Positions 1-64,000 of a stretch of 64,000 bases of DNA are shown here, one piece after another. This DNA is from Bacteroidales bacterium (GTDB lineage: Bacteria; Bacteroidota; Bacteroidia; Bacteroidales; P3). Positions within the stretch are counted from its first letter, which is position 1; each line of letters begins with the position of its first letter. The notes beneath the pieces are model-generated. The model saw only the letters and a program-made list of their open reading frames with translations. It searched no databases and had not been told where the DNA came from. The DNA lies in the NCBI GenBank assembly GCA_016280915.1, contig JAEEHQ010000045.1:1-64000 (forward strand), read 5' to 3'. The position numbers and the translations under genes are program-made.

Positions 1-18
1 AGACACACAGAAATTGTG

Positions 19-26
19 TATCTTTG
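19..26 (+). promoter_or_regulatory. Candidate Bacteroidetes -7 element at the left edge
   Basis: TATCTTTG matches the TAnnTTTG -7 consensus of Bacteroidetes promoters. The matching -33 element would lie outside the window, so it cannot be checked. The next plus-strand terminator is only about 60 bases downstream, so any transcript would be very short. Confidence 0.35.
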
Positions 27-87
27 CTCTTTGGTAAGGTGATTATATCTTTTCATTTGACAACACACAAGTAGTCATTTTACCTGA

Positions 88-115
88 GAGTACCAAATTT
101 TGGTACTCTTTTTTT
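88..115 (+). terminator. Rho-independent terminator
   Basis: The stem GAGTACC...GGTACTC is followed directly by seven T residues, the classic plus-strand intrinsic terminator. It ends either a gene left of the window or a short RNA starting near base 33. The minus strand has no U-run here, so it probably does not stop miaA. Confidence 0.8.
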
Positions 116-144
116 CTACTTAGTGTTGCACTTGTAACTGGAAT

Positions 145-1059
145 TTAGGCTTCTCTGAAAAGAGCCATCACTTCACTCACCTTAGCCTCCATGGGCTGGG
201 TGCCGTCGATCCAATGGATGGGGATGCCCTGACGCTCCATGCGGCGGAACCAGGTCATCTGACGCTTAGAGAATCGGCGGATGTCGGTGTAGAGGTTCTC
301 ATACATCTCTTCGTAGCTGCACTCGTTGCGCAGATAGCGAGTGATATGTTTGTACTCTAACCCATAGCGTAATAGCCGCTCAGCTGGGACACCGCTGTCA
401 AGCAGGCGTTGCACCTCTTCCACCATCCCCTCCTCCAGACGCTGACGCAGGCGGATGCCGATACGCTCTATGACCTGTGCGCGGGGGTAACTGACCCCGA
501 TGATAAGATGCTCCACCTCGGGCATGTGGGGATAGGCATCGGGGTGCTGGAGACGGTATTCCTGAATCTCAAGGGCGCGCAGCAGACGGTCGCGGGTCTC
601 GGTGTCGGTGTGGTTGTGCAGCTTGATAAGGCTGGCAAGGCGAGCGGTCAGCTCCTCGTCGCTATAGGCCTCCATAAGTTTGCGAAACTCAGGGTCGATT
701 GGAGCATCAGCCAACTGGTACCCTTTCACAACAGCTTCGATATACATGCCGGTACCACCGCAGAGAATAGGCTGGCGACCCCGACCAACTATATCATTAA
801 AAGCACGGATAAAATCGTTCTGGAACTGATAGACATTGTATTCGTAACCAGCATCGTGAATGTCGATAAGATGGTAGGGGATATCAACGTCGTGAATATG
901 ATAGTCGGCAAGGTCTTTGCCCGTGCCGATGTCCATGCCACGGAAGACCTGCCGAGAGTCAGCACTAATAATCTCACCGCCGAGCTGGAAAGCCAGTTCG
1001 GCGGCGAGACTTGTCTTACCACAAGCCGTGGGGCCTGTTATGGTGATTAACTTAGTCGT
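145..1059 (-). CDS. miaA: tRNA dimethylallyltransferase MiaA (no canonical start codon)
   Basis: MiaA transfers a dimethylallyl group to N6 of A37 in tRNAs that read UNN codons. The ORF track starts at an internal Met (base 936). The open frame continues 41 codons upstream and encodes the essential N-terminus: P-loop GPTACGKT followed by the conserved ADSRQVFRGMDIGTGK segment. That extension has no ATG, GTG or TTG. An in-frame TAG lies at 1062-1060, directly followed by ACG at 1059, which would give a family-like MTKLITITGPT start and 304 residues, normal for MiaA. ATC (1047) and ATA (1041) are other non-standard options. The frame overlaps the last codons of the upstream OmpA gene, so translational coupling is possible. 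Identity is secure; the start is not. Confidence 0.9.
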   Translation of the reverse strand, partial: TTKLITITGPTACGKTSLAAELAFQLGGEIISADSRQVFRGMDIGTGKDLADYHIHDVDIPYHLIDIHDAGYEYNVYQFQNDFIRAFNDIVGRGRQPILCGGTGMYIEAVVKGYQLADAPIDPEFRKLMEAYSDEELTARLASLIKLHNHTDTETRDRLLRALEIQEYRLQHPDAYPHMPEVEHLIIGVSYPRAQVIERIGIRLRQRLEEGMVEEVQRLLDSGVPAERLLRYGLEYKHITRYLRNECSYEEMYENLYTDIRRFSKRQMTWFRRMERQGIPIHWIDGTQPMEAKVSEVMALFREA

Positions 1060-3829
1060 CTAAGAAATAGAGTTTGCCGAGCTGCTTGTCGAACTCGTAC
1101 TCGCCGAAATCGGACAGAGCAGAACGGTTGATAATAAACTTATAATCGATATTCTTGACCACAATCACCTCGACATTGTACTGGTGGTGCTGACCAATCT
1201 GAATCTCCTTGAAGACCAACTTGGCCTTATCGAGGATATTGCCTTCGGGGTCGAAAGCATTATCGCGGTCGGGGAAATCTTCCTTGTTGATGCGACGCTG
1301 ATAGAGCATATTCATGGCCTCCGTCCAAGAAATGGCGATAGGCTCCTTGAAACGCTCGTCAATAAGCATGGGCACCTGCTGACCGTTGATGATGGCTTGG
1401 ACTTCGCCCTTTTGGGTATTGATCATCGTCACAGGAATGGTGCTCTCATCGTGAACGATGACGGCCACATCTCTGTAGTTGGAATCAACGGGTGCATTGA
1501 CCAAGTCGATATAGGTGCCATCCTCGTTCTGCTTGGCGATAGTAGAATCGGCCAACGAGTTGACCACATTCTTACGCACATAGTCGGAACGAAGCACCAG
1601 AAATTCAATACGACGGTTGAGCTGGTGGGCAGCCTCTTGGTGCTCGGGGGTGGGCAGGTCGTTGATGTAGTCGCAATCGAGCGTTGTGCCTGCTGAGAAA
1701 GTGTAGGGAACGCCACCAACCTCAATCACCACGTCGCGGTCAAGCGTACGGGGAACACGCTCAGCATAGCCCTTGGCGACCAAACGGTCACGCTCAATGC
1801 CACGGCTGGCAAGGTAGTCAACCACGCTCTGGGCACGGCGCTGAGAAAGAGTATCGTTGGTGAGGCCAAGATAAGGACGGCAGTCGGTATGGGCACGGAT
1901 TTCGACCACGATGCTGGGATTGTTGACCATCACCAGATAAAGGTCCATCAAAGAATCCATGAACTCCTCTTTGATGTCCCACTTGCTGAGGTCATAACGA
2001 ATCTCGGGCAGTACCACAGGTTGCTGGGGCACAGGCTCCATGCGGTAGTCGTGGACGATGTCCTTGTCGACGGTATAGCCCTTGGTGCTCTCAGAGCCCT
2101 CTAAGCTGAAGTAGTCGACCTTTGACAGGTACATCTTATAAACCACCTGGCCGTGGACTTGGCTGTTGTTGAACTTATAATGACCCTTCTTGTCGGTGTA
2201 GGTCTCAGCCTCAGAGCCGTCGGAGCCCACAATCTTAACCTTGGCACCCTTGATGAGCTGCATGGACTTCTCGTCACGGACGGTGCCCTCGATAGTATAG
2301 AGCAGCGGAGGTAGCTGGAAAGAGAAAAGGTTCATGGTAGGCAGGGGAATCTTCTTACCTTTCTTGTCGGTATTCTTGTTGAAAGGATCGTCAAAGGGTC
2401 GGTTGGAAGAGAAATAGCCACGCTCCATCATGGGGTTGTCGTCATTCTCGGGATAGTAGATGATGGTCATCTCATCGTAAGAAGAGTTGATTGGCACACC
2501 GAGGTTCTGCGGTTTGGAGCAGATGCGCTTGCCAATCTTGGTCTTGAAGAGGTCGTAACCGCCGATGCCGGGGAGACCGTTGGAAGAGAAGTACATCGTG
2601 GAGTCGCCACGGAGGACAGGGAAAGCCTCACGGCCGGGGGTGTTGACCGGAGTTCCCATATTGACGGGCTTGCCAAAATCGTCGGCAAGGGAAGGACGGG
2701 TGGCCTTCCAGATATCATAGTCGCCCTCTCCACCGGGCATGTCGGAACAGAAATAGAGGGTGAGACCATCGGAAGAGATAGCAGGATAGAGGTAGTTGTA
2801 GTTGGTGTCGCCAAGGTCGATTTTGACAGGTGTTGCCCATTCGCCGGGTTGCAACTCTTCTTGTTCAGTTTCCTCATCCTTAGCGTCCTTACCTTTTTTC
2901 TTACCCTTGGTGTCTTTATCTTCGTCAGCGTCTTTCTGGCCCTTCTTACCCTTCTTGGTAGTGGTCTTGCTGGCCTTAGCTTTCTTGGCAGTCTTCTTTT
3001 TCTTGTCGACAGCTACAGCCTTGGTAGAAGTGTAGATGGCACAACCATGACTCTCATGCTCAACAATGTCGCATCGGGTGAAATAGATGGTATTGCCATC
3101 GGGTGAGAAACAAGCCTCACCTTCGTTGTTCGAGGTATTAATCTTACCGCTTTCGTCAAAAGAAGTCGGAACATCTGTCCAACGCTCGTTGCGGTCCTTA
3201 TAGACAGTATAGAAGGAGGAGAAATTCTGACCTGTCCACACATCCTGTCCCTCATCATTCATCCCATAGCGAGAAGAGGTGAAAACAAGGGTATTGGTGT
3301 CGTCGCCCATAAAACGGGGTGACCAGTCGTTATAGTCGGTATTCCAATCGGTCAAACGGGTGATGACATGGCGGCTACGGTCGGCGGCCCAACGGGTAAC
3401 TTCGATAAGAGATTTCTTACGAGAAAGGGCCAACTTATCGTTGGGCACCAACTCAAGGAACTTGTCGTAATAACTGTCGGCATCGTCAAACTCGCCACTA
3501 AAGCGGCACATCTCAGCCATATAGTAATAAATCTTGGGCTCGACGGTGTAGTAGCCTGCCTGAATGAGGCGGCGGTAGGTATGCTGAGCCTTGGGATAGT
3601 TGTACATAAGGCGGTAGCATTCACCCATCTGGAAATAGATGCGGTTTTTCTCGGCCTTGTTGCTGCTCACCCTGTCATAAGCCTTTTGATAGCTTTCGAG
3701 GGCAAGGATGTACTGCTTGTTCTGAAACTGCTGGTCGGCCACAGCGGCCACACTACTTTGGGCCGAGGCTGTCCCTGCAAAAAGAATGGCTACAATAAGT
3801 AGTGCAAGTCCTTTTTTTATCATTTTCAT
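1052..3829 (-). CDS. PorE-like TPR / PD40 propeller / OmpA-domain envelope protein
   Basis: A 925-residue protein with a cleavable signal peptide (ends ...GTASAQ). Rough order of parts: TPR helices (30-140), a WD40-like PD40 beta-propeller with SPDG/SSDG blades (160-470), a carboxypeptidase-regulatory-like beta domain (515-590), then a peptidoglycan-binding OmpA C-terminal domain containing EIRAHTDCR and NRRIEFLVL. A further tail of about 160 residues has no family I recognise. TPR, propeller, CRD and OmpA in this order is the layout of PorE of the type IX secretion system, but related OmpA proteins share it, so I leave the symbol empty. A lysine-rich low-complexity stretch interrupts the propeller. 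It is expected in the periplasm, tethering outer-membrane machinery to peptidoglycan. Confidence 0.85.
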   Translation of the reverse strand: MKMIKKGLALLIVAILFAGTASAQSSVAAVADQQFQNKQYILALESYQKAYDRVSSNKAEKNRIYFQMGECYRLMYNYPKAQHTYRRLIQAGYYTVEPKIYYYMAEMCRFSGEFDDADSYYDKFLELVPNDKLALSRKKSLIEVTRWAADRSRHVITRLTDWNTDYNDWSPRFMGDDTNTLVFTSSRYGMNDEGQDVWTGQNFSSFYTVYKDRNERWTDVPTSFDESGKINTSNNEGEACFSPDGNTIYFTRCDIVEHESHGCAIYTSTKAVAVDKKKKTAKKAKASKTTTKKGKKGQKDADEDKDTKGKKKGKDAKDEETEQEELQPGEWATPVKIDLGDTNYNYLYPAISSDGLTLYFCSDMPGGEGDYDIWKATRPSLADDFGKPVNMGTPVNTPGREAFPVLRGDSTMYFSSNGLPGIGGYDLFKTKIGKRICSKPQNLGVPINSSYDEMTIIYYPENDDNPMMERGYFSSNRPFDDPFNKNTDKKGKKIPLPTMNLFSFQLPPLLYTIEGTVRDEKSMQLIKGAKVKIVGSDGSEAETYTDKKGHYKFNNSQVHGQVVYKMYLSKVDYFSLEGSESTKGYTVDKDIVHDYRMEPVPQQPVVLPEIRYDLSKWDIKEEFMDSLMDLYLVMVNNPSIVVEIRAHTDCRPYLGLTNDTLSQRRAQSVVDYLASRGIERDRLVAKGYAERVPRTLDRDVVIEVGGVPYTFSAGTTLDCDYINDLPTPEHQEAAHQLNRRIEFLVLRSDYVRKNVVNSLADSTIAKQNEDGTYIDLVNAPVDSNYRDVAVIVHDESTIPVTMINTQKGEVQAIINGQQVPMLIDERFKEPIAISWTEAMNMLYQRRINKEDFPDRDNAFDPEGNILDKAKLVFKEIQIGQHHQYNVEVIVVKNIDYKFIINRSALSDFGEYEFDKQLGKLYFLDD

Positions 3830-3969
3830 TATATATAGATATTTTATTTCCGTAACGTAATTATATTAATATTAGTACATTGCACCAAAAAAAAATTAGA
3901 GACAATGCACACAATTAATGCGCTAAATTACACATTTTTTTTGACATGAGGAAAAAAGTAAACAAGAAA

Positions 3970-5202
3970 TTACTTTTCGTCCACCTGCACACTCTCAATA
4001 TCAGGATAAAGGAGGTAACGACTGCGGATGGTCTTGAAATGGTCGAGTTGGGGTTGCCAGGAGGCCCTAATCTCCTCTTCTGGCACCTGATGCTGCAACT
4101 GACGGCGTAAGTCGCCCGTGCCAGCCAACTTATCGAAGAAATTGTTCCCCAAAAAGAAGAGATTTCTGTTAGCCACCACATTGTACATCATCATCAGATA
4201 TGAAAGGTCAAACCTTGGCGGCACTTTTATTCCGCGCAAGTCGAATCCATAGCATGGCTTCCCTCCTTTAGGAGTGAACGAGTAGAGGGGTACTTTCTGC
4301 CCGGCGGCAAGGGTGTAGGTGGCATTCCATTCCACTCGGCTAGGATGAGGTGTGCCCACCACCTCGAAAGGCCAGTCGGTTCCACGCCCCACGCTGGCAG
4401 AGGTGCCCTCAAACAAACAGAGGCTGGGATAGAGTGCAATGGCATGGGCGTTGCGCAAATTGGGCGAAGGAGGAACAGGCAAATCATAGACACTATCACG
4501 ACGATAGTTTTGCATGGGAACTACCGAAAGCTTGCATTCTATGCCACCCGACAACCAATGCTCGCCATTGACCATGCAAGCATATTCGCCAATGGTCATA
4601 CCATAGACAATCGGCACGGGGTGCATGCCCACAAAAGAGCGGTACTTGGCCGTGTCGAGCACAGGCCCATCGATGTAATGTCCATTGGGGTTAGGTCGGT
4701 CAAGCACAAGCAATGGCTTGTCATTCTCGGCACAAGCCTCCATCACATAATGCAACGTTGAAAGATAAGTGTAAAAACGGCAACCCACATCCTGCAAATC
4801 GAAGATAACCACATCCACATCCTTCAATTGCGCTGGTGTAGGCTTCTTGTTCTTGCCATAGAGAGAAATGATGGGGAGCCCCGTCTTGGGGTCAACACTA
4901 TTGTCCACCTTGGCTCCTGCAGCCTCTGTGCCGCGGAAACCATGTTCGGGACAGAATATCTTCGTCACATGAACGCCTTCATTTAAAAGCGTGTCGACCA
5001 AGTGAGTACCCCCAACCAACGACGTTTGGTTGGCAACCAGGGCAACCGCAAGAGGTGGGAAAATGGCATACTCCTTCGATAGCATCACTTCGGCGCCCAC
5101 CCTCAAAGGCTGAGGGACTGAGGGCTTTGGCTGCTGCGCCTTGCACCCCACCGCCAGCAGTAGTGCCACCAACACCAACCAGCTATGCCTCAACGTATGC
5201 AT
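3970..5202 (-). CDS. NamZ-type exo-beta-N-acetylmuramidase (DUF1343) lipoprotein
   Basis: 410 residues from ATG 5202. The ORF track start at 5211 is TTG, which would overlap the dut stop by 4 bases. A lipobox-like signal (LLLAVGC) suggests a lipoprotein. The body carries DUF1343/NamZ features: VALVANQTS, CPEHGFRGTEAAG, VVIFDLQDVGCRFYTY and LDRPNPNGHYIDGP. NamZ family members remove terminal N-acetylmuramic acid from peptidoglycan fragments, so a role in cell-wall recycling is likely. It follows dut closely and is probably co-transcribed with it. Confidence 0.88.
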   Translation of the reverse strand: MHTLRHSWLVLVALLLAVGCKAQQPKPSVPQPLRVGAEVMLSKEYAIFPPLAVALVANQTSLVGGTHLVDTLLNEGVHVTKIFCPEHGFRGTEAAGAKVDNSVDPKTGLPIISLYGKNKKPTPAQLKDVDVVIFDLQDVGCRFYTYLSTLHYVMEACAENDKPLLVLDRPNPNGHYIDGPVLDTAKYRSFVGMHPVPIVYGMTIGEYACMVNGEHWLSGGIECKLSVVPMQNYRRDSVYDLPVPPSPNLRNAHAIALYPSLCLFEGTSASVGRGTDWPFEVVGTPHPSRVEWNATYTLAAGQKVPLYSFTPKGGKPCYGFDLRGIKVPPRFDLSYLMMMYNVVANRNLFFLGNNFFDKLAGTGDLRRQLQHQVPEEEIRASWQPQLDHFKTIRSRYLLYPDIESVQVDEK

Positions 5203-5207
5203 GATAA

Positions 5208-5645
5208 TCAATTCTTACCCGTATGACCAAAACCGCCAGCACCGCGCTCCGTCTCACTCAGCTCCTCCACTTGCACCAGCTCAGCCTGCTCATGCCGCGC
5301 CACCACCATCTGGGCGATGCGCTCACCGTCGTTGATAACGAAGGGCTCTTGCGAGAGGTTAATCAAAATCACACAAATCTCTCCTCGGTAATCTGCATCG
5401 ATTGTACCCGGCGAATTAAGAACGGTGATGCCTTTCTTGAGTGCTAACCCGCTGCGAGGACGCACCTGAGCTTCGTAACCCACAGGCAGTTCGATGAAGA
5501 GGCCTGTCTTCACCAATCCTCTTTGCAGAGGCTCTAGGGTGATAGGGCCTTCGGGGAGGAATGCCTTGAGGTCGAGGCCGGCAGAATACTGCGTTTCGTA
5601 CTTGGGAAGGGGATGATGGGATTTGTTGATGATTTTGAGAATCAT
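5208..5645 (-). CDS. dut: Deoxyuridine triphosphatase (dUTPase)
   Basis: 145 residues. It hydrolyses dUTP to dUMP and pyrophosphate, keeping uracil out of DNA and feeding thymidylate synthesis. All five trimeric dUTPase motifs are visible: [37 protein letters not shown] and the C-terminal glycine-rich [10 protein letters not shown]. It directly precedes the NamZ gene. Confidence 0.97.
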
Positions 5646-5683
5646 AGCGGTAAGCGTTGTTTTAATAACCTTTTAAAATCAAT

Positions 5684-5717
5684 AGGGCTAATGGAACGCA
5701 TGAGTCCTATTAGCCCT
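5684..5717 (-). terminator. Hairpin between clpP and dut
   Basis: On the minus strand AGGGCTAATaGGA pairs with TTCCATTAGCCCT, a stem of about 12 base pairs with one bulge. It is followed by ATTGATTTT rather than a pure T-run. It sits 20 bases after the clpP stop and probably ends or attenuates clpP transcription before dut. Confidence 0.6.
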
Positions 5718-5740
5718 AAATGGCAAATGCCTTGTGGCAA

Positions 5741-6406
5741 TTAGTCTTTGTTGATGAGGATTTCGTCAATCATGCCATACGCCTTGGCCTCCTCAGCGGT
5801 GAACCAATGGTCGCGGTCGCTATCCTCATACACTTTCTCGTAGGGCTGACCGCTGTGCTTGGCGATGATTTCGTAGAGTTCCTTCTTGAGTTTCTGAATC
5901 TCACGGACGGTAATCTCCATGTCGCTGGCCTGACCTTCGGCACCACCCATCGGCTGATGAATCATCACGCGGCTGTGGGGCAGGGCGCAACGCATGCCCT
6001 TCTCGCCAGCACAGAGCAACACGCTGGCCATCGAGGCAGCAAGACCCGTGCAGATTGTGGCAATCTTAGGTTTGATATACTGCATCGTGTCGTAGATACC
6101 CAAGCCCGCATAAACCGAGCCTCCCGGTGAGTTGAGGTAAATAGAGATATCCTTGGTGCTGTCGATGCTCTCGAGGAAGAGCAACTGGGCCTGGATGACA
6201 TCGGCCGTATAGTCGTCGATGGCGGTGCCGAGAAAGATGATGCGGTCCATCATCAAACGGCTGAAAACGTCCATCTGAGCCACATTCAGCTGGCGCTCCT
6301 CCACAATATAGGGGGTAAGCGAATTGTTGATGGCCGAGGTGTATTTGGCATAAGTCGTGCTGCTGATGCCACGATGCTTGGTAGCGTATTTCTCAAACTC
6401 GTTCAT
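5741..6406 (-). CDS. clpP: ATP-dependent Clp protease proteolytic subunit
   Basis: 221 residues. Serine peptidase subunit that forms the double-heptamer proteolytic chamber used with ClpX or ClpA-type unfoldases. The catalytic serine lies in GLAASMASVLL (Ser about 125) and the histidine in MIHQPMGG (His about 150); NSPGGSVYAGL is the conserved oxyanion-region strand. It has a slightly long N-terminus compared with E. coli. trmD lies about 40 bases upstream on the same strand. Confidence 0.97.
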   Translation of the reverse strand: MNEFEKYATKHRGISSTTYAKYTSAINNSLTPYIVEERQLNVAQMDVFSRLMMDRIIFLGTAIDDYTADVIQAQLLFLESIDSTKDISIYLNSPGGSVYAGLGIYDTMQYIKPKIATICTGLAASMASVLLCAGEKGMRCALPHSRVMIHQPMGGAEGQASDMEITVREIQKLKKELYEIIAKHSGQPYEKVYEDSDRDHWFTAEEAKAYGMIDEILINKD

Positions 6407-6446
6407 AATAGCTGTGTATGATTATAGTTTTTATTTGTTTAAATAA

Positions 6447-7151
6447 TTATTCTTTGTTTTTTGTCTGCTTCGACACTTTTTTCATCAATTCCGGACGGCG
6501 TTCCTGAGTGCGTAGCACAGCTTGGTCGTAACGCCATTGCTCTATCTTGGCATGATTGCCGCTGAGCAACACCTCTGGAACCTTCCATCCACGGAAATCG
6601 GGCGGCCGCGTATACTCGGGCGGAGCCACCAAATCATCCTGAAAAGAATCACCCAGCGCCGACTGCTCGTCGCCAATCACACCGGGGATAAGCCTGATGA
6701 CGGCATCGGCAATAACCGCTGCCGCCAGTTCCCCCCCCGTCAACACATAATCGCCAATGGAAATCTCCTTGGTAATAAAATGCTCTCTAATACGCTCATC
6801 CACGCCCTTGTAGTGTCCGCAAAGAATCATCAGATTCTGCTGCAACGACAACGAATTGGCCATCGACTGCGAGAGCATCTCGCCGTCAGGTGCCGTGTAG
6901 ATAACCTCGTCGTATGCTCGTTGAGCCTGCAGCTCCTCAATACAATTGGCCAGGGGTTCCACCGCCATCACCATGCCGGCACCGCCCCCATAGGGATAAT
7001 CGTCCACACTACCGTAGCGCGTCAGCGAATAGTCGTGGAGGTCGTGAAAGACAACCTCCACAATTCCCTTCTTCTGTGCCCTTTTGAGGATAGACTCCTC
7101 AAAGAACATAGACATCATGTTGGGGAAAAGGGTAAGAATATCCAGACGCAT
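6447..7151 (-). CDS. trmD: tRNA (guanine-37-N1)-methyltransferase
   Basis: 234 residues. A knotted SPOUT methyltransferase making m1G37 in tRNAs with G at position 36, which prevents frameshifting. Family motifs visible: [12 protein letters not shown] start, [34 protein letters not shown] in the knot, and [16 protein letters not shown]. It starts one base after the stop of the M23 peptidase gene, so the two are probably translated from one mRNA. Confidence 0.98.
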
Positions 7152-7152
7152 A

Positions 7153-8418
7153 TCAGCGGATTCTAAGTTTCTGACCGGGTCGGATGACCGAATTCTCTCT
7201 AAGGCCGTTGAGCTTGCAGAGCTTGCTCACCGTGGTACCGTTACGTTTGGCTATACGGCCAAGGGTGTCGCCTGTGCGCACCTTGTAATACTTGCCGTCG
7301 CTGCTGTAGTTGCCTGAGCTGGAGCGACGCGAAGACTGGCTGCCGGTGTTCTCCTTGCCACGTTTGGCCACTTTGCGGAAGGAGTTATGGGTGAGGGTGA
7401 GGGTGGGAGAAATCAAATCGCGCGTATCGGTGCTAATCACATTCTCGGGATTCATGGCATTCCCCTTGTAGCGGATTTCAAAATGGAGGTGCGAGCCACG
7501 GCTGCGGCCCGTGTTGCCACACAGTCCTATAATGTCGCCGGCTTTCACATGCATGCCAGGGGCCACATGGCGTTTCGACAGGTGGGCATAGTAGGTCTCC
7601 AAGCCATTGTCGTGGCGTATCACCACCAAATGGCCGTAGGAGCTATTGTATTTGGAGAAACGCACCACACCGTCGAAAGCGGCGTAAATAGGCTCTCCTG
7701 TGGGCATAGCCAGGTCAAGACCATAATGGAAACGGCGGCGGCGAGGACCAAAGTGTGAGGTGGCTATGGCTCTCTGTGGTGTGGGGAAAACAAAATGCTT
7801 GCCGTGGTCAGGATCTACCAACGAGAGAGTGACGGGCTCCATCAGCGACACATCCATCTTTTCGGAATGCACCGAAGCCGAGTCGCCGGCATACAATATC
7901 TCATCCTCACTCTCAGCACCAGGGTCGTCCTTCTGAGATAGGAGGAAATCAGGCAAACCTCTCACCAAGTCGCTGTTGTCATCATCGTCCATCTCTTCGG
8001 GTTGGCCCGGACGCTCCTGCAGGTTGGGCATACTGGGAAGGGGCACGCTGGGAGCATCGTAGAAAGCATTCTCACGGTCCTCGCGGTCCTGTGGGTTCTC
8101 ATCAAAATAATAATAGTCCTCGTTTGTCGGTGACTTGCCCTCCACATCGTCGGCCACGTCCACGGTGTCGTTGTTCACCTTTTTCTTTTTAGGCTTCTTT
8201 TGGGCAAAATTATCTATGCGCACTCCCGAGTACTCATCGCCCGGGTCCTTGGTCTTTACAAGTTTGTTGTACTTTATCTGGCTCCCTCCCTTGTCGCTGG
8301 AAGAAACTTTAGGTTTAATTGTCTTATTTTGTTTAGCATTGGGACGGTCCTGGGCATAAGACTGCGCCACGAAAGCGACCATCAGAATTATTATAGTAAA
8401 ATAGATATATTTCTTCAT
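7153..8418 (-). CDS. M23 peptidase with C-terminal LysM domain
   Basis: 421 residues from ATG 8418 (MKKYIYFT). The ORF track start at 8439 lies upstream of the probable -7 promoter element, so the shorter start is preferred. Order: signal peptide, acidic and proline-rich linker (about 25-220), LytM/M23 zinc endopeptidase with [16 protein letters not shown] and the HxH motif SHLHFEIR, then a LysM domain ([20 protein letters not shown]) at the end. It should bind and either cleave peptidoglycan cross-links or activate other hydrolases. The metal-binding residues look intact. Confidence 0.92.
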
Positions 8419-8428
8419 AAATAGAATG

Positions 8429-8460
8429 CAAAAGTACAAAAAAAAATCTACCCGACCAAA
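8429..8460 (-). promoter_or_regulatory. Promoter of the M23 peptidase-trmD genes
   Basis: On the minus strand TTTG, 20 bases, then TACTTTTG matches the Bacteroidetes -33/-7 promoter. The -7 element ends about 10 bases before ATG 8418. This gives a very short leader and decides the start codon of the downstream gene. Confidence 0.7.
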
Positions 8461-8502
8461 ATAAACTTACAACACACCCATTATCAACCCACTAAGGCAA
8501 CA

Positions 8503-8531
8503 AGAATGGAGGCCTACCCATGGCCATCCTC
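8503..8531. other. Hairpin in the 8440-8621 gap
   Basis: ATGGAGG and CCTCCAT flank a 15-base loop in which GGCC also repeats. There is no T-run on either strand. It lies between the terminator of the gene at 8622 and the M23 promoter. Purpose unknown. Confidence 0.4.
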
Positions 8532-8585
8532 CATCTTTGCCAATGATTTTGTAGCCACAACAAGCCAATTATTGTAACCTCTGCC

Positions 8586-8611
8586 AAAAAAAACAAGGGG
8601 TCATCTGCCCC
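8586..8611 (-). terminator. Terminator after the membrane-anchored unknown
   Basis: On the minus strand GGGG-cagatga-CCCC is followed by TTG and eight T residues. The stem is short but the U-run is strong. It lies 10 bases after the stop of the gene at 8622-9161. Confidence 0.65.
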
Positions 8612-8621
8612 ACCATAGGTA

Positions 8622-9161
8622 CTACAGCTCACGCATCTCCTGTTTCAGGAACTCGAGGGCCTTTGTGGTAGGGACCTCACCTGTAGCCACCGAAGAAAAG
8701 ACCGCGCTGGCCAATCGGGTGGGGTCGGCATCGGTGGGAATGGTGATGGCAGCCGAATTGATGATGCCGGTCATCTCGTCCTTGGCCTCGCGAATCATGT
8801 TCCATGCCTCGCTCGACACATACACCTGCTGGCTGAGATTGTGCTCCCACTCGTCGCGGATAGTCTTGGTCATTGTGTTCTGCAGCTTCTTGGTGTCCAT
8901 GCCCAGCTGGTAGCAGCGCAGCACCAAACTCTCGGGACTGATACGTTCCAGATAGAGAGCCATGCGCTCATAGGCCTGCAGGCGGATGGGGGTGACCAGT
9001 TTCACCGCTTCGCGATGCTCGTCAATACGCATCTGCAGCATCTGCATCTTTTGCTGGTTGTCGAAATAACGTTTCGTAATCAGATAAAAGACATAACCCG
9101 CAATAGCCAGGGTGGCCAATACGGCCACTAAAACCACGATGACAAAAAACCAAGTATTCAT
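8622..9161 (-). CDS. Membrane-anchored hypothetical protein
   Basis: 179 residues, not assigned to a family. A single N-terminal transmembrane helix (about residues 4-30: FVIVVLVAVLATLAIAGYVF) is followed by a basic, probably coiled-coil stretch (KRYFDNQQKMQMLQMRIDEH) and a mostly helical cytosolic domain. The layout resembles small anchored adaptor proteins. It begins 35 bases after lepA ends on the same strand, so it is likely co-transcribed with lepA; a terminator follows it. No catalytic motif is visible. Confidence 0.75.
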   Translation of the reverse strand: MNTWFFVIVVLVAVLATLAIAGYVFYLITKRYFDNQQKMQMLQMRIDEHREAVKLVTPIRLQAYERMALYLERISPESLVLRCYQLGMDTKKLQNTMTKTIRDEWEHNLSQQVYVSSEAWNMIREAKDEMTGIINSAAITIPTDADPTRLASAVFSSVATGEVPTTKALEFLKQEMREL

Positions 9162-9196
9162 GAATTTTCTTAATTATCAGTTATTAAAGTTAATTA

Positions 9197-11002
9197 TTAA
9201 TCAAGTTTCAACACAGCCAGGAACGCGCTCTGCGGCACCTCCACATTGCCCACCTGACGCATACGCTTCTTACCCTCCTTTTGCTTCTCCAACAGTTTGC
9301 GCTTACGGGTGATATCGCCACCATAGCACTTGGCGGTCACATCCTTTCGCACCTGTCTCACCGTCTCGCGGGCGATAATCTTGCTACCTATGGCTGCTTG
9401 TATGGCCACATCAAACTGTTGGCGGGGGATGAGCTCCTTCAGCTTCTCACACATGCGACGCCCGATGGGATAGGCATTGTCGACATAAGTGAGGGTGGAG
9501 AGAGCGTCCACGGGGTCGCCATTGAGCAGAATTTCCAGCTTCACCAGTTTCGAAGGCTTGTAGCCATTGAGGTAGTAGTCAAAGGAGGCATAGCCCTTCG
9601 AGATGCTTTTCAGCTTGTCATAGAAGTCAAACACCACCTCGCCCAACGGCAGATCGAAGGAAATCTCTATGCGGTCGGTCGTCAGGTAGTTTTGATTTTT
9701 CAGTATGCCGCGCTTGTCCATACACAGCTTTATTACCGCCCCAATGAAGTCGGCCTTGGTGATAATCTGCGCGTGGATATAAGGTTCATACACCTCGGCG
9801 ATATTGTTCGGCTCGGGCATACCCGAAGGGTTGTACACATCAATCTCCTCGCCGTTGGTCAACTTCACCTTATATTGCACGTTAGGCACCGTGGTGATCA
9901 CGTCCATGTTAAACTCCCGTTCCAGTCGTTCCTGCACAATCTCCATGTGCAGCAGTCCCAAGAATCCGCAGCGGAAACCAAAGCCCAAGGCCAGCGAGCT
10001 CTCCGGCTCAAAAGTCAGCGAGGCATCGTTCAGCTGCAACTTCTCCAACGAAGAGCGCAACTCCTCATAGTCATCTGTGTCGACAGGATACACACCGGCA
10101 AACACCATCGGCTTCACAGCCTCAAAACCCTCAATAGCTTTCTCACAAGGCTGCTGCACATGAGTGATGGTGTCGCCTACCCGCACCTCTTTGGAGGTCT
10201 TGATGCCGCTGATGATATAACCCACATTGCCGGCACTCAGCTGCTTGCGGGGTTCCATGTTGAGCTTAAGAACACCTATCTCGTCGGCGTGATAGTCCTT
10301 CTCCGTGCTCACAAACTTCACCCAATCGTTGGTCTTCAGCGTGCCGTTCATGATGCGGAAATAACTGATGATTCCACGGAAAGGATTGAACACCGAGTCG
10401 AAAACCAACGCTTGCAACGGAGCCTCGGCATCCCCCTTGGGGGCAGGAATCCGGTCCACGATGGCCTGCAGGATTTCTGGCACTCCCACGCCTGTCTTGG
10501 CGCTGCATGCAAGGATGTCCTCCCGTTCGCACCCCAGCAGGTCTATAATCTCGTCGGCCACCTCTTCAGGCATGGCGCTGTCCAGGTCTATCTTGTTCAT
10601 CACGGGGATTAACTCCAAATCATTCTCCAAAGCCAAGTAGAGGTTCGAGATGGTCTGTGCCTGAATGCCTTGGGTGGCATCCACCACCAGCAGGGCACCC
10701 TCGCAGGCCGCTATGGCTCGCGACACCTCGTAGCTGAAGTCCACATGCCCTGGCGTATCAATCAGGTTCAGGGTAAACAACTTGCCATTACGTTCCCCCT
10801 CGCCCTCATACTTATAATCCATCTGAATGGCATGGCTCTTGATGGTGATGCCGCGCTCCTTCTCCAAGTCCATGTCGTCAAGCACCTGATCCTGCATCTC
10901 ACGTTGAGAGACGGTGTTGGTGTATTCCAAAAGACGGTCGGCCAACGTGCTCTTGCCATGGTCGATGTGGGCGATTATGCAGAAATTGCGTATACTATTC
11001 AT
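9197..11002 (-). CDS. lepA: Elongation factor 4 (LepA)
   Basis: 601 residues, normal length. Translational GTPase that acts on stalled or mispositioned ribosomes and in 30S biogenesis. G1 [10 protein letters not shown], switch [11 protein letters not shown]3 DTPGHVDF, G4 NKIDL, then EF-G-like domains and the LepA-specific C-terminal domain ([21 protein letters not shown]). The large plus-strand ORF of 443 residues across it is a shadow. Confidence 0.98.
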
Positions 11003-11158
11003 TTCTTATCCTATTGTCAAGTTCTACAGATTGCTCTATGGTCACATTCATTTCCCCAAGCGGCCAGTCTCTCTCGTTTCGATCCTCTCTCCTCGGCATC
11101 CCTGCAGCCTTTCAATTCAAAAGCCACCGCCCATCTCAGCGCGACCAAATACAAAATG

Positions 11159-11166
11159 CAAAAATA
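11159..11166 (-). promoter_or_regulatory. Candidate lepA -7 element
   Basis: Minus-strand TATTTTTG fits TAnnTTTG. No TTTG is seen at 19 or 20 bases upstream; CTTG occurs at 16. It would give a leader of about 150 bases. Confidence 0.4.
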
Positions 11167-11219
11167 CAACTTTTTTGTTAAACAAGAGAATTTTTTCCTT
11201 CCATATTAATTATTATTAG

Positions 11220-11227
11220 TATTTTTG
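11220..11227 (+). promoter_or_regulatory. Candidate -7 element of the lipid kinase gene
   Basis: TATTTTTG ends 8 bases before ATG 11236, implying an almost leaderless mRNA. The -33 position lacks TTTG. Confidence 0.5.
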
Positions 11228-11235
11228 CATTCATT

Positions 11236-12186
11236 ATGAAACACATCTTTGTCGTCAACCCCTGTGCCGGCAAGCAGGATGCTTCTGCCATCCTCACCCA
11301 CAAAGTCGAGGCCTATGCCGCCTCCAACCCTCAGTTCGACTATCAGATTTACTTCACCAAGGCCCCAGGCGATGCCACCACCTGGGTGCGTCGCTGGTGT
11401 TCCGACCACCCCAACCACCAAGTCCGTTTCTACGCTTGTGGCGGCGATGGCACCCTCAACGAGGTCGTCAGCGGCTGTCTCGGCTTCCCCAACGTGCAGG
11501 TTACCGTCCACGCCAATGGCAGCGGCAACGACTATATCAAATACTACGGCACCCTCGACGACTTCAATGACCTCGACCGTCTGGTGCAAGGCATCCCCCA
11601 CCCTGTCGATGTCATGCGCATCAGCTACACCACCCTCCAGGATGGCGCCCCCCACCAAGCCCCCATACGCTACAGCATCAACGTTTGCAACTTCGGTTTC
11701 GATGCCATGGTGTGCAAGGTGGGCAACGACGTACGGCGCAAACCCATCATCGGCGGCAAACACTCCTACACTACCGGCATCATCCGCAGCCTCTTCACCT
11801 CCCGCAGCAACTATGTCTGCATGAAAGTAGATGGAAAGCCCTTCTTCGACGGTCACATGCTACTTTGCACCCTTGGCAACGGACGCTTCAACGGTGGCAA
11901 CTACATGTGTGCCCCCCTCTCCCTCAACGACGACGGCCTTCTCGAGGTCAACCTCTTTAAAAAGATGTCTCTCTTCAAGTTCGCCTCCCTTGTCAAAGCC
12001 TATTCTAATGGTACCCACATCCATCGTCCCGATGCCCAGTCACTCATGCTCTACCAGCAAGCAGCCAACGTCGAAATCTCAAGTCCACACCCCTTCTGGT
12101 TGGTCATCGACGGCGAGATGCTCCACAGCAACCACTACCTCGTCCAAAACCTCCCTCATGCCATCACCTTTGTTAGTCCGTGTTGA
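11236..12186 (+). CDS. Diacylglycerol kinase family lipid kinase
   Basis: 316 residues, typical of the DgkB/YegS family. The N-terminal catalytic domain carries the nucleotide-binding signature GGDGTLNEVVSG and NGSGNDYIKYY; the C-terminal beta-sandwich includes LCTLGNGRFNGGNYMCAPLSLNDDG. It should phosphorylate diacylglycerol or a related lipid at the inner membrane. It stands alone, divergent from lepA. Confidence 0.9.
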   Translation: MKHIFVVNPCAGKQDASAILTHKVEAYAASNPQFDYQIYFTKAPGDATTWVRRWCSDHPNHQVRFYACGGDGTLNEVVSGCLGFPNVQVTVHANGSGNDYIKYYGTLDDFNDLDRLVQGIPHPVDVMRISYTTLQDGAPHQAPIRYSINVCNFGFDAMVCKVGNDVRRKPIIGGKHSYTTGIIRSLFTSRSNYVCMKVDGKPFFDGHMLLCTLGNGRFNGGNYMCAPLSLNDDGLLEVNLFKKMSLFKFASLVKAYSNGTHIHRPDAQSLMLYQQAANVEISSPHPFWLVIDGEMLHSNHYLVQNLPHAITFVSPC

Positions 12187-12248
12187 CTTTGACGAGACTC
12201 ACTCCCTTTTTCTAATATATCTTTTTTTCACTCTTACATTGAAACGGC

Positions 12249-12356
12249 TCAGGGCCGGACGATGAGTTTCTTGGTGGAGATGCCGGAGGCTGTCTGCACC
12301 AGCATCAGGTAGATGCCCTGCGGCCAGTCCTTCACCAAATACAAACCTAAATAAGT
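12249..12356 (-). pseudogene. Orphan fragment of a T9SS type A sorting domain
   Basis: The minus-strand reading frame after an in-frame stop at 12359-12357 runs for 35 codons and ends in TGA. It contains DWPQGIYLMLVQTASG then STKKLIVRP, matching the last two strands of the C-terminal sorting domain of type IX secretion cargo. No start codon, signal peptide or cargo domain is attached. It is too short for the ORF track. I read it as the remaining tail of a lost secreted-protein gene. Confidence 0.7.
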
Positions 12357-12453
12357 TTAATCCAGTAAATAATGGACTATCAAAGTCACACCAATGAGCT
12401 TACCCCGAGATAAAGCGATGCTCTATTGGCGATAACAAATGATGGCTGAACCG

Positions 12454-13701
12454 TCATCTGGCAACCGTGTTGCTGCGGACGGCGAGGAAGACGGAGAGGG
12501 TGCTGATGGCCATTACCAAAAGAAATGTGAGGAGAAAGTCGATGGCGCGCATGGCGACAGGGAAGGCGGAGACGATGAAGTTGTCGCCCATCTTGACGAT
12601 GCCGAATTGCTGCTGTATGAAGCAGATGAGGAAACCCAGCAAGAGACCCACTACGACACCCACGGCAGATATCATCATGCCTTCTATCCTGAAAGTAAGC
12701 CGGATGTCAGCTCGCTGCATGCCCATGCTGCGGAGGGTGGCAATGTCGCGCTTCTTGTCTAAGACCAACAGGGAGAGCGATGCCACGAGGTTGAGGGTAG
12801 AGATGAGCACAATGAGGGCAAGGATGAGGTAGATGCCCAGGCGTTCGCTGCGGAATATCTTGTAGTAGATGGGCTGCTGCTCGAAACGGTCCTTGACGGT
12901 GAGGTGGTCGCCCAAGAGCTGTCGAATTTCTCCTTTGAGTTTGGTGGCATTGGCATGGGGGGCGAGGGCGACGGCCAGGGCGGTGCACTCGTCGGGGGCA
13001 TAGTTCATGAGCTGCCGCACAAAGCCAATGTCGGCCACCACGTATCGGTTGTCGATGTCCTGCTGAATATAGAAATTGCCTCCTGGATAGGCATAGGCGG
13101 TGTTGAGGGCCTGATCCATGGTCATGCCCATGGCCACTCCCCGCTTAGGAATATGTACAGCCACGGGGTCATTGGAGGCCTCGCGTATGCCTAAATTGTA
13201 ATAGACTTCGGCTCCGAAGAGGAGGAAATAGACCGACGGGTCGGCCAACGTATCGGGGGTACCCAAGGGTACATCCACGGCGGCTTTGAGTCCATAGACC
13301 CCTTCATACATGAGGGTGTCCAAGCCCGTAATGGCGGCGTAGTGGGCATCGACACCACGTAGCGATACGATGGCCTGGTTGTGACGATGGGTTATCCAGG
13401 CGTTCTCCTCAACGATGCAGGAGACGGCAGCCACGCCAGGCATCTGCTGCAGCTGGGCAAAGGGGATATCGTTGGTGTGAAAAGTCTTGCCCTTGGCGGG
13501 CTCGACCAACAGCGGAGGGTCGAAGGAGTTGAAGAGGCTCTGGGTGAGCTGGCCGATGCCGTTATAAACGCTGAGTACCACGATGAGGGCCGTGGTGCTG
13601 ACAGCAATGCCGATAAGAGATATCCAAGAGATAATATTGATGACTGTCTTCTGCTTGCGGGAGAAGAAATAGCGTCGGGCAATGAGTAGGTTGAAGTTCA
13701 T
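12454..13701 (-). CDS. LolC/LolE-type FtsX-family ABC permease
   Basis: 415 residues. N-terminal cytosolic stretch and first helix (MNFNLLIARRYFFSRK...IGIAVSTTALIVVLSVYNGI), large periplasmic MacB-like domain (about 45-270), then three C-terminal helices of the FtsX fold (ILALIVLISTLNLVASLSLLV, VGVVVGLLLGFLICF and a final helix). Lol-type permeases extract lipoproteins for the outer membrane. The ATPase is not nearby. It lies 30 bases after rbfA in the same direction, a pairing common in Bacteroidetes. Confidence 0.88.
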   Translation of the reverse strand: MNFNLLIARRYFFSRKQKTVINIISWISLIGIAVSTTALIVVLSVYNGIGQLTQSLFNSFDPPLLVEPAKGKTFHTNDIPFAQLQQMPGVAAVSCIVEENAWITHRHNQAIVSLRGVDAHYAAITGLDTLMYEGVYGLKAAVDVPLGTPDTLADPSVYFLLFGAEVYYNLGIREASNDPVAVHIPKRGVAMGMTMDQALNTAYAYPGGNFYIQQDIDNRYVVADIGFVRQLMNYAPDECTALAVALAPHANATKLKGEIRQLLGDHLTVKDRFEQQPIYYKIFRSERLGIYLILALIVLISTLNLVASLSLLVLDKKRDIATLRSMGMQRADIRLTFRIEGMMISAVGVVVGLLLGFLICFIQQQFGIVKMGDNFIVSAFPVAMRAIDFLLTFLLVMAISTLSVFLAVRSNTVAR

Positions 13702-13731
13702 GGCAGCTCCTGTGGTGAAGGACCGATGGCC

Positions 13732-14109
13732 CTATTGCTTCAACAGGCGGTCGATTTTCTCCACATAGTCGAGGGAGTCGTCGAGGTAATAGTCGAGCTG
13801 GGGGATGATGCGCAACTGCTTGGCCTCACGGTTGCCGAGACGGCGACGGATGTCGGAGGCATGGGTGAGGATGGCATCGATGATGCCCTGCTTGGTGGCA
13901 GGGACGGCATCCTGGCCGCCCTGTGCAGGGATTTGCCCGATGGGCATGATGCTGACATGCACACGGGCAATGGAGAGGTCGGGGGAGACGCGGACACCGG
14001 TGACGGTGATGAGCGAGTTGCCCAGCACAGGCTTCATCTCACGCAGGAAGATGTCGCCCAAGTCCTGCTGGATGAGACGCGCTATTTTTTGTTGACGGGT
14101 ACTTTCCAA
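13732..14109 (-). CDS. rbfA: 30S ribosome-binding factor A
   Basis: 125 residues, normal for RbfA, a KH-like protein needed for late 16S rRNA maturation and cold growth. Visible features: TRQQKIARLIQQDLGDIF start, VTGVRVSPDLSIARVHVS and the C-terminal IPQLDYYLDDSLDYVEKI. Lies between a beta-barrel gene and the LolC/E-type permease. Confidence 0.95.
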   Translation of the reverse strand: MESTRQQKIARLIQQDLGDIFLREMKPVLGNSLITVTGVRVSPDLSIARVHVSIMPIGQIPAQGGQDAVPATKQGIIDAILTHASDIRRRLGNREAKQLRIIPQLDYYLDDSLDYVEKIDRLLKQ

Positions 14110-14127
14110 AGTCTGATACTGCTTAGG

Positions 14128-14745
14128 TTAGAGACGCCATCCGATGCGGATGGGGATAAAGACGGTTTGCTGCACCAGCACGACACCGGCCTCGATGTAG
14201 AGGCTGTGGTAGTTGCGATCCATCTGCTGGTAGGCGTGGTCGTAGAACCAGTTGAGACCGGCATAGAGCTCGACATACTCGGTGATGGTGTTGCCGTAGT
14301 TGTTGTTGTTCATGAGGAAACTGCCTCCGAGACGTGCACCCACCATGGGGGCAAAAGTGGCGTTGATGGGGCGGTAATCCATGTCGATGAAACCCTGAGC
14401 CATATGGCTGGCGCTCACTCCCTTGTTACCCTGATAGAGGGGGAGGCAATAGTTGTAGCCAAGGCCAAAGCCAAGGAAGAAATCCTGGCTGATGTTGATG
14501 CCGTTGATGACGTTGAGACCGAAAGCCTCTTCGTTGTCGCGGAGGTTGTAGCCGTTGGGAAATTCGGGGTTGGTGCTGCCGTCGCTGACCACTTTCTGCT
14601 GGCCGTAGTTGCCCATATTGTGCAGATAGCCGGCTTCGACCTTGAGCATGTATTCCACCTTGGGTTTATCTTGCTTGAACTGTGCCATTGCCGAGCTGGC
14701 GGCAACGAGCATAACCATCAGTAAAACAATTTTAACGTTTCTCAT
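14128..14745 (-). CDS. Putative outer-membrane beta-barrel protein
   Basis: 205 residues. Signal peptide (MRNVKIVLLMVMLVAASSAMA) followed by alternating amphipathic strands rich in Gly, Tyr and Phe (FFLGFGLGYNYCLPLYQG, MVGARLGGSFLMNNNNYGN) and ending near FIPIRIGWRL. This fits an eight-strand-type porin-like barrel of unknown function. Its ATG overlaps the stop of the M1 peptidase by 4 bases, implying coupled translation. Confidence 0.75.
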   Translation of the reverse strand: MRNVKIVLLMVMLVAASSAMAQFKQDKPKVEYMLKVEAGYLHNMGNYGQQKVVSDGSTNPEFPNGYNLRDNEEAFGLNVINGINISQDFFLGFGLGYNYCLPLYQGNKGVSASHMAQGFIDMDYRPINATFAPMVGARLGGSFLMNNNNYGNTITEYVELYAGLNWFYDHAYQQMDRNYHSLYIEAGVVLVQQTVFIPIRIGWRL

Positions 14746-17087
14746 TGTACTATAATTTGCGATTGCAAAGATAAGAAATTATTTTTAATTAAAACGACAT
14801 AAGTTCCTGCGGGGAGGTGGTGGCTAACGAGGTCGCCACTACGTAAACCATTCTTTTGCAATAGTTTTCTACCTGCTGCATCGTAGATTAGGATGTCGAA
14901 TTTTTTGTCATATTGTCCCAGGTCGACGATGAATTGGCCGGCCGAGGTAGGGTTGGGATAGAGGCGCAAGGGACTTTCAGCCAAGGGTTGAGCGGGGGCA
15001 TGAATGTCCATGAGGTTGGTGTCGATAACTGCCAAGGCATACTCCCCCGGGAAGAGGCGGGCGGTGAAATAGCCGGAGGAGAGGGTGCTGCTGGCCGTGC
15101 GGGTGCGCGACACCACCTGCCACGACTGTTGGGCGTTGGCACGATAGAGGAGACAAAGTGAATCAAGGGTGTAGGGCTTGTCGTAGAAATCCAAGTCGAT
15201 GAAGGAAGCTTCGGGGGTGCCACTAGTACCCATGCTGTAGAGGAAGCGGCCGGTGACGTTGCCCTCCCACGGCACATTGCCTACAACCTCCCAATAGCGG
15301 TTGGCGAGGCGCACGATGCCCTCCTGTTGATCGCCGGTGGGGTGGGCATAGTGGTGACCCACATGCACCCAAGCGGTGGTGTCGTTGGTGGCATCGCTCA
15401 CCATGATTTTGCAGAAACTGTTGCCGAGTGTTTTGAGCCCTTTGTCGGAGAGGGAGATGGCGTTGTCGGTGCAGGCATCGGAGAGTTGGTGGCGGTAATC
15501 AACCACGGCAAAAGCGGCCTGGAAGGGAAGGGAGAAAGTTTGGGAGGCGATGCTGTCGTCGAAAATCATCAGCTGGTCGCTCTGCTGCAAGTCGCTGCTG
15601 AAGAAGGTGATAGGCACACGATTGCCGAAAGCATAGTGGTCGGTGCCACGGAGGAGCTGACGGAGGGTGAGGGTAGCTTGGTTGCCTTGGACGACAAGGT
15701 TGTCGATGGAGTAGTCGACAAAGCCTGGATGGTAGACATGGAAGTTGAAGAAGCCTGTGAGGTCAATGCCGCTGTAGAGCGCGAGACTATCGCGCAACTG
15801 GGCAGCATCGAGATTGCCAAAGGCACAATTGCGAAACAGGCGGTTCATGCAGTCGTAGAAGAGGGAGTCGCCCAAATAGCCGCGGAGCGAATGCCACACC
15901 ATAGCTCCTTGTTGATAGGTGGTGGTGCCGTAGGTGTGGTATTGCGACATGCCGGAGGGGGAACGCCAGCCACCATCGTCGATATGGGCGGAGCGAAGCA
16001 CCGTGGAGAGTTTTTCCTGGTAGTAGTTGACAGCAGCCCTTTTACCGAAGATGGCCTCGGTGGCCACCTCCTCGCAGAAGGTAGCGCCGCCCTCGTTAAT
16101 CCACATGTCGCCCTCGTTGGAACAGGTGATGAGGTTACCAAACCAGGCATGACCCAGCTCATGACAGATGGTCATGTGGCAGAGGTTGTCGGTGGAGGCC
16201 ATGCATTGCGACACGAGGCCGATGTTGTTGGCATGCTCCATGGAACCCTTCGGGGTGGAGATATAGCCGACACGCTCCCAACGGTAAGGGCCAAAGCAAC
16301 GTTCGAACATGGGTATCACCTCCTCAAGCATGTCGAAGGTGGCAGCCACACTGGCGCTGTCGTGGGTGGTGAAACCCAGAATGGCAGGATAGGTGCCATA
16401 GATGCTTTCGTACTGGCGCTCAATCACGTGCCAGTTGGCTGCGGAAACAGAGGAGATATAGGTGGGAATGGGATATTGCAGGAGCCAGACGCTGGTGCTG
16501 CTACCGTCGGGGTTGGAGACCTCGGATTGTTTGACGCCGCTGCAGAGGGCTTTCCAGCCGGGCTTGGCGGTGACGGTGTAGCGGTAGGTGGCCTTGTCGT
16601 AGAAATTGTCACGGCAGGGGTACCAGCTACGACCATAGACATGGGGATAGGCCGAGAAGGCGGCACCGAGGTTGTAGTAGATGTTGTTATCCATGTGCAA
16701 ACCGCCGAATCCATAGCTCTCCACATAGCCGTTGGAGACGTAGGGCACGGAGACGACATGGGTGTCGCCTGCCTGCCCACCAGAGATGTAGACGCTGAGG
16801 AGGGCGTTGTCGCGGTCGTAGGTATAACCGCGGGTGACCACACCATCTAAACTGATGGGAGAGAGTGAGTCGCATATTAGGTCGAAGGTGACCGACCGAC
16901 AGTCACGGGTGAGGCGGAAGGTGATGTCGGCGGTAGCCCTGAGCTGTTTGTCGACGGAGTGACCCATATCCAGGATCAGGTCGTAATGCAAAACATCCAC
17001 CGAATCGGCCTCAACCGTCTGGGCAAAAGTGTCGTTGGGGATGAATACCAAGCAAAGAGGCAACAAAAAAAATAAAATTTTTTTCAT
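14742..17087 (-). CDS. M1-family aminopeptidase with T9SS sorting domain
   Basis: 781 residues from ATG 17087 (MKKILFFLLPLCLVF). The ORF track start 40 codons earlier crosses the promoter region and has no signal sequence. Signal peptide, then the aminopeptidase N beta domain, then the gluzincin domain with GSMEH (in place of GAMEN) and the zinc motif HELGHAWFGN followed by a distal Glu in INEGGATF. The last about 75 residues (LRLYPNPTSAGQFIVDLG ... GTYVVLIKNN) form a type A T9SS C-terminal sorting domain. It should be exported across the outer membrane and trim peptides at the surface. First gene of a group with the barrel protein, rbfA and the permease. Confidence 0.92.
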   Translation of the reverse strand: MKKILFFLLPLCLVFIPNDTFAQTVEADSVDVLHYDLILDMGHSVDKQLRATADITFRLTRDCRSVTFDLICDSLSPISLDGVVTRGYTYDRDNALLSVYISGGQAGDTHVVSVPYVSNGYVESYGFGGLHMDNNIYYNLGAAFSAYPHVYGRSWYPCRDNFYDKATYRYTVTAKPGWKALCSGVKQSEVSNPDGSSTSVWLLQYPIPTYISSVSAANWHVIERQYESIYGTYPAILGFTTHDSASVAATFDMLEEVIPMFERCFGPYRWERVGYISTPKGSMEHANNIGLVSQCMASTDNLCHMTICHELGHAWFGNLITCSNEGDMWINEGGATFCEEVATEAIFGKRAAVNYYQEKLSTVLRSAHIDDGGWRSPSGMSQYHTYGTTTYQQGAMVWHSLRGYLGDSLFYDCMNRLFRNCAFGNLDAAQLRDSLALYSGIDLTGFFNFHVYHPGFVDYSIDNLVVQGNQATLTLRQLLRGTDHYAFGNRVPITFFSSDLQQSDQLMIFDDSIASQTFSLPFQAAFAVVDYRHQLSDACTDNAISLSDKGLKTLGNSFCKIMVSDATNDTTAWVHVGHHYAHPTGDQQEGIVRLANRYWEVVGNVPWEGNVTGRFLYSMGTSGTPEASFIDLDFYDKPYTLDSLCLLYRANAQQSWQVVSRTRTASSTLSSGYFTARLFPGEYALAVIDTNLMDIHAPAQPLAESPLRLYPNPTSAGQFIVDLGQYDKKFDILIYDAAGRKLLQKNGLRSGDLVSHHLPAGTYVVLIKNNFLSLQSQIIVQ

Positions 17088-17142
17088 AAGTCTATGATAT
17101 TCTAAGTCAATAAATAGCAACCGTTTTTCGGCATCGGGAATG

Positions 17143-17150
17143 CAAAGATA
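17143..17150 (-). promoter_or_regulatory. Candidate -7 element of the M1 peptidase group
   Basis: Minus-strand TATCTTTG matches TAnnTTTG and lies 55 bases before ATG 17087. A TTTG -33 is not evident. Confidence 0.5.
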
Positions 17151-17185
17151 CGAAAAAAAAAATTGGTGGAATAAAAAAAAGTTCA

Positions 17186-17193
17186 TATTTTTG
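17186..17193 (+). promoter_or_regulatory. Candidate promoter of the SPFH gene cluster
   Basis: TATTTTTG with TTG 20 bases upstream (17163-17165) resembles the Bacteroidetes promoter. It leaves a leader of about 85 bases before ATG 17282 and is divergent from the M1 peptidase promoter. Confidence 0.5.
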
Positions 17194-17281
17194 CAAAGTG
17201 ATATCAAAATGATATTGGCTTGAAAACAAAAATAAAGTCGGACGAATCGCTAAGAAATATATAAAGTAAAATATTAATAAC

Positions 17282-18217
17282 ATGGAAACAAAAGAGTTTA
17301 CAAAAAAAATGACGGTAGCCAATAACGGCTTCATCCATTTGATTATCAACATTCTGATTTTGGTATTAACCATTATATTGGCAACCACTACGGCCAGCGA
17401 AGGCTTTGCCATAATGGTTTGCTGCCTAGGTTGCATTGTCTACACGCTGCACATCATAGGCTTCATGACCATACAGCCCAACCTCTCGCGGGTGCTGACC
17501 TTCTTTGGCAAATATCGCGGCACAGTGGTGGACAATGGTTTCTTCTGGGTGAATCCTTTCTATGCCAAACGTCGCATCTCGCTCCGCGCCCGCAACATGG
17601 ACGTGCCCCCCATCAAGGTAAACGACAAGAACGGCAACCCGATTATGATTGGCTTGGTGCTGGTGTGGAAAATCAAAGACACCTACAAGGCTTGCTTCGA
17701 CATTGAGGTGGACTCCACCACTACCATCGACAAAGACGGAGTCAAGACCACCAAGAGCAATGGCTACGACAATTTCGTCAACGTGCAGAGCGACGCAGCC
17801 CTGCGCAAGGTGGCAGGCCTCTATGCCTACGACAATATTGACCACCACAGCGAGGAACTGACCCTGCGCAGCGGCGGCGAGGAAATCAACAACCGCCTGG
17901 AAGAAGAGTTACGCAGTCGCCTGAACATTGCAGGTATAGAGGTGGTGGAAGCCCGCATCAACTACTTGGCTTATGCTGCTGAGATAGCCAGCGTGATGTT
18001 GCGCCGCCAGCAGGCCGAGGCCATCATTTCGGCACGCGAAAAGATTGTGGACGGTGCCGTGAGCATGGTAGACCTCGCCCTGAAGAAACTCTCCAAAGAG
18101 CATATCGTAGAACTTGACGAGGAGCGCAAAGCCGCCATGGTGAGCAACCTGTTGGTGGTGCTCTGCGCCGACGAGAGCGCCAGCCCAGTGATTAACACGG
18201 GTACACTGTATAATTGA
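17282..18217 (+). CDS. SPFH/Band 7 domain membrane protein
   Basis: 311 residues. Two N-terminal transmembrane helices (about 19-37 and 40-62) followed by an SPFH (stomatin/prohibitin/flotillin) domain: VLTFFGKYRGTVVDNGFFWVNPF, PIMIGLVLVWKIKDTYKACFDIE and VEARINYLAYAAEIASVMLRR, ending in a helical tail (AIISAREKIVDGAVSMV). SPFH proteins oligomerise in membrane microdomains and often control proteases or transporters. It heads the plus-strand envelope cluster; the tiny membrane gene and Arc-like gene follow at once. Confidence 0.92.
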   Translation: METKEFTKKMTVANNGFIHLIINILILVLTIILATTTASEGFAIMVCCLGCIVYTLHIIGFMTIQPNLSRVLTFFGKYRGTVVDNGFFWVNPFYAKRRISLRARNMDVPPIKVNDKNGNPIMIGLVLVWKIKDTYKACFDIEVDSTTTIDKDGVKTTKSNGYDNFVNVQSDAALRKVAGLYAYDNIDHHSEELTLRSGGEEINNRLEEELRSRLNIAGIEVVEARINYLAYAAEIASVMLRRQQAEAIISAREKIVDGAVSMVDLALKKLSKEHIVELDEERKAAMVSNLLVVLCADESASPVINTGTLYN

Positions 18218-18235
18218 TAAAGCGGAACCATCAAT

Positions 18236-18433
18236 ATGACCACGCAGAAAACACACACTTGGAAGTTCTATGCCTTTCTAGCATTATTGGATTTCGTGTT
18301 CCTTTTCGTGTTGGACATGCTTATCGAAAGCGGATACACCCATCGGATACTTGTTCACGACCTTATTGCTGCTGTGCTTTTTGCCGTCATCATCTGGCTT
18401 GTAGACCTGAAACCATTTAAGAAGAAAAAATGA
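18236..18433 (+). CDS. Small two-helix membrane protein
   Basis: 65 residues, not assigned to a family. Two hydrophobic helices (FYAFLALLDFVFLFVLDMLI and LIAAVLFAVIIWLV) with a basic end (KPFKKKK). It lies 18 bases after the SPFH gene, and its stop overlaps the start of the Arc-like gene (ATGA). The tight packing argues that it is real and functions with those two. Confidence 0.75.
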   Translation: MTTQKTHTWKFYAFLALLDFVFLFVLDMLIESGYTHRILVHDLIAAVLFAVIIWLVDLKPFKKKK

Positions 18434-18609
18434 AAAAGAGTTTTGCACTGAGGGTAGATGCCGAAGTTTACGAGGCTATCGAGAAGTGGGCTGCGGACGA
18501 ATTCCGCAGCACCAACGGGCAGATAGAATGGATTCTGTCCGATGCCCTCAAACGTGCCAAACGCACCCCGCGGAAAACTTCCGCTGGTAATAAAGAGAAG
18601 GAGGACTAA
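18430..18609 (+). CDS. Arc-type ribbon-helix-helix DNA-binding protein
   Basis: 59 residues, absent from the ORF track. It starts at the ATG overlapping the previous stop. KKSFALRVDAEVYEAIEKWA gives the beta-strand and first helix, and RSTNGQIEWILSDALKRA the second helix, the standard Arc/MetJ ribbon-helix-helix pattern; a basic tail follows. Such proteins bind DNA as dimers. A tandem location beside an SPFH gene suggests it may autoregulate the cluster, although I see no operator. Confidence 0.85.
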   Translation: MKKSFALRVDAEVYEAIEKWAADEFRSTNGQIEWILSDALKRAKRTPRKTSAGNKEKED

Positions 18610-18610
18610 G

Positions 18611-19042
18611 ATGGAACGTCGTAGAATCATCGGAATTGTATTGCTGGCACTGGCAGGTGCGGCCTGCTTGATGTCGGGGGTATGGAACCTCATCAGAATG
18701 CCGGAAGGCGCAGATACCCGAATCCGCATAGTAGTCTTTATGCTGGCGGAAGTGGCACTATTGGTCCCGTCGGTATGGGCTTTTACCCATCCCGACTCCA
18801 AGCCGCTATTGAAAGGGAAGGATCAGGCAACCACGCAGAGTCTCATCGACCCCGCAGGTTACCGCTACATTACGCTGGGCGTGGCAGCACTGACCTTAGT
18901 CTTAATAATCAACATCGAGGTTCTCAAAAACACAGGGTGGGACCCGTTCGGAAGCTGGGCTTCCACCATTGCCATCCTTGCATTCTGTATTGTCGCTACA
19001 GGGGTGATGTTTTGGTCGATGTATAAGAGTATTCAGAAATAA
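18611..19042 (+). CDS. Four-helix membrane protein, first of three tandem paralogs
   Basis: 143 residues from ATG 18611, one base after the Arc-like stop; the longer ORF track start overlaps that gene and lacks similarity to the paralogs. Four predicted helices in two pairs, separated by a soluble loop with the motif IDPAGYRYITLGVAAL. The next two genes share the size, helix layout and the DPxGxRYI-type motif. Family and role unknown. Confidence 0.78.
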   Translation: MERRRIIGIVLLALAGAACLMSGVWNLIRMPEGADTRIRIVVFMLAEVALLVPSVWAFTHPDSKPLLKGKDQATTQSLIDPAGYRYITLGVAALTLVLIINIEVLKNTGWDPFGSWASTIAILAFCIVATGVMFWSMYKSIQK

Positions 19043-19047
19043 GCATT

Positions 19048-19524
19048 ATGGAACAACGCAGAAATATAGGTATTGGCCTAATTATCGTTGCAGGACTTCT
19101 CTTCCTGGTGTCGGCGGTGTCGGTCATCATCAAGATGCCCTGGGGAAGTGAAAAGGTTTCCCATATCGTTGTTAACCTCCTCCCACAACTGTTGGTGCTG
19201 GCCGTGACGGCCTACCCTATCCTACGCCGCCAGAATCTGTCTGAGCCACCCGCGTTGGGCGGTTCCTTCAGACAAATCAGAGCTGCCTCACGTCGCACCT
19301 ACGACCCCGATGGCTATCACTTCATCGTAGCGGGTGGCATTTGCCTGTTTATCTCGATTAGTTTTTCGTTATTCTCGCTCAAAGCCATCGGACTGAACCC
19401 CTTTGGCAACAAGCTCACCTCAGCAGCAGCCATCGCCCTTTGCCTCCTGAGCTTTGCTGGAACGATGGTGGCGGTGGTGAAATCGGTGCAAAGCATTTAC
19501 AGAAACTACCAAAAGAATCATTAA
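19048..19524 (+). CDS. Four-helix membrane protein, second of three tandem paralogs
   Basis: 158 residues. Same layout as its neighbours: helix pair (IGLIIVAGLLFLVSAVSVII and a second), basic loop, then YDPDGYHFIVAGGICLFISI and a final pair. The loop is longer and arginine-rich. Five bases separate it from the first paralog. Confidence 0.78.
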   Translation: MEQRRNIGIGLIIVAGLLFLVSAVSVIIKMPWGSEKVSHIVVNLLPQLLVLAVTAYPILRRQNLSEPPALGGSFRQIRAASRRTYDPDGYHFIVAGGICLFISISFSLFSLKAIGLNPFGNKLTSAAAIALCLLSFAGTMVAVVKSVQSIYRNYQKNH

Positions 19525-19526
19525 TC

Positions 19527-19994
19527 ATGAAGGAACGCAATAGAACAATATCCCGCATTTTGTTGATTGTCTCGGCTGGCATCCTGCTGCTACAAACCCT
19601 CTTGATGGCCCTATTGCTGAAAGAGAGCGTCACCATGCGCATAGCCATGCCCCTGCTGTTCTTGGTAGGCGAGATAATTGCTGGCGGAGTACTCTGCTTT
19701 GCCACCCTCAACCCCGACAAATTCAACCGCAACTATACCTTAAAGAAACGAGAGGGCGGTCTGCGTTTTGAGCGCATCACCTATGGACCTGACCCCGAAG
19801 GGCTGCGCTATATTTCTGCCGGCATCAACACACTGGCCATCGTCTTAATTTTTGCGGCCATTGCTGCCGCCTTGCTTTGGCCGGAGAGATTTAACGGTGA
19901 TTTCTTTATACCGGTAGTTTCTGTTTCGATGATAATGGTGATTAGTGTAGTTTTTGCGGTTACTGAGATGAAACTTCGGAAGAAGATTGAATAG
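19527..19994 (+). CDS. Four-helix membrane protein, third of three tandem paralogs
   Basis: 155 residues from ATG 19527, two bases after the previous stop; the ORF track start 29 codons earlier lies inside the second paralog. Contains the motif YGPDPEGLRYISAGINTLA and ends in a lysine-rich tail. Its loop NPDKFNRNYTLKKREG differs from the others. Function unknown. Confidence 0.78.
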   Translation: MKERNRTISRILLIVSAGILLLQTLLMALLLKESVTMRIAMPLLFLVGEIIAGGVLCFATLNPDKFNRNYTLKKREGGLRFERITYGPDPEGLRYISAGINTLAIVLIFAAIAAALLWPERFNGDFFIPVVSVSMIMVISVVFAVTEMKLRKKIE

Positions 19995-20058
19995 ATTTGA
20001 TTTTACAAATTATTAATAGAGATTCATATTTAGATAATAACCAACAATTTCTTATTAT

Positions 20059-20835
20059 ATGACTGAAATCCTTCGAGTTGAAGGTCTCAAGAAAACCTTT
20101 TCCTTGTCGAAGAAACAACAACGAATAGAGCATACAAGCAGCTCTACCAAGGTGGCTGTTGACGACCTTTCGTTCACCGCCAACCAAGGTGAAATTTTCG
20201 GCCTGCTGGGGCCCAACGGCGCCGGCAAGACAACTACCCTCCGCATGCTGGCCACCCTCATCAAGCCCGACCATGGCGATGCCTGGTTGGATGGCTGCAG
20301 CATTGTCAGCCAACCCGAGGCGGTACGCTCTAAGATTGGGTTCCTCACCAGCGAACTAAAGCTGGAAGACTTTTTCACGCCCAACTATCTCTACGACTTT
20401 TTCAGCGAGCTGCACGGCGTGCCACCCGCCATTGCCGCGGCACGCAAGCAGGCCATGTTCGCCCGCTTTGGCATCAACAAATTTGCCGAGGTGAAGGTGG
20501 CCAACCTCTCCACCGGCATGAAGCAAAAGCTGAGCATCGTCATCTCGCTGGTGCACGACCCGGCCATTATCATCTTCGACGAGCCTACCAACGGCCTCGA
20601 CGTCATCACCGCCCGCACGGTGACCGATTTCCTGCAGGAGCTACGCAACCAGGGCAAGACCATCATCCTGTCCACCCACATTTTCAGCCTGGTGGAACGC
20701 CTGTGCGACCGCGTGGTCATCATCATCGACGGCCGTCTGGCAGCGTGCGGCACCCTCGACGAGGTGTGCAACGGGGTGAGCATAGAAGACCGCTTTTTTG
20801 ACCTGTATAAAGAAATGAAAGGAGGCGAAGAATGA
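20059..20835 (+). CDS. ABC-2 type exporter ATP-binding subunit (NatA-like)
   Basis: 258 residues. Walker A GPNGAGKTT, Q-loop region, signature LSTGMKQKLSI, Walker B IIIFDEPTNGLD and a switch histidine (STHIFS) are all intact. Closest in style to NatA-type subunits that work with a NatB permease, for which sodium or antimicrobial export has been described. Its stop overlaps the permease start by 4 bases. Confidence 0.9.
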   Translation: MTEILRVEGLKKTFSLSKKQQRIEHTSSSTKVAVDDLSFTANQGEIFGLLGPNGAGKTTTLRMLATLIKPDHGDAWLDGCSIVSQPEAVRSKIGFLTSELKLEDFFTPNYLYDFFSELHGVPPAIAAARKQAMFARFGINKFAEVKVANLSTGMKQKLSIVISLVHDPAIIIFDEPTNGLDVITARTVTDFLQELRNQGKTIILSTHIFSLVERLCDRVVIIIDGRLAACGTLDEVCNGVSIEDRFFDLYKEMKGGEE

Positions 20836-22034
20836 AGAACCGCAACAACACTTGGACCATCATACGCAAAGAGTTTGCCCGCTTTTTCAGAGACCGGCAG
20901 CTGGTGTTCACCACCGTCATCATGCCGGGTTTGCTGATTTATCTTATCTACAGTTTGATGGGCGTGGGCATACGCAATATGGAATCACAAGGCAAGCAGG
21001 ACTTGGTGACTGTTCGCGTGGAGAATATGCCGGCCAGTATGGAGCCGGTGCTGACGCTGCCCGAAAGCAACGTTTTGCTGGTGCAGCAACCCATCAACCA
21101 AGGCGACATCGACGCGCTGCAGGATAAGGACCTAAACGACATGCTGATACGTTTCCCCGCTGGGTTCGACTCGCTGGTGGCCAACTACTCGCCACAGAGT
21201 GGTCTTCCTGCCCCCAACATTGAGATTTACTACAATTCTGCCAACAATGCCGTAAACGGTGTTTATTATGCATTAGACGCCACCCTGACGGCATATGAGA
21301 ACAGCCAGGCAAACCTCTTCGACGTGAACCGTGCCGACGGCGAGGAGCAATCTTTCGACCAAGCAAGCGACGACCAGATGATTGGCGACATACTGAGCAA
21401 ATTACTCCCCATGCTCATCATCATGATGCTCTTCAGCGGCACGATGGCCATCGCCCCAAGCGCCATTGCCGGCGAAAAGGAGCGTGGCACCATCGCCACC
21501 CTTTTGGTCACCCCCCTGCGCCGCAACGAATTGGCGTTGGGTAAAATTGTATCGCTGAGCAGTATTGCCCTTCTGAGCGGCATCAGCAGTTTTATCGGCA
21601 TCGCCCTGTCGCTGCCCAACATGATAGCTGCCAGCGACGAAAGCATCGACATACCCTTCAACTACACCCCCAACGACTACATCGCTCTGCTGCTGGTCAT
21701 CCTGGCATCGGTGTTGGTGATGGCTTCTGCCGTGAGCCTCCTCTCGGCCCTTGCCAAGGATGTGAAGAATGCCGGCACGATGATCACCCCCTTCATGCTC
21801 GTGGTGATGCTGGCAGGCCTGCTGCCCATGTTCCAAACCGGCACAGCGGACAATTTGGCCATCTACCTCATCCCCTTCTACAACGCCATTGAGGTGATGG
21901 CAGACGTATTTGCCCACTCAATGCGCTGGACACCCGTACTCATCACCCTGGTATCAGACATCGCCTACACGGGCATTGCCGTCTGGGGATTGACACGCAT
22001 GTTCAACAGCGAGAAAGTAATGTTCTCAAAATAG
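20832..22034 (+). CDS. ABC-2 type exporter permease (NatB-like)
   Basis: 400 residues. One N-terminal helix (LVFTTVIMPGLLIYLIYSLM), a large extracytoplasmic domain (about 45-190), then five helices containing the conserved ABC-2 segment AIAGEKERGTIATLLVTPLRRNELALGKI. It pairs with the upstream ATPase to make a whole transporter. Substrate not predictable. Confidence 0.9.
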   Translation: MKNRNNTWTIIRKEFARFFRDRQLVFTTVIMPGLLIYLIYSLMGVGIRNMESQGKQDLVTVRVENMPASMEPVLTLPESNVLLVQQPINQGDIDALQDKDLNDMLIRFPAGFDSLVANYSPQSGLPAPNIEIYYNSANNAVNGVYYALDATLTAYENSQANLFDVNRADGEEQSFDQASDDQMIGDILSKLLPMLIIMMLFSGTMAIAPSAIAGEKERGTIATLLVTPLRRNELALGKIVSLSSIALLSGISSFIGIALSLPNMIAASDESIDIPFNYTPNDYIALLLVILASVLVMASAVSLLSALAKDVKNAGTMITPFMLVVMLAGLLPMFQTGTADNLAIYLIPFYNAIEVMADVFAHSMRWTPVLITLVSDIAYTGIAVWGLTRMFNSEKVMFSK

Positions 22035-22083
22035 GGGTTATAGATACGATAGGCACAATAGATATAGATACATTAGGATAGTG

Positions 22084-22965
22084 ATGAAAAACGTAAAACT
22101 TTATATCGCCATTGCATACGGCCTTATCTGGGGGGCAGGCTTGGTGTTCTATCTCTCGGGGACCAATGTCGCTTCGTTCGCAGGTGCAACCCAATTATTG
22201 GCTTCCTTCTGCATGTTCATTCCTCTGGTGGCGACACTCATCTGCCAGAAATCGAGCAAAGAGCCTTTGCTTCGCAATGTCGGCATCAGCTGGAAGGTCA
22301 ACCGCTGGTGGTTCTTCGGCTGGCTCATCGTCCCCCTCATCCCACTGCTCACGATTCTCTTCACCCACTGGACAATAGGCCTTAGTTTCAACGTCACAGG
22401 CGAAACGGTGCCTCTCGGTTTTATGAATAAACCCGTAGGCATGGTGGGGATAACCCTTTTGTCTGGCATGGTGGCAGGTGTTACCATCAATGCCCTTTTC
22501 GCCTTCGGTGAGGAAATTGGCTGGCGCGGATATCTGCTCAAACAGTTCGAGGGCAAAAACTTCCTCACCACATCCATAATCATCGGCATCATATGGGGCT
22601 TGTGGCACGCACCGCTCATCCTCCTCGGACACAACTACCCACAGCATCCCCAATGGGGTGTGCTCATGATGGTGGTACTGAGCATCCCGCTCAGCTTTAT
22701 CATCCAGTATTTCCGCGTCAAGAGCGGCTCCGTCATCGTGGCGGCCGTCATGCACGGCACCTTCAACGCATTGGCAGGCATGGCCTACATCTTTATCGAC
22801 ATGAACAACTGGAACGACCTCATTGACGCAAGCTGCGGCCTAACTGGCATCTGCTCTCTGCTTGTTGTAGCCATAGCCATCTTCCTCTTCGACCGCTACA
22901 TCACCCGCGAACATCTTATCACCCGCCCTATCAGCATTCCTAACACAACTCCTCATGAAAAATGA
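22084..22965 (+). CDS. CPBP-family intramembrane metalloprotease
   Basis: 293 residues from ATG 22084 (a GTG precedes it directly). Several helices with the three CPBP/Abi motifs: EEIGWRGYLL, the histidine helix IWGLWHAPLILLGHN, and MHGTFNALAG. These proteases resemble Rce1 and often confer self-protection from bacteriocins in other bacteria. The acyltransferase start overlaps its stop by 4 bases. Confidence 0.92.
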   Translation: MKNVKLYIAIAYGLIWGAGLVFYLSGTNVASFAGATQLLASFCMFIPLVATLICQKSSKEPLLRNVGISWKVNRWWFFGWLIVPLIPLLTILFTHWTIGLSFNVTGETVPLGFMNKPVGMVGITLLSGMVAGVTINALFAFGEEIGWRGYLLKQFEGKNFLTTSIIIGIIWGLWHAPLILLGHNYPQHPQWGVLMMVVLSIPLSFIIQYFRVKSGSVIVAAVMHGTFNALAGMAYIFIDMNNWNDLIDASCGLTGICSLLVVAIAIFLFDRYITREHLITRPISIPNTTPHEK

Positions 22966-24095
22966 ATAACACAGCTACGCGCAAACATTGGATTGACAAC
23001 CTACGTTGGGTAGTAGTACTTCTGGTACTGCTCTACCATGTCATCTATTTCTATAACAACAAAAACGTCTTTGGCGGCATAGGCGGTTTCGGCGACGGCC
23101 CCCAATACCAGGACGTGTTGATGTATATCCTCTATCCCTGGTTCATGCCTTTGCTGTTCCTGCTGGCAGGCATCAGCGCACGCTATGCCCTGGAGCGCCA
23201 CGCTGCCGGCGACTGGTTCCGCTCGCGTACCCGCAAATTGCTGGTTCCTGCCACCATCGGCCTTTTCGTGTTCCAATGGATGACCGGCTATTTCAACACT
23301 CTTATAGCCAATCCCGACATGCTGGCATCGGTGCCACAACCCATCAAATACTTCATTTGTGCAATAAGTGGAATCGGTCCTCTGTGGTTCATACAGGACC
23401 TTTGGCTCTTCTCTTTGGTCCTGCTGATAGTGAGGAAGATAGACCCCTCAAACAAATTTCACAATTGGTGGGGAAAGAGAGGCATCTTTTGGATAATCAT
23501 GCTGGGCGTGCTGTTCTGGTTGGGCGAACAAACCCTCATACAACATCCACGTCCCGAATCGGCCGACGGCTTGTTGAACCTCTATAAGCCGCTCTTCTAC
23601 CTCATTCCATTTTTGATGGGTTACTTCATCTTCTCACACAACCTAGTGCAAGAGAAGGTGGCTAAAGCCTGGGTGCCGCTGATGGTGTGCGCCGTTCTTT
23701 TCGGGACATGGCTGGTAGTGACCACTTTCGGTCAAGACAATACCTCGCCGCAATACCTAAGTAGTGGATTGAACTGTATCTACGGGTGGCTGATGTGCCT
23801 TGCAATGATGGGGTGGTTCCGTGCATGCTTTGACCGTACAGGAGCTTTTGCCTCTTACATGACCCGCAGCAGCTATGGGCTCTATATCGTGCATTATCTG
23901 GTAATTGCCAGCTTTGGATATATGTTGAAAGTACATACCCAGCTGCCACCAGCGGCCATCTACCCCATCCTTGCCGTTGCCGTGTTCACCCTCTCACCGC
24001 TGATTAACGAGGTGATTAGCCGCATCCCCTTCATCCGCTGGTGCGTCCTCGGCATCAAGAGACAACGTCCTGAACGGTCCTCGGGGAAAGAATAG
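22962..24095 (+). CDS. Acyltransferase-3 family membrane protein
   Basis: 377 residues, about ten helices. Starts with the family-like RKHWIDNLRWVVVLLVLLYHV, whose histidine after the first helix is the conserved catalytic residue; later YGLYIVHYLVIASFGYML is also typical. Members acylate sugars or glycans at the outer face of the membrane. Last gene of the cluster; a hairpin TAATAACG/CGTTATTA at 24130-24154 without a T-run follows. Confidence 0.88.
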   Translation: MNNTATRKHWIDNLRWVVVLLVLLYHVIYFYNNKNVFGGIGGFGDGPQYQDVLMYILYPWFMPLLFLLAGISARYALERHAAGDWFRSRTRKLLVPATIGLFVFQWMTGYFNTLIANPDMLASVPQPIKYFICAISGIGPLWFIQDLWLFSLVLLIVRKIDPSNKFHNWWGKRGIFWIIMLGVLFWLGEQTLIQHPRPESADGLLNLYKPLFYLIPFLMGYFIFSHNLVQEKVAKAWVPLMVCAVLFGTWLVVTTFGQDNTSPQYLSSGLNCIYGWLMCLAMMGWFRACFDRTGAFASYMTRSSYGLYIVHYLVIASFGYMLKVHTQLPPAAIYPILAVAVFTLSPLINEVISRIPFIRWCVLGIKRQRPERSSGKE

Positions 24096-24160
24096 CAGAA
24101 TGCTTAAGTAAACCGACTCCCCCGCACAATAATAACGTCCAAGTGCCGTTATTACAAACA

Positions 24161-24349
24161 ATGAAACATCCACGACGCACCCTATCGCTCCTATTCCTGT
24201 CGGTGTTGTTGCTTGCCTTTCTGGCCAGTTGCAGCAACAAAGGGGTACACATGCCCAAGCACCGCAAACGCCGTCATTGCGATTGTCCGACATTTGCACA
24301 AATGGTCACTCCTACCACACTTTCTACCGATGGACTCCGCTACTATTGA
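24161..24349 (+). CDS. Micro-lipoprotein
   Basis: 62 residues from ATG 24161. A basic N-terminus, hydrophobic core and lipobox (LLLAFLASC) are followed by a basic and cysteine-containing stretch, MPKHRKRRHCDCPTF. The downstream SprT-like gene begins 20 bases inside it in another frame, suggesting coupled translation. No known function. Confidence 0.65.
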   Translation: MKHPRRTLSLLFLSVLLLAFLASCSNKGVHMPKHRKRRHCDCPTFAQMVTPTTLSTDGLRYY

Positions 24350-24962
24350 AAAATACAAACGCACCCTTGGCAATTATTTGCCCACCAATGCAGTAGACCC
24401 CATTTTCGACTTTATCCAACAGCACAGCGTCCACTTGCACATCACTCGTGAACGCCACACCAAGTTGGGCGACTACCGCTGGCCTCAGCAACGTCATCCA
24501 TTCCACGAAATCAGCGTCAACGGCAACCTCAACCCTTATTTTTTCCTCTGGGTTATGCTGCATGAGATGGCACACCTCAACACCCGCGAGCACCATGGCT
24601 CCAACGTACAGCCCCATGGCCACGAATGGCAAGAAGCGTACCGCCAGCTGATACTGCAATACATGAGTTGTTTCCCCGAAGAGTTACACCCTTGGATGCG
24701 CCGATACTGCTCACGCATTCCTTTGAGCCATCCAGTAGAAAACAAAATAGAGGAACTACTGCGACACCATAACCCCAACTATAACCCAGCCGACGACCTG
24801 ACCCTCAACCAGCTGGCTCCTGGCACCGCCTTCCGCATTACAGCCAAGCCTCACATACACTTCCGCGCCATCGAAAAGCGACGCACCCGCTGGATTTGCC
24901 AAAATCTGGACGACGGCAAGCAATACCTTGTCGCAGGTACCGCACAGGTAATACCCGATTGA
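24330..24962 (+). CDS. SprT-like zinc metallopeptidase domain protein
   Basis: 210 residues from ATG 24330; the longer ORF track start runs through the micro-lipoprotein. The zinc motif HEMAHLNTREHHGSNVQPHGHEW matches the SprT-like HExxH...H pattern. The C-terminal part (LAPGTAFRI...RWICQNLDDGKQYLV) resembles the small beta domain seen in SprT-like proteins. SprT/SPRTN homologues can act on DNA-protein cross-links, but function in bacteria is unsettled. Convergent with pcm, 8 bases apart. Confidence 0.85.
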   Translation: MDSATIEKYKRTLGNYLPTNAVDPIFDFIQQHSVHLHITRERHTKLGDYRWPQQRHPFHEISVNGNLNPYFFLWVMLHEMAHLNTREHHGSNVQPHGHEWQEAYRQLILQYMSCFPEELHPWMRRYCSRIPLSHPVENKIEELLRHHNPNYNPADDLTLNQLAPGTAFRITAKPHIHFRAIEKRRTRWICQNLDDGKQYLVAGTAQVIPD

Positions 24963-24970
24963 GGCAACTG

Positions 24971-25648
24971 CTAAAAATTCCTTCCTTCGAGCATCGGGAC
25001 AAACTTGGCATCGCCAAGGTCCTCAATGCGCCATTGAGCGGGGGACTCGCCTTCTTTGAATATGCGCAACATGCGCTGCTCCTCATTACCGACAGGTATG
25101 ACCATGATGCCGCCCACCTTGAGCAGTTTCATCAGGCCCTCGGGGACTTCGGGGGCGCCACAGGTAACGAGGACACGGTCGTACATGAAGTCCTTCATCT
25201 CCGGCACTCCGTTGAAACTATCTCCTAAGAAACAATGGGCTTGGGTATAACGCAGGGCGGCAAGCAATTCCTTCGTTTTGCGGAAAAGAGGAGCATGACG
25301 CTCAACGGTATAGACACGGGCTTTCATCTCGCAGAGGATGGCAGTTTGGTAACCGCTGCCGGTGCCTACCTCAAAGACCGTCATCATGGGCTTGAGCTCC
25401 AGAAGCTGTGTTTGCCAGGCAACGGTGTAGGGTTTGGAGATGGTTTGACCACAGTCGATGGTGAGGGCTTGGTCGACATCATACAAGATATGGTCGAGCA
25501 GGGTTTCACCAACAAACCAATGCCGCGGAAGTTTGTCCATGGCGTCGAGGACCTTCTTGTCGGTGATACCCCTTTGCTTTAGTTGGGCTACCATGCGGTG
25601 ACGCCATGCAACATATTTTGGTTGGTCGGGTAAGATCAATACACTCAT
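24971..25648 (-). CDS. pcm: Protein-L-isoaspartate O-methyltransferase
   Basis: 225 residues. SAM-dependent repair of isoaspartyl residues in aged proteins. Motif I VFEVGTGSGYQTAIL and the family segments TISKPYTVAWQTQLLEL and DRVLVTCGAPEVPEGLMKLLKVGG are clear. Upstream on the same strand lies thiL, 34 bases away. Confidence 0.95.
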   Translation of the reverse strand: MSVLILPDQPKYVAWRHRMVAQLKQRGITDKKVLDAMDKLPRHWFVGETLLDHILYDVDQALTIDCGQTISKPYTVAWQTQLLELKPMMTVFEVGTGSGYQTAILCEMKARVYTVERHAPLFRKTKELLAALRYTQAHCFLGDSFNGVPEMKDFMYDRVLVTCGAPEVPEGLMKLLKVGGIMVIPVGNEEQRMLRIFKEGESPAQWRIEDLGDAKFVPMLEGRNF

Positions 25649-25682
25649 TTTTGTTTGTGCTTACTTGTAGGGTGCGGGTGCG

Positions 25683-26735
25683 TTAGTTGTTGTCCTTCCA
25701 GCCCTGAGCCCGCAGCTGGATGGTGCTGTTTTGAGGGGTGACCATAACAGCAGGAGAGCCCTCTTCGGTGATATGACCAATGATGTGTATCTCGGTGCTG
25801 TCCTTGATTTTTTCATAGTCTTTCTGACTGATGGTGAAGAGCAGCTCGTAGTCCTCACCCCCATTGAGGGCATTGCTGACGGGCAGCATGTTCTGACTCA
25901 TCTCAGAGCATACTCGAGTCGTCTGATAGTCAATGGGGAGACGTTCCTCATAGACCTCACAGCCGCACTTGCTCTGTTTGCAAATATGCAGCAGTTCGCT
26001 GGCTAAACCATCGCTGACATCAATCATGGAAGTAGGGACTATCTCCTTTTCTGCCAAAAGCTTGACAATGTCGGCACGGGGTTCGGGCTTCAGGTAACGT
26101 TCCAACACATAGTCATAGCTGTCGAGGTCGGGTTGGAAATTGGGATTGGCCTGGTAGGTCACTTTCTCGCGTTCGAGCACAAGCAAACCGCTGTAGGCGC
26201 TGCCAAGGTCGCCGCTGACGCAGATGAGGTCGTGAAGCTTGGCACCGCTGCGATAGGTGATTTTGTCGCTCTCCACCTCACCAACAGCCGTGACTGATAT
26301 GACCATGCCAAGACGACTGCTGGAGGTGTCGCCACCCACCAAGTCCACATCATATCGCTCGCAGCAAAGACGGATACCTGCATAGAGTTCGTCAAGAGCT
26401 TCTACCGAGAAGCGGTTGCTCACCGCTATGCTCACCAACACCTGACGAGGAGTGGCATTCATGGCACAAATGTCGCTGAGATTGATGGCAACAGCTTTGT
26501 AGCCGAGATGTTTGAGCGGAGTATACATCATGTCGAAATGGATGCCTTCTACCAACATGTCGGTGGTGACTACAGTCTTCTTCTTGCCAGTACCCAGCAC
26601 GGCGCAATCATCGCCGACACCCTTGACGGTACTCTTATTGAAATGGGGGAAACCACTGGTAAGACGGTCGATCATAGCAAATTTGCCCAAAGATTCCAGT
26701 TCGGTACGTCCCTCTTGATATTCTAAATGTTCCAT
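25683..26735 (-). CDS. thiL: Thiamine-monophosphate kinase
   Basis: 350 residues from ATG 26735; the ORF track start adds 15 codons that cross the promoter. ATP-dependent conversion of thiamine phosphate to thiamine diphosphate, last step of the pathway. Motifs: KGVGDDCAVLG, TDMLVEGIHFD, LVGGDTSSS, SGDLGSAYSGL and MIDVSDGLASEL, all normal for ThiL. No other thiamine genes are near. Confidence 0.96.
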   Translation of the reverse strand: MEHLEYQEGRTELESLGKFAMIDRLTSGFPHFNKSTVKGVGDDCAVLGTGKKKTVVTTDMLVEGIHFDMMYTPLKHLGYKAVAINLSDICAMNATPRQVLVSIAVSNRFSVEALDELYAGIRLCCERYDVDLVGGDTSSSRLGMVISVTAVGEVESDKITYRSGAKLHDLICVSGDLGSAYSGLLVLEREKVTYQANPNFQPDLDSYDYVLERYLKPEPRADIVKLLAEKEIVPTSMIDVSDGLASELLHICKQSKCGCEVYEERLPIDYQTTRVCSEMSQNMLPVSNALNGGEDYELLFTISQKDYEKIKDSTEIHIIGHITEEGSPAVMVTPQNSTIQLRAQGWKDNN

Positions 26736-26757
26736 TGTTGAATGCTTATAATAAATG

Positions 26758-26765
26758 CAAAGATA
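26758..26765 (-). promoter_or_regulatory. Candidate thiL -7 element
   Basis: Minus-strand TATCTTTG lies 22 bases before ATG 26735 and supports that start. No -33 TTTG was found. No TPP riboswitch signature is visible in the short leader. Confidence 0.5.
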
Positions 26766-26885
26766 CACTTTTTTTCTCATTTGATGAAAAAAGGATTAAA
26801 AAAAATAAAAAAGTCCAAAATGAACAATAATTGAAAAAAAACATCGTTATGAACATTAAACTTTAAACAACAAAAATCATTCATC

Positions 26886-27416
26886 ATGAAGAAGATTCTT
26901 TTTATAATGATGGCCGTTGTTGCCATTTTGGCTTGTGGCTGCCAAAAAGAAGAAAACACCAATCCCACTAACGATGAGCGCAAACCCGACATCACCCCGT
27001 ACCTTGGCAAATACCTGATGACCCGCACTACCGACCTCACCATCAACGTACAAGGAATGTTCCAGTTTCCTGTGGATCGAGACCTTGATGTGGAGACAGT
27101 TACCGTTGCTAAAGACCCCAATCAGGAATACGGCATCATCATGACCAGCAGCGACGGCTTGTACGTCAAAGGTACTGTCGATACGCTTGGATTACACCTT
27201 CAGAACGACACCATCCATCTTGCCATCGACACCTTGGGTATAGATGCCTCTGTCCTGGTGACCATGACGCATCCTGTCATTAGTGTTCCTGACAATGGCG
27301 TGATGACTTGGACAAGTACCGCTCAAGGTTCTGCTACCGTGGCTGTGCCTATCATCGGCAATCTCACCGCCACCATCACCGGCAACATGAAGTACCGCAC
27401 CGTTGCCAGCAACTAA
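26886..27416 (+). CDS. Calycin-like lipoprotein
   Basis: 176 residues. Lipobox ILACGC after a short signal, then a low-complexity linker and a domain of repeated beta strands (ITPYLGKYLMTRTTDLTI, ATVAVPIIGNLTATITGNM). It looks like the lipocalin/calycin-type surface or periplasmic lipoproteins common in Bacteroidales. Ligand unknown. Single gene with its own terminator. Confidence 0.72.
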   Translation: MKKILFIMMAVVAILACGCQKEENTNPTNDERKPDITPYLGKYLMTRTTDLTINVQGMFQFPVDRDLDVETVTVAKDPNQEYGIIMTSSDGLYVKGTVDTLGLHLQNDTIHLAIDTLGIDASVLVTMTHPVISVPDNGVMTWTSTAQGSATVAVPIIGNLTATITGNMKYRTVASN

Positions 27417-27484
27417 CAACAAACGATACTATTTCATGTAGTTGACATATCTCAACTATCAAACCCATTTCATGTAACATCAGC

Positions 27485-27520
27485 AAGACCTTTCCTAATC
27501 GCGGAAAGGTCTTGTGTTTT
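27485..27520 (+). terminator. Terminator of the calycin-like lipoprotein
   Basis: AAGACCTTTCC pairs with GGAAAGGTCTT (11 base pairs, 7-base loop), followed by GTGTTTT. Lies 69 bases after the stop. Confidence 0.85.
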
Positions 27521-27812
27521 AAAACCACAATCCTTAAGCTCTAAAAAGAGGTGCAACAAAAGGCAACTCGCAACATAATAAGCATCGGAAGGCCAAATGC
27601 GGGGTAACCTGTTCCATCATACGGAAACAAGTAGCGAAATGCTTGGCAAATTCTCGGGATGAGCTAGCTAATTAGTAAAGAAAAGAGGGAGAAGTTAGCA
27701 AAGAGATAACGAGGAGACCGCAAGAAAGAGATGGATCTAGGAATCAGGTAGGGTCATCCCTCGTTTTTCTGAGGAACCGATTGTTTTTTTGTTCTTTATA
27801 CTCATTCGCTTG
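27521..27812. other. Intergenic region with no recognised gene
   Basis: No tRNA, promoter match or terminator stands out. The minus strand holds a 28-codon ORF (27620-27534) starting MMEQVTPHLAFRCLLCC within a longer open stretch. There is no support for it being a gene; it may be a dispersed repeat. Confidence 0.3.
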
Positions 27813-28562
27813 TCAACGAAGGAACTCGGCGAGGAGGATGGCGCAGGCAACGGAGGCGTTGAGAGATTCGGCCGTGCCACCAAGATTGGGAATGGCTATG
27901 CGGTGCGTGACGCATGACTGGACTTGGGGTGTGATGCCGCGCGACTCGTTGCCAATGACCAATATGGCTCCCTCTTGAGGCAGATGGATGGGATTTGTGT
28001 GTGACCAGATATTATCGCCGTCGAGAAGAGCACCAAAGACGGGTCGGCCACAACTGGCAAGATAAGCAGGAAGGTCGGTATAGTTGATTTGGGTGCGGAA
28101 GAGTCCGCCCATGGTGGATTGCACGACTTTGGGATTGAAACAAGAAACGGTACCTTCGCTGCATACGATATGGCGGACACCAAACCAGTCGGCGGTGCGG
28201 ATGATGGTGCCGAGGTTGCCCGGATCCTGCACATGGTCAAGCGCAAGGACAAGCGGAGCACCCTCTGCCTTGGAACCATTCAGGACATTGCGGTCGAGAA
28301 GCATCCACACCTCGTTGGGAGTGCGGAGGCCACTAAGACGATCGAGTGCATCTGCATCAACCTCAAATAGTTCCGCACATTGAGGGATGATAGGATGCTG
28401 AGAGAGCCATGAATTTGTTGCACAAACCACCTGGATAGGGACATTTGCAGCCAAAATCTCCTCGCACATCTTTACCCCTTCGACAACAAAAAGTGAATCT
28501 TCATCACACCGTTTTTGTTGCTTATATACAGCAAGTTCCTTTAATTTGTTCTTTGATATCAT
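27813..28562 (-). CDS. TrmH/SpoU-family RNA 2'-O-methyltransferase
   Basis: 249 residues from ATG 28562. N-terminal substrate-binding domain (KNKLKELAVYKQQKRCDEDSLFVVEG), then a SPOUT knot with the three SpoU motifs: DHVQDPGNLGTIIRTADWFG, ILVIGNESRGI and IPNLGGTAESLNASVACAILL. It methylates a ribose in rRNA or tRNA; the exact site cannot be told. The candidate -7 element ends only 4 bases before the ATG, suggesting a leaderless mRNA or a different true start. Confidence 0.93.
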   Translation of the reverse strand: MISKNKLKELAVYKQQKRCDEDSLFVVEGVKMCEEILAANVPIQVVCATNSWLSQHPIIPQCAELFEVDADALDRLSGLRTPNEVWMLLDRNVLNGSKAEGAPLVLALDHVQDPGNLGTIIRTADWFGVRHIVCSEGTVSCFNPKVVQSTMGGLFRTQINYTDLPAYLASCGRPVFGALLDGDNIWSHTNPIHLPQEGAILVIGNESRGITPQVQSCVTHRIAIPNLGGTAESLNASVACAILLAEFLR

Positions 28563-28566
28563 AAGG

Positions 28567-28574
28567 CAAAGATA
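28567..28574 (-). promoter_or_regulatory. Candidate -7 element abutting the methyltransferase start
   Basis: Minus-strand TATCTTTG is followed by CCTT and then ATG 28562. If used, transcription would start at or inside the start codon. No clear -33 element. Confidence 0.4.
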
Positions 28575-28594
28575 CATTTTTTTTTGAAATTAAT

Positions 28595-28625
28595 TTTGTT
28601 ATGTCGGAAAAAGTTAGTAATTTTG
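28595..28625 (+). promoter_or_regulatory. Promoter of tRNA-His
   Basis: TTTG, 19 bases, TAATTTTG: a perfect match to the Bacteroidetes -33/-7 promoter, 22 bases before the mature tRNA 5' end. Confidence 0.85.
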
Positions 28626-28646
28626 CAGCCGATTTCAAATCAAAAT

Positions 28647-28724
28647 GGTGGGCGTAGCTCAGCTGGTTAGAGTGCCGGATTGTGGATCCGAAGGTCGTGG
28701 GTTCGAACCCCACCTCCCACCCCA
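28647..28724 (+). tRNA. tRNA-His (GTG)
   Basis: Cloverleaf with anticodon GTG at 28682-28684. The acceptor GTGGGCG pairs with CTCCCAC (one C-T mismatch), the T arm is GTGGG-TTCGAAC-CCCAC, and the CCA end is encoded. An extra G at 28647 faces C73, the G-1 identity element of tRNA-His. Confidence 0.97.
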
Positions 28725-28735
28725 AAAGCAATAAT

Positions 28736-28764
28736 AAGGAGTGTCTCAAAGGCACTCCTTTTTT
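28736..28764 (+). terminator. Terminator of tRNA-His
   Basis: AAGGAGTG...CACTCCTT stem followed by TTTT on the plus strand, 12 bases after the CCA end. Confidence 0.85.
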
Positions 28765-28784
28765 ATTACCGATAGATACAGCAA

Positions 28785-29291
28785 CTATTTTTTATAGAAA
28801 CGCCAAGTGTCGCTGTGACCGTCGCGATAGGTAAAGCTCCATTGCAGGAGGTCAGCCGTCAAAGTGTCCAAGTGGAACTTGTATTCGTAGTCGATGCTAC
28901 CGCCCACAACCGTGATAATCTTTTGCGGCAATAAGGACGTTGTGTCGCCCGCTACTACATCCATTCTGAAATCCTCTTTGATTCCTGCAAAGTAGAAATC
29001 CTCACCGTCGAGATGCCACCGGCTGGGGCTGACGTAGTTGAACACGACAGTCGTCGTGTCACCTGTTTCGGAAGTGATGAAATAGACCTGACGGGCGGAG
29101 TCGAGTGCTGTGCTGTCGGCAAAGAAGTCCATTGTGCCAGTTTCATGTACATCGAAATGATTTCCTTCTAAATCGTAGTTGAACGCATGCTCGTAGGTGT
29201 AGTGACCTTCCACCTTCGGCTGGATTTGTCGTGTGCCGCATGCTGAGAGCAGGCAAACGACCGAAACTAAAATGGGGATAAAGTATTTCAT
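28785..29291 (-). CDS. Hypothetical lipoprotein
   Basis: 168 residues from ATG 29291 (MKYFIPILVSVVCLLSACG), with a clean lipobox. The ORF track start at 29432 runs antiframe through the GNAT gene and has no signal. The mature part is beta-rich (GHYTYEHAFNYDLEGNHFDV, VNYVSPSRWHLDGEDF-like) and may be a small lipocalin-type domain. It follows the GNAT gene by about 25 bases. Function unknown. Confidence 0.75.
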   Translation of the reverse strand: MKYFIPILVSVVCLLSACGTRQIQPKVEGHYTYEHAFNYDLEGNHFDVHETGTMDFFADSTALDSARQVYFITSETGDTTTVVFNYVSPSRWHLDGEDFYFAGIKEDFRMDVVAGDTTSLLPQKIITVVGGSIDYEYKFHLDTLTADLLQWSFTYRDGHSDTWRFYKK

Positions 29292-29316
29292 GTTATTTTG
29301 TTTGATATTTTCATTC

Positions 29317-29955
29317 TCAATTGCCCAGCTGGCCAGGTAGACGCAGTTTTTCTTTCGTGGGAAAGGTGGCCTCATAGGCTTCGAAGTCGTCGGGATGATG
29401 GTCGGCAACAAAATAGCCTTGAGGCGGTGCATACGTTGCCTCCACTATTCCATAGCTCCTAAGCCAGTTAGGTATTAGTTCCTGCGCAAGGAAATAGGGA
29501 ACCTCGGCATCGTGCGGCTCGTTGTGGTAGTGGATGCCAAATTTGCTGGCAAGGTCGAAACCCGCATGGCAGTAGAAGTCGATGTTGCCCTCCATGCAAA
29601 GGAACCCGACACCCATTGCCCTAGCCCTCTCCAACGCATAGTTCAACAATTGAAGACCGTAACCCTTGCGTTTGAAGTCGGGATGGATGCTGATTGGGCC
29701 AAAAGTCCACGATGGCACATGTTCGCCATTATCCAACACCAGCTCCGCTTTCGAAAACATGACATGCCCAATAATGCGGTCATCCAATTCCATTACGTAA
29801 TCCAACTCGGGAATAAAGTCAGGGTTAGTGCGATACCGGTGGAGCACATAATGCTCCAAGCATCCCGGGCGGTATACATTCCAAAAAGCCTCGCGAGTCA
29901 AATTCTCCACCTCGCTGTAATCCTCAGGTTTCTCTAATCGGATATTTATTTCCAT
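29317..29955 (-). CDS. GNAT-family N-acetyltransferase
   Basis: 212 residues. Acetyl-CoA-dependent acyl transfer to an amine. Motif A is FGPISIHPDFKRKGYGLQLL, with the RxxGxG/A pyrophosphate loop as KRKGYG; FLCMEGNIDFYCHAGF forms motif B. The C-terminal extension (IVEATYAPPQGYFVADHHPD) is longer than in minimal GNATs. Substrate unknown. Confidence 0.88.
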   Translation of the reverse strand: MEINIRLEKPEDYSEVENLTREAFWNVYRPGCLEHYVLHRYRTNPDFIPELDYVMELDDRIIGHVMFSKAELVLDNGEHVPSWTFGPISIHPDFKRKGYGLQLLNYALERARAMGVGFLCMEGNIDFYCHAGFDLASKFGIHYHNEPHDAEVPYFLAQELIPNWLRSYGIVEATYAPPQGYFVADHHPDDFEAYEATFPTKEKLRLPGQLGN

Positions 29956-30004
29956 AGGTTGTTAAGATTATTATATGACAAACAATACAAGGCACCGGCA
30001 ACCA

Positions 30005-31669
30005 TCATCTAACCACCAACTTTTGTGTGCTGCTACCCGCGGGGGCGATTACGGTTACATAATACGTACCTGATGGCATACCATCCAGCGGAACGGCGAA
30101 GCGGGTGGTTGAAATTGGGGTTTCTTTAATCAGTCGACCCATCAAATCACGAATAATGAGAACTGCCCCACTCGAAGAAAAGCCTGTCGGCAACTCTACC
30201 CACACACTTTTCCAACAAGGATTCGGGCTAAGCTTGAAAAGGAGCGGCGCACCCATCATCTGCTGAATATCAACCCCTTGAACAGAATCAGCCGAAAAAG
30301 CCCGCGAGAAGTCGGGTATTCCATACCCACTGTGCATATCCACATGGTCAGCCAAACTGCCCCATGCACGGACACTATCGCACAGCTGAGAAGGCGTAAG
30401 ATTGGGATAACGCTGCCAAAGACAAGCCATCATTCCCGCCATGATGGGCGTTGCCAACGAGGTGCCACTGGCCATAGAAAGGTTGCCCTCGGCAGTAGCG
30501 CCATACACTTCCGCCCCCATAGCCATGACATCAGGCTTTACCCGCATATCGGCGGTGGGGCCAAAGGAGCTGAATTGCGCCCATTCTTTCTCTATAGTGA
30601 CAGCTCCAACGGTGAGCACCTGCTTGGCATCGGCAGGGGCGTTGAGCCGTCCATTGCCCTCCTCGCCATTGTTGCCAGCAGCATTGAGCACCAACATTCC
30701 ACGACTGACAGCTATGTCGGCGGCAATAGTAATGGGTGTTGTATTACCATCTAAATCAGAAAGCGTATGATTCTGAAGACTATCATCGAAAGTAAAATAG
30801 CCCAAGGAGGTGGTGATGATATCAGCTCCTATACTATCGAGGTATTCGGCAGCAGCAATCCAATTGTACTCTTCCAAAATTGTCTCACGCTCGGTGTTCT
30901 CGGTTCGACAAAGCACATAAGAAGCCTTGGGGGCCGTGCCCACGAAAAAGCCAGGCAAGTAGGAAGCCATGAGAGAGAGCACTTTGGTTCCATGACCATG
31001 GATAGAAAAGACTTGATTGCCACTCCATACAAAGTCGCGTGTGGCCAAAAGCCTACCTTCGTCGCGCATGGCTTTGAAATAGACAATCGAATCCACACCT
31101 GGGTACCCTCCATCGCATACGCCAATGATAAGTCCCTGTCCTTCAAATCCATTTCTATGAAGGTCGATGCCATTTAGTTGGGCTATTGGGGGATAGCTGT
31201 GAAGATAATAGTTAGAATCGTAGATAGAATCATAGGCCATTGGCAGATAGGCCAAACCTGGCCCGACAGCTACTATATTGGGAGCCTCGATTGTACTTCT
31301 CTCACAGAAAATTACCGTATCGACAAAAGACATAGTATCCAAAGCATACACCATCATAGAATCTGGAGAAAACAAGGTAACCCCATTGAGCCATTTGGAT
31401 TGGTTCTGTATGATAAAACCAGCTTGACGGAAAGCTCGGAGATATGTCTCACTCAGAGGGAGGTCAAGACTGTCAATAGCTATACGCTGATGCTGACGGC
31501 GCTCCAAAGCCCGCTGACTCAGATAGGCGGAAGGGTTATCGATAGAGAACGCACAACCAACTTTATCGTGCAGTTTTATCCAAAACTTATATACCTCCTG
31601 GCCCTGGGAGACATCTACAATAGAAAATGTCAACAGAAGGAGGATAAAAGAGACTCTTTTTTTATTCAT
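30005..31669 (-). CDS. Subtilisin-like (S8) protease with T9SS sorting domain
   Basis: 554 residues. Signal peptide, then an S8 domain with the triad: Asp in IIGVCDGGYPGV, His in IHGHGTKVLS and Ser in GTSLATPIMAG. The oxyanion segment NAAGNNGEEG is also intact. The final about 75 residues (LLFKLSPNPCWKSVWVEL ... MPSGTYYVTVI) form a type A T9SS sorting domain, so it is probably secreted or surface-attached. Its ATG overlaps the sialidase stop by 4 bases, implying coupled expression. Confidence 0.94.
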   Translation of the reverse strand: MNKKRVSFILLLLTFSIVDVSQGQEVYKFWIKLHDKVGCAFSIDNPSAYLSQRALERRQHQRIAIDSLDLPLSETYLRAFRQAGFIIQNQSKWLNGVTLFSPDSMMVYALDTMSFVDTVIFCERSTIEAPNIVAVGPGLAYLPMAYDSIYDSNYYLHSYPPIAQLNGIDLHRNGFEGQGLIIGVCDGGYPGVDSIVYFKAMRDEGRLLATRDFVWSGNQVFSIHGHGTKVLSLMASYLPGFFVGTAPKASYVLCRTENTERETILEEYNWIAAAEYLDSIGADIITTSLGYFTFDDSLQNHTLSDLDGNTTPITIAADIAVSRGMLVLNAAGNNGEEGNGRLNAPADAKQVLTVGAVTIEKEWAQFSSFGPTADMRVKPDVMAMGAEVYGATAEGNLSMASGTSLATPIMAGMMACLWQRYPNLTPSQLCDSVRAWGSLADHVDMHSGYGIPDFSRAFSADSVQGVDIQQMMGAPLLFKLSPNPCWKSVWVELPTGFSSSGAVLIIRDLMGRLIKETPISTTRFAVPLDGMPSGTYYVTVIAPAGSSTQKLVVR

Positions 31670-32874
31670 TTATCAGCACTTAATTGGCTCAGCAGCCAAG
31701 CATAGGTAAAATTCTGATACCAAAGTTCGCAACCATTAGGGGTGTTCTTCTCAACATAGCATCCGATAGTGCCGTCGTGTTGGAGGGTGAGGGAGGAATA
31801 AACCGAAGGACCTTCACAAAGGAGTACAGGGTCCTGCCAACTCAGACCTTCATCATAACTAATGAAGACGCTCACACTCTCTCGGTTCATGGAATTGGGT
31901 ATAGAATGGAGCAGGATGTTCTTCTCGGCCGCATCATCAGTAGCACTAATTCGCAGCATATCGCCGTCACATGCATTAGTGGTCATCTCTGGCCAGGTGC
32001 CCTGGGTACCCCAGGTGGCGCCACCATCCTCTGAGATATTGCGGCCGCGGGCACCCGTCTGACGGATGCTCATGAGGATGCGACCGTCGACCAGCTCCAT
32101 CACCTTGGCCTCATCGCCACCCGAGTAGGCCATCTCGGAGACCTTCCAAGTGATGCCGTTATCGTCAGAATAGACAAGGAAATTGTCAAGCACATTGGCA
32201 TCCTTGCGGCACATGGCAGCCACAAACATAATGCGACCTTTGTGCTCGCCACGTTTGAGACGCAACCCGTTGCCAGAGGCACAAAAGGATCCTTTATAGT
32301 CACGACAAACAGGATTGAAAGCTTCGTCTCCCCAGAGGGTCTTGGTGATATCCATTGGTTCCGACCAAGTGACACCGCCGTCGGTGCTACGGCAGATGTA
32401 GGTACTGATAGGGTCGCTGGCCGTGGAGGCAAAGAGACCGTTGCCACCCACAAAGGTAAGCACCACATCGCCATTTTCGCAAACCACCACACCCGGGTCG
32501 CCATAGCCATGCTTATAGCCAGAGCCTTGGATGATTGTGGTGGGCGGAGACCAAGTGCGACCATTGTCGGTACTGCGACGGCAGACTATGTCGATATCTT
32601 GAGGAAGGTCGCCTTCATTGTATTTGCGCTTGTCGTTGACGACCAACAGCGTACCGTCGTTCAACGTGCAAATGGCCGGAATGCGCCAGTTGCGGGAACC
32701 ATAGGAATTGGGGGCAAAAAGCCGTTGCTCGTAAAAGAACACGCTGTCGTTCAGTGGAATCTCAGGCTTCACGACGGTATCGGATGGGACATTGGGGGAT
32801 GGCTCATTCTCTCGGGTGCAAGCAAACACAGGAACCAACATCAAGCAGAACAAGGCAATAATTATTTTTTTCAT
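31666..32874 (-). CDS. Exo-alpha-sialidase (GH33-like) lipoprotein
   Basis: 402 residues. Lipobox-like signal (MLVPVFAC), then a six-bladed propeller with the RIP motif in NWRIPAICTL and five Asp-boxes: STDNGRTW, STDGGVTW, SDDNGITW, SEDGGATW and SYDEGLSW. This supports release of terminal sialic acid from glycans at the cell surface. Located directly upstream of the protease. Confidence 0.9.
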   Translation of the reverse strand: MKKIIIALFCLMLVPVFACTRENEPSPNVPSDTVVKPEIPLNDSVFFYEQRLFAPNSYGSRNWRIPAICTLNDGTLLVVNDKRKYNEGDLPQDIDIVCRRSTDNGRTWSPPTTIIQGSGYKHGYGDPGVVVCENGDVVLTFVGGNGLFASTASDPISTYICRSTDGGVTWSEPMDITKTLWGDEAFNPVCRDYKGSFCASGNGLRLKRGEHKGRIMFVAAMCRKDANVLDNFLVYSDDNGITWKVSEMAYSGGDEAKVMELVDGRILMSIRQTGARGRNISEDGGATWGTQGTWPEMTTNACDGDMLRISATDDAAEKNILLHSIPNSMNRESVSVFISYDEGLSWQDPVLLCEGPSVYSSLTLQHDGTIGCYVEKNTPNGCELWYQNFTYAWLLSQLSADK

Positions 32875-32926
32875 AGGTATATTGGTTTATAGCTGACAAA
32901 GATGTTTTGCTGAAGATACTAAGCAA

Positions 32927-34927
32927 TCAGTACTGAAGCCGCATGACGAAACCGCCACCCGGTTTCATGGTTACCTTGATTTGTGAGTTGGAAGTGAACT
33001 CGTGACAATAGTCGCTACCTTTACGGTCGGCATTGACCCCATCGCGGTAAATCTCAACCTGACAAGCTTTTCCTGTAAGCTGACGGAGATCTATTACCAC
33101 TTCCCGCTCCGTCCAATTGGTGATGCCTCCCACATACCAGGTATCTCCCTTACGTCTGGCGGTAACAATGTATTCGCCCACCTCACCCTGAAGGACCATG
33201 GTTTCGTCCCATGTGGTAGGAATGTCGGCCACAAACCGGGTATAGTCGGGCTCTTTCTTGTAATTTGAGGGCGCGTCGCACAGCATATTGAGGGGAGACT
33301 CCAGCACGATATAGAGACCTAACTGGTGGCAACGAGTGCCTTGGCTCATAGGTTCACTCCAACAGGGAGCATAACAACCCTTGGCGGCATTATGCATGGC
33401 ACCCTGGGTATAATCCATGGGGCCAGAGGTCTGACGGATGAAAGGGATTTCGGTGTCGTACTGCACTTGATTCCAAGTACTGGGAGCCCACTTGAGCTGT
33501 TCAAGACCCGCAACACCCTCAAAGTTGAGAACATTGGGATAGGTACGATTAAGACCTGCGGGCTTGAAAGCGCCATGGAAGTCGACAAGTAGATGATATT
33601 TGGCACACATGGAAGCTGCACGTTTGTAAAAGTTGGTCACAATCTGGTCATCGCGATCCATGAAATCTATTTTGAACCCTTTGATTCCCATCTGACTATA
33701 GTGTTGACAAACATGCTCCATATCGCGGTCAAAAGCATAATAGCCTGCCCAAAGGATGAGACCGACATTGCGCTCGTTGGCGTACCTCACCAACATTGGA
33801 AGGTCAATCTCTGGCACCACCTGAAAAAGGTCGGCCTTGTTATTTACTGCCCACCCTTCATCAAGGATGACATACTCGATACCATACTTTGAGGCGAAAT
33901 CAATATAGTATTTATACGTGTCGTTATTGATGCCTGACTTGAAATTCACCCCTGCTATATTCCAGTTGTTCCACCAATCCCAAGCCACCTTGCCGGGCTT
34001 TATCCAGCTGAGGTCTGACACTTTGCAAGGTTCACCCAAAAGATAGCTCATATTGTTCATGGCCAATTCGGCACTATTTTTTGCCACCATGGCAATACGC
34101 CAAGGGAGTACGGACAACTTATCCACTTGAGCTATATAATCTTCGCGTTCCTTGACAATCATCTGGAGGTTGTTATGTCCACCCTGCTCGAGGGTCTTGG
34201 GATAAGGAGCATGCTCACCTTCCAAACGGCCGCCATCGCCCATGCCTTTGAGGTAGAGTCCTGGGTAATCTGTCAGCGTCGACTCAGTAAGACAAATTTT
34301 CACGCCATGAGGGCCATGCACCAGCAGAGGGAGAAAACAAAGTTGGTCGGTTTTCATTTCAGACAGCGCATCGGTGATGTACAGATTCTCGAACGAGGAA
34401 CTGTACTGTGAGGCATGATTGTTTTCCTCGTAATTAGTCACATAAGGGAAGGTGGCATTATAATCGTCAGCAAAAATATACTCGACCTTCTCGAACTTGA
34501 CACGGCAGGGCTGGACCATCTGATAGCGGTATGCGATGCCCTCGTCGTAGGCCCTAAAGATGACGTACAGCACATTCTTAGAGACTTTTACTTTCAACGT
34601 TAACTCATTATAATGATTCCGCATGGAGGACTGACGGGTGAAAGGAGAGGACACCATTTCGTCAACAGTATTAGTAGAAGTCCCGACCACAGGCATTTGA
34701 GCCGTAACCATTTTTTCATAAACACGGTTCAAACCAAGATGAGATGGAAGCATGAGTGTTACACCATCATAGACAATATCATAGGTAATTTCCTGCTCGG
34801 GAGTGGCAACGATATGAGTGACCAACTTGCCGTTAGGAGATTTTAAGGTGAACTGCTGAATCTTATCTTTGGCCTGCACGCATAAGGACAGTAAGGTCAG
34901 AAGCTGTAATAGAGCAATCTTTTTCAT
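32927..34927 (-). CDS. Glycoside hydrolase family 97, probable retaining alpha-galactosidase
   Basis: 666 residues. Signal peptide, N-terminal beta-super-sandwich (about 25-280), catalytic barrel (about 300-560) and C-terminal beta domain. GH97 contains inverting alpha-glucosidases (SusB) and retaining alpha-galactosidases with an Asp nucleophile. Here the barrel strand reads GIKGFKIDFMDRDDQ with Asp about 421 in the place expected for the retaining type, and NFEGVAGLEQ carries a conserved Glu. The next gene upstream is galactokinase, which fits galactose release. Calcium-binding residues were not examined. Confidence 0.88.
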   Translation of the reverse strand: MKKIALLQLLTLLSLCVQAKDKIQQFTLKSPNGKLVTHIVATPEQEITYDIVYDGVTLMLPSHLGLNRVYEKMVTAQMPVVGTSTNTVDEMVSSPFTRQSSMRNHYNELTLKVKVSKNVLYVIFRAYDEGIAYRYQMVQPCRVKFEKVEYIFADDYNATFPYVTNYEENNHASQYSSSFENLYITDALSEMKTDQLCFLPLLVHGPHGVKICLTESTLTDYPGLYLKGMGDGGRLEGEHAPYPKTLEQGGHNNLQMIVKEREDYIAQVDKLSVLPWRIAMVAKNSAELAMNNMSYLLGEPCKVSDLSWIKPGKVAWDWWNNWNIAGVNFKSGINNDTYKYYIDFASKYGIEYVILDEGWAVNNKADLFQVVPEIDLPMLVRYANERNVGLILWAGYYAFDRDMEHVCQHYSQMGIKGFKIDFMDRDDQIVTNFYKRAASMCAKYHLLVDFHGAFKPAGLNRTYPNVLNFEGVAGLEQLKWAPSTWNQVQYDTEIPFIRQTSGPMDYTQGAMHNAAKGCYAPCWSEPMSQGTRCHQLGLYIVLESPLNMLCDAPSNYKKEPDYTRFVADIPTTWDETMVLQGEVGEYIVTARRKGDTWYVGGITNWTEREVVIDLRQLTGKACQVEIYRDGVNADRKGSDYCHEFTSNSQIKVTMKPGGGFVMRLQY

Positions 34928-34959
34928 CGTATAATTAAGGTTTTATGTTACAATTTTTT

Positions 34960-35081
34960 AGAATCTGTTTAAATATGATTGATGAATTTTATTATGGACA
35001 TGAACGAGCAGATTTTTCGCCTTTCCGAGGGGACAATGGGGTTCAAATATGCCGTTCAGGTGCTTTAAGAAAATCATTGAA
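34960..35081. other. Gap between galK and GH97
   Basis: Holds a short plus-strand ORF (ATG 35000, 22 codons, NEQIFRLSEGTMGFKYAVQVL) with no recognised family. No promoter match or terminator is visible. It may be a dispersed intergenic repeat. Confidence 0.25.
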
Positions 35082-36224
35082 TTAAATTTTAAACAGCTTC
35101 TTAGCTCCATCGCCAATGACCACGGGAATGACTTGGCATTCCACGCCGAATTTTTCTTTAAAGGCCAAAGGCACTTCGGTTACGAAGGAGTCATAGATTT
35201 CATTTCTGACCAAATTGATGGTGCAGCCACCAAATCCTCCGCCCATGATACGGGAACCTGTCACCCCATGGCGACGGGCCTCGTCTACAAGGAAATCAAT
35301 CTCCTCACAGCTGACTTCATAGTCTTTGCTGAGTCCCTCATGAGTGAGATACATCTGCTGGCCGACTGTCTCATAGTCATCTCTTTGCAGGGCAGCCTTC
35401 ACCTCCATCACACGGTCTACTTCACCAACAACATAACGTGCACGCATGTAGTCTTCTTCACTAACCTTCTCTTTCACTTTGTTCAGCATATCCCAATTGC
35501 AATCCCGCAAGGATTCTATTCCCAACGTTTGTGCCACACGCTCACAACTGTTACGGCGATCGTTATAGGGAGAACCTACCAACTCATGTTTGACACAACT
35601 ATTGATAAGCACCAAACGGTAATCCTTAGGGCGCCAAGGTAGGTATTCGAATTCACCGCTGCGACAGTCGAGGCATACCAAGCTGCCTGCACGGCCGTGC
35701 ATGGAAATGAACTGGTCCATGATACCACATTTAACACCCACAAAATTATGCTCTGCAGCCTGACCTATCAGAGCCAACTGCATGCGGTCGAGGTTGCCTT
35801 GGAAAAGGTCGTTGAGCGCCATGCCGAAACAACATTCTAAAGCTGCTGAAGAACTCATTCCGGCTGCTATGGGGACATCACCTGCATAAACCGCATCGAA
35901 ACCCTCTACCTTGACACCGTTGGCCATTAACAATCGGACAACTCCATAGATATACCGAAAATGGACAGACTCGGGTCCCTGGTCGTCATCGATATCAAAC
36001 TCGCAATAATGCTTAAGGTCGATGGCATAGGCCCTCACCCAACGAGTACCATTGGGACGCACCTCAGCCATGATGCCCTGAGAAACTGCTCCTGGGAAGA
36101 CGAAGCCACCGTTGTAATCGGTATGTTCGCCAATAAGATTGATACGACCCGGTGCCATATAGAAACTGCCCTCTGCACCACCAAAGCGATTTAGAAATTG
36201 CTGATGAATGATATTTCGATCCAT
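35082..36224 (-). CDS. galK: Galactokinase
   Basis: 380 residues. GHMP kinase that phosphorylates galactose at C1, first step of the Leloir pathway. Signatures: GRINLIGEHTDYNGG, the ATP loop IAAGMSSSAALE and the C-terminal RIMGGGFGGCTINL. Length is normal. galT and galM are not in the window. It precedes the GH97 gene with a 154-base gap. Confidence 0.97.
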   Translation of the reverse strand: MDRNIIHQQFLNRFGGAEGSFYMAPGRINLIGEHTDYNGGFVFPGAVSQGIMAEVRPNGTRWVRAYAIDLKHYCEFDIDDDQGPESVHFRYIYGVVRLLMANGVKVEGFDAVYAGDVPIAAGMSSSAALECCFGMALNDLFQGNLDRMQLALIGQAAEHNFVGVKCGIMDQFISMHGRAGSLVCLDCRSGEFEYLPWRPKDYRLVLINSCVKHELVGSPYNDRRNSCERVAQTLGIESLRDCNWDMLNKVKEKVSEEDYMRARYVVGEVDRVMEVKAALQRDDYETVGQQMYLTHEGLSKDYEVSCEEIDFLVDEARRHGVTGSRIMGGGFGGCTINLVRNEIYDSFVTEVPLAFKEKFGVECQVIPVVIGDGAKKLFKI

Positions 36225-36250
36225 TATTGTATAGTGTTAGTTTGAAAATG

Positions 36251-36258
36251 CAAATATA
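36251..36258 (-). promoter_or_regulatory. Candidate galK -7 element
   Basis: Minus-strand TATATTTG lies 26 bases before the galK ATG. No TTTG is found 19 or 20 bases upstream. Confidence 0.5.
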
Positions 36259-36285
36259 CGCTTTTTTTTCTATACTTGAAGAAAA

Positions 36286-36462
36286 TTACTCCTCGTTCAT
36301 TCCGCGATGCTTGCGCTTGCGGTAATAGCGCTTCTTGCTGCGGACTATTCGCGTACGAACATGGAAGCCATCTCCCAGTATTTCGCGTTCGGCTTCACGA
36401 TTACCTTTGCGGATTGCCAAAAGCTGGTCGGGTATGGCTATACGTTTTTTGTGCTGTTTCAT
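36286..36462 (-). CDS. Small basic hypothetical protein
   Basis: 58 residues from ATG 36462. Very rich in Arg and Lys (KQHKKRIAIPDQLL, RIVRSKKRYYRKRKHRG), suggesting nucleic-acid or ribosome binding. Proteins of this size and composition are frequent in Bacteroidales and unnamed. A terminator upstream separates it from the giant oxidoreductase. Confidence 0.6.
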   Translation of the reverse strand: MKQHKKRIAIPDQLLAIRKGNREAEREILGDGFHVRTRIVRSKKRYYRKRKHRGMNEE

Positions 36463-36493
36463 AATTGGCATATCTTTCTGTTACAAGAACTTC

Positions 36494-36530
36494 TAAAAAA
36501 ACCTCCGCGGGCTGTGCTGCCTACGGAGGT
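36494..36530 (-). terminator. Terminator after the giant oxidoreductase
   Basis: Minus-strand ACCTCCG...CGGAGGT (inner GC pairs extend it) followed by six or seven T residues. It lies about 30 bases after the oxidoreductase stop. Confidence 0.88.
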
Positions 36531-36561
36531 GGATGAATAAATGTAAAATGGTATATTCCTC

Positions 36562-39500
36562 CTATTTAAACGCATTCTCTGACAGGCCCTTGCCTCCAAT
36601 CTTGAGATCTTCCATGTAGCTGGGCACTTCGCGGCCAAGGTACTTGTCGACATAAAGTTTTGCAAGATACTGGCCCAACATAAAGCCATGACCTCGAAGA
36701 CCTGTGCAGAGACCGACCTCAGGGTCAACGATATAGCGAGGCTCAGTATAACGGCCAGCCCATACAGCCAAAAAGCCGACTTCACGAAGATTGGGAATCC
36801 ATTCAGCAAAGACCTCAGAAACTATTTCTAAGAATTCCTTACTATTATACTTAATGTTCTGTCGAGCCTCATAAGCATCCGTGGCAGGACTGGCACAACC
36901 TATAATCTGTCCGGTGTGTCCCCATTGCTGGCCATATACAGCACTGAAGCCTTTGTAATGGCGGCGGTCGATGACCATATCCAATGGCCCCCCATTGGGG
37001 CCCATCATAGGCAGACGACGGGTGATGAAGGCCTGATGCTTGACAGGATAAAGACCCGTGTCAAGGCCGAGTTGGTCGATAAACTTTTCAGCTCCCCAAC
37101 CCATGGCATTGACAAAATGGTCGCAAGTATACTCAATGTAATGGCCCTCGTGATTGCGAACCAAGGCGACATAGTGTCCACCAATTTTTTGAACATGAAG
37201 CAACTCACAATCCTCATAATAGCGTCCACCTAATTGTACGCCAATACCACGTATGTAGTCGATGACACGGCCAGGTGTTGCCTGCCAACAATCGCGGGTG
37301 ATTAAGGCATGGCTATAGGTATCTTTGGTGTCATCCCACAATGGAGAGATCTCTTTTTTGAAATCTTTTCTCTCAATCATATAGGCATCACTCCAAGCAC
37401 GAGAGGCATCGAGTGACCGATAGGTGGCATCATCATGAACCAGATTGACATAGTGTGTGAGATGGTAGTTGATATTGTGCACTTTCTGCATCTCCTTGAA
37501 AATCTCGTGGTTGTGAACAGCTATATCGGCTATGTCGGGATTGGAGAATGCCGGTCGTCCTCCACCAATGCAACGCCACGAAGCTCCGCGGCTGTAGTTG
37601 ATCATGACGGGTTTCTTGCCGGCCTCGGCAAAATAGCGGAAAAGTGCACTTCCAGCAATTCCTCCACCTGCAATAAGAATAGCGATATGTTCCTTTTGCA
37701 CGTCGTTCATCTTGGGGAAGATAAAGACCTCACGCGACTGGCTGTTATAGAGATCGCCTATGGTTACCTGATTGGAGAGTGGGGCACGAGGTGTGGCATC
37801 TCCAACCAATTCAACTCCATAGCTACGCAGAATTTGTCGAGCACGTGGGATACAACGTTTGCCACGACAAGGGCCCATACCCAAACGGGTGATGTGCTTG
37901 AGTTCATCAACCGAGATGGTTTTACGGTCGCCCAAGACCTGTAGGACCGTGTCGAGTTTGATATCTTCGCAATGGCAGACGTATGTCTCAGCAGGGTCTT
38001 TGATTTCGACCAATGGCTTAAGTTTCAGAGGTTCAGGATACCCCGCCTTGGTAATAAAGCCCTTGATGTTAGTCATCACACCTTGATGGGAAAGGACTTT
38101 TACTCGTGCCACATGGGTTTTGTTTGGCTTATGGAGAATCTTTTCTACCAACCCCTCTCCTACTTTCTGACCATTGTTGTCGACCAAGAAGACTTCAACT
38201 CCATCAGGCACCTCATACTCAATGGGCAGGAAGACGAACTGCTTGTTCATATCATAGCCAAAGATTGCCAAGCCTGGGCAATTAGAAACACACTGCATGC
38301 AACCTATGCATTTGTCGTAATCAATTGTGGGTGTGCTGGAGGTTGTTGGCTTGCTGATGGCTCCTTGCGGACAAGAGAAACTACACGGGTTGCAGGCAAA
38401 ACCATAGAGACAGTCGGCCTGAACGAAAGGTTTCATCTTCATACGCTCTTCGGTAGGCAGATTGGGCTTCTCCAAGATTCGGACAGGATGCTGCTGTGAG
38501 TCAATATACTGGCGAGAGATATCGAGATACTCATCATAATTATAACGTATTCCTAAGGCCTGCGCTACCTCATAAGCAGCCTGGCGTCCACGTAGGACTG
38601 CACTAGTGCCTTCGCCAATACGGATGGCATCACCAACACCATAAGTGTTGTGTCCGAAAACCTCACGCCCCTTAACAAGCAACTGATTGTCAGGTATTAA
38701 GCCTGTACAAATATTGATAATATCTATATCGTCGATAATCTGTTCTGTGCCAGGAATGGCCTTGAAATTCTCACATTTGGCAATCACGGCTCCAGTTATT
38801 CCTGTATGGTCGGCATTAGGAATGGCGCGAACAAGGGTGTAGCCAGTCATGATGGGAATGCCTAAGCGGCGGAGACGATTGGCCTGAACGGGGAAACCTC
38901 CCTCACGTGGCATGGCCTCAATGATAGCCTTGATGGTGGCACCAGCCTGCATACCTTGATAGGAGGTGAGGTAACCAATATTACCAGCACCTACAGTAAG
39001 CACTCGTTTGCCCAACAAGGTGTGTTCTTGATTCATCATCTTCTGGAACACAGCAGCAGTGTATACTCCTGGCACATCGTCGTCGGCGAAGGTGGGCATA
39101 AAGGGGACCGCACCTGTAGCAACCACAAGATGGTCAGCATCGACATAAGAGATTTCTCCCGTGACGATATTCTTGATGGCAACCCGCCGACCTTCAAGTA
39201 AATCCCAAACGGTGTTATTGAGCAAGATTCCTTCGTGGTTATCACCTGCCAAAGTCTTGGCAATATCAAAACCACGCATGCCACCAAAACGTTTCTCTTT
39301 TTCAAAGAAGAAGAACTGATGGGTCTGCATGTTAAACTGGCCACCTATGCGGCTGTTGTTGTCAATTACCAAATTGTCTATTCCAAAGGCATTGAGTTGT
39401 TCACGACATGCCAAACCCGCAGGACCAGCACCAATGATAGCCACCTGCGTTTTAAATATTTTAACTTCACGTGGAAGCTCTGTACGAACTTCGGGAATCT

Positions 39501-39795
39501 CGTAGACACTGGTATCGACATGGTGCACCTCTTTGACGTTATCAACCAATGTGACGCAGATTCTTTTAACCTGCCCATCAACAATCATTTCGCATGCGCC
39601 ACACTTGCCGATACCGCAATTGAGGCTGCGATTGCGACCATTAATACTATGGCTGTGGACGGGGAAGCCGGCCTGATGAAGTGCAGCAGCAATGGTGTAT
39701 CCTTTGCGCCCTTGCACCTTCTGTCCGTCATAGATAAATTCCACTATCTCGCTCTGCGGGATGTCTAAAATAGGGTGTTGCTCAATCTTGTACAT
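36562..39795 (-). CDS. Giant multi-domain flavo-iron-sulfur dehydrogenase (HcnABC-like fusion)
   Basis: 1077 residues, no signal peptide. Modules in order: plant-type 2Fe-2S domain with Cys about 60, 65, 68 and 80 (CGIGKCGACEM...C); FAD/NAD(P) oxidoreductase (VAIIGAGPAGLACRE, VLTVGAGNIGYL); two 4Fe-4S motifs (FACNPCSFSCPQG and CIGCMQCVSNCPG); BFD-like 2Fe-2S domain (CHCEDI...GMGPCRGKRC); and a second FAD domain of the D-amino-acid oxidase fold (ILIAGGGIAGSALF, FSAVYGQQWGHTG). Separate subunits with these folds form hydrogen-cyanide synthase, octopine/nopaline and hydroxyproline dehydrogenases. The likely substrate is an amino acid or imino acid; which one is unknown. It is monocistronic, behind a leader of about 370 bases. 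Confidence 0.85.
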   Translation of the reverse strand: MYKIEQHPILDIPQSEIVEFIYDGQKVQGRKGYTIAAALHQAGFPVHSHSINGRNRSLNCGIGKCGACEMIVDGQVKRICVTLVDNVKEVHHVDTSVYEIPEVRTELPREVKIFKTQVAIIGAGPAGLACREQLNAFGIDNLVIDNNSRIGGQFNMQTHQFFFFEKEKRFGGMRGFDIAKTLAGDNHEGILLNNTVWDLLEGRRVAIKNIVTGEISYVDADHLVVATGAVPFMPTFADDDVPGVYTAAVFQKMMNQEHTLLGKRVLTVGAGNIGYLTSYQGMQAGATIKAIIEAMPREGGFPVQANRLRRLGIPIMTGYTLVRAIPNADHTGITGAVIAKCENFKAIPGTEQIIDDIDIINICTGLIPDNQLLVKGREVFGHNTYGVGDAIRIGEGTSAVLRGRQAAYEVAQALGIRYNYDEYLDISRQYIDSQQHPVRILEKPNLPTEERMKMKPFVQADCLYGFACNPCSFSCPQGAISKPTTSSTPTIDYDKCIGCMQCVSNCPGLAIFGYDMNKQFVFLPIEYEVPDGVEVFLVDNNGQKVGEGLVEKILHKPNKTHVARVKVLSHQGVMTNIKGFITKAGYPEPLKLKPLVEIKDPAETYVCHCEDIKLDTVLQVLGDRKTISVDELKHITRLGMGPCRGKRCIPRARQILRSYGVELVGDATPRAPLSNQVTIGDLYNSQSREVFIFPKMNDVQKEHIAILIAGGGIAGSALFRYFAEAGKKPVMINYSRGASWRCIGGGRPAFSNPDIADIAVHNHEIFKEMQKVHNINYHLTHYVNLVHDDATYRSLDASRAWSDAYMIERKDFKKEISPLWDDTKDTYSHALITRDCWQATPGRVIDYIRGIGVQLGGRYYEDCELLHVQKIGGHYVALVRNHEGHYIEYTCDHFVNAMGWGAEKFIDQLGLDTGLYPVKHQAFITRRLPMMGPNGGPLDMVIDRRHYKGFSAVYGQQWGHTGQIIGCASPATDAYEARQNIKYNSKEFLEIVSEVFAEWIPNLREVGFLAVWAGRYTEPRYIVDPEVGLCTGLRGHGFMLGQYLAKLYVDKYLGREVPSYMEDLKIGGKGLSENAFK

Positions 39796-40172
39796 ATAAG
39801 TGTTTAATGATTGGTTAATAAAGTATTATAGATAATTATGTTGCCTAGCTAGTCTTGAAGGCCCTGATGCTATATTTGACTGATTCTTCAACAGCATCGA
39901 AGATGCTGAATCTTAAAAACGTTGCAAAGTCGAGTGCAAAGGAAGCTTGCTTTCTTTGCCGAAACCTGGCAACGTCTCGTAGAAACCCCATACAAGAAAT
40001 CGTTAGGTTTTGCAGCGTGGGGCCAACGAAAACCCTGCTACTCAGCTTCCCAGAGTGAAGAAAAACTCGGTGACTATCGGAAGTGACACAAAGTGCCAAT
40101 GAGAATAAAAACGGCATTGGACCTATATGGCAAAAATCAGTCATACTTTATACTAGAGCGATTTTGAACTTG
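39796..40172 (-). other. Long leader or small RNA upstream of the oxidoreductase
   Basis: The region between a perfect promoter (40173-40203) and ATG 39795. On the minus strand the 5' part TTGCC..AGGTCC can pair with 3' GGGCCT..GGCAA, closing a fold of about 290 bases; GCATCTTCGATGC makes a clear inner hairpin and CCAATG/CATTGG another. A 99-codon ORF (40144-39845) also spans it, starting MTDFCHIGPMPFLFSLALC, with no family known to me and no signal or domain. It could be a structured RNA, a leader with a small protein, or a decayed repeat. Confidence 0.45.
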
Positions 40173-40203
40173 CAAAAATACATATATTTTTCCAAAGTAC
40201 AAA
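40173..40203 (-). promoter_or_regulatory. Promoter of the oxidoreductase leader
   Basis: Minus-strand TTTG, 19 bases, TATTTTTG: perfect consensus spacing. Transcription would start near 40166. Confidence 0.75.
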
Positions 40204-40466
40204 AAAATTAACATTTGAACATTCCAAACGCCCAAACCATACAAGCATCAGCACCACATTTCACAAATCCAATCCAACACCATCGCTCTTACAGCCCACT
40301 ATACTTTCAAGACGGCAAAGGGCCAATTATAGAAAGCGTGGGAGGGAAAATTTATTGGGGACACTATTGAGACAAAACAAGACATGACGACGTTTTTTTG
40401 TTGAGTGGCAAGGGGAAATGGCTTAGGAATGGAGGAAGCACTGAAAGGCAAGGGTGGGGAATGAAG
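40204..40466. other. Gap between enolase terminator and leader promoter
   Basis: AT-rich then purine-rich sequence; no gene, tRNA or repeat recognised. Confidence 0.5.
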
Positions 40467-40500
40467 AAAGGGGACTAACTCTATTTAGTCAGTCCCCTTT
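40467..40500 (-). terminator. Enolase terminator
   Basis: Minus-strand AAAGGGGACT...AGTCCCCTTT stem (10 base pairs plus), followed by CTTCATT. Lies 26 bases after the eno stop. Confidence 0.8.
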
Positions 40501-40526
40501 GCGTTGTTATGATGATGGAAACAGGG

Positions 40527-41843
<1,317 letters not shown>

Positions 41844-41868
41844 TTATTTAAGCAATTATTCTACATAG

Positions 41869-41911
41869 TAAAAGGAATGCAGAGAAGCACCGCCTCCCGC
41901 ATTCCCTTTTT
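41869..41911 (-). terminator. Terminator of the ribosomal superoperon
   Basis: Minus-strand AAGGGAATGC...GCATTCCTTTT hairpin followed by T residues, 20 bases after the rplQ stop. The plus strand also ends in a T-run, so it could work both ways. Confidence 0.8.
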
Positions 41912-41928
41912 GTTAAGTTCCTCAAAGA

Positions 41929-42408
41929 TTATTCAGCCTTGGGAGCCTCTTCAGTAGTAGCAGCGGGAGCCTCAACGGCTTCAGCCTTCTTACCACGGCT
42001 ACGACGAGTGCTCTTAGCTTTCTTCTCGGTAACAGCCTTCAGCATGTTCTCGTTGTAGTCAACGAGCTCAATGATGGCCATCTCGGAGTTGTCACCACGA
42101 CGGATGCCAGTCTTCAGAATGCGGGTGTATCCACCAGGACGGTTAGCAACCTTCTGGGAAACTTCGCGGAAAAGTTCGTTGACGGCCTCCTTGCTGTGGA
42201 GGTAACTGAAGACAACACGACGATTGTTGGTGGTGTCCTCTTTCGAGCGATTGATAATGGGCTCGACATATACTCTGAGCGCTTTAGCTTTTGCCAGCGT
42301 GGTCTCAATTCTCTTCTCCATAATGAGAGAGGTGGCCATGTTGGAGAGCATAGCGACGCGATGTGCGTGGGTTCTTGACAAATGATTTACTTTACAACCG
42401 TGTCTCAT
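41929..42408 (-). CDS. rplQ: 50S ribosomal protein L17
   Basis: 159 residues. [21 protein letters not shown] start and [16 protein letters not shown] are typical. The C-terminus has an extra Lys/Arg then Ala/Glu-rich tail ([20 protein letters not shown]), common in Bacteroidetes ribosomal proteins. Last gene of the superoperon, 7 bases after rpoA. Confidence 0.98.
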
Positions 42409-42414
42409 TTCTTA

Positions 42415-43407
42415 TTATTCTTTATCTAATTTATACTTACTGATGTTCATACCGAATTCAAGGTTCTTGGAAGCAACCAAGTTTTCGAGCTCGGTTAGCG
42501 ATTTCTTGCCGAAGTTACGGAACTTCAACAAATCGGCTTTGTTGAAAGAAACCAAGTCACCCAAGGTTTCAACCTCTGCTGCCTTAAGGCAGTTGAGGGC
42601 ACGGACGGAGAGATCCATGTCAACCAACTTAGTCTTAAGCAGCTGACGGAGATGCATGGTACTCTCGTCGAACTCTTCCTGTACGGGTTTGGGCTCGGCT
42701 TCGAGAGTGATGCGCTCGTCGCTGAAGAGCATGAAATGCTGGATGAGGATGGTGGCTGCCTCTTTCAAGGCCTCTTTCGGATGAATGGAGCCATCGGTCT
42801 GAATGTCAAAAGTCAGCTTCTCATAGTCCGTACGTTGTTCAACACGATAGTCACTAACTTCGTATTTCACATTCTTGATAGGCGTATGGATAGAGTCGAT
42901 GGCGATAACACCGATAGCATCACCCGGCTTTTTGTTCTCGTCGGCAGGGACGTAACCACGGCCCTTCTCGATGGTGAGCTCAATCTTGAGTTCGGTGGTG
43001 GTCTCCATGTGACAAATCTCGAGTTCGGGATTGAGAACTTGGAAGCCATTGAGGAAGTTGTTCAGGTCGCCAGCTTTGAACTCAGTCTGACCAACGATGG
43101 TGAAAGCAACCTTCTCAGACTCGTAATCCTCAATCTGACGACGCAAACGAATCTGCTTCAGCTTGAGAATGATGTCGGTCATATCCTCAACCACTCCAGG
43201 GAGTGAAGAGAACTCGTGGTCAACACCGTCAATGTGCACCGAAGTGATAGCGAAGCCCTCCAATGAGGAGAGGAGAACGCGACGCAATGCATTGCCGATG
43301 GTGATGCCATAACCGGGCTCCAAAGGACGGAATTCGAAAGTGCCACGAAAGTCGTCAGCCTCAAGCATAACCACCTTGTCGGGTTTCTGGAAAGATAATA
43401 TTGCCAT
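42415..43407 (-). CDS. rpoA: RNA polymerase alpha subunit
   Basis: 330 residues. N-terminal assembly domain ([25 protein letters not shown]) and C-terminal domain with the helix-hairpin-helix segment ([34 protein letters not shown]) that contacts upstream DNA and activators. Full length. Confidence 0.98.
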
Positions 43408-43431
43408 TTTAATTCCTTTCTTGTTGTTAAT

Positions 43432-43483
43432 GTGGTTTCTGGATTCTGGTTTCTAGAATATGTTGTCCTTGCCAGAAACCAGT
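43432..43483 (-). repeat. Three-armed inverted repeat between rpsD and rpoA
   Basis: Minus-strand ACTGGTTTCTGGC can pair with either CTAGAAACCAG or CCAGAAACC just downstream, giving two mutually exclusive hairpins in the rpsD-rpoA gap. No T-run follows. Confidence 0.6.
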
Positions 43484-43495
43484 AACTAGACCCTA

Positions 43496-44101
43496 TTACT
43501 TGGAATAAAGGTCGACAATGAGCTGCTCGTTGATGGTCTCAGGAATGTCGGCACGCTCGGGATAGTTGACGAACTTGCCAGAGAAAGAGTTACCATCCCA
43601 TTCAAGCCAAGCGTAGTTGCTGGCATGAGAAGCGAGGTTGTCGGTAATAATTTCCAAAGACTTGGAACGCTCACGGACGGAGACGACATCACCGATTCTA
43701 AGCTCATAGGAAGGAATGTTGACAACATTGCCGTTGACAGCGATGTGGCAGTGAGACACCAGCTGACGAGCTTGAGCACGGCTGCGAGCAATGCCAAGAC
43801 GATAAACGACATTGTCAAGACGGGCCTCGATGAGTTTCATCAATTCCTCACCAGTGACGCCACCACGACGGGAAGCTTCAGCATAGAGTTTACGGAACTG
43901 GCGTTCGAGGATACCGTAAGTGTATTTGGCTTTCTGCTTCTCACGAAGCTGAGTGCCATATTCCGAGGTCTTGCCACGGCGACGGCTTTGGCCGTGCATA
44001 CCCGGAGCGTAAGGTTTCTTTTCGTAGTTCTTGTCGGGACCGTAGATGGGTTCGTGGAACTTTCTTGCGATTTTGGTTTTAGGACCTGTATATCTTGCCA
44101 T
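43496..44101 (-). CDS. rpsD: 30S ribosomal protein S4
   Basis: 201 residues. Primary 16S-binding protein. [16 protein letters not shown] start and an S4 RNA-binding domain ([27 protein letters not shown]). The N-terminal zinc-type cysteines are absent, so it is the non-zinc form. Confidence 0.98.
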
Positions 44102-44130
44102 TTTTTACTTATTCTTAATAACGTTAATAA

Positions 44131-44520
44131 TTACACACGACGGCGTTTTGGGGGACGACAACCATTGTGGGGAAGCGGGGTAATGTCGACGATTTCAGTC
44201 ACCTCGATGCCACAGCCATTGATTGCGCGGATTGCAGATTCACGTCCTTGACCAGGTCCCTTAACAAAGACCTTTACTTTTCTTAGGCCCAAATCATAAG
44301 CAACTTTACCGCAATCTTCCGCAGCCATCTGAGCGGCGTACGGAGTGTTTTTCTTCGATCCGCGGAAGCCCATTTTTCCAGCAGACGACCAAGAAATCAC
44401 TTGACCGGCATTATTAGTCAACGAAATGATAACGTTGTTGAAAGAAGCAAAGATACATGCTCTTCCAAGAGGTTCAACTTTAACGACTCTTTTTTTGGTC
44501 GGTTTAGAAGTTTTTGCCAT
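44131..44520 (-). CDS. rpsK: 30S ribosomal protein S11
   Basis: 129 residues from ATG 44520 ([15 protein letters not shown]); the ORF track start adds 19 unrelated codons. [24 protein letters not shown] and the C-terminal [11 protein letters not shown] are diagnostic. Confidence 0.98.
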
Positions 44521-44616
44521 AAATTTTTTACTTGTGCTTGATTTTACTTTTTGTTCACCAACTGCTCCAATAGTCAAATAATAGTCCGCAATTGGCCGCT
44601 ACACAGTTAATTCTTT

Positions 44617-44994
44617 TTACTTGGTAGCTTTCTTCTTGTTAGCGATAGTTTTCTTCTTACCCTTACGAGTACGGGCATTGTTCTTGGTGCTCTGACCACG
44701 GAGAGGAAGTCCCAGACGATGACGGATGCCACGATAGCAGCCAATATCCATCAGTCGCTTGATGTTCATCTGAACTTCGGAACGGAGAGCGCCTTCAACC
44801 TTATACTCATCATTGATGATGGTACGAAGGGTATTCTGCTCATCGTCAGTCCAATCCTGAACCTTCTTGTCTTCGTCGATACCAGCCTTCGCCAGGATCT
44901 CAGATGCAAGACTTCTTCCAATGCCGTAGATATAGGTCAGACCTATAACGCCTCTTTTGTTTTTGGGTAAGTCAATACCTGCAATTCTTGCCAT
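44617..44994 (-). CDS. rpsM: 30S ribosomal protein S13
   Basis: 125 residues. [26 protein letters not shown] start, [27 protein letters not shown] end. Forms subunit bridges with L5 and contacts the P-site tRNA. The 96-base gap before rpsK holds nothing recognisable. Confidence 0.98.
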
Positions 44995-45023
44995 AGATTC
45001 TTTTTATTCTTTTTGTTAGTTAA

Positions 45024-45140
45024 TCATCCTTGTCTTTGTTTGAACTTAGGATTCTTCTTGTTAATTACATAGACGACCCCGTGGCGACGGACAACTTTGC
45101 ATTCGGGGGATCTTTTCTTTACAGAAACTCTTACTTTCAT
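45024..45140 (-). CDS. rpmJ: 50S ribosomal protein L36
   Basis: 38 residues, too short for the ORF track. [21 protein letters not shown] and [12 protein letters not shown] identify it. Only one of the four usual zinc ligands remains, so it is a zinc-independent (C-minus) type. Lies between infA and rpsM. Confidence 0.97.
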
Positions 45141-45193
45141 TTTTTATTTTATTTATCTGTTATTTCTTTTCAACATTCTTTCAACAAAATGGA

Positions 45194-45412
45194 CTATTTG
45201 TGACGATAAGTGATGCGACCTTTTGTTAAATCATAGGGAGACATCTCAATGGAGACTTTATCACCCGGAAGAATCTTGATATAATGCATACGCATTTTAC
45301 CGGAAATATGGGCGATTATTTGATGCCCGTTTTCCAACTCAACGCGAAACATTGCGTTGCCCAAGGATTCTATTACTGTTCCGTCCAACTGAATGGATGA
45401 TTGCTTAGCCAT
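45194..45412 (-). CDS. infA: Translation initiation factor IF-1
   Basis: 72 residues, S1-like OB fold: [24 protein letters not shown] and [23 protein letters not shown]. Binds the ribosomal A site during initiation. 14 bases after map. Confidence 0.98.
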
Positions 45413-45426
45413 GTACTTATCGTTCT

Positions 45427-46200
45427 TTAATTATTGTTTTCAATATAATCGTATGTTGTAAGAATATCTGGACCATCTTTACCGATGGCAACGGTGTGCT
45501 CGAAATGAGCAGCGGGCTTTCCGTCTTTGGTACGGCAGGTCCAACCATCTTCCTGGGAGAACTTCACATTCTTAGAGCCCATACACACCATGGGCTCTAC
45601 AGCTATTACCATTCCCTCTTTCAACAGAGGACCTGTGCCCGGTACCCCGTAATTGGGTACATTGGGACTCTCGTGCATCTTAAAACCGACACCATGACCG
45701 CAGAGTTCGCGAACGACAGAATAACCATTCTTTTCGCAATGCATCTGGATGGCATGACTTATGTCGCCAACACGATTGCCCTCTTTACACTTGTCAAGTC
45801 CGATATAAAGAGCCTCTTTAGTAGTCTTCAGAAGACGTTGCATCTCGGGAGAGACTTCTCCACAAGTGAACGTGTAGGCAGAATCTGCACATAGGCCATT
45901 GAGCTCGACAACGAGGTCTAAAGTAACGTTGTCACCTTCCTTGATAAACACCTCGTTGCTGGGGATGCCGTGCACGACAACATCATTAATAGAGATGCAG
46001 AAAGCAGCAGGAAAGCCCTCATAGCCCTTGCACAACGGAATACCGCCATTGTCGCGGATGAACTGCTCGCCAATCTTGTCCAAGAAAGCAGTAGTGACAC
46101 CCGGACGAATATGACGGCCCACCTCAGCGAGAGATCTCCCGAGGAGGCGGGCAGCATCACGTATTAATTCTATTTCTTCCTTAGTCTTTAAGAGGATCAT
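45427..46200 (-). CDS. map: Type I methionine aminopeptidase
   Basis: 257 residues. Removes initiator Met. The metal ligands fit [20 protein letters not shown], the His in [18 protein letters not shown], and Glu in IAVEPMV plus HFEHT. Asp of the usual VDxG motif appears as DLVVE, so the first ligand region should be checked in an alignment. Embedded between secY and infA as in many bacteria. Confidence 0.96.
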
Positions 46201-46214
46201 AATCTTTTTAGTTG

Positions 46215-47573
46215 TTACGCCTGAATAGACATAGAAGTACGGCCCTTGATACGGCCTGTCTTAGTCAGACCGTCATAGTGGCGCATGAGCAGATGGCTCT
46301 CAATCTGCTGGAGGGTATCGAGAATGACACCTACCAAAATCAGCAGAGAAGTACCACCATAGAACTGTGCAAACTGAGTATTCACATTGAACAGTCGGAT
46401 AATGGCAGGGAGAATAGCCACAATAGCCAAGAAGATGGAGCCCGGGAGAGTGACCTTAGAAAGAATGTTCTCCAAATACTCAGCAGTTTTCTTACCAGGT
46501 TTAACACCGGGGATAAAACCACCATTCTTTTTCATATCATCAGCCATCTGGTTGGGGTTGATGGCGATAGCGGTGTAGAAATAAGTGAAAAGCACCACAA
46601 GGATGAAGAAGATGAGGTTATACCAAAATCCGTTATAGTCAGCAAAAGCCATCCAGAACTTAGAGTCAGTGTTGCCTCTAAAACCCATGAAAGTGATGGG
46701 AATGAACATAATGGCCTGAGCGAAAATGATGGGCATGACACCTGCAGCATTCACCTTAATAGGAATATACTGACGGACACCACCATACTGTTTGTTGCCA
46801 ACGATGCGTTTAGCATACTGTACAGGTATACGACGAGTACCCTGAACAAGTAAAATAACCAACAAGATGACAACCAACAGAACGATGATCTCGACAAGGA
46901 ACATCACCAGTCCACCACCTGCATCAGCCAGACGAGAGACAAACTCACCAAACAGTGCAAACGGCAGGCGGGCAATAATACCTATCATAATCAACAGAGA
47001 GATACCATTACCAACACCTTTCTCGGTGATACGTTCACCCAACCACATAACGAACAAGGTACCTGCAATCAGAATGATGATGCTGGTGGCCCAGAAAGTC
47101 CAAGGAGGTGTGGTGCCGTCGAAAGGATAGAAGGCAGTGGAAGTAGCACCCAGCTGATACTGCATGTTGGTGATGTAAGCGGGAGCCTGGAAACCAGTGA
47201 TGATGACAGTAAGAAGACGAGTGATCTGATTCATCTTTCTACGGCCATTCTCACCATCGCGCTGCATCTTCTGGAAATAAGGAATCACCATTACAAACAA
47301 CTGAATCACGATAGAAGCAGTGATGTAAGGCATGATGCCCAAAGCGAAGATGGATGCATTGGAGAATGCACCACCGGAGAACATGTTTAACAGACCCATC
47401 AGACCTTCCGAACCCTGAGCCTGAAGATTCTGCAACTGCGAGGGGTCAACACCGGGCAATACCACGTAACAACCAATACGATATACGAGGACCAAGCCTA
47501 ATGTATAGAGAATTCGCTTGCGCAGGTCTTCAATAGACCAGATGTTTTTGAGTGTCTGTATTAATCTCTTCAT
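46215..47573 (-). CDS. secY: Protein translocase subunit SecY
   Basis: 452 residues, ten helices. Forms the Sec channel. LGLVLVYRIGCYVVLPGVDPSQL start, IMPYITASIVIQLF, and the cytosolic loop VQGTRRIPVQYAKRIVG. Full length. Confidence 0.98.
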   Translation of the reverse strand: MKRLIQTLKNIWSIEDLRKRILYTLGLVLVYRIGCYVVLPGVDPSQLQNLQAQGSEGLMGLLNMFSGGAFSNASIFALGIMPYITASIVIQLFVMVIPYFQKMQRDGENGRRKMNQITRLLTVIITGFQAPAYITNMQYQLGATSTAFYPFDGTTPPWTFWATSIIILIAGTLFVMWLGERITEKGVGNGISLLIMIGIIARLPFALFGEFVSRLADAGGGLVMFLVEIIVLLVVILLVILLVQGTRRIPVQYAKRIVGNKQYGGVRQYIPIKVNAAGVMPIIFAQAIMFIPITFMGFRGNTDSKFWMAFADYNGFWYNLIFFILVVLFTYFYTAIAINPNQMADDMKKNGGFIPGVKPGKKTAEYLENILSKVTLPGSIFLAIVAILPAIIRLFNVNTQFAQFYGGTSLLILVGVILDTLQQIESHLLMRHYDGLTKTGRIKGRTSMSIQA

Positions 47574-47589
47574 TATTTTTTTGTTTAAT

Positions 47590-47672
47590 AGTTACTGAAG
47601 TTGATGGAGTAAATGAAGTTTATGAAGTCTTGAAGAGTTCGCTCCTCATCAACTTCATCAACTTCATTAACT
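47590..47672 (-). repeat. Long hairpin of 9-base units between rplO and secY
   Basis: Directly after the rplO stop, minus-strand AGTTAATGAAGTTGATGAAG and its continuation pair with CTTCATTTACTCCATCAACT and beyond, a stem of about 29 base pairs with few mismatches and a loop of about 15. Both arms are built from imperfect 9-base units of the GAAGTTGAT type. No T-run follows. Confidence 0.7.
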
Positions 47673-48122
47673 TTATTCAATTACTGTAGCTGCACCACCC
47701 TTGGCCTCGATAGCCTGCTTTGCAGTAGCACTGAAAGCATGAGCAGTAACATTGATAGTCTTGTTCAATTCGCCGCGGCCAAGAATCTTGATGCGATCCT
47801 TACCGGAAATCAGACCATTCTGCTTGAAGACCTCGACATTGAAGTCGGTGATATTCTTGGTCTCAGCAAGATCATTGAGGGTGTCGATGTTGATACCGAC
47901 ATACTCAACACGGTTGATATTCTTGAAACCAAACTTAGGCAGGCGACGATAGATGGGCATCTGACCACCTTCGAAACCAATCTTCTGGTGATAACCCGAA
48001 CGTGCCTTGGCACCCTTGTTACCACGGGTAGAGGTACCGCCCTTGCCGGAACCGGCACCACGGCCGATACGTTTGGAATGCTTGATGGAACCTTCTGCGG
48101 GTTTGAGATTATTCAAATTCAT
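47673..48122 (-). CDS. rplO: 50S ribosomal protein L15
   Basis: 149 residues. MNLNNLKPAEGSIKHSKRIGRG and KGGTSTRGNKGAKARSGYH are characteristic. Late assembly protein of the large subunit. Confidence 0.98.
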   Translation of the reverse strand: MNLNNLKPAEGSIKHSKRIGRGAGSGKGGTSTRGNKGAKARSGYHQKIGFEGGQMPIYRRLPKFGFKNINRVEYVGINIDTLNDLAETKNITDFNVEVFKQNGLISGKDRIKILGRGELNKTINVTAHAFSATAKQAIEAKGGAATVIE

Positions 48123-48141
48123 AGTTTCTTCTCTTTTTATC

Positions 48142-48162
48142 CCTTAGGAGCAACTCCCAAGG
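48142..48162 (-). other. Short hairpin between rpmD and rplO
   Basis: Minus-strand CCTTGGGAG-TTG-CTCCTAAGG forms a compact stem with one mismatch and a 3-base loop in the 52-base gap. No T-run; perhaps RNA processing or attenuation. Confidence 0.45.
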
Positions 48163-48174
48163 AGTGTCTAACAA

Positions 48175-48360
48175 TTAGTTTTCCTCAACAGTGATTAAAT
48201 GTTTCACCTTCTCAATCATACCGAGGACCTGGGGAGTAGCCACCACGGTGCGCTCATGATTGATCTTTCTCAGGCCGAGGGCGGCCATCGTTCTCTTCTG
48301 ACGGGCGGGACGACCGATGATACTTCTAACCTGTTTGATTTTCAAAGTCTTTTCTGCCAT
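48175..48360 (-). CDS. rpmD: 50S ribosomal protein L30
   Basis: 61 residues. LKIKQVRSIIGRPARQKRTMAALGLRKINH matches the short bacterial L30. Confidence 0.97.
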   Translation of the reverse strand: MAEKTLKIKQVRSIIGRPARQKRTMAALGLRKINHERTVVATPQVLGMIEKVKHLITVEEN

Positions 48361-48378
48361 GATTTTTACCTCCTATGA

Positions 48379-48897
48379 TTAACCGTTAAACACTTTGTCG
48401 AGGGTGATACCGCGAAGCTCGGCTACCATGCAAGGATCCTTCATCTGCAGAAGGGCATTGATAGTGGCCTTCACAACGCTGTGGGGGTTGGAAGAGCCCT
48501 TACTCTTAGCAAGAACGTCCTTCACACCCACGCTCTCCAGAACAGCACGCATAGCACCACCGGCGATAACACCGGTACCGGGAGCTGCGGGTTTCAGGAA
48601 GACTTGGGCACCACTATACTTACCACTCTGCTCGTGGGGAATAGTGCCTTTCAGCACGGGAACCTTGATGAGGTTTTTCTTGGCATCGTCAACACCCTTC
48701 TGGATAGCAGCCTGAACCTCCTTGGCTTTACCAAGGCCATAGCCTACGACACCATTCTCATTTCCAATAACAACAATGGCAGCAAAGGTGAAAGTTCTAC
48801 CACCCTTGGTAACCTTGGTTACGCGATTGATCGCAACAAGACGATCTTTAAATTCAATTTCGCTAGATTTTACTCTTTTAACGTTTACTTCTGCCAT
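48379..48897 (-). CDS. rpsE: 30S ribosomal protein S5
   Basis: 172 residues. [19 protein letters not shown] double-stranded-RNA fold and [20 protein letters not shown]-terminal half. Contributes to decoding accuracy and mRNA unwinding. Confidence 0.98.
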
Positions 48898-48903
48898 GAC
48901 TTA

Positions 48904-49257
48904 TTAGAATTTTAAACCACCTTCTCTGGCACCATCGGCCAACGATTTAACACGACCGTGATAGAGGTAACCATTACGGTCAAACACCACGGTATTGATA
49001 CCAGCAGCGAGTGCGCGTTCAGCCAGCATTTTGCCAACCTTAGCAGCCACTTCGCTCTTTGTGCCACTCTTTTCAACACCTTTCTCCAAGGAGGAAGCTG
49101 CGGTCAGTGTCACACCTTTTACATCGTCAATCACCTGTGCATAAATTTCCTTATTGCTTCTGAACACAGAGAGACGCGGCATTTCTGCGGTACCGCTGAT
49201 CTTATGACGGATGCGGAATTTAATCTTATTTCTTCTTATATCTTTCTTTGTAGCCAT
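48904..49257 (-). CDS. rplR: 50S ribosomal protein L18
   Basis: 117 residues. [31 protein letters not shown] and the C-terminal [19 protein letters not shown] are diagnostic. Binds 5S rRNA. Confidence 0.98.
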
Positions 49258-49288
49258 AATTGCTTATTCTTTGGCGTTCTAACTATTA

Positions 49289-49843
49289 TTATTTAGCAGC
49301 AGCTTTACCAGCCTTCTTACGCACCTCTTCACCCTGGAAGCGGATACCTTTGCCCTTGTAGGGCTCGGGTTTGCGCAGGGAACGAATCTTTGCTGCAGCC
49401 TGACCCAAGATCTGCTTGTCGCAGCAAGTCATGGTGATAATGGGGTTCTTACCTTTCTCGGTCACAGTCTCCACATGGATTTCAGGAGCAAGCTCAAAGA
49501 AAATCTTGTGACTGTAGCCAAGGTCCATCTCCATTACGTTACCATTGGCTTGGACTTTGTAACCAACGCCAATAACTTCCTGGACGGTCTTGAACTGCTC
49601 AGTGACACCTTTCACCATGTTAGCAACCAAAGCGCGATAGAGACCATGCATAGCCTTATGCTCCTTGCTGTCGGAGGGACGCTCGAAATGGAGCTGACCG
49701 TCCTCAAGTTTCACGGTGATGGCAGGATTCACCTGTTGGCTCAGTTCACCTTTGGGACCCTTTACGGTAATAACATTCTCAGGAGATACCTTCACTTCAA
49801 CACCTTGGGGAAGGTGGATAGGCATTTTACCAATTCTTGACAT
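49289..49843 (-). CDS. rplF: 50S ribosomal protein L6
   Basis: 184 residues, two L6 repeats. MSRIGKMPIHLPQGVEVKV start and the C-terminal PEPYKGKGIRFQGEEVRKKAGK end. Confidence 0.98.
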   Translation of the reverse strand: MSRIGKMPIHLPQGVEVKVSPENVITVKGPKGELSQQVNPAITVKLEDGQLHFERPSDSKEHKAMHGLYRALVANMVKGVTEQFKTVQEVIGVGYKVQANGNVMEMDLGYSHKIFFELAPEIHVETVTEKGKNPIITMTCCDKQILGQAAAKIRSLRKPEPYKGKGIRFQGEEVRKKAGKAAAK

Positions 49844-49865
49844 TCTATTAATCTCCTCTCTTTAA

Positions 49866-50267
49866 TTAGCTGATGTAACAAATAACTTCGCCACCCACAT
49901 TCAAAGTGCGAGCTTCCTTGTCGGTCATCAGACCTTTGGAAGTGGAAATGATGGCGATGCCAAGACCGTTCAGTACGCGGGGCATCTGGTCAACGCTCAC
50001 ATAGCGACGCAGACCGGGGGTGCTAATGCGTTTCAGTTCAGAGATAGCGGAAATCTTAGTCACAGGGTGATATTTCAACGCAATCTTGATGCTCTGGTTG
50101 TGAGAGCCTTCGTTCTCGAACTTGTAGTTAAGGATATAACCTTTTTCGAAGAGGATCTTGGTGATCTCTTTCTTCATGTTTGATGCAGGGATTTCGACAA
50201 CTCTGTGCTTAGCGGCAATAGCATTGCGCATGCGGGTCAAATAATCTGCAATAGGATCTGTTACCAT
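49866..50267 (-). CDS. rpsH: 30S ribosomal protein S8
   Basis: 133 residues from ATG 50267 ([16 protein letters not shown]); the longer ORF track start adds an unrelated 20 residues. [20 protein letters not shown] and GGEVICYIS are typical. Confidence 0.98.
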
Positions 50268-50348
50268 TATATTATTCTTGATTTTAAGTTTTGTAGTATT
50301 GGGCTTGCCAACTTGCAAAGCTACCAATGAAAAAATTTTAATTATCTA

Positions 50349-50648
50349 TTACCAGCTTGACTTCTTAACACCGGGGATAAGACCGCTGACGGCCATCTCA
50401 CGGAAGTTGATACGGGAAATGCCGAACTGACGCATGTAACCCTTGGGACGGCCAGTGAGCTGGCAGCGGTTGTGCATGCGGATGGGGTTGGAGTTTTTCG
50501 GGAGTTTCTGAAGAGCGATGACGGCCTTCTCAACTTCCTCGGGCTCACCCGTGCGGACGATTTCCTTTAAAGCAGCGCGCTTGGCAGCGTAGCGAGCAAC
50601 CATCTTTGCTCTCTTACGTTCTCTTGCCTTGATTGATTCTTTTGCCAT
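50349..50648 (-). CDS. rpsN: 30S ribosomal protein S14
   Basis: 99 residues, the longer non-zinc type with no CxxC pairs. [24 protein letters not shown] and [21 protein letters not shown]. Confidence 0.97.
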
Positions 50649-50654
50649 TATCTC

Positions 50655-51215
50655 TTATTTTTGTTGATTCTTAAAAGGAATGCCAAACTGTTTGAGCAAC
50701 GACATAGCCTCCTTGTCGGTGTTAGCCGTGGTCACGAAGGTGATGTCCATACCCTGGATGCGGTCGATCTTGTCGATATCGATCTCGGGGAAGATAATCT
50801 GCTCGGAGATACCGAAAGTGTAGTTACCCTTGCCGTCGAAACCCTTGTCGTTGATACCACGGAAGTCGCGGATACGGGGAATAGAGGCAGTAATAAGACG
50901 CTCCAAAAATTCGTACATGCGCTCGCCACGGAGAGTCACACGGACACCGATGGGCATGCCACGACGCAGCTTGAAATTAGAAATATCCTTGCGGGATTTA
51001 GTGGCAACGGCCTTCTGACCAGCAATCAAGGTCATCTCTTCGATACCCTTGTCGATGACTTTCTTGTCGGCGATAGCTGCTTTGCCGAGACCCTGGTTCA
51101 GGGTAATTTTCTTCAGACGAGGAGCCTGCATAACAGTCTTATAGCCATACTCTTTCATCAGAGCGGGCAGGATTTCCTCGTTATACTTGGTCTTTAAAGT
51201 AGGAATATATGCCAT
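50655..51215 (-). CDS. rplE: 50S ribosomal protein L5
   Basis: 186 residues. Binds 5S r[22 protein letters not shown] and [20 protein letters not shown]. Its ATG shares a base with the rplX stop (TAATG), a coupled start. Confidence 0.98.
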
Positions 51216-51529
51216 TATTTAATCTCCTCCCCTGATTTTTTAGAATAACGTACGAGTTTACCAGTTTTCTCGCTCACTCTGCGACCGATTCTGGTGGGAG
51301 TCTTACCGTCCATGACCATGAGGTTCGACAGATGGATGGGGGCTTCCTGCTCAACGATACCTCCCTGGGTGTTCTTAGCATTAGGTTTGGTATGTTTCTT
51401 GACCAGGTTACGGCCTTCCACGATGGCGCGATTCTTTTCGGGATAAACAGCCAGGACTTTACCGGTCTTGCCTTTGTCTTCACCGGCAATCACCATGACG
51501 GTATCCCCTTTCTTAACGTGCAATTTCAT
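51215..51529 (-). CDS. rplX: 50S ribosomal protein L24
   Basis: 104 residues. KOW motif [20 protein letters not shown], then [21 protein letters not shown]. Early assembly protein. Confidence 0.98.
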
Positions 51530-51552
51530 TTCTTTTTCTTCTTTTTGTGTTA

Positions 51553-51921
51553 TTACAATACTTCAGGGGCCAACGAAACGATCTTCATGAATTGTTTGTC
51601 ACGGAGTTCGCGTGCGACGGGTCCAAAAATACGGGTGCCACGCAGCTCATCTGCGGGAGTGAGCAGGACACAGGCATTATCGTCGAAGCGGATGTAGCTA
51701 CCATCATTGCGGCGAATTTCTTTCTTAGTACGGACCACAACTGCTTTAGAAACAGCTCCCTTTTTAATGTTGCCGGAAGGAATAGCGTCTTTCACAGCTA
51801 CCACGATAGTGTCGCCAATAGTGGCATAACGCTTCTTGGTGCCGCCGAGAACGCGGATACACAGAGCACTCTTAGCGCCACTGTTGTCGGCAACGGTCAT
51901 TCTGGTTTCTTGTTGTATCAT
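51553..51921 (-). CDS. rplN: 50S ribosomal protein L14
   Basis: 122 residues. [24 protein letters not shown] and [28 protein letters not shown] are diagnostic. Confidence 0.98.
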
Positions 51922-51959
51922 TTCTTTTCGTTCTTTTTGTCTTGGTGGTTGTGTCTAAA

Positions 51960-52214
51960 TTACTTAGCTCTCTCGACGATTTCCACGAGGCGCCAACATT
52001 TGTTCTTGCTCAGAGGACGGGTCTCCATGATGCGCACAGTGTCGCCAATGTTGGCCTCATTCTTCTCATCGTGAGCCATGAACTTGGTGGACTTCTTCAC
52101 GAACTTGCCATACAGGGGGTGCTTAACTTTGCGCTCGACCATGATGACGATCGACTTGTCCATCTTGTTGCTCACCACAACACCGACTCTTTCTTTTCTT
52201 AAATTTCTTTCCAT
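51960..52214 (-). CDS. rpsQ: 30S ribosomal protein S17
   Basis: 84 residues from ATG 52214 ([21 protein letters not shown]); the ORF track start adds 40 codons from the rpmC region in another frame. [24 protein letters not shown] end. Confidence 0.98.
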
Positions 52215-52221
52215 ATCTATT

Positions 52222-52431
52222 TTAGTTCTGCTTCTGCTCGGCAATCTCGCGGGCACGGAGCTCGGTGAGAAAACGGGCGATTTTTTTTCTACTTTCTTTA
52301 ATGGTATTGGGGTTCTCGAGCGGGGAGACAGCATGGGTCATAAGCATCTTCTGATACATGTTGCGCTCAACGTCCAACTTTTCCTTAATCTCAGCAGTCG
52401 AAAGCTCTTTTATGTTTAATTCGTTCTTCAT
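52222..52431 (-). CDS. rpmC: 50S ribosomal protein L29
   Basis: 69 residues, helical hairpin at the tunnel exit. [21 protein letters not shown] and [19 protein letters not shown]. Confidence 0.97.
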
Positions 52432-52445
52432 GACTGTATCTTCTT

Positions 52446-52868
52446 TTATTCTTCGATATAATCTCTTTTAACAACAAACTTGGTCGAGATGGGGAGCTTC
52501 TGAGCTGCCAGACGGAGAGCCTCCTTAGCCACATCCATGGGAACGCCTTCGCATTCGAATAGGATGGTGCCGGGCATAACGCGGGCAACAAAGTATTCGG
52601 GAGCACCCTTACCTTTACCCATACGCACCTCGTTAGGTTTCTTGGTGATGGGCTTGTCGGGGAAGATGCGGATCCAAATCTGACCTTCACGTTTCATGTG
52701 ACGCGTTACAGCTTGACGTGCAGCCTCTATTTGACGGCCTGTGATGAAACAGGTTTCCAGGGATTTGATACCAAAGGTACCGAAAGCCAACTCGTGACCA
52801 CGGAAAGCATTGCCTTTAATTTTACCCTTTTGCTGCTTTCTATATCTTGTTTTCTTAGGTTGTAACAT
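52446..52868 (-). CDS. rplP: 50S ribosomal protein L16
   Basis: 140 residues. [19 protein letters not shown] start, [23 protein letters not shown] and [22 protein letters not shown]. Helps form the A-site tRNA region. Before it lies a 74-base gap with three AACCTAT-like tandem heptamers near 52915-52940. Confidence 0.98.
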
Positions 52869-52942
52869 TTTACTTCTTGTTTAGCGGTTACTGTCTGCGG
52901 TGTATTGTTTCTTTAACCTTAACCTATAACCTATAACCTTTA

Positions 52943-53698
52943 TTACTTACTGTTGTTATTTCTATTGTTGGAACGACGACGGCCACCATTGCCACCACGA
53001 CGCTCGCCACCATTCACTGCAGGACGGTGCTCGTTCTTCTGACCACCAACGGTGGAAGCAACCAGCTCGCGCTTACCATAAATGGTACCACGGCAGATGT
53101 AAACCTTCACACCAATGCGACCATAAGTGGTATGAGCTTCGGCATTTGCGTAGTCGATGTCAGCACGCAGGGTGTGCAGAGGAGTACGGCCCTCTTTGTA
53201 GTGCTCGCTACGGGCGATCTCAGCGCCACCGATACGACCACTGATGGAGACCTTGATACCCTCAGCGCCGGAACGCATAGTGCTCACGATAGCGTTCTTG
53301 ATGGCACGACGATACTGCACGCGGCCCTCAATCTGCTTGGCAATATTCTGGGCAACCAAGACGGCATCCAACTCGGGGCGCTTCACCTCGGAGATGTTGA
53401 TCTGGACGTCCTTGCCAGTAAGTTTCTTCAATTCTTCCTTCAGCTTGTCAACCTCGGAACCAGCCTTGCCGATAATCAGACCTGGACGGGCGGTATTGAT
53501 GGTGACGGTGAGGAGTTTAAGGGTTCTCTCGATGTAGATTTTCGAGATGCTGGCCTTAGCGAGACGGACATTGAGGTACTTACGGATTTTGTCGTCCTCG
53601 ACGAGCTTCTGCTCGAATCTGCGACCACCGTACCAGTTAGAATCCCATCCGCGGATGATGCCTAAACGATTTCCAATTGGGTTAGTTTTTTGTCCCAT
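52943..53698 (-). CDS. rpsC: 30S ribosomal protein S3
   Basis: 251 residues. [24 protein letters not shown] start, KH domain ([20 protein letters not shown]) and C-terminal S3 domain ([13 protein letters not shown]). Ends with a Gly/Arg/Asn-rich tail ([16 protein letters not shown]) longer than in E. coli. Confidence 0.98.
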
Positions 53699-53723
53699 TG
53701 TTTCTTTCTTCTTATTTGATTAA

Positions 53724-54161
53724 CTATTTAGTTTCTTCAACTTTAGCTTCAGCCTTAGGAGCCTCTTCAACACGGCTGCCCAGGATAACGGTGATATGGT
53801 TGCTGCGTTTGCGGATTCTGTAGCCACGGCCCTGAGGAGCAGTGCGCATACGCTTCATCGTGCGGCCTTCGTCAACCATAATCTGTTTCACATACAGCTG
53901 GCTGTCTTCAAGACGGACACCCTCGTTCTTGGCCTGCCAGTTGGCAACTGCACTCAGAATGAGCTTGTACATCTTAGGAGCGGACTCTCTGGGGCAATAT
54001 TTAAGGATACCCAGAGCCTTATCAACGTCAACGCCGCGGACCATGTCGGCAACGAGACGAGTCTTACGGGGCGAAGTAGGATTGTTCATCAGCTTAGCCA
54101 CGTAGAGGGTCTTTCTTGCTTCTTTCTGTGCTTCTGCACTAATTCTTTTTCTCTGTCCCAT
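53724..54161 (-). CDS. rplV: 50S ribosomal protein L22
   Basis: 145 residues. [20 protein letters not shown] and the tunnel loop region [21 protein letters not shown]. Acidic Ala/Glu tail ([14 protein letters not shown]) at the end. Confidence 0.98.
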
Positions 54162-54195
54162 TTCTTATTATTTGCGATTTATGGACTTTAACTTT

Positions 54196-54474
54196 TTATT
54201 TCTTTGCTTTATCTTTCGATCCTGCGTGGCCGCGGAAGATACGGGTGGGGGCAAATTCGCCCAGTTTATGTCCAACCATATTCTCGGTTACATACACGGG
54301 GATGAACTTGTTGCCATTGTGCACAGCAATGGTCTGACCCACGAAATCAGGGCTGATCATGGAAGCGCGGCTCCAAGTCTTGATGGTAACCTTCTTGTTG
54401 TTCTGCTGAGCCTCGATAACTCTCTTCTCAAGTTTGTAGAAGATGTACGGACCTTTCTTTAATGAACGACTCAT
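54196..54474 (-). CDS. rpsS: 30S ribosomal protein S19
   Basis: 92 residues. [42 protein letters not shown] and [16 protein letters not shown] are diagnostic. Confidence 0.98.
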
Positions 54475-54496
54475 TTTCTTTTTCTTTTAAAATGAA

Positions 54497-55321
54497 TTAC
54501 TTCTTTCTTCTTTCGACAATGTACTTGCTCGACTGCTTCTTAGGAGCGCGAGTCTTGTAACCCTTGGCGGGAATGCCCTTACGGCTGCGGGGATGTCCGC
54601 CGGTCTGACGGCCTTCACCACCACCCATCGGGTGATCAACAGGGTTCATGACAACGCCACGGTTGCGGGGACGACGGCCCAACCAACGGTTACGACCAGC
54701 CTTACCACCAACCTCGAGGTTGTGCTCAGCATTGGAAACAATACCCACAGTGGCACGGCAGGCCTGGAGAATCATGCGCATTTCACCGCTGGGCATCTTA
54801 ATGATTGCATACTTGTCGTCACGAGACATCAGCTGTGCATAAGCACCAGCACTGCGCACCATCTTGGCACCCTGGCCAGGACGCAGCTCGATGTTGTGAA
54901 TCAGAGTGCCGAAAGGAATCTCGGCGAGGGTCAGCGTGTTGCCGACTTCGGGTGCAACACCTTTACCAGACATGATGGTCTGTCCGACTTTCAAACCCTG
55001 GGGGCAGAGGATATAACGCTTCTCACCGTCCTTATAGCACACGAGGGCGATGCGGGAGGTACGGTTGGGGTCATACTCGATGGTCTTTACGACTGCGGGA
55101 ATGCCATCCTTATCTCTCTTGAAATCGACGAAGCGATACAACTGTTTATGACCACCGCCGATGTAGCGCATGGTCATCTTACCCTGGTTGTTACGGCCAC
55201 CGCTTTTGCCGTAGCCACACACCAAACTCTTTTCCGGCTTGCTGGTCGTGATGTCATCATTGGTGACAACGATTTTGCGACGCTGACCGGGGGTTGTCGG
55301 TTTAATTCTTTTTAAAGCCAT
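54497..55321 (-). CDS. rplB: 50S ribosomal protein L2
   Basis: 274 residues. Peptidyl-transferase-centre protein. [38 protein letters not shown] and [20 protein letters not shown] with the conserved histidine. Full length. Confidence 0.98.
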
Positions 55322-55396
55322 TTCTGTTTTTCTTTTTAGTCGCTTATCAGTGGACTATTACTATTAATGTTATTAATTTATGTTTCTTTAGTACGT

Positions 55397-55432
55397 GCCA
55401 AAGGCATGGGGCTCTCACCTCATGCCTTCGGC
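55397..55432 (-). other. Strong hairpin in the rplW-rplB gap
   Basis: Minus-strand GCCGAAGGCATG pairs with CATGCCTTTGGC (11 Watson-Crick pairs and one wobble) around a 12-base loop. The 124-base gap is the longest inside the S10 part of the operon. No T-run follows, so it is more likely a regulatory or processing site than a terminator. Confidence 0.6.
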
Positions 55433-55445
55433 CTCATACCATCAT

Positions 55446-55796
55446 TTATAAGCTTGCGTAGAAGTCGATGGCATCGCCTTCAGCCAACGTAACGATGGCC
55501 TTCTTAAAGGCGTTGGTACGGCCTACGAGGTATCCAGCCTTGGTGTAGCGGGCTTTCACTTTACCGCTATAGTTCATCGTGTTCACGTCCAGGACCTTCA
55601 CATTGTAGAAAGCCTCAACAGCCTTCTTAATCTCAATCTTATTGGCGCGCTTGTCAACAATGAAACCGTAACGATTCAGAACCTTAGGCTCGGGTTTGTT
55701 CTTGTCGCGCTGAATGCGGTTAAGCTTCGGAGCGGCAGCGGCCTCAGTGATTCTGGTCATCTTCTCGCTAATCAGAGGTTTTACTATGATATTCAT
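55446..55796 (-). CDS. rplW: 50S ribosomal protein L23
   Basis: 116 residues. IVKPLISEKMTRITE start, YGFIVDKRANKIEIKKAVEAFYNV, VNTMNYSGK. Docking site for trigger factor and SRP. It has an insert (AAAAPKLNRIQRDKNKPEPKV) not in E. coli. Confidence 0.97.
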   Translation of the reverse strand: MNIIVKPLISEKMTRITEAAAAPKLNRIQRDKNKPEPKVLNRYGFIVDKRANKIEIKKAVEAFYNVKVLDVNTMNYSGKVKARYTKAGYLVGRTNAFKKAIVTLAEGDAIDFYASL

Positions 55797-55829
55797 GTTA
55801 AACTTTCTTAAATCTTTTTACTAACTACT

Positions 55830-56462
55830 TTATTTTGTTGCCAAAACGCGGTTAATTTCGTTGATCGAACCCTCACTGAGGATGATATTTTTGCAGTTCA
55901 AAATGTCGTAAGTGTTTAGCTCAGACACATTTACTACTTTTACACCCTGGATGTTTCGAGCAGACAAAGATACGAAATTATTTTGATTCTCAATAACAAT
56001 GAGCGATTTTTTATCAGCAACGTTCAGATTGTTGAGGATCTTAACCATGTCTTTGGTCTTGGGGGCGCTGAGGGTGAAGTTCTCAACCACGGTCAAGCAG
56101 TTCTCAGCAACCTTGGCACTGAGGGCAGAACGACGGGCCAGACGTTTCACCTTGATGTTCAGTTTGAAGCGATAGTCGCGGGGTTTAGGTCCAAAGATGG
56201 TACCGCCGCCGACGAAAACGGGGCTCTTCAAATCACCAGAACGCGCACCACCGGTGCCTTTCTGACGTTTCAGTTTGCGAGTACTGTGAGCATTCTCACT
56301 GCGCTCCTTAGCTTTAGCTGTGCCCTGACGGTTGTCTGCCAGGTATTGTTTGCAATCCAGGTAGATAGCGTGCTCGTTGGGCTCGATGGCGAAGATAGAA
56401 TCGTCCAGGTTGATGGTTCTACCGGTTTCGCTTCCGTTGACATTATAGACTTTTAACTCCAT
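55830..56462 (-). CDS. rplD: 50S ribosomal protein L4
   Basis: 210 residues. [31 protein letters not shown] loop and [17 protein letters not shown]. Its start overlaps the rplC stop by 10 bases (ATGGAGTTAA), suggesting coupling. Confidence 0.98.
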
Positions 56463-57082
56463 CTCTCAAGTTTTAAAATTGAACCTTTGGGTCCCGGTAC
56501 AGAACCTTTAACAATAATCAAATTCTTTTCAGGGATAATCTTGACAACCTGAAGGTTCTGGACCTTCACACGATGGTTGCCAGTTTGGCCGGCCATACGC
56601 ATGCCCTTGAAAACGCGCGAAGGATAGGAGCTAGCACCTACCGAACCGGGGGCACGCAGACGGTCGTGCTGACCGTGAGTCACATCACCGACACCGCCAA
56701 AACCGTGACGGGTAACGACGCCCTGGAAACCATGACCTTTGGAGGTTCCCACTGCATCGACGAATTCGCCTTCCTGGAAGACATCGACTGTCAAAACTTC
56801 ACCATGTTTCTTCTTGTGACCCTCCTCAAAACGGGTGAACTCAGCCACATAACGTTTGGGAGTGGTGTTGGCCTTGGCAAAATGGCCACGCATAGCCTTG
56901 GTGGTGCGGCTTTCTTTCTGCTCACCAAAGGCCAGCTGAATTGCAGAGTAACCATCCTTCTCGATGGTCTTTACTTGTGTCACTACACAAGGACCAGCTT
57001 CAATCACAGTGCACGGAATCTGCTTTCCGTCGGCATCAAAAAGACTGGTCATTCCAATTTTTTTACCTAATAATCCTGACAT
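56453..57082 (-). CDS. rplC: 50S ribosomal protein L3
   Basis: 209 residues. [32 protein letters not shown] start and [27 protein letters not shown], with the Gln that is methylated in other bacteria. Full length. Confidence 0.98.
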
Positions 57083-57185
57083 TTCTTTTTAGGGATTGTT
57101 GTTTGTTTTGTTTGTTAGTACTCAGCATATTTTCATCTCCGTAACCATCCGTCGACTACTAACATTGGCTGACAGTTTTTAATTA

Positions 57186-57494
57186 TCACACTTTGATCTC
57201 AACTTCAACACCGCTGGGAAGCTCCAGTTTCATCAGTGCATCGATGGTCTTTGCACGATCGTTGATTTCGATGTCCATCAAGCGCTTGTAGCTGCTCAGT
57301 TCGAACTGCTCGCGGCTCTTCTTGTTCACGAAGGTAGAGCGGTTGACGGTGAAGATCTTTTTGTTGGTCGGCAGAGGAATGGGGCCATTCACAACTGCGC
57401 CGGTCATCTTGACGGTCTTAACAATTCTCTCGGCAGATTTGTCGACGAGATTGTGGTCGTAAGATTTCAGTTTGATTCTAATTCTTTGACTCAC
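57186..57494 (-). CDS. rpsJ: 30S ribosomal protein S10
   Basis: 102 residues. [25 protein letters not shown] and [30 protein letters not shown]. It follows fusA by 16 bases, so the str and S10 operons are joined. Confidence 0.98.
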
Positions 57495-57510
57495 GGTTAA
57501 TGTATTTTTA

Positions 57511-59601
57511 TTAATAATTATTCTTATTCTTTAATATCTCATCCTGCAGGTTGGGAGCCACCTCCTGGTAGTGCGAGAACTCCATGGTGCTGGTGGCACG
57601 GCCCGAAGTGATGGTGCGCAACGCGGTCACATAGCCGAACATCTGCTCCAGAGGTACCTTGGCATGGATAGCCTGAGCACCCACCTTAGCCTCGATGCTT
57701 TCTAGTATGCCACGGCGGCGGTTCAAGTCACCGGTCACGTCGCCCACATAGGCATCGGGTGTCACCACCTCCAGCTTCATGATAGGCTCAAGCAACACGG
57801 GACTTGCCTTGCGACAGGCGGCCTTGAAGCCAATCTTGGCGCACACCTCGAAGGAAAGCTGGTCGCTGTCCACGGGGTGAGCCGAACCGTCTAACACGGT
57901 CACCTTCATGCTGTCCATCGGATAGCCGGCCAACACGCCGTTCTGCATAGCTTCCTTGAAGCCTTTCTCAATGGCAGGAATGTATTCTTTCGGAATATTG
58001 CCACCCTTCACATCGTTCACAAACTGCAGGCCTTGTATGCCCTCATCTGCGGGACCTATCTCAAACAGCACGTCGGCAAACTTACCCTTACCGCCCGTCT
58101 GTTTCTTGTAGATCTCGTGGTGCTGCACGGTGGTAGTGATAGCCTCTTTGTAGGCCACTTGAGGACGGCCTTTGTTCACCTCCACGTCAAACTCACGGCG
58201 CATACGGTCCATAATGATGTCCAGATGCAGCTCGCCCATACCGCTGATGATGGTCTGACCCGAAACCTCATCACTCTTCACACGGAAGGTGGGGTCCTCT
58301 TCGGCTAACTTCATCAGGGCATTATTCATCTTGTCCATGTCGCCCATGGTCATAGGCTCGATGGCAATACTGATGACGGGTTCGGGGAACTTCATCGACT
58401 CCAGCACAATGGGGTGCTTCTCGTCGCACAACGTGTGGCCAGTCTTGATGTCCTTAAAGCCCACAGCAGCACCAATGTCGCCAGCCTCAATACGGTCCAG
58501 CGGATTCTGCTTGTTGGAGTGCATCTGCATGATGCGGGCGATGCGCTCCTTCTTGCCAGTGTTAGCGTTGAAGACATACGAGCCAGACTCCAGCGAACCG
58601 CTGTACACGCGGAAGAAGCACAGACGTCCCACGTATGGGTCGGTGGCTATCTTGAAAGCCAGCGCACTGAAAGGAGCCTTCACGTCGATGGGACGGCTCT
58701 CGGGAGCTTCGGTCTTGGGATTAATGCCAGCAACTTCCTCCATGTCCAAAGGACTGGGCAGAAAAGCAGCCACTGCGTCCAGAAGGGTCTGGATGCCCTT
58801 GTTCTTAAAGGCGGAACCGCACATCACAGGGACAATCTTTCTTGAAAGGGTGGCCTTGCGAATCTCGGCAATAATCTCGTCGGCGGTGATGCTGTCGGGG
58901 TCATCGAAGAACTTCATCATCAGTTCCTCGTTCTCCTCTGCCACGCCCTCGATAAGTTTCTGGCGATATTCGGCGGCAATCTCCTTCAGGTCCTCGGGCA
59001 TGGGAATCTCTTCGAACTTCTGTCCGTTCGAATCCTCGTCCCACACCAGAGCCTTGTTGTCGATGAGGCTCACCACGCCCTTATACAGGTTCTCCTGTCC
59101 GATAGGAAGCTCGATAGGGATAGGGTTAGCACCCAAGCGCTCTTTAATCTGGTTCACCACGCCGAAGAAATCGGCACCGGCACGGTCCATCTTGTTGATA
59201 AACGCAATGCGGGGCACACCATACTTGTCGGCCTGACGCCACACAGTCTCTGACTGGGGCTCCACGCCACCCACGGCACAGAAAATGGCAATGGCACCGT
59301 CCAGCACACGCAATGAACGCTCTACCTCAACGGTAAAGTCCACGTGGCCCGGAGTGTCGATGATATTATACTTAAAGCGATTATCATGCCAGTGCCAAAA
59401 AACGGTCGTTGCAGCCGAAGTAATAGTGATACCCCTCTCCTGCTCCTGTACCATCCAGTCCATGGTAGCAGAACCCTCATGTGTCTCACCCAGTTTGTAG
59501 TTCTTGCCGGTGTAAAAGAGGATTCGCTCAGTAGTCGTCGTCTTGCCGGCGTCAATATGAGCCATGATACCGATGTTTCTAGTATATCTTAGATCTGACA
59601 T
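57511..59601 (-). CDS. fusA: Elongation factor G
   Basis: 696 residues. Translocation GTPase. G1 [15 protein letters not shown], switch [16 protein letters not shown]3 [19 protein letters not shown]4 NKMDR; domains II to V follow, with [18 protein letters not shown]. All core motifs are intact. Confidence 0.98.
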
Positions 59602-59676
59602 GTAATGCTTTAGTAGTTCTTGAGGTTATCTTTGTTATTAAAAAATTGTTTTTATATATTATACTTTTATAATATA

Positions 59677-60144
59677 TTAGAAACGGAAGTGCGAGAAGGC
59701 CTTGTTAGCCTCAGCCATGCGGTGGATATCCTCCTTACGCTTGAAGGCGGCACCCTCTTCCTTATAAGCAGCCTGAATCTCAGCGGCCAGTTTCAGGGCC
59801 ATGGTCTTCTCACTGCGCTTGCGGCTGAAGGAGATGAGGTTCTTCATGCCGATAGACTGTTTGCGCTCGGGACGGATCTCGGTAGGAACCTGGAAGGTGG
59901 CACCACCAATACGGCGGCTCTTCACCTCAACGCTGGGGGTGATGTTGGCCAAGGCTTTTTTCCACACTTCGAGGCCGTCTTCCTTAGTACGGTCGGCCAC
60001 AACGTCGATTGCCTCATAGAAAATCTTGTAGGCAATGGTCTTCTTACCACCCATCATCAGGTTGTTCACAAACTTGGTGACGAGAACATCATTATATTTA
60101 GGATCCGGAAGGATGATACGTTTTCTGGGTTTAGCTTTTCTCAT
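59677..60144 (-). CDS. rpsG: 30S ribosomal protein S7
   Basis: 155 residues. [30 protein letters not shown] and [24 protein letters not shown]. 16S-binding assembly initiator; the usual long C-terminus is short here. Confidence 0.98.
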
Positions 60145-60207
60145 TTTTCTTTTTCATTAATGAATCGTCTCGCGACTGATTCCTAATCCTTAAATCTTAG
60201 TTCTTTC

Positions 60208-60591
60208 TTATTTAGCAGCCTGTTTCGGACGTTTGGCACCGTATTTCGAACGACGCTGACGACGACCGTCAACACCACTGGTATCCAAAGCACCGCGGAT
60301 GATATGATAACGAACACCGGGGAGGTCCTTCACACGACCGCCGCGGATCATAACGATTGAGTGCTCCTGCAGGTTGTGGCCTTCACCGGGGATGTAGGCG
60401 TTGACTTCCTTACCATTGGTGAGACGCACACGGGCAACCTTACGCATTGCCGAGTTAGGTTTTTTAGGAGTGGTGGTGTACACACGGGTGCAGACGCCGC
60501 GACGCTGGGGGCAGCTGTCGAGGGCGGGAGATTTGGACTTATACTCCATCTGCTGACGTCCTTTGCGAACTAATTGCTGAATTGTTGGCAT
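60208..60591 (-). CDS. rpsL: 30S ribosomal protein S12
   Basis: 127 residues. [34 protein letters not shown] start, [25 protein letters not shown] and [17 protein letters not shown]. The lysines and proline linked to streptomycin response are the usual wild-type ones. First gene of the superoperon. Confidence 0.98.
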
Positions 60592-60672
60592 TTTGTTTCT
60601 TTGTAGTTATATATTTAATTATTAATGTATTCTGTCATTTTTAGGGCATATTCTTCCCTTCAAAACGGATTG

Positions 60673-60703
60673 CAAAAGTACAACTATTTTTTCAACTGGC
60701 AAA
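60673..60703 (-). promoter_or_regulatory. Promoter of the ribosomal superoperon
   Basis: Minus-strand TTTG, 19 bases, TACTTTTG: perfect consensus. Leader of about 75 bases before rpsL. The -33 element overlaps a hairpin AACTGGC...GCCAGTT (60694-60715). Confidence 0.85.
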
Positions 60704-60718
60704 ACTATGCCAGTTTTT
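60694..60718 (+). other. Hairpin overlapping the superoperon promoter
   Basis: AACTGGC-AAAACTAT-GCCAGTT followed by TTT on the plus strand. No plus-strand gene lies upstream, so it may be an operator-like dyad or a terminator blocking antisense transcripts. The rest of 60592-60993 holds no gene. Confidence 0.45.
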
Positions 60719-60952
60719 AAATCCTTAAATAATCTTAAAATTTTATGGCAGACCTATCAATCAGTAACTTACAATTGTGTTAAAATCCATTTAACCACCC
60801 CTAAAAACCCGCTATCACACCCCACAAAATCCGTCCAAAACCGCCCTCATTTACAAAAGTTACCAACAAGTTTTCAACAGCCGCCCCTGTACCTTCGAAT
60901 CAAAAAAATCTCAGATTTATCAGCAGCTGACATTTTTCCACAAAAAACAACC

Positions 60953-60960
60953 TATCTTTG
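60953..60960 (+). promoter_or_regulatory. Candidate -7 element of the DUF1232 genes
   Basis: TATCTTTG lies 33 bases before ATG 60994. No TTTG is found at 19 or 20 bases upstream. Confidence 0.45.
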
Positions 60961-60993
60961 CATTTGTAAAACGAAAACAAACGAAAGCATAAA

Positions 60994-61329
60994 ATGAACA
61001 CCATCAACAACATCGAAAGCTACCAGCCTTACTATAACAAGGGGCTTTTCTGGAACAAAATGAATCGTGTGGGCGGCAAGGTAGGCAGCAAATTGCTCTA
61101 CTTCGCGCGGTTGCTCTACTACATCCTCGTCAGCCCTTCCACCCCACTCAAAGCCAAAGGCATCATCATCGGAGCCCTCGGCTACTTCATCCTCCCGCTC
61201 GACCTCATCCCCGACCTCATTCCCTTGGTTGGCTTCACCGACGACCTCGCCGCCATCATGGCCGTGGTAGGCATCGTAAACCGCTACTCCACCCCCGAAA
61301 TCAAAGCCCAAGCCCGAAAGAAACAATAG
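60994..61329 (+). CDS. YkvA/DUF1232 membrane protein, copy 1
   Basis: 111 residues. The core GALGYFILPLDLIPDLIPLVGFTDDLAAI is the DUF1232 (YkvA) signature, with a Pro and Asp-rich hairpin between two hydrophobic segments. Function of the family is not settled. Adjacent to a close paralog 27 bases downstream. Confidence 0.88.
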   Translation: MNTINNIESYQPYYNKGLFWNKMNRVGGKVGSKLLYFARLLYYILVSPSTPLKAKGIIIGALGYFILPLDLIPDLIPLVGFTDDLAAIMAVVGIVNRYSTPEIKAQARKKQ

Positions 61330-61356
61330 TCAAATCTCAATTCAAAACACATACCA

Positions 61357-61704
61357 ATGGAACCCAAAGACCTTGAAAAATACCAAGACAATTACAGCCA
61401 GGAAGACCTCTGGGACAAACTGCGCAAGATGGCCAAGAAAGCCGGCAAGGAAGTAGTCCTCAAAGTGCTGCAACTCTACTATGTCCTCATGGACAAGAAC
61501 ACACCCACCAAATACAAAGCCCTCATTATCGGAGCCCTCGGCTACTTCATCCTCCCCATCGACCTCATCCCCGACCTGCTTCCGGGCATGGGCTTTGCCG
61601 ACGACCTTGCCGCCCTCACCGCCGTGCTCCTCACCGTCAACGACTGCCTCACCCCCGAAATCAAGCAGAAAGCCGAAGATAAGATGAAGGAGTTTCTCAA
61701 ATAG
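61357..61704 (+). CDS. YkvA/DUF1232 membrane protein, copy 2
   Basis: 115 residues. Same core (GALGYFILPIDLIPDLLPGMGFADDLAAL). Its N-terminus is more charged (KYQDNYSQEDLWDKLRKMAKKAGKE), so the copies diverged outside the core. Core DNA is nearly identical to copy 1, pointing to recent duplication or gene conversion. Confidence 0.88.
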   Translation: MEPKDLEKYQDNYSQEDLWDKLRKMAKKAGKEVVLKVLQLYYVLMDKNTPTKYKALIIGALGYFILPIDLIPDLLPGMGFADDLAALTAVLLTVNDCLTPEIKQKAEDKMKEFLK

Positions 61705-61761
61705 CAGACATGACTTTCAAGATTACAAGCAACTCACCCCCATTATCTCAACTATTTTTCG

Positions 61762-61769
61762 TAACTTTG
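61762..61769 (+). promoter_or_regulatory. Candidate -7 element of the 383-residue unknown
   Basis: TAACTTTG lies 24 bases before ATG 61794 and favours that start over the one in the ORF track. No -33 match. Confidence 0.4.
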
Positions 61770-61793
61770 CATTCCGAAAAACAAAACAGAGTC

Positions 61794-62945
61794 ATGGGCG
61801 AAACTCTCCAATCCACTGACCTCCCGCGCTTTGGAGCGCGACTCTTCCTCTTTGTAGCCACCATGCCCAAGGGAACGCGTCGCCTCTTCAACCGTTTCCT
61901 CTTCCAAGAAGCAAAGGAGACGGCCGACAGTCGCGACTACTATTGCAAGCGAGCCCTCATCGTCCAACTATACCATTATTTCGACCCCAACATCGTTACC
62001 GAGTTCCTTTTCTCCAACCACAACCACGCCGCCCTTCAAGCCTACCAGACACTCCCTTTCGACACCTTCTATCAGCAGTTCGGCCCCTCCATCGACCTCC
62101 AATGGTCCAACAAAACCTACGACACCTTCGACTCCCCCACCATCTTTGATGCCAATCCCGAAGCCATCAACGAGCTCAACATAGCCGACTACCAACAACT
62201 CTTTGCCCTCGCCCAAGAAAGAGGCAACAACAGCGAGCCTCCCGACTTCAGCAAGATTGGCTACCTCTCCTTTTTCTACAAAGCCGACCTCACCGACGAC
62301 GACTGCGCCATGGTCAACCGCCTTTACTGCCAAGGAGAACTGCTCTATGACATGTTCGACTTTGTCTGCAGCGAGCCACTCACCACCTCCATCCGCAAAC
62401 GAGCTGCCGACACCCTCACCGCCTACCTGCGCGACTGCGGCGACCCAGCTTTCATCCATTGGGTACACCAACTTGCCGACAACTACCGCCAGATGAACCC
62501 CAGCAAACACCTCATGGTGGTAAGCACCTCCCCCACCCCTCCGTCCGACGCCCATGACCAGTCAGCCCCCACCCTGTTGCCCCGCCAATGCCTCCACGGA
62601 TGCCCACGCGAGGCCTTCATCGCCTCCCTTCAAGAGCAACTCATATCCAATGGTTATGTCGCCCCCGACAGCGACCTCGACAGCCTTTTCGAAGGTACCA
62701 CACATCCCCTCAAGCCCGTCATCTGGAAACGCACCTCCTACGAATTTGCCTTCTTCCTCCGAGCCCTCTGCCCCTTTCTCGAACACAAAGAAGAGCTCGC
62801 CGTGCTTCTCTTCCGCCACAAATCAGAAAGCAAGACCTTCCAAGCCTCCTCCCTCCGTAGTGCCCGAAGCGACAACCAGGAAAGCGTCATCCGCGATATG
62901 GATCTACTCATCTCCACCGCAAAAATGCACTCCCACCAAACTTAG
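61794..62945 (+). CDS. Hypothetical protein, unassigned family
   Basis: 383 residues from ATG 61794 (MGETLQSTDLPRFGARLF); the ORF track start adds 28 codons containing the probable promoter. No signal peptide, helices spanning the membrane, or catalytic motif is seen. It is aromatic- and acid-rich (YYCKRALIVQLYHYFDPNIV, FYKADLTDDDCAMVNRLY) and probably cytosolic and helical, with two halves joined by a Ser/Pro-rich linker (VVSTSPTPPSDAHDQSAP). The C-terminal half (VIWKRTSYEFAFFLRALCPF) might bind nucleic acid or a partner protein. Family unknown. Confidence 0.65.
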   Translation: MGETLQSTDLPRFGARLFLFVATMPKGTRRLFNRFLFQEAKETADSRDYYCKRALIVQLYHYFDPNIVTEFLFSNHNHAALQAYQTLPFDTFYQQFGPSIDLQWSNKTYDTFDSPTIFDANPEAINELNIADYQQLFALAQERGNNSEPPDFSKIGYLSFFYKADLTDDDCAMVNRLYCQGELLYDMFDFVCSEPLTTSIRKRAADTLTAYLRDCGDPAFIHWVHQLADNYRQMNPSKHLMVVSTSPTPPSDAHDQSAPTLLPRQCLHGCPREAFIASLQEQLISNGYVAPDSDLDSLFEGTTHPLKPVIWKRTSYEFAFFLRALCPFLEHKEELAVLLFRHKSESKTFQASSLRSARSDNQESVIRDMDLLISTAKMHSHQT

Positions 62946-63218
62946 CAAACCATCCTTACAGCTATCATGGATAGAACCTTACAGAGCAACCGTTCATCCA
63001 AAATAAGATGTAAACATATAAATAACAGCAAATTATCAGGATTAATAAAGACCATCTAGCCTAAACGGATGCTATTTGTGGAGAAAAATGACTATTACAG
63101 ACGACAAAAGGAGACATTTTAAGGAGCAAAAAGAGGGGCAACAAGAAAAAAAATTCATTTATTATAAACTGATTTTCAAATCATAAAGAAATATCTTTTC
63201 GAAAAAACATTTTTTTTA
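62946..63218. other. AT-rich intergenic region before tRNA-Asp
   Basis: No gene, tRNA or terminator found; long A and T tracts rise towards the tRNA promoter and may act as an upstream activating element. Confidence 0.45.
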
Positions 63219-63249
63219 TTTGCAGATTTGAAAAAAAGTCGTACTTTTG
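63219..63249 (+). promoter_or_regulatory. Promoter of tRNA-Asp
   Basis: TTTG, 19 bases, TACTTTTG: perfect consensus, about 50 bases before the tRNA. Confidence 0.85.
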
Positions 63250-63300
63250 CACCCGCATTTGAGAAACAAAGAGAGTTCTTTCACAATTAAGGATGCAAAC

Positions 63301-63378
63301 GGTCCGGTAGTTCAGTTTGGTTAGAATACATGCCTGTCACGCATGGGGTCGCGAGTTCGAGTCTCGTCCGGACCGCCA
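63301..63378 (+). tRNA. tRNA-Asp (GTC)
   Basis: Acceptor GGTCCGG pairs with CCGGACC, anticodon GTC at 63336-63338, T arm GCGAG-TTCGAGT-CTCGT, discriminator G73 and encoded CCA. Confidence 0.97.
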
Positions 63379-63388
63379 AACGAAAGAG

Positions 63389-63418
63389 AGTCCTCAACAC
63401 AATGAGGACTTTTTTTTT
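63389..63418 (+). terminator. Terminator of tRNA-Asp
   Basis: AGTCCTCA...TGAGGACT stem followed by eight T residues. Confidence 0.9.
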
Positions 63419-63485
63419 GCCACATATCCCAGAGAGGCAAGGTCGAGTAGATAGTCATACAAACTCCATGCCTTTCCGTCACCTC

Positions 63486-63878
63486 GGGGCTGACCGGTTT
63501 TGACAGCAAGGAGGGGGATTTGTAAGCATGCAGGCTCACGCATCAGCAGCCTTGAAAACCGATGCAGAAAGATAATTGGCGAAAATAACTACGCTCTTGC
63601 TGCCTAACCGAAGTACAGTAGGTTACTGGCTTAATCCCCGCAACAGTTGCAGGGACAAGACATCTCCCACCGACCCAGCCCGTCGGTCGGTGACCCGGAG
63701 GTGCTCATGAGTACGGGATAGTCGGAGGCCCGCCTCGTGCCAACGATGAAGTTTTAGAGGCTACGGTTTGCCTTGGGTGTCCGCGTCCAGAGCATTCCCG
63801 ACAAACAACCACGGAATAAGCATGTAGAAAGCATATCTGTCACTTGTTTGGACGAGGGTTCGACCCCCTCCAGCTCCA
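63486..63878 (+). ncRNA. ssrA: Transfer-messenger RNA (tmRNA)
   Basis: Rescues stalled ribosomes and tags the nascent chain. The 5' end GGGGCTGACCGGTTTTGACAG and 3' end GAGGGTTCGACCCCCTCCAGCTCCA form the tRNA-like domain (GGGGCTG with CAGCTCC). The tag frame reads GENNYALAA and ends in TAA at 63602-63604. CCA is not encoded. Single-piece, about 393 bases. Confidence 0.95.
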
Positions 63879-63906
63879 CTCGGAGAACTAACTTCTCCTA
63901 ATGAAA

Positions 63907-63942
63907 ACACTGATAATCAAAAAGATCGTCAGTGTCTTTCTT
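63907..63942 (+). terminator. Probable tmRNA terminator
   Basis: ACACTGA...TCAGTGT stem with a 15-base loop, followed by CTTTCTTT. A second hairpin, CGGGGT...ACCCCG (63950-63967), follows before the window ends. Confidence 0.6.
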
Positions 63943-64000
63943 TGTGTTTCGGGGTGATTTTACCCCGTCTCAAGTGAAGCTGGAGGATACCGACCCCCGC

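Follow-up and report, generated by a model that had tools for sequence, protein, structure and literature searches.

Positions 39860 to 40160 of the window, a stretch of 64,000 nucleotides of Bacteroidales DNA, are a MITE of the IS1595 family: the element is short, lacks a transposase, has the terminal inverted repeats (TIRs) and the 8-bp target duplication of that family, is dispersed, and has an empty counterpart in a relative. Our reading of the whole locus, which we hold with a probability of about 80%, is that this MITE inserted behind the promoter of an oxidoreductase gene and that the hairpin cassette in its core is the paired repeat of Y1 tnpA genes of subclass 1.2. The insertion itself is ordinary, but the cassette-tnpA system looks like a new one that resembles REP/RAYT. 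The features of the locus are listed in Table 1.

Table 1. Features at the insertion site and in the adjoining oxidoreductase gene (window positions)
Feature	Positions	Strand	Evidence or remark
FAD/NAD-dependent oxidoreductase, 1077 aa	36562..39795	-	Fer2_4, Pyr_redox_2, Fer4, BFD, and DAO domains; element in its 5' UTR
99-codon ORF, most likely not a gene	39845..40144	-	no Pfam match; spans left end of mobile element
Left copy of decayed 8-bp target duplication, GTCTTGAA	39852..39859		6/8 identical to right copy
MITE, 301 bp, non-autonomous IS1595 type, holds hairpin cassette	39860..40160	+	TIR pair, other copies, empty site in nearest relative (G028)
Left TIR, GGCCCTGATGCTATATTTGACTGATTCTT	39860..39888	+	fits [CG]GCTCT-N11-TGACTGATTTTT
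Cassette hairpin H1, 7-bp stem, GAA triloop	39892..39908	+	covariation in alignments A2 and A3; covariance model match
Additional hairpin module between H1 and H2 (GTTGC...GCAAC, inner GCAAAG...CTTTGC)	39921..39983	+	missing in shortest copies
Cassette hairpin H2, CCCCATAC...GCGTGGGG	39986..40022	+	copy comparison, covariation, covariance model match
Degenerate or extended H3 region (additional module)	40044..40111	+	copy comparison; H3 poorly paired in covariance model alignment
Right TIR, CGCTCTAGTATAAAGTATGACTGATTTTT	40132..40160	-	TIR pattern matched perfectly
Right copy of decayed 8-bp target duplication, ATTTTGAA	40161..40168		empty-site orthologue and duplication scan
Bacteroidales promoter, TTTG-N19-TATTTTTG	40173..40203	-	native to downstream gene, outside element; matching promoter in insert-free orthologue

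Ends, copies, and target duplication of the element

The termini of the MITE are imperfect inverted repeats of 29 nt. When copies were aligned together with their flanks, the edges of the element were sharp and the flanks were unrelated between copies. Seventy-eight TIR-bounded elements were collected from the fetched loci (two are autonomous ISs, and a few possibly overlap or were fetched twice), and the 8-bp duplication was perfect in 36 and at least 7/8 identical in 50 of them; random re-pairing of the ends led to an expectation of 1.4 on average (maximum, 6). Perfect duplications of other lengths were found once at 9 bp and never at 6, 7, or 10 bp, and the A+T content of the element flanks was 86%. 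The duplication of the window copy has decayed to 6/8 identity. A dispersed repeat had been one of the options named by the first-pass annotation, which had also proposed a look for copies elsewhere in the genome; indeed, 24 places in the same genome matched the element, and with the consensus of the shortest copies as the query, full or partial copies were found in 46 of 120 congener genomes. The collections of phages and plasmids gave no match.

The ORFs of the MITE have no Pfam match. The frame of 99 codons pointed out in the first-pass annotation does exist, but it merely crosses the element. That annotation had also paired the presumed transcript ends, TTGCC..AGGTCC with GGGCCT..GGCAA. 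These arms are complementary as claimed, but the pairing is absent from the predicted minimum-energy fold, the spacers are unequal, and one of the arms lies partly outside the element (39841-39845). The true terminal pairing is that of the transposon inverted repeat, 39860-39888 with 40132-40160.

A pre-existing promoter and an empty site

The promoter TTTG-N19-TATTTTTG was found exactly as annotated. It is on the minus strand, with TTTG at 40203-40200 and TATTTTTG at 40180-40173, and is directed at the ORF at 36562-39795. The orthologue in the nearest relative (G028), whose first 150 residues are 95% identical, conserves it: an identical promoter is located 101 nt before the ATG, and the insert is absent. 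The empty site in G028 reads CAAGTTCAAAAA, and its counterpart in the window is CAAGTTCAAAAT plus the element; on the minus strand, the G028 orthologue has TTCAAAAA at the target duplication. In many other congeners, a TTTG...TAnnTTTG promoter starts ~91 nt before the ATG and has its -7 box ~67 nt before it. Since the G028 orthologue has the promoter but no insert, the target of the MITE was an ordinary 5' UTR, and the empty site and the congener promoters together place the insertion 12 nt past the -7 box, behind a promoter that was already there. This promoter predates the MITE and is not part of it. As to the gene product, Fer2, Pyr_redox_2, Fer4, BFD, and a C-terminal DAO domain are fused in one chain, and orthologues with a similar open-frame length are present in most of the congeners searched.

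If transcription proceeds through the element, the insertion would have lengthened the 5' UTR of the gene from roughly 65 to 75 nt to ~365 nt, and most of the new 5' UTR is antisense to the MITE cassette. An effect on gene expression may also have been acquired.

These data bear on the proposal that the region is a metabolite-sensing leader, whether riboswitch or attenuator, evolved for regulation of the oxidoreductase. The transcript of the gene would indeed begin just before the element, and the hairpins noted in the first-pass annotation are real: the minus strand folds better than its shuffles (z = -3.0) and the plus strand weakly so (z = -1.9). However, the nearest orthologue lacks the element and other orthologues have the promoter near the ATG and hence short leaders; copies elsewhere adjoin unrelated sequences with target duplications; and the strand that holds the structure runs antisense to the gene. 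Moreover, no terminator-like site was found inside the element, no Rfam family matched, and the element is not conserved upstream of one gene family in one orientation, as a riboswitch or other cis-regulatory leader would be. Because of the empty site and the pre-existing promoter, a leader evolved for the oxidoreductase is in the main refuted, and we give it practically no credence. The related suggestion of an independent RNA gene found no backing either, since neither an Rfam family nor a promoter of its own was found. The Rfam search of the window returned nothing meaningful, and weak microRNA matches in another locus (L321) are chance matches to hairpins.

An autonomous relative of the IS1595 family

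TIR pairs 1.1 kb apart led to an autonomous IS of 1118 bp in G028, with a matching TIR layout. Its protein of 353 aa matched the IS1595 transposase (NCBIfam NF033547, E value of 2e-54; Pfam DDE_Tnp_IS1595), and two copies of the IS (L172 and L173) have identical protein sequences and intact TIRs. The genome of the window itself encodes the N-terminal part of a 98% identical transposase next to the TIR CACTCTAGTACAATAATGGACTGATTTTT, where it is cut by the contig end. An IS1595 transposase is the putative mover of the MITE. Neither L172 nor L173 is surrounded by an 8-bp target duplication, which counts against our reading.

As in other ISs and MITEs of the IS1595 family, the autonomous and non-autonomous forms have their TIRs in common, the transposase is of the DDE_Tnp_IS1595 type with a zinc ribbon, and the 8-bp target duplications are AT rich. 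In contrast to IS1595 MITEs, the window MITE has nothing of the IS interior, and a hairpin cassette unrelated to it forms the core. No cassette is found inside the autonomous IS1595 copies. The minisatellite-bearing MITE of Porphyromonas gingivalis (PMC4596501) is likewise described as a Bacteroidales MITE with a repetitive interior.

Two other candidates for a parent were discarded. ISL3 had come into view through the GGCTCT ends and the 8-bp duplications, but its local elements do not share the ends of the MITE: within the genus, several copies of ISL3 terminate in GATGAACC. In G059 (L113, L126, L129, and L141), two unrelated interior sequences joined to the right end of the element resembled an autonomous element, but they are apparently other ISs that are nested in element copies near that end.

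Structure of the hairpin cassette

Three hairpins make up the cassette. H1 and H2 are joined by a linker in which AAUAAC is conserved, and a variable spacer of ~24 nt separates H2 from H3. The module inserted between H1 and H2 in the window is present in other copies and also occurs alone elsewhere in the genome. In the window copy, H1 and H2 are intact, but H3 is degenerate and the covariance model score is low (27.7 bits), which counts against our reading.

The first-pass annotation had expected covariation if the structure was genuine, and covariation is indeed strong in the structured cassette. In an alignment of 35 sequences (A2), made by sequence alone from copies most of which had been selected with a pattern that demanded two stems, 97% of the cells in 25 pairs were paired, 12 of the 25 pairs had changed on both sides, and none of 500 shuffles reached the observed covariation. 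An alignment of 133 copies from across the order (A3) had changes on both sides in 24 of 25 pairs and a covariation score of 0.63, where shuffles scored 0.21 and slid controls no more than 0.12; it leans towards the model because it was fitted to it. Among these 133 copies, 98 have a GNA triloop in H1 and 101 have one in H3. Such triloops are characteristic of DNA mini-hairpins of very high stability. The structure of the cassette is truly conserved, which it seems to owe to its role as partner repeat of a transposase that acts on single-stranded DNA.

Many cassettes are found without TIRs of the IS1595 type. At L193 to L196, L200, L203, and L204, the cassette is located between or beside another inverted pair, GATTATCCGCAT / ATGCGGATAATC, which may mark a second MITE family or form an outer stem. 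Tandem arrays of cassettes were seen at L192 and L328 (G058), L193 to L196 (G024), and L324 (G095), with up to ~7 copies upstream of tnpA.

Fixed association of the cassette with Y1 tnpA genes

A search with the covariance model detected the cassette in 26 of 295 Bacteroidales genomes, that is, in 23 of the 184 genera sampled. In two of the fetched loci, a Y1 transposase gene directly adjoined the cassette, and the layout is fixed: cassette, tnpA, inverted cassette. In a scan of 30 loci of the genus, the nearest upstream cassettes within 150 nt were direct in 26 of 26 cases, at a distance of 14 to 46 nt from the ATG, and the downstream cassettes were inverted in 27 of 28. A scan of Y1_Tnp loci in 22 genomes, which has a few loci in common with the 30-locus scan, revealed 13 genes with a cassette on one or both sides, including genes from other families; most of them had a direct cassette upstream and an inverted one downstream. 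The two cassettes of one locus resemble each other. All 13 cassette-bearing Y1 loci of the 22-genome scan encode Y-x-x-x-Q-x-x-HH as their Y motif, and no protein of the Y...NP type in that scan had a cassette. About 10 other proteins with the Y-x-x-x-Q-x-x-HH motif had no cassette detectable with the present covariance model, which counts against our reading.

TnpA-Y1 proteins of subclass 1.2, known from Cyanobacteria and Bacteroidetes, have the motifs DH[IV]H and YIKNQKEHH and a length of ~148 aa (Quentin et al. 2018, PMC6006769). The proteins flanked by the cassette have these motifs, with YIKxQKEHH as their signature, and this length and are assigned to the subclass by motif; one example (L296) has DHVH, YIKGQKEHH, 149 aa, and a Y1_Tnp match of 7e-19. 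They also share the low copy number of the subclass. As published, the HuH proteins of subclass 1.2 are IS200-like yet have neither IS properties nor flanking structures, generally lack terminal secondary structure, and have no REP listed (PMC6006769), whereas a flanking cassette is regular here. A full-text literature search of partial coverage found no description of repeats for the subclass. Since the flanking proteins fit the motifs of subclass 1.2, the partner repeat that had been missing seems to be this cassette.

The genome of the window has a single close Y1 gene of the cassette-flanked type (L290, G000:C68:27875-28312). Its product is 37% identical to that clade, with the motif QYILNQIEHH, and no cassette was found nearby. 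Since this tnpA is only distantly related and has no adjoining cassette, the cassettes of the strain may be relics, with the IS1595 transposase as their sole mover, a point against our reading.

The cassette and the TIRs could instead form one mobile family, the copies beside tnpA being MITE insertions near that gene. The cassette is in fact found within the TIRs in many congeners. However, the many cassettes without such TIRs, the order-wide association with tnpA at fixed spacing and orientation, and the absence of the cassette from the autonomous IS1595 copies argue against a single family, which we regard as highly improbable.

A second alternative is that the cassette acts as a transcribed, structured RNA, for example, by stabilising or terminating transcripts, and that its position next to tnpA reflects regulation of tnpA. 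The covariation and the location just upstream of tnpA are consistent with this, and so is the excess of G-T over A-C pairs on the plus strand (111 versus 42 in the 133 copies and 24 versus 3 in A2). But G-T pairs are also tolerated in single-stranded DNA, the triloops are of a type typical of DNA mini-hairpins, a function in the transcript does not predict that the copy downstream of tnpA is inverted, and at the present locus the cassette runs antisense to the oxidoreductase gene in whose 5' UTR it sits. We consider an RNA role unlikely.

Comparison with REP/RAYT systems

Our preferred reading, a paired repeat of a Y1 transposase, brings the cassette close to the REP/RAYT (TnpA-REP) systems. 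In both, hairpin repeats are dispersed in many copies, and inverted copies flank a low-copy HuH-Y1 gene (PMC6006769), as was found here for the cassette, beside the Y1 gene and elsewhere in the genome. The protein differs: it carries the signature of class 1.2, with Y-x-x-x-Q-x-x-HH in place of the Y-x-x-x-NP motif of class 2. The repeat differs as well, in that the cassette has three hairpins with GNA triloops in about 100 nt, and no GT[AG]G foot tetranucleotide was evident in the cassette alignments and copies inspected by eye. Atypical secondary structures in Bacteroidetes, both next to the gene and at other places in the genome, have been ascribed to subclass 2.6 (RAYT group 5; PMC6006769). 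Membership of the flanking Y1 proteins in that subclass was considered and dropped on the Y motif, which is YIH[QN]NP there.

Proposed history and meaning

In our reading, a MITE of an IS1595-family IS entered the 5' UTR of the oxidoreductase gene just behind the -7 box and duplicated 8 bp of its target. Its core brought along the three-hairpin cassette that elsewhere in the Bacteroidales is the paired terminal repeat of subclass 1.2 Y1 (HuH) genes. The Y1 protein most likely recognises the hairpins as single-stranded DNA and may spread the cassettes in the manner of REP/RAYT, and the MITE would have picked up one cassette as a passenger. More generally, it is fairly probable that subclass 1.2 TnpA-Y1 proteins and the three-hairpin, GNA-loop cassette make up an order-wide mobile system of single-stranded DNA that is distinct from class 2 REP/RAYT and whose cassettes also travel as passengers of DDE MITEs.

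If this is true, the cassette would have two independent routes of spread, and it would offer a specific, testable DNA substrate for the HuH proteins of subclass 1.2, whose substrate had been obscure. It would also account for strongly structured repeats of the Bacteroidales, which might otherwise be misread as riboswitches or small RNAs. The locus itself is an example of how almost all of a gene's 5' UTR can come from a MITE, with the promoter left intact.
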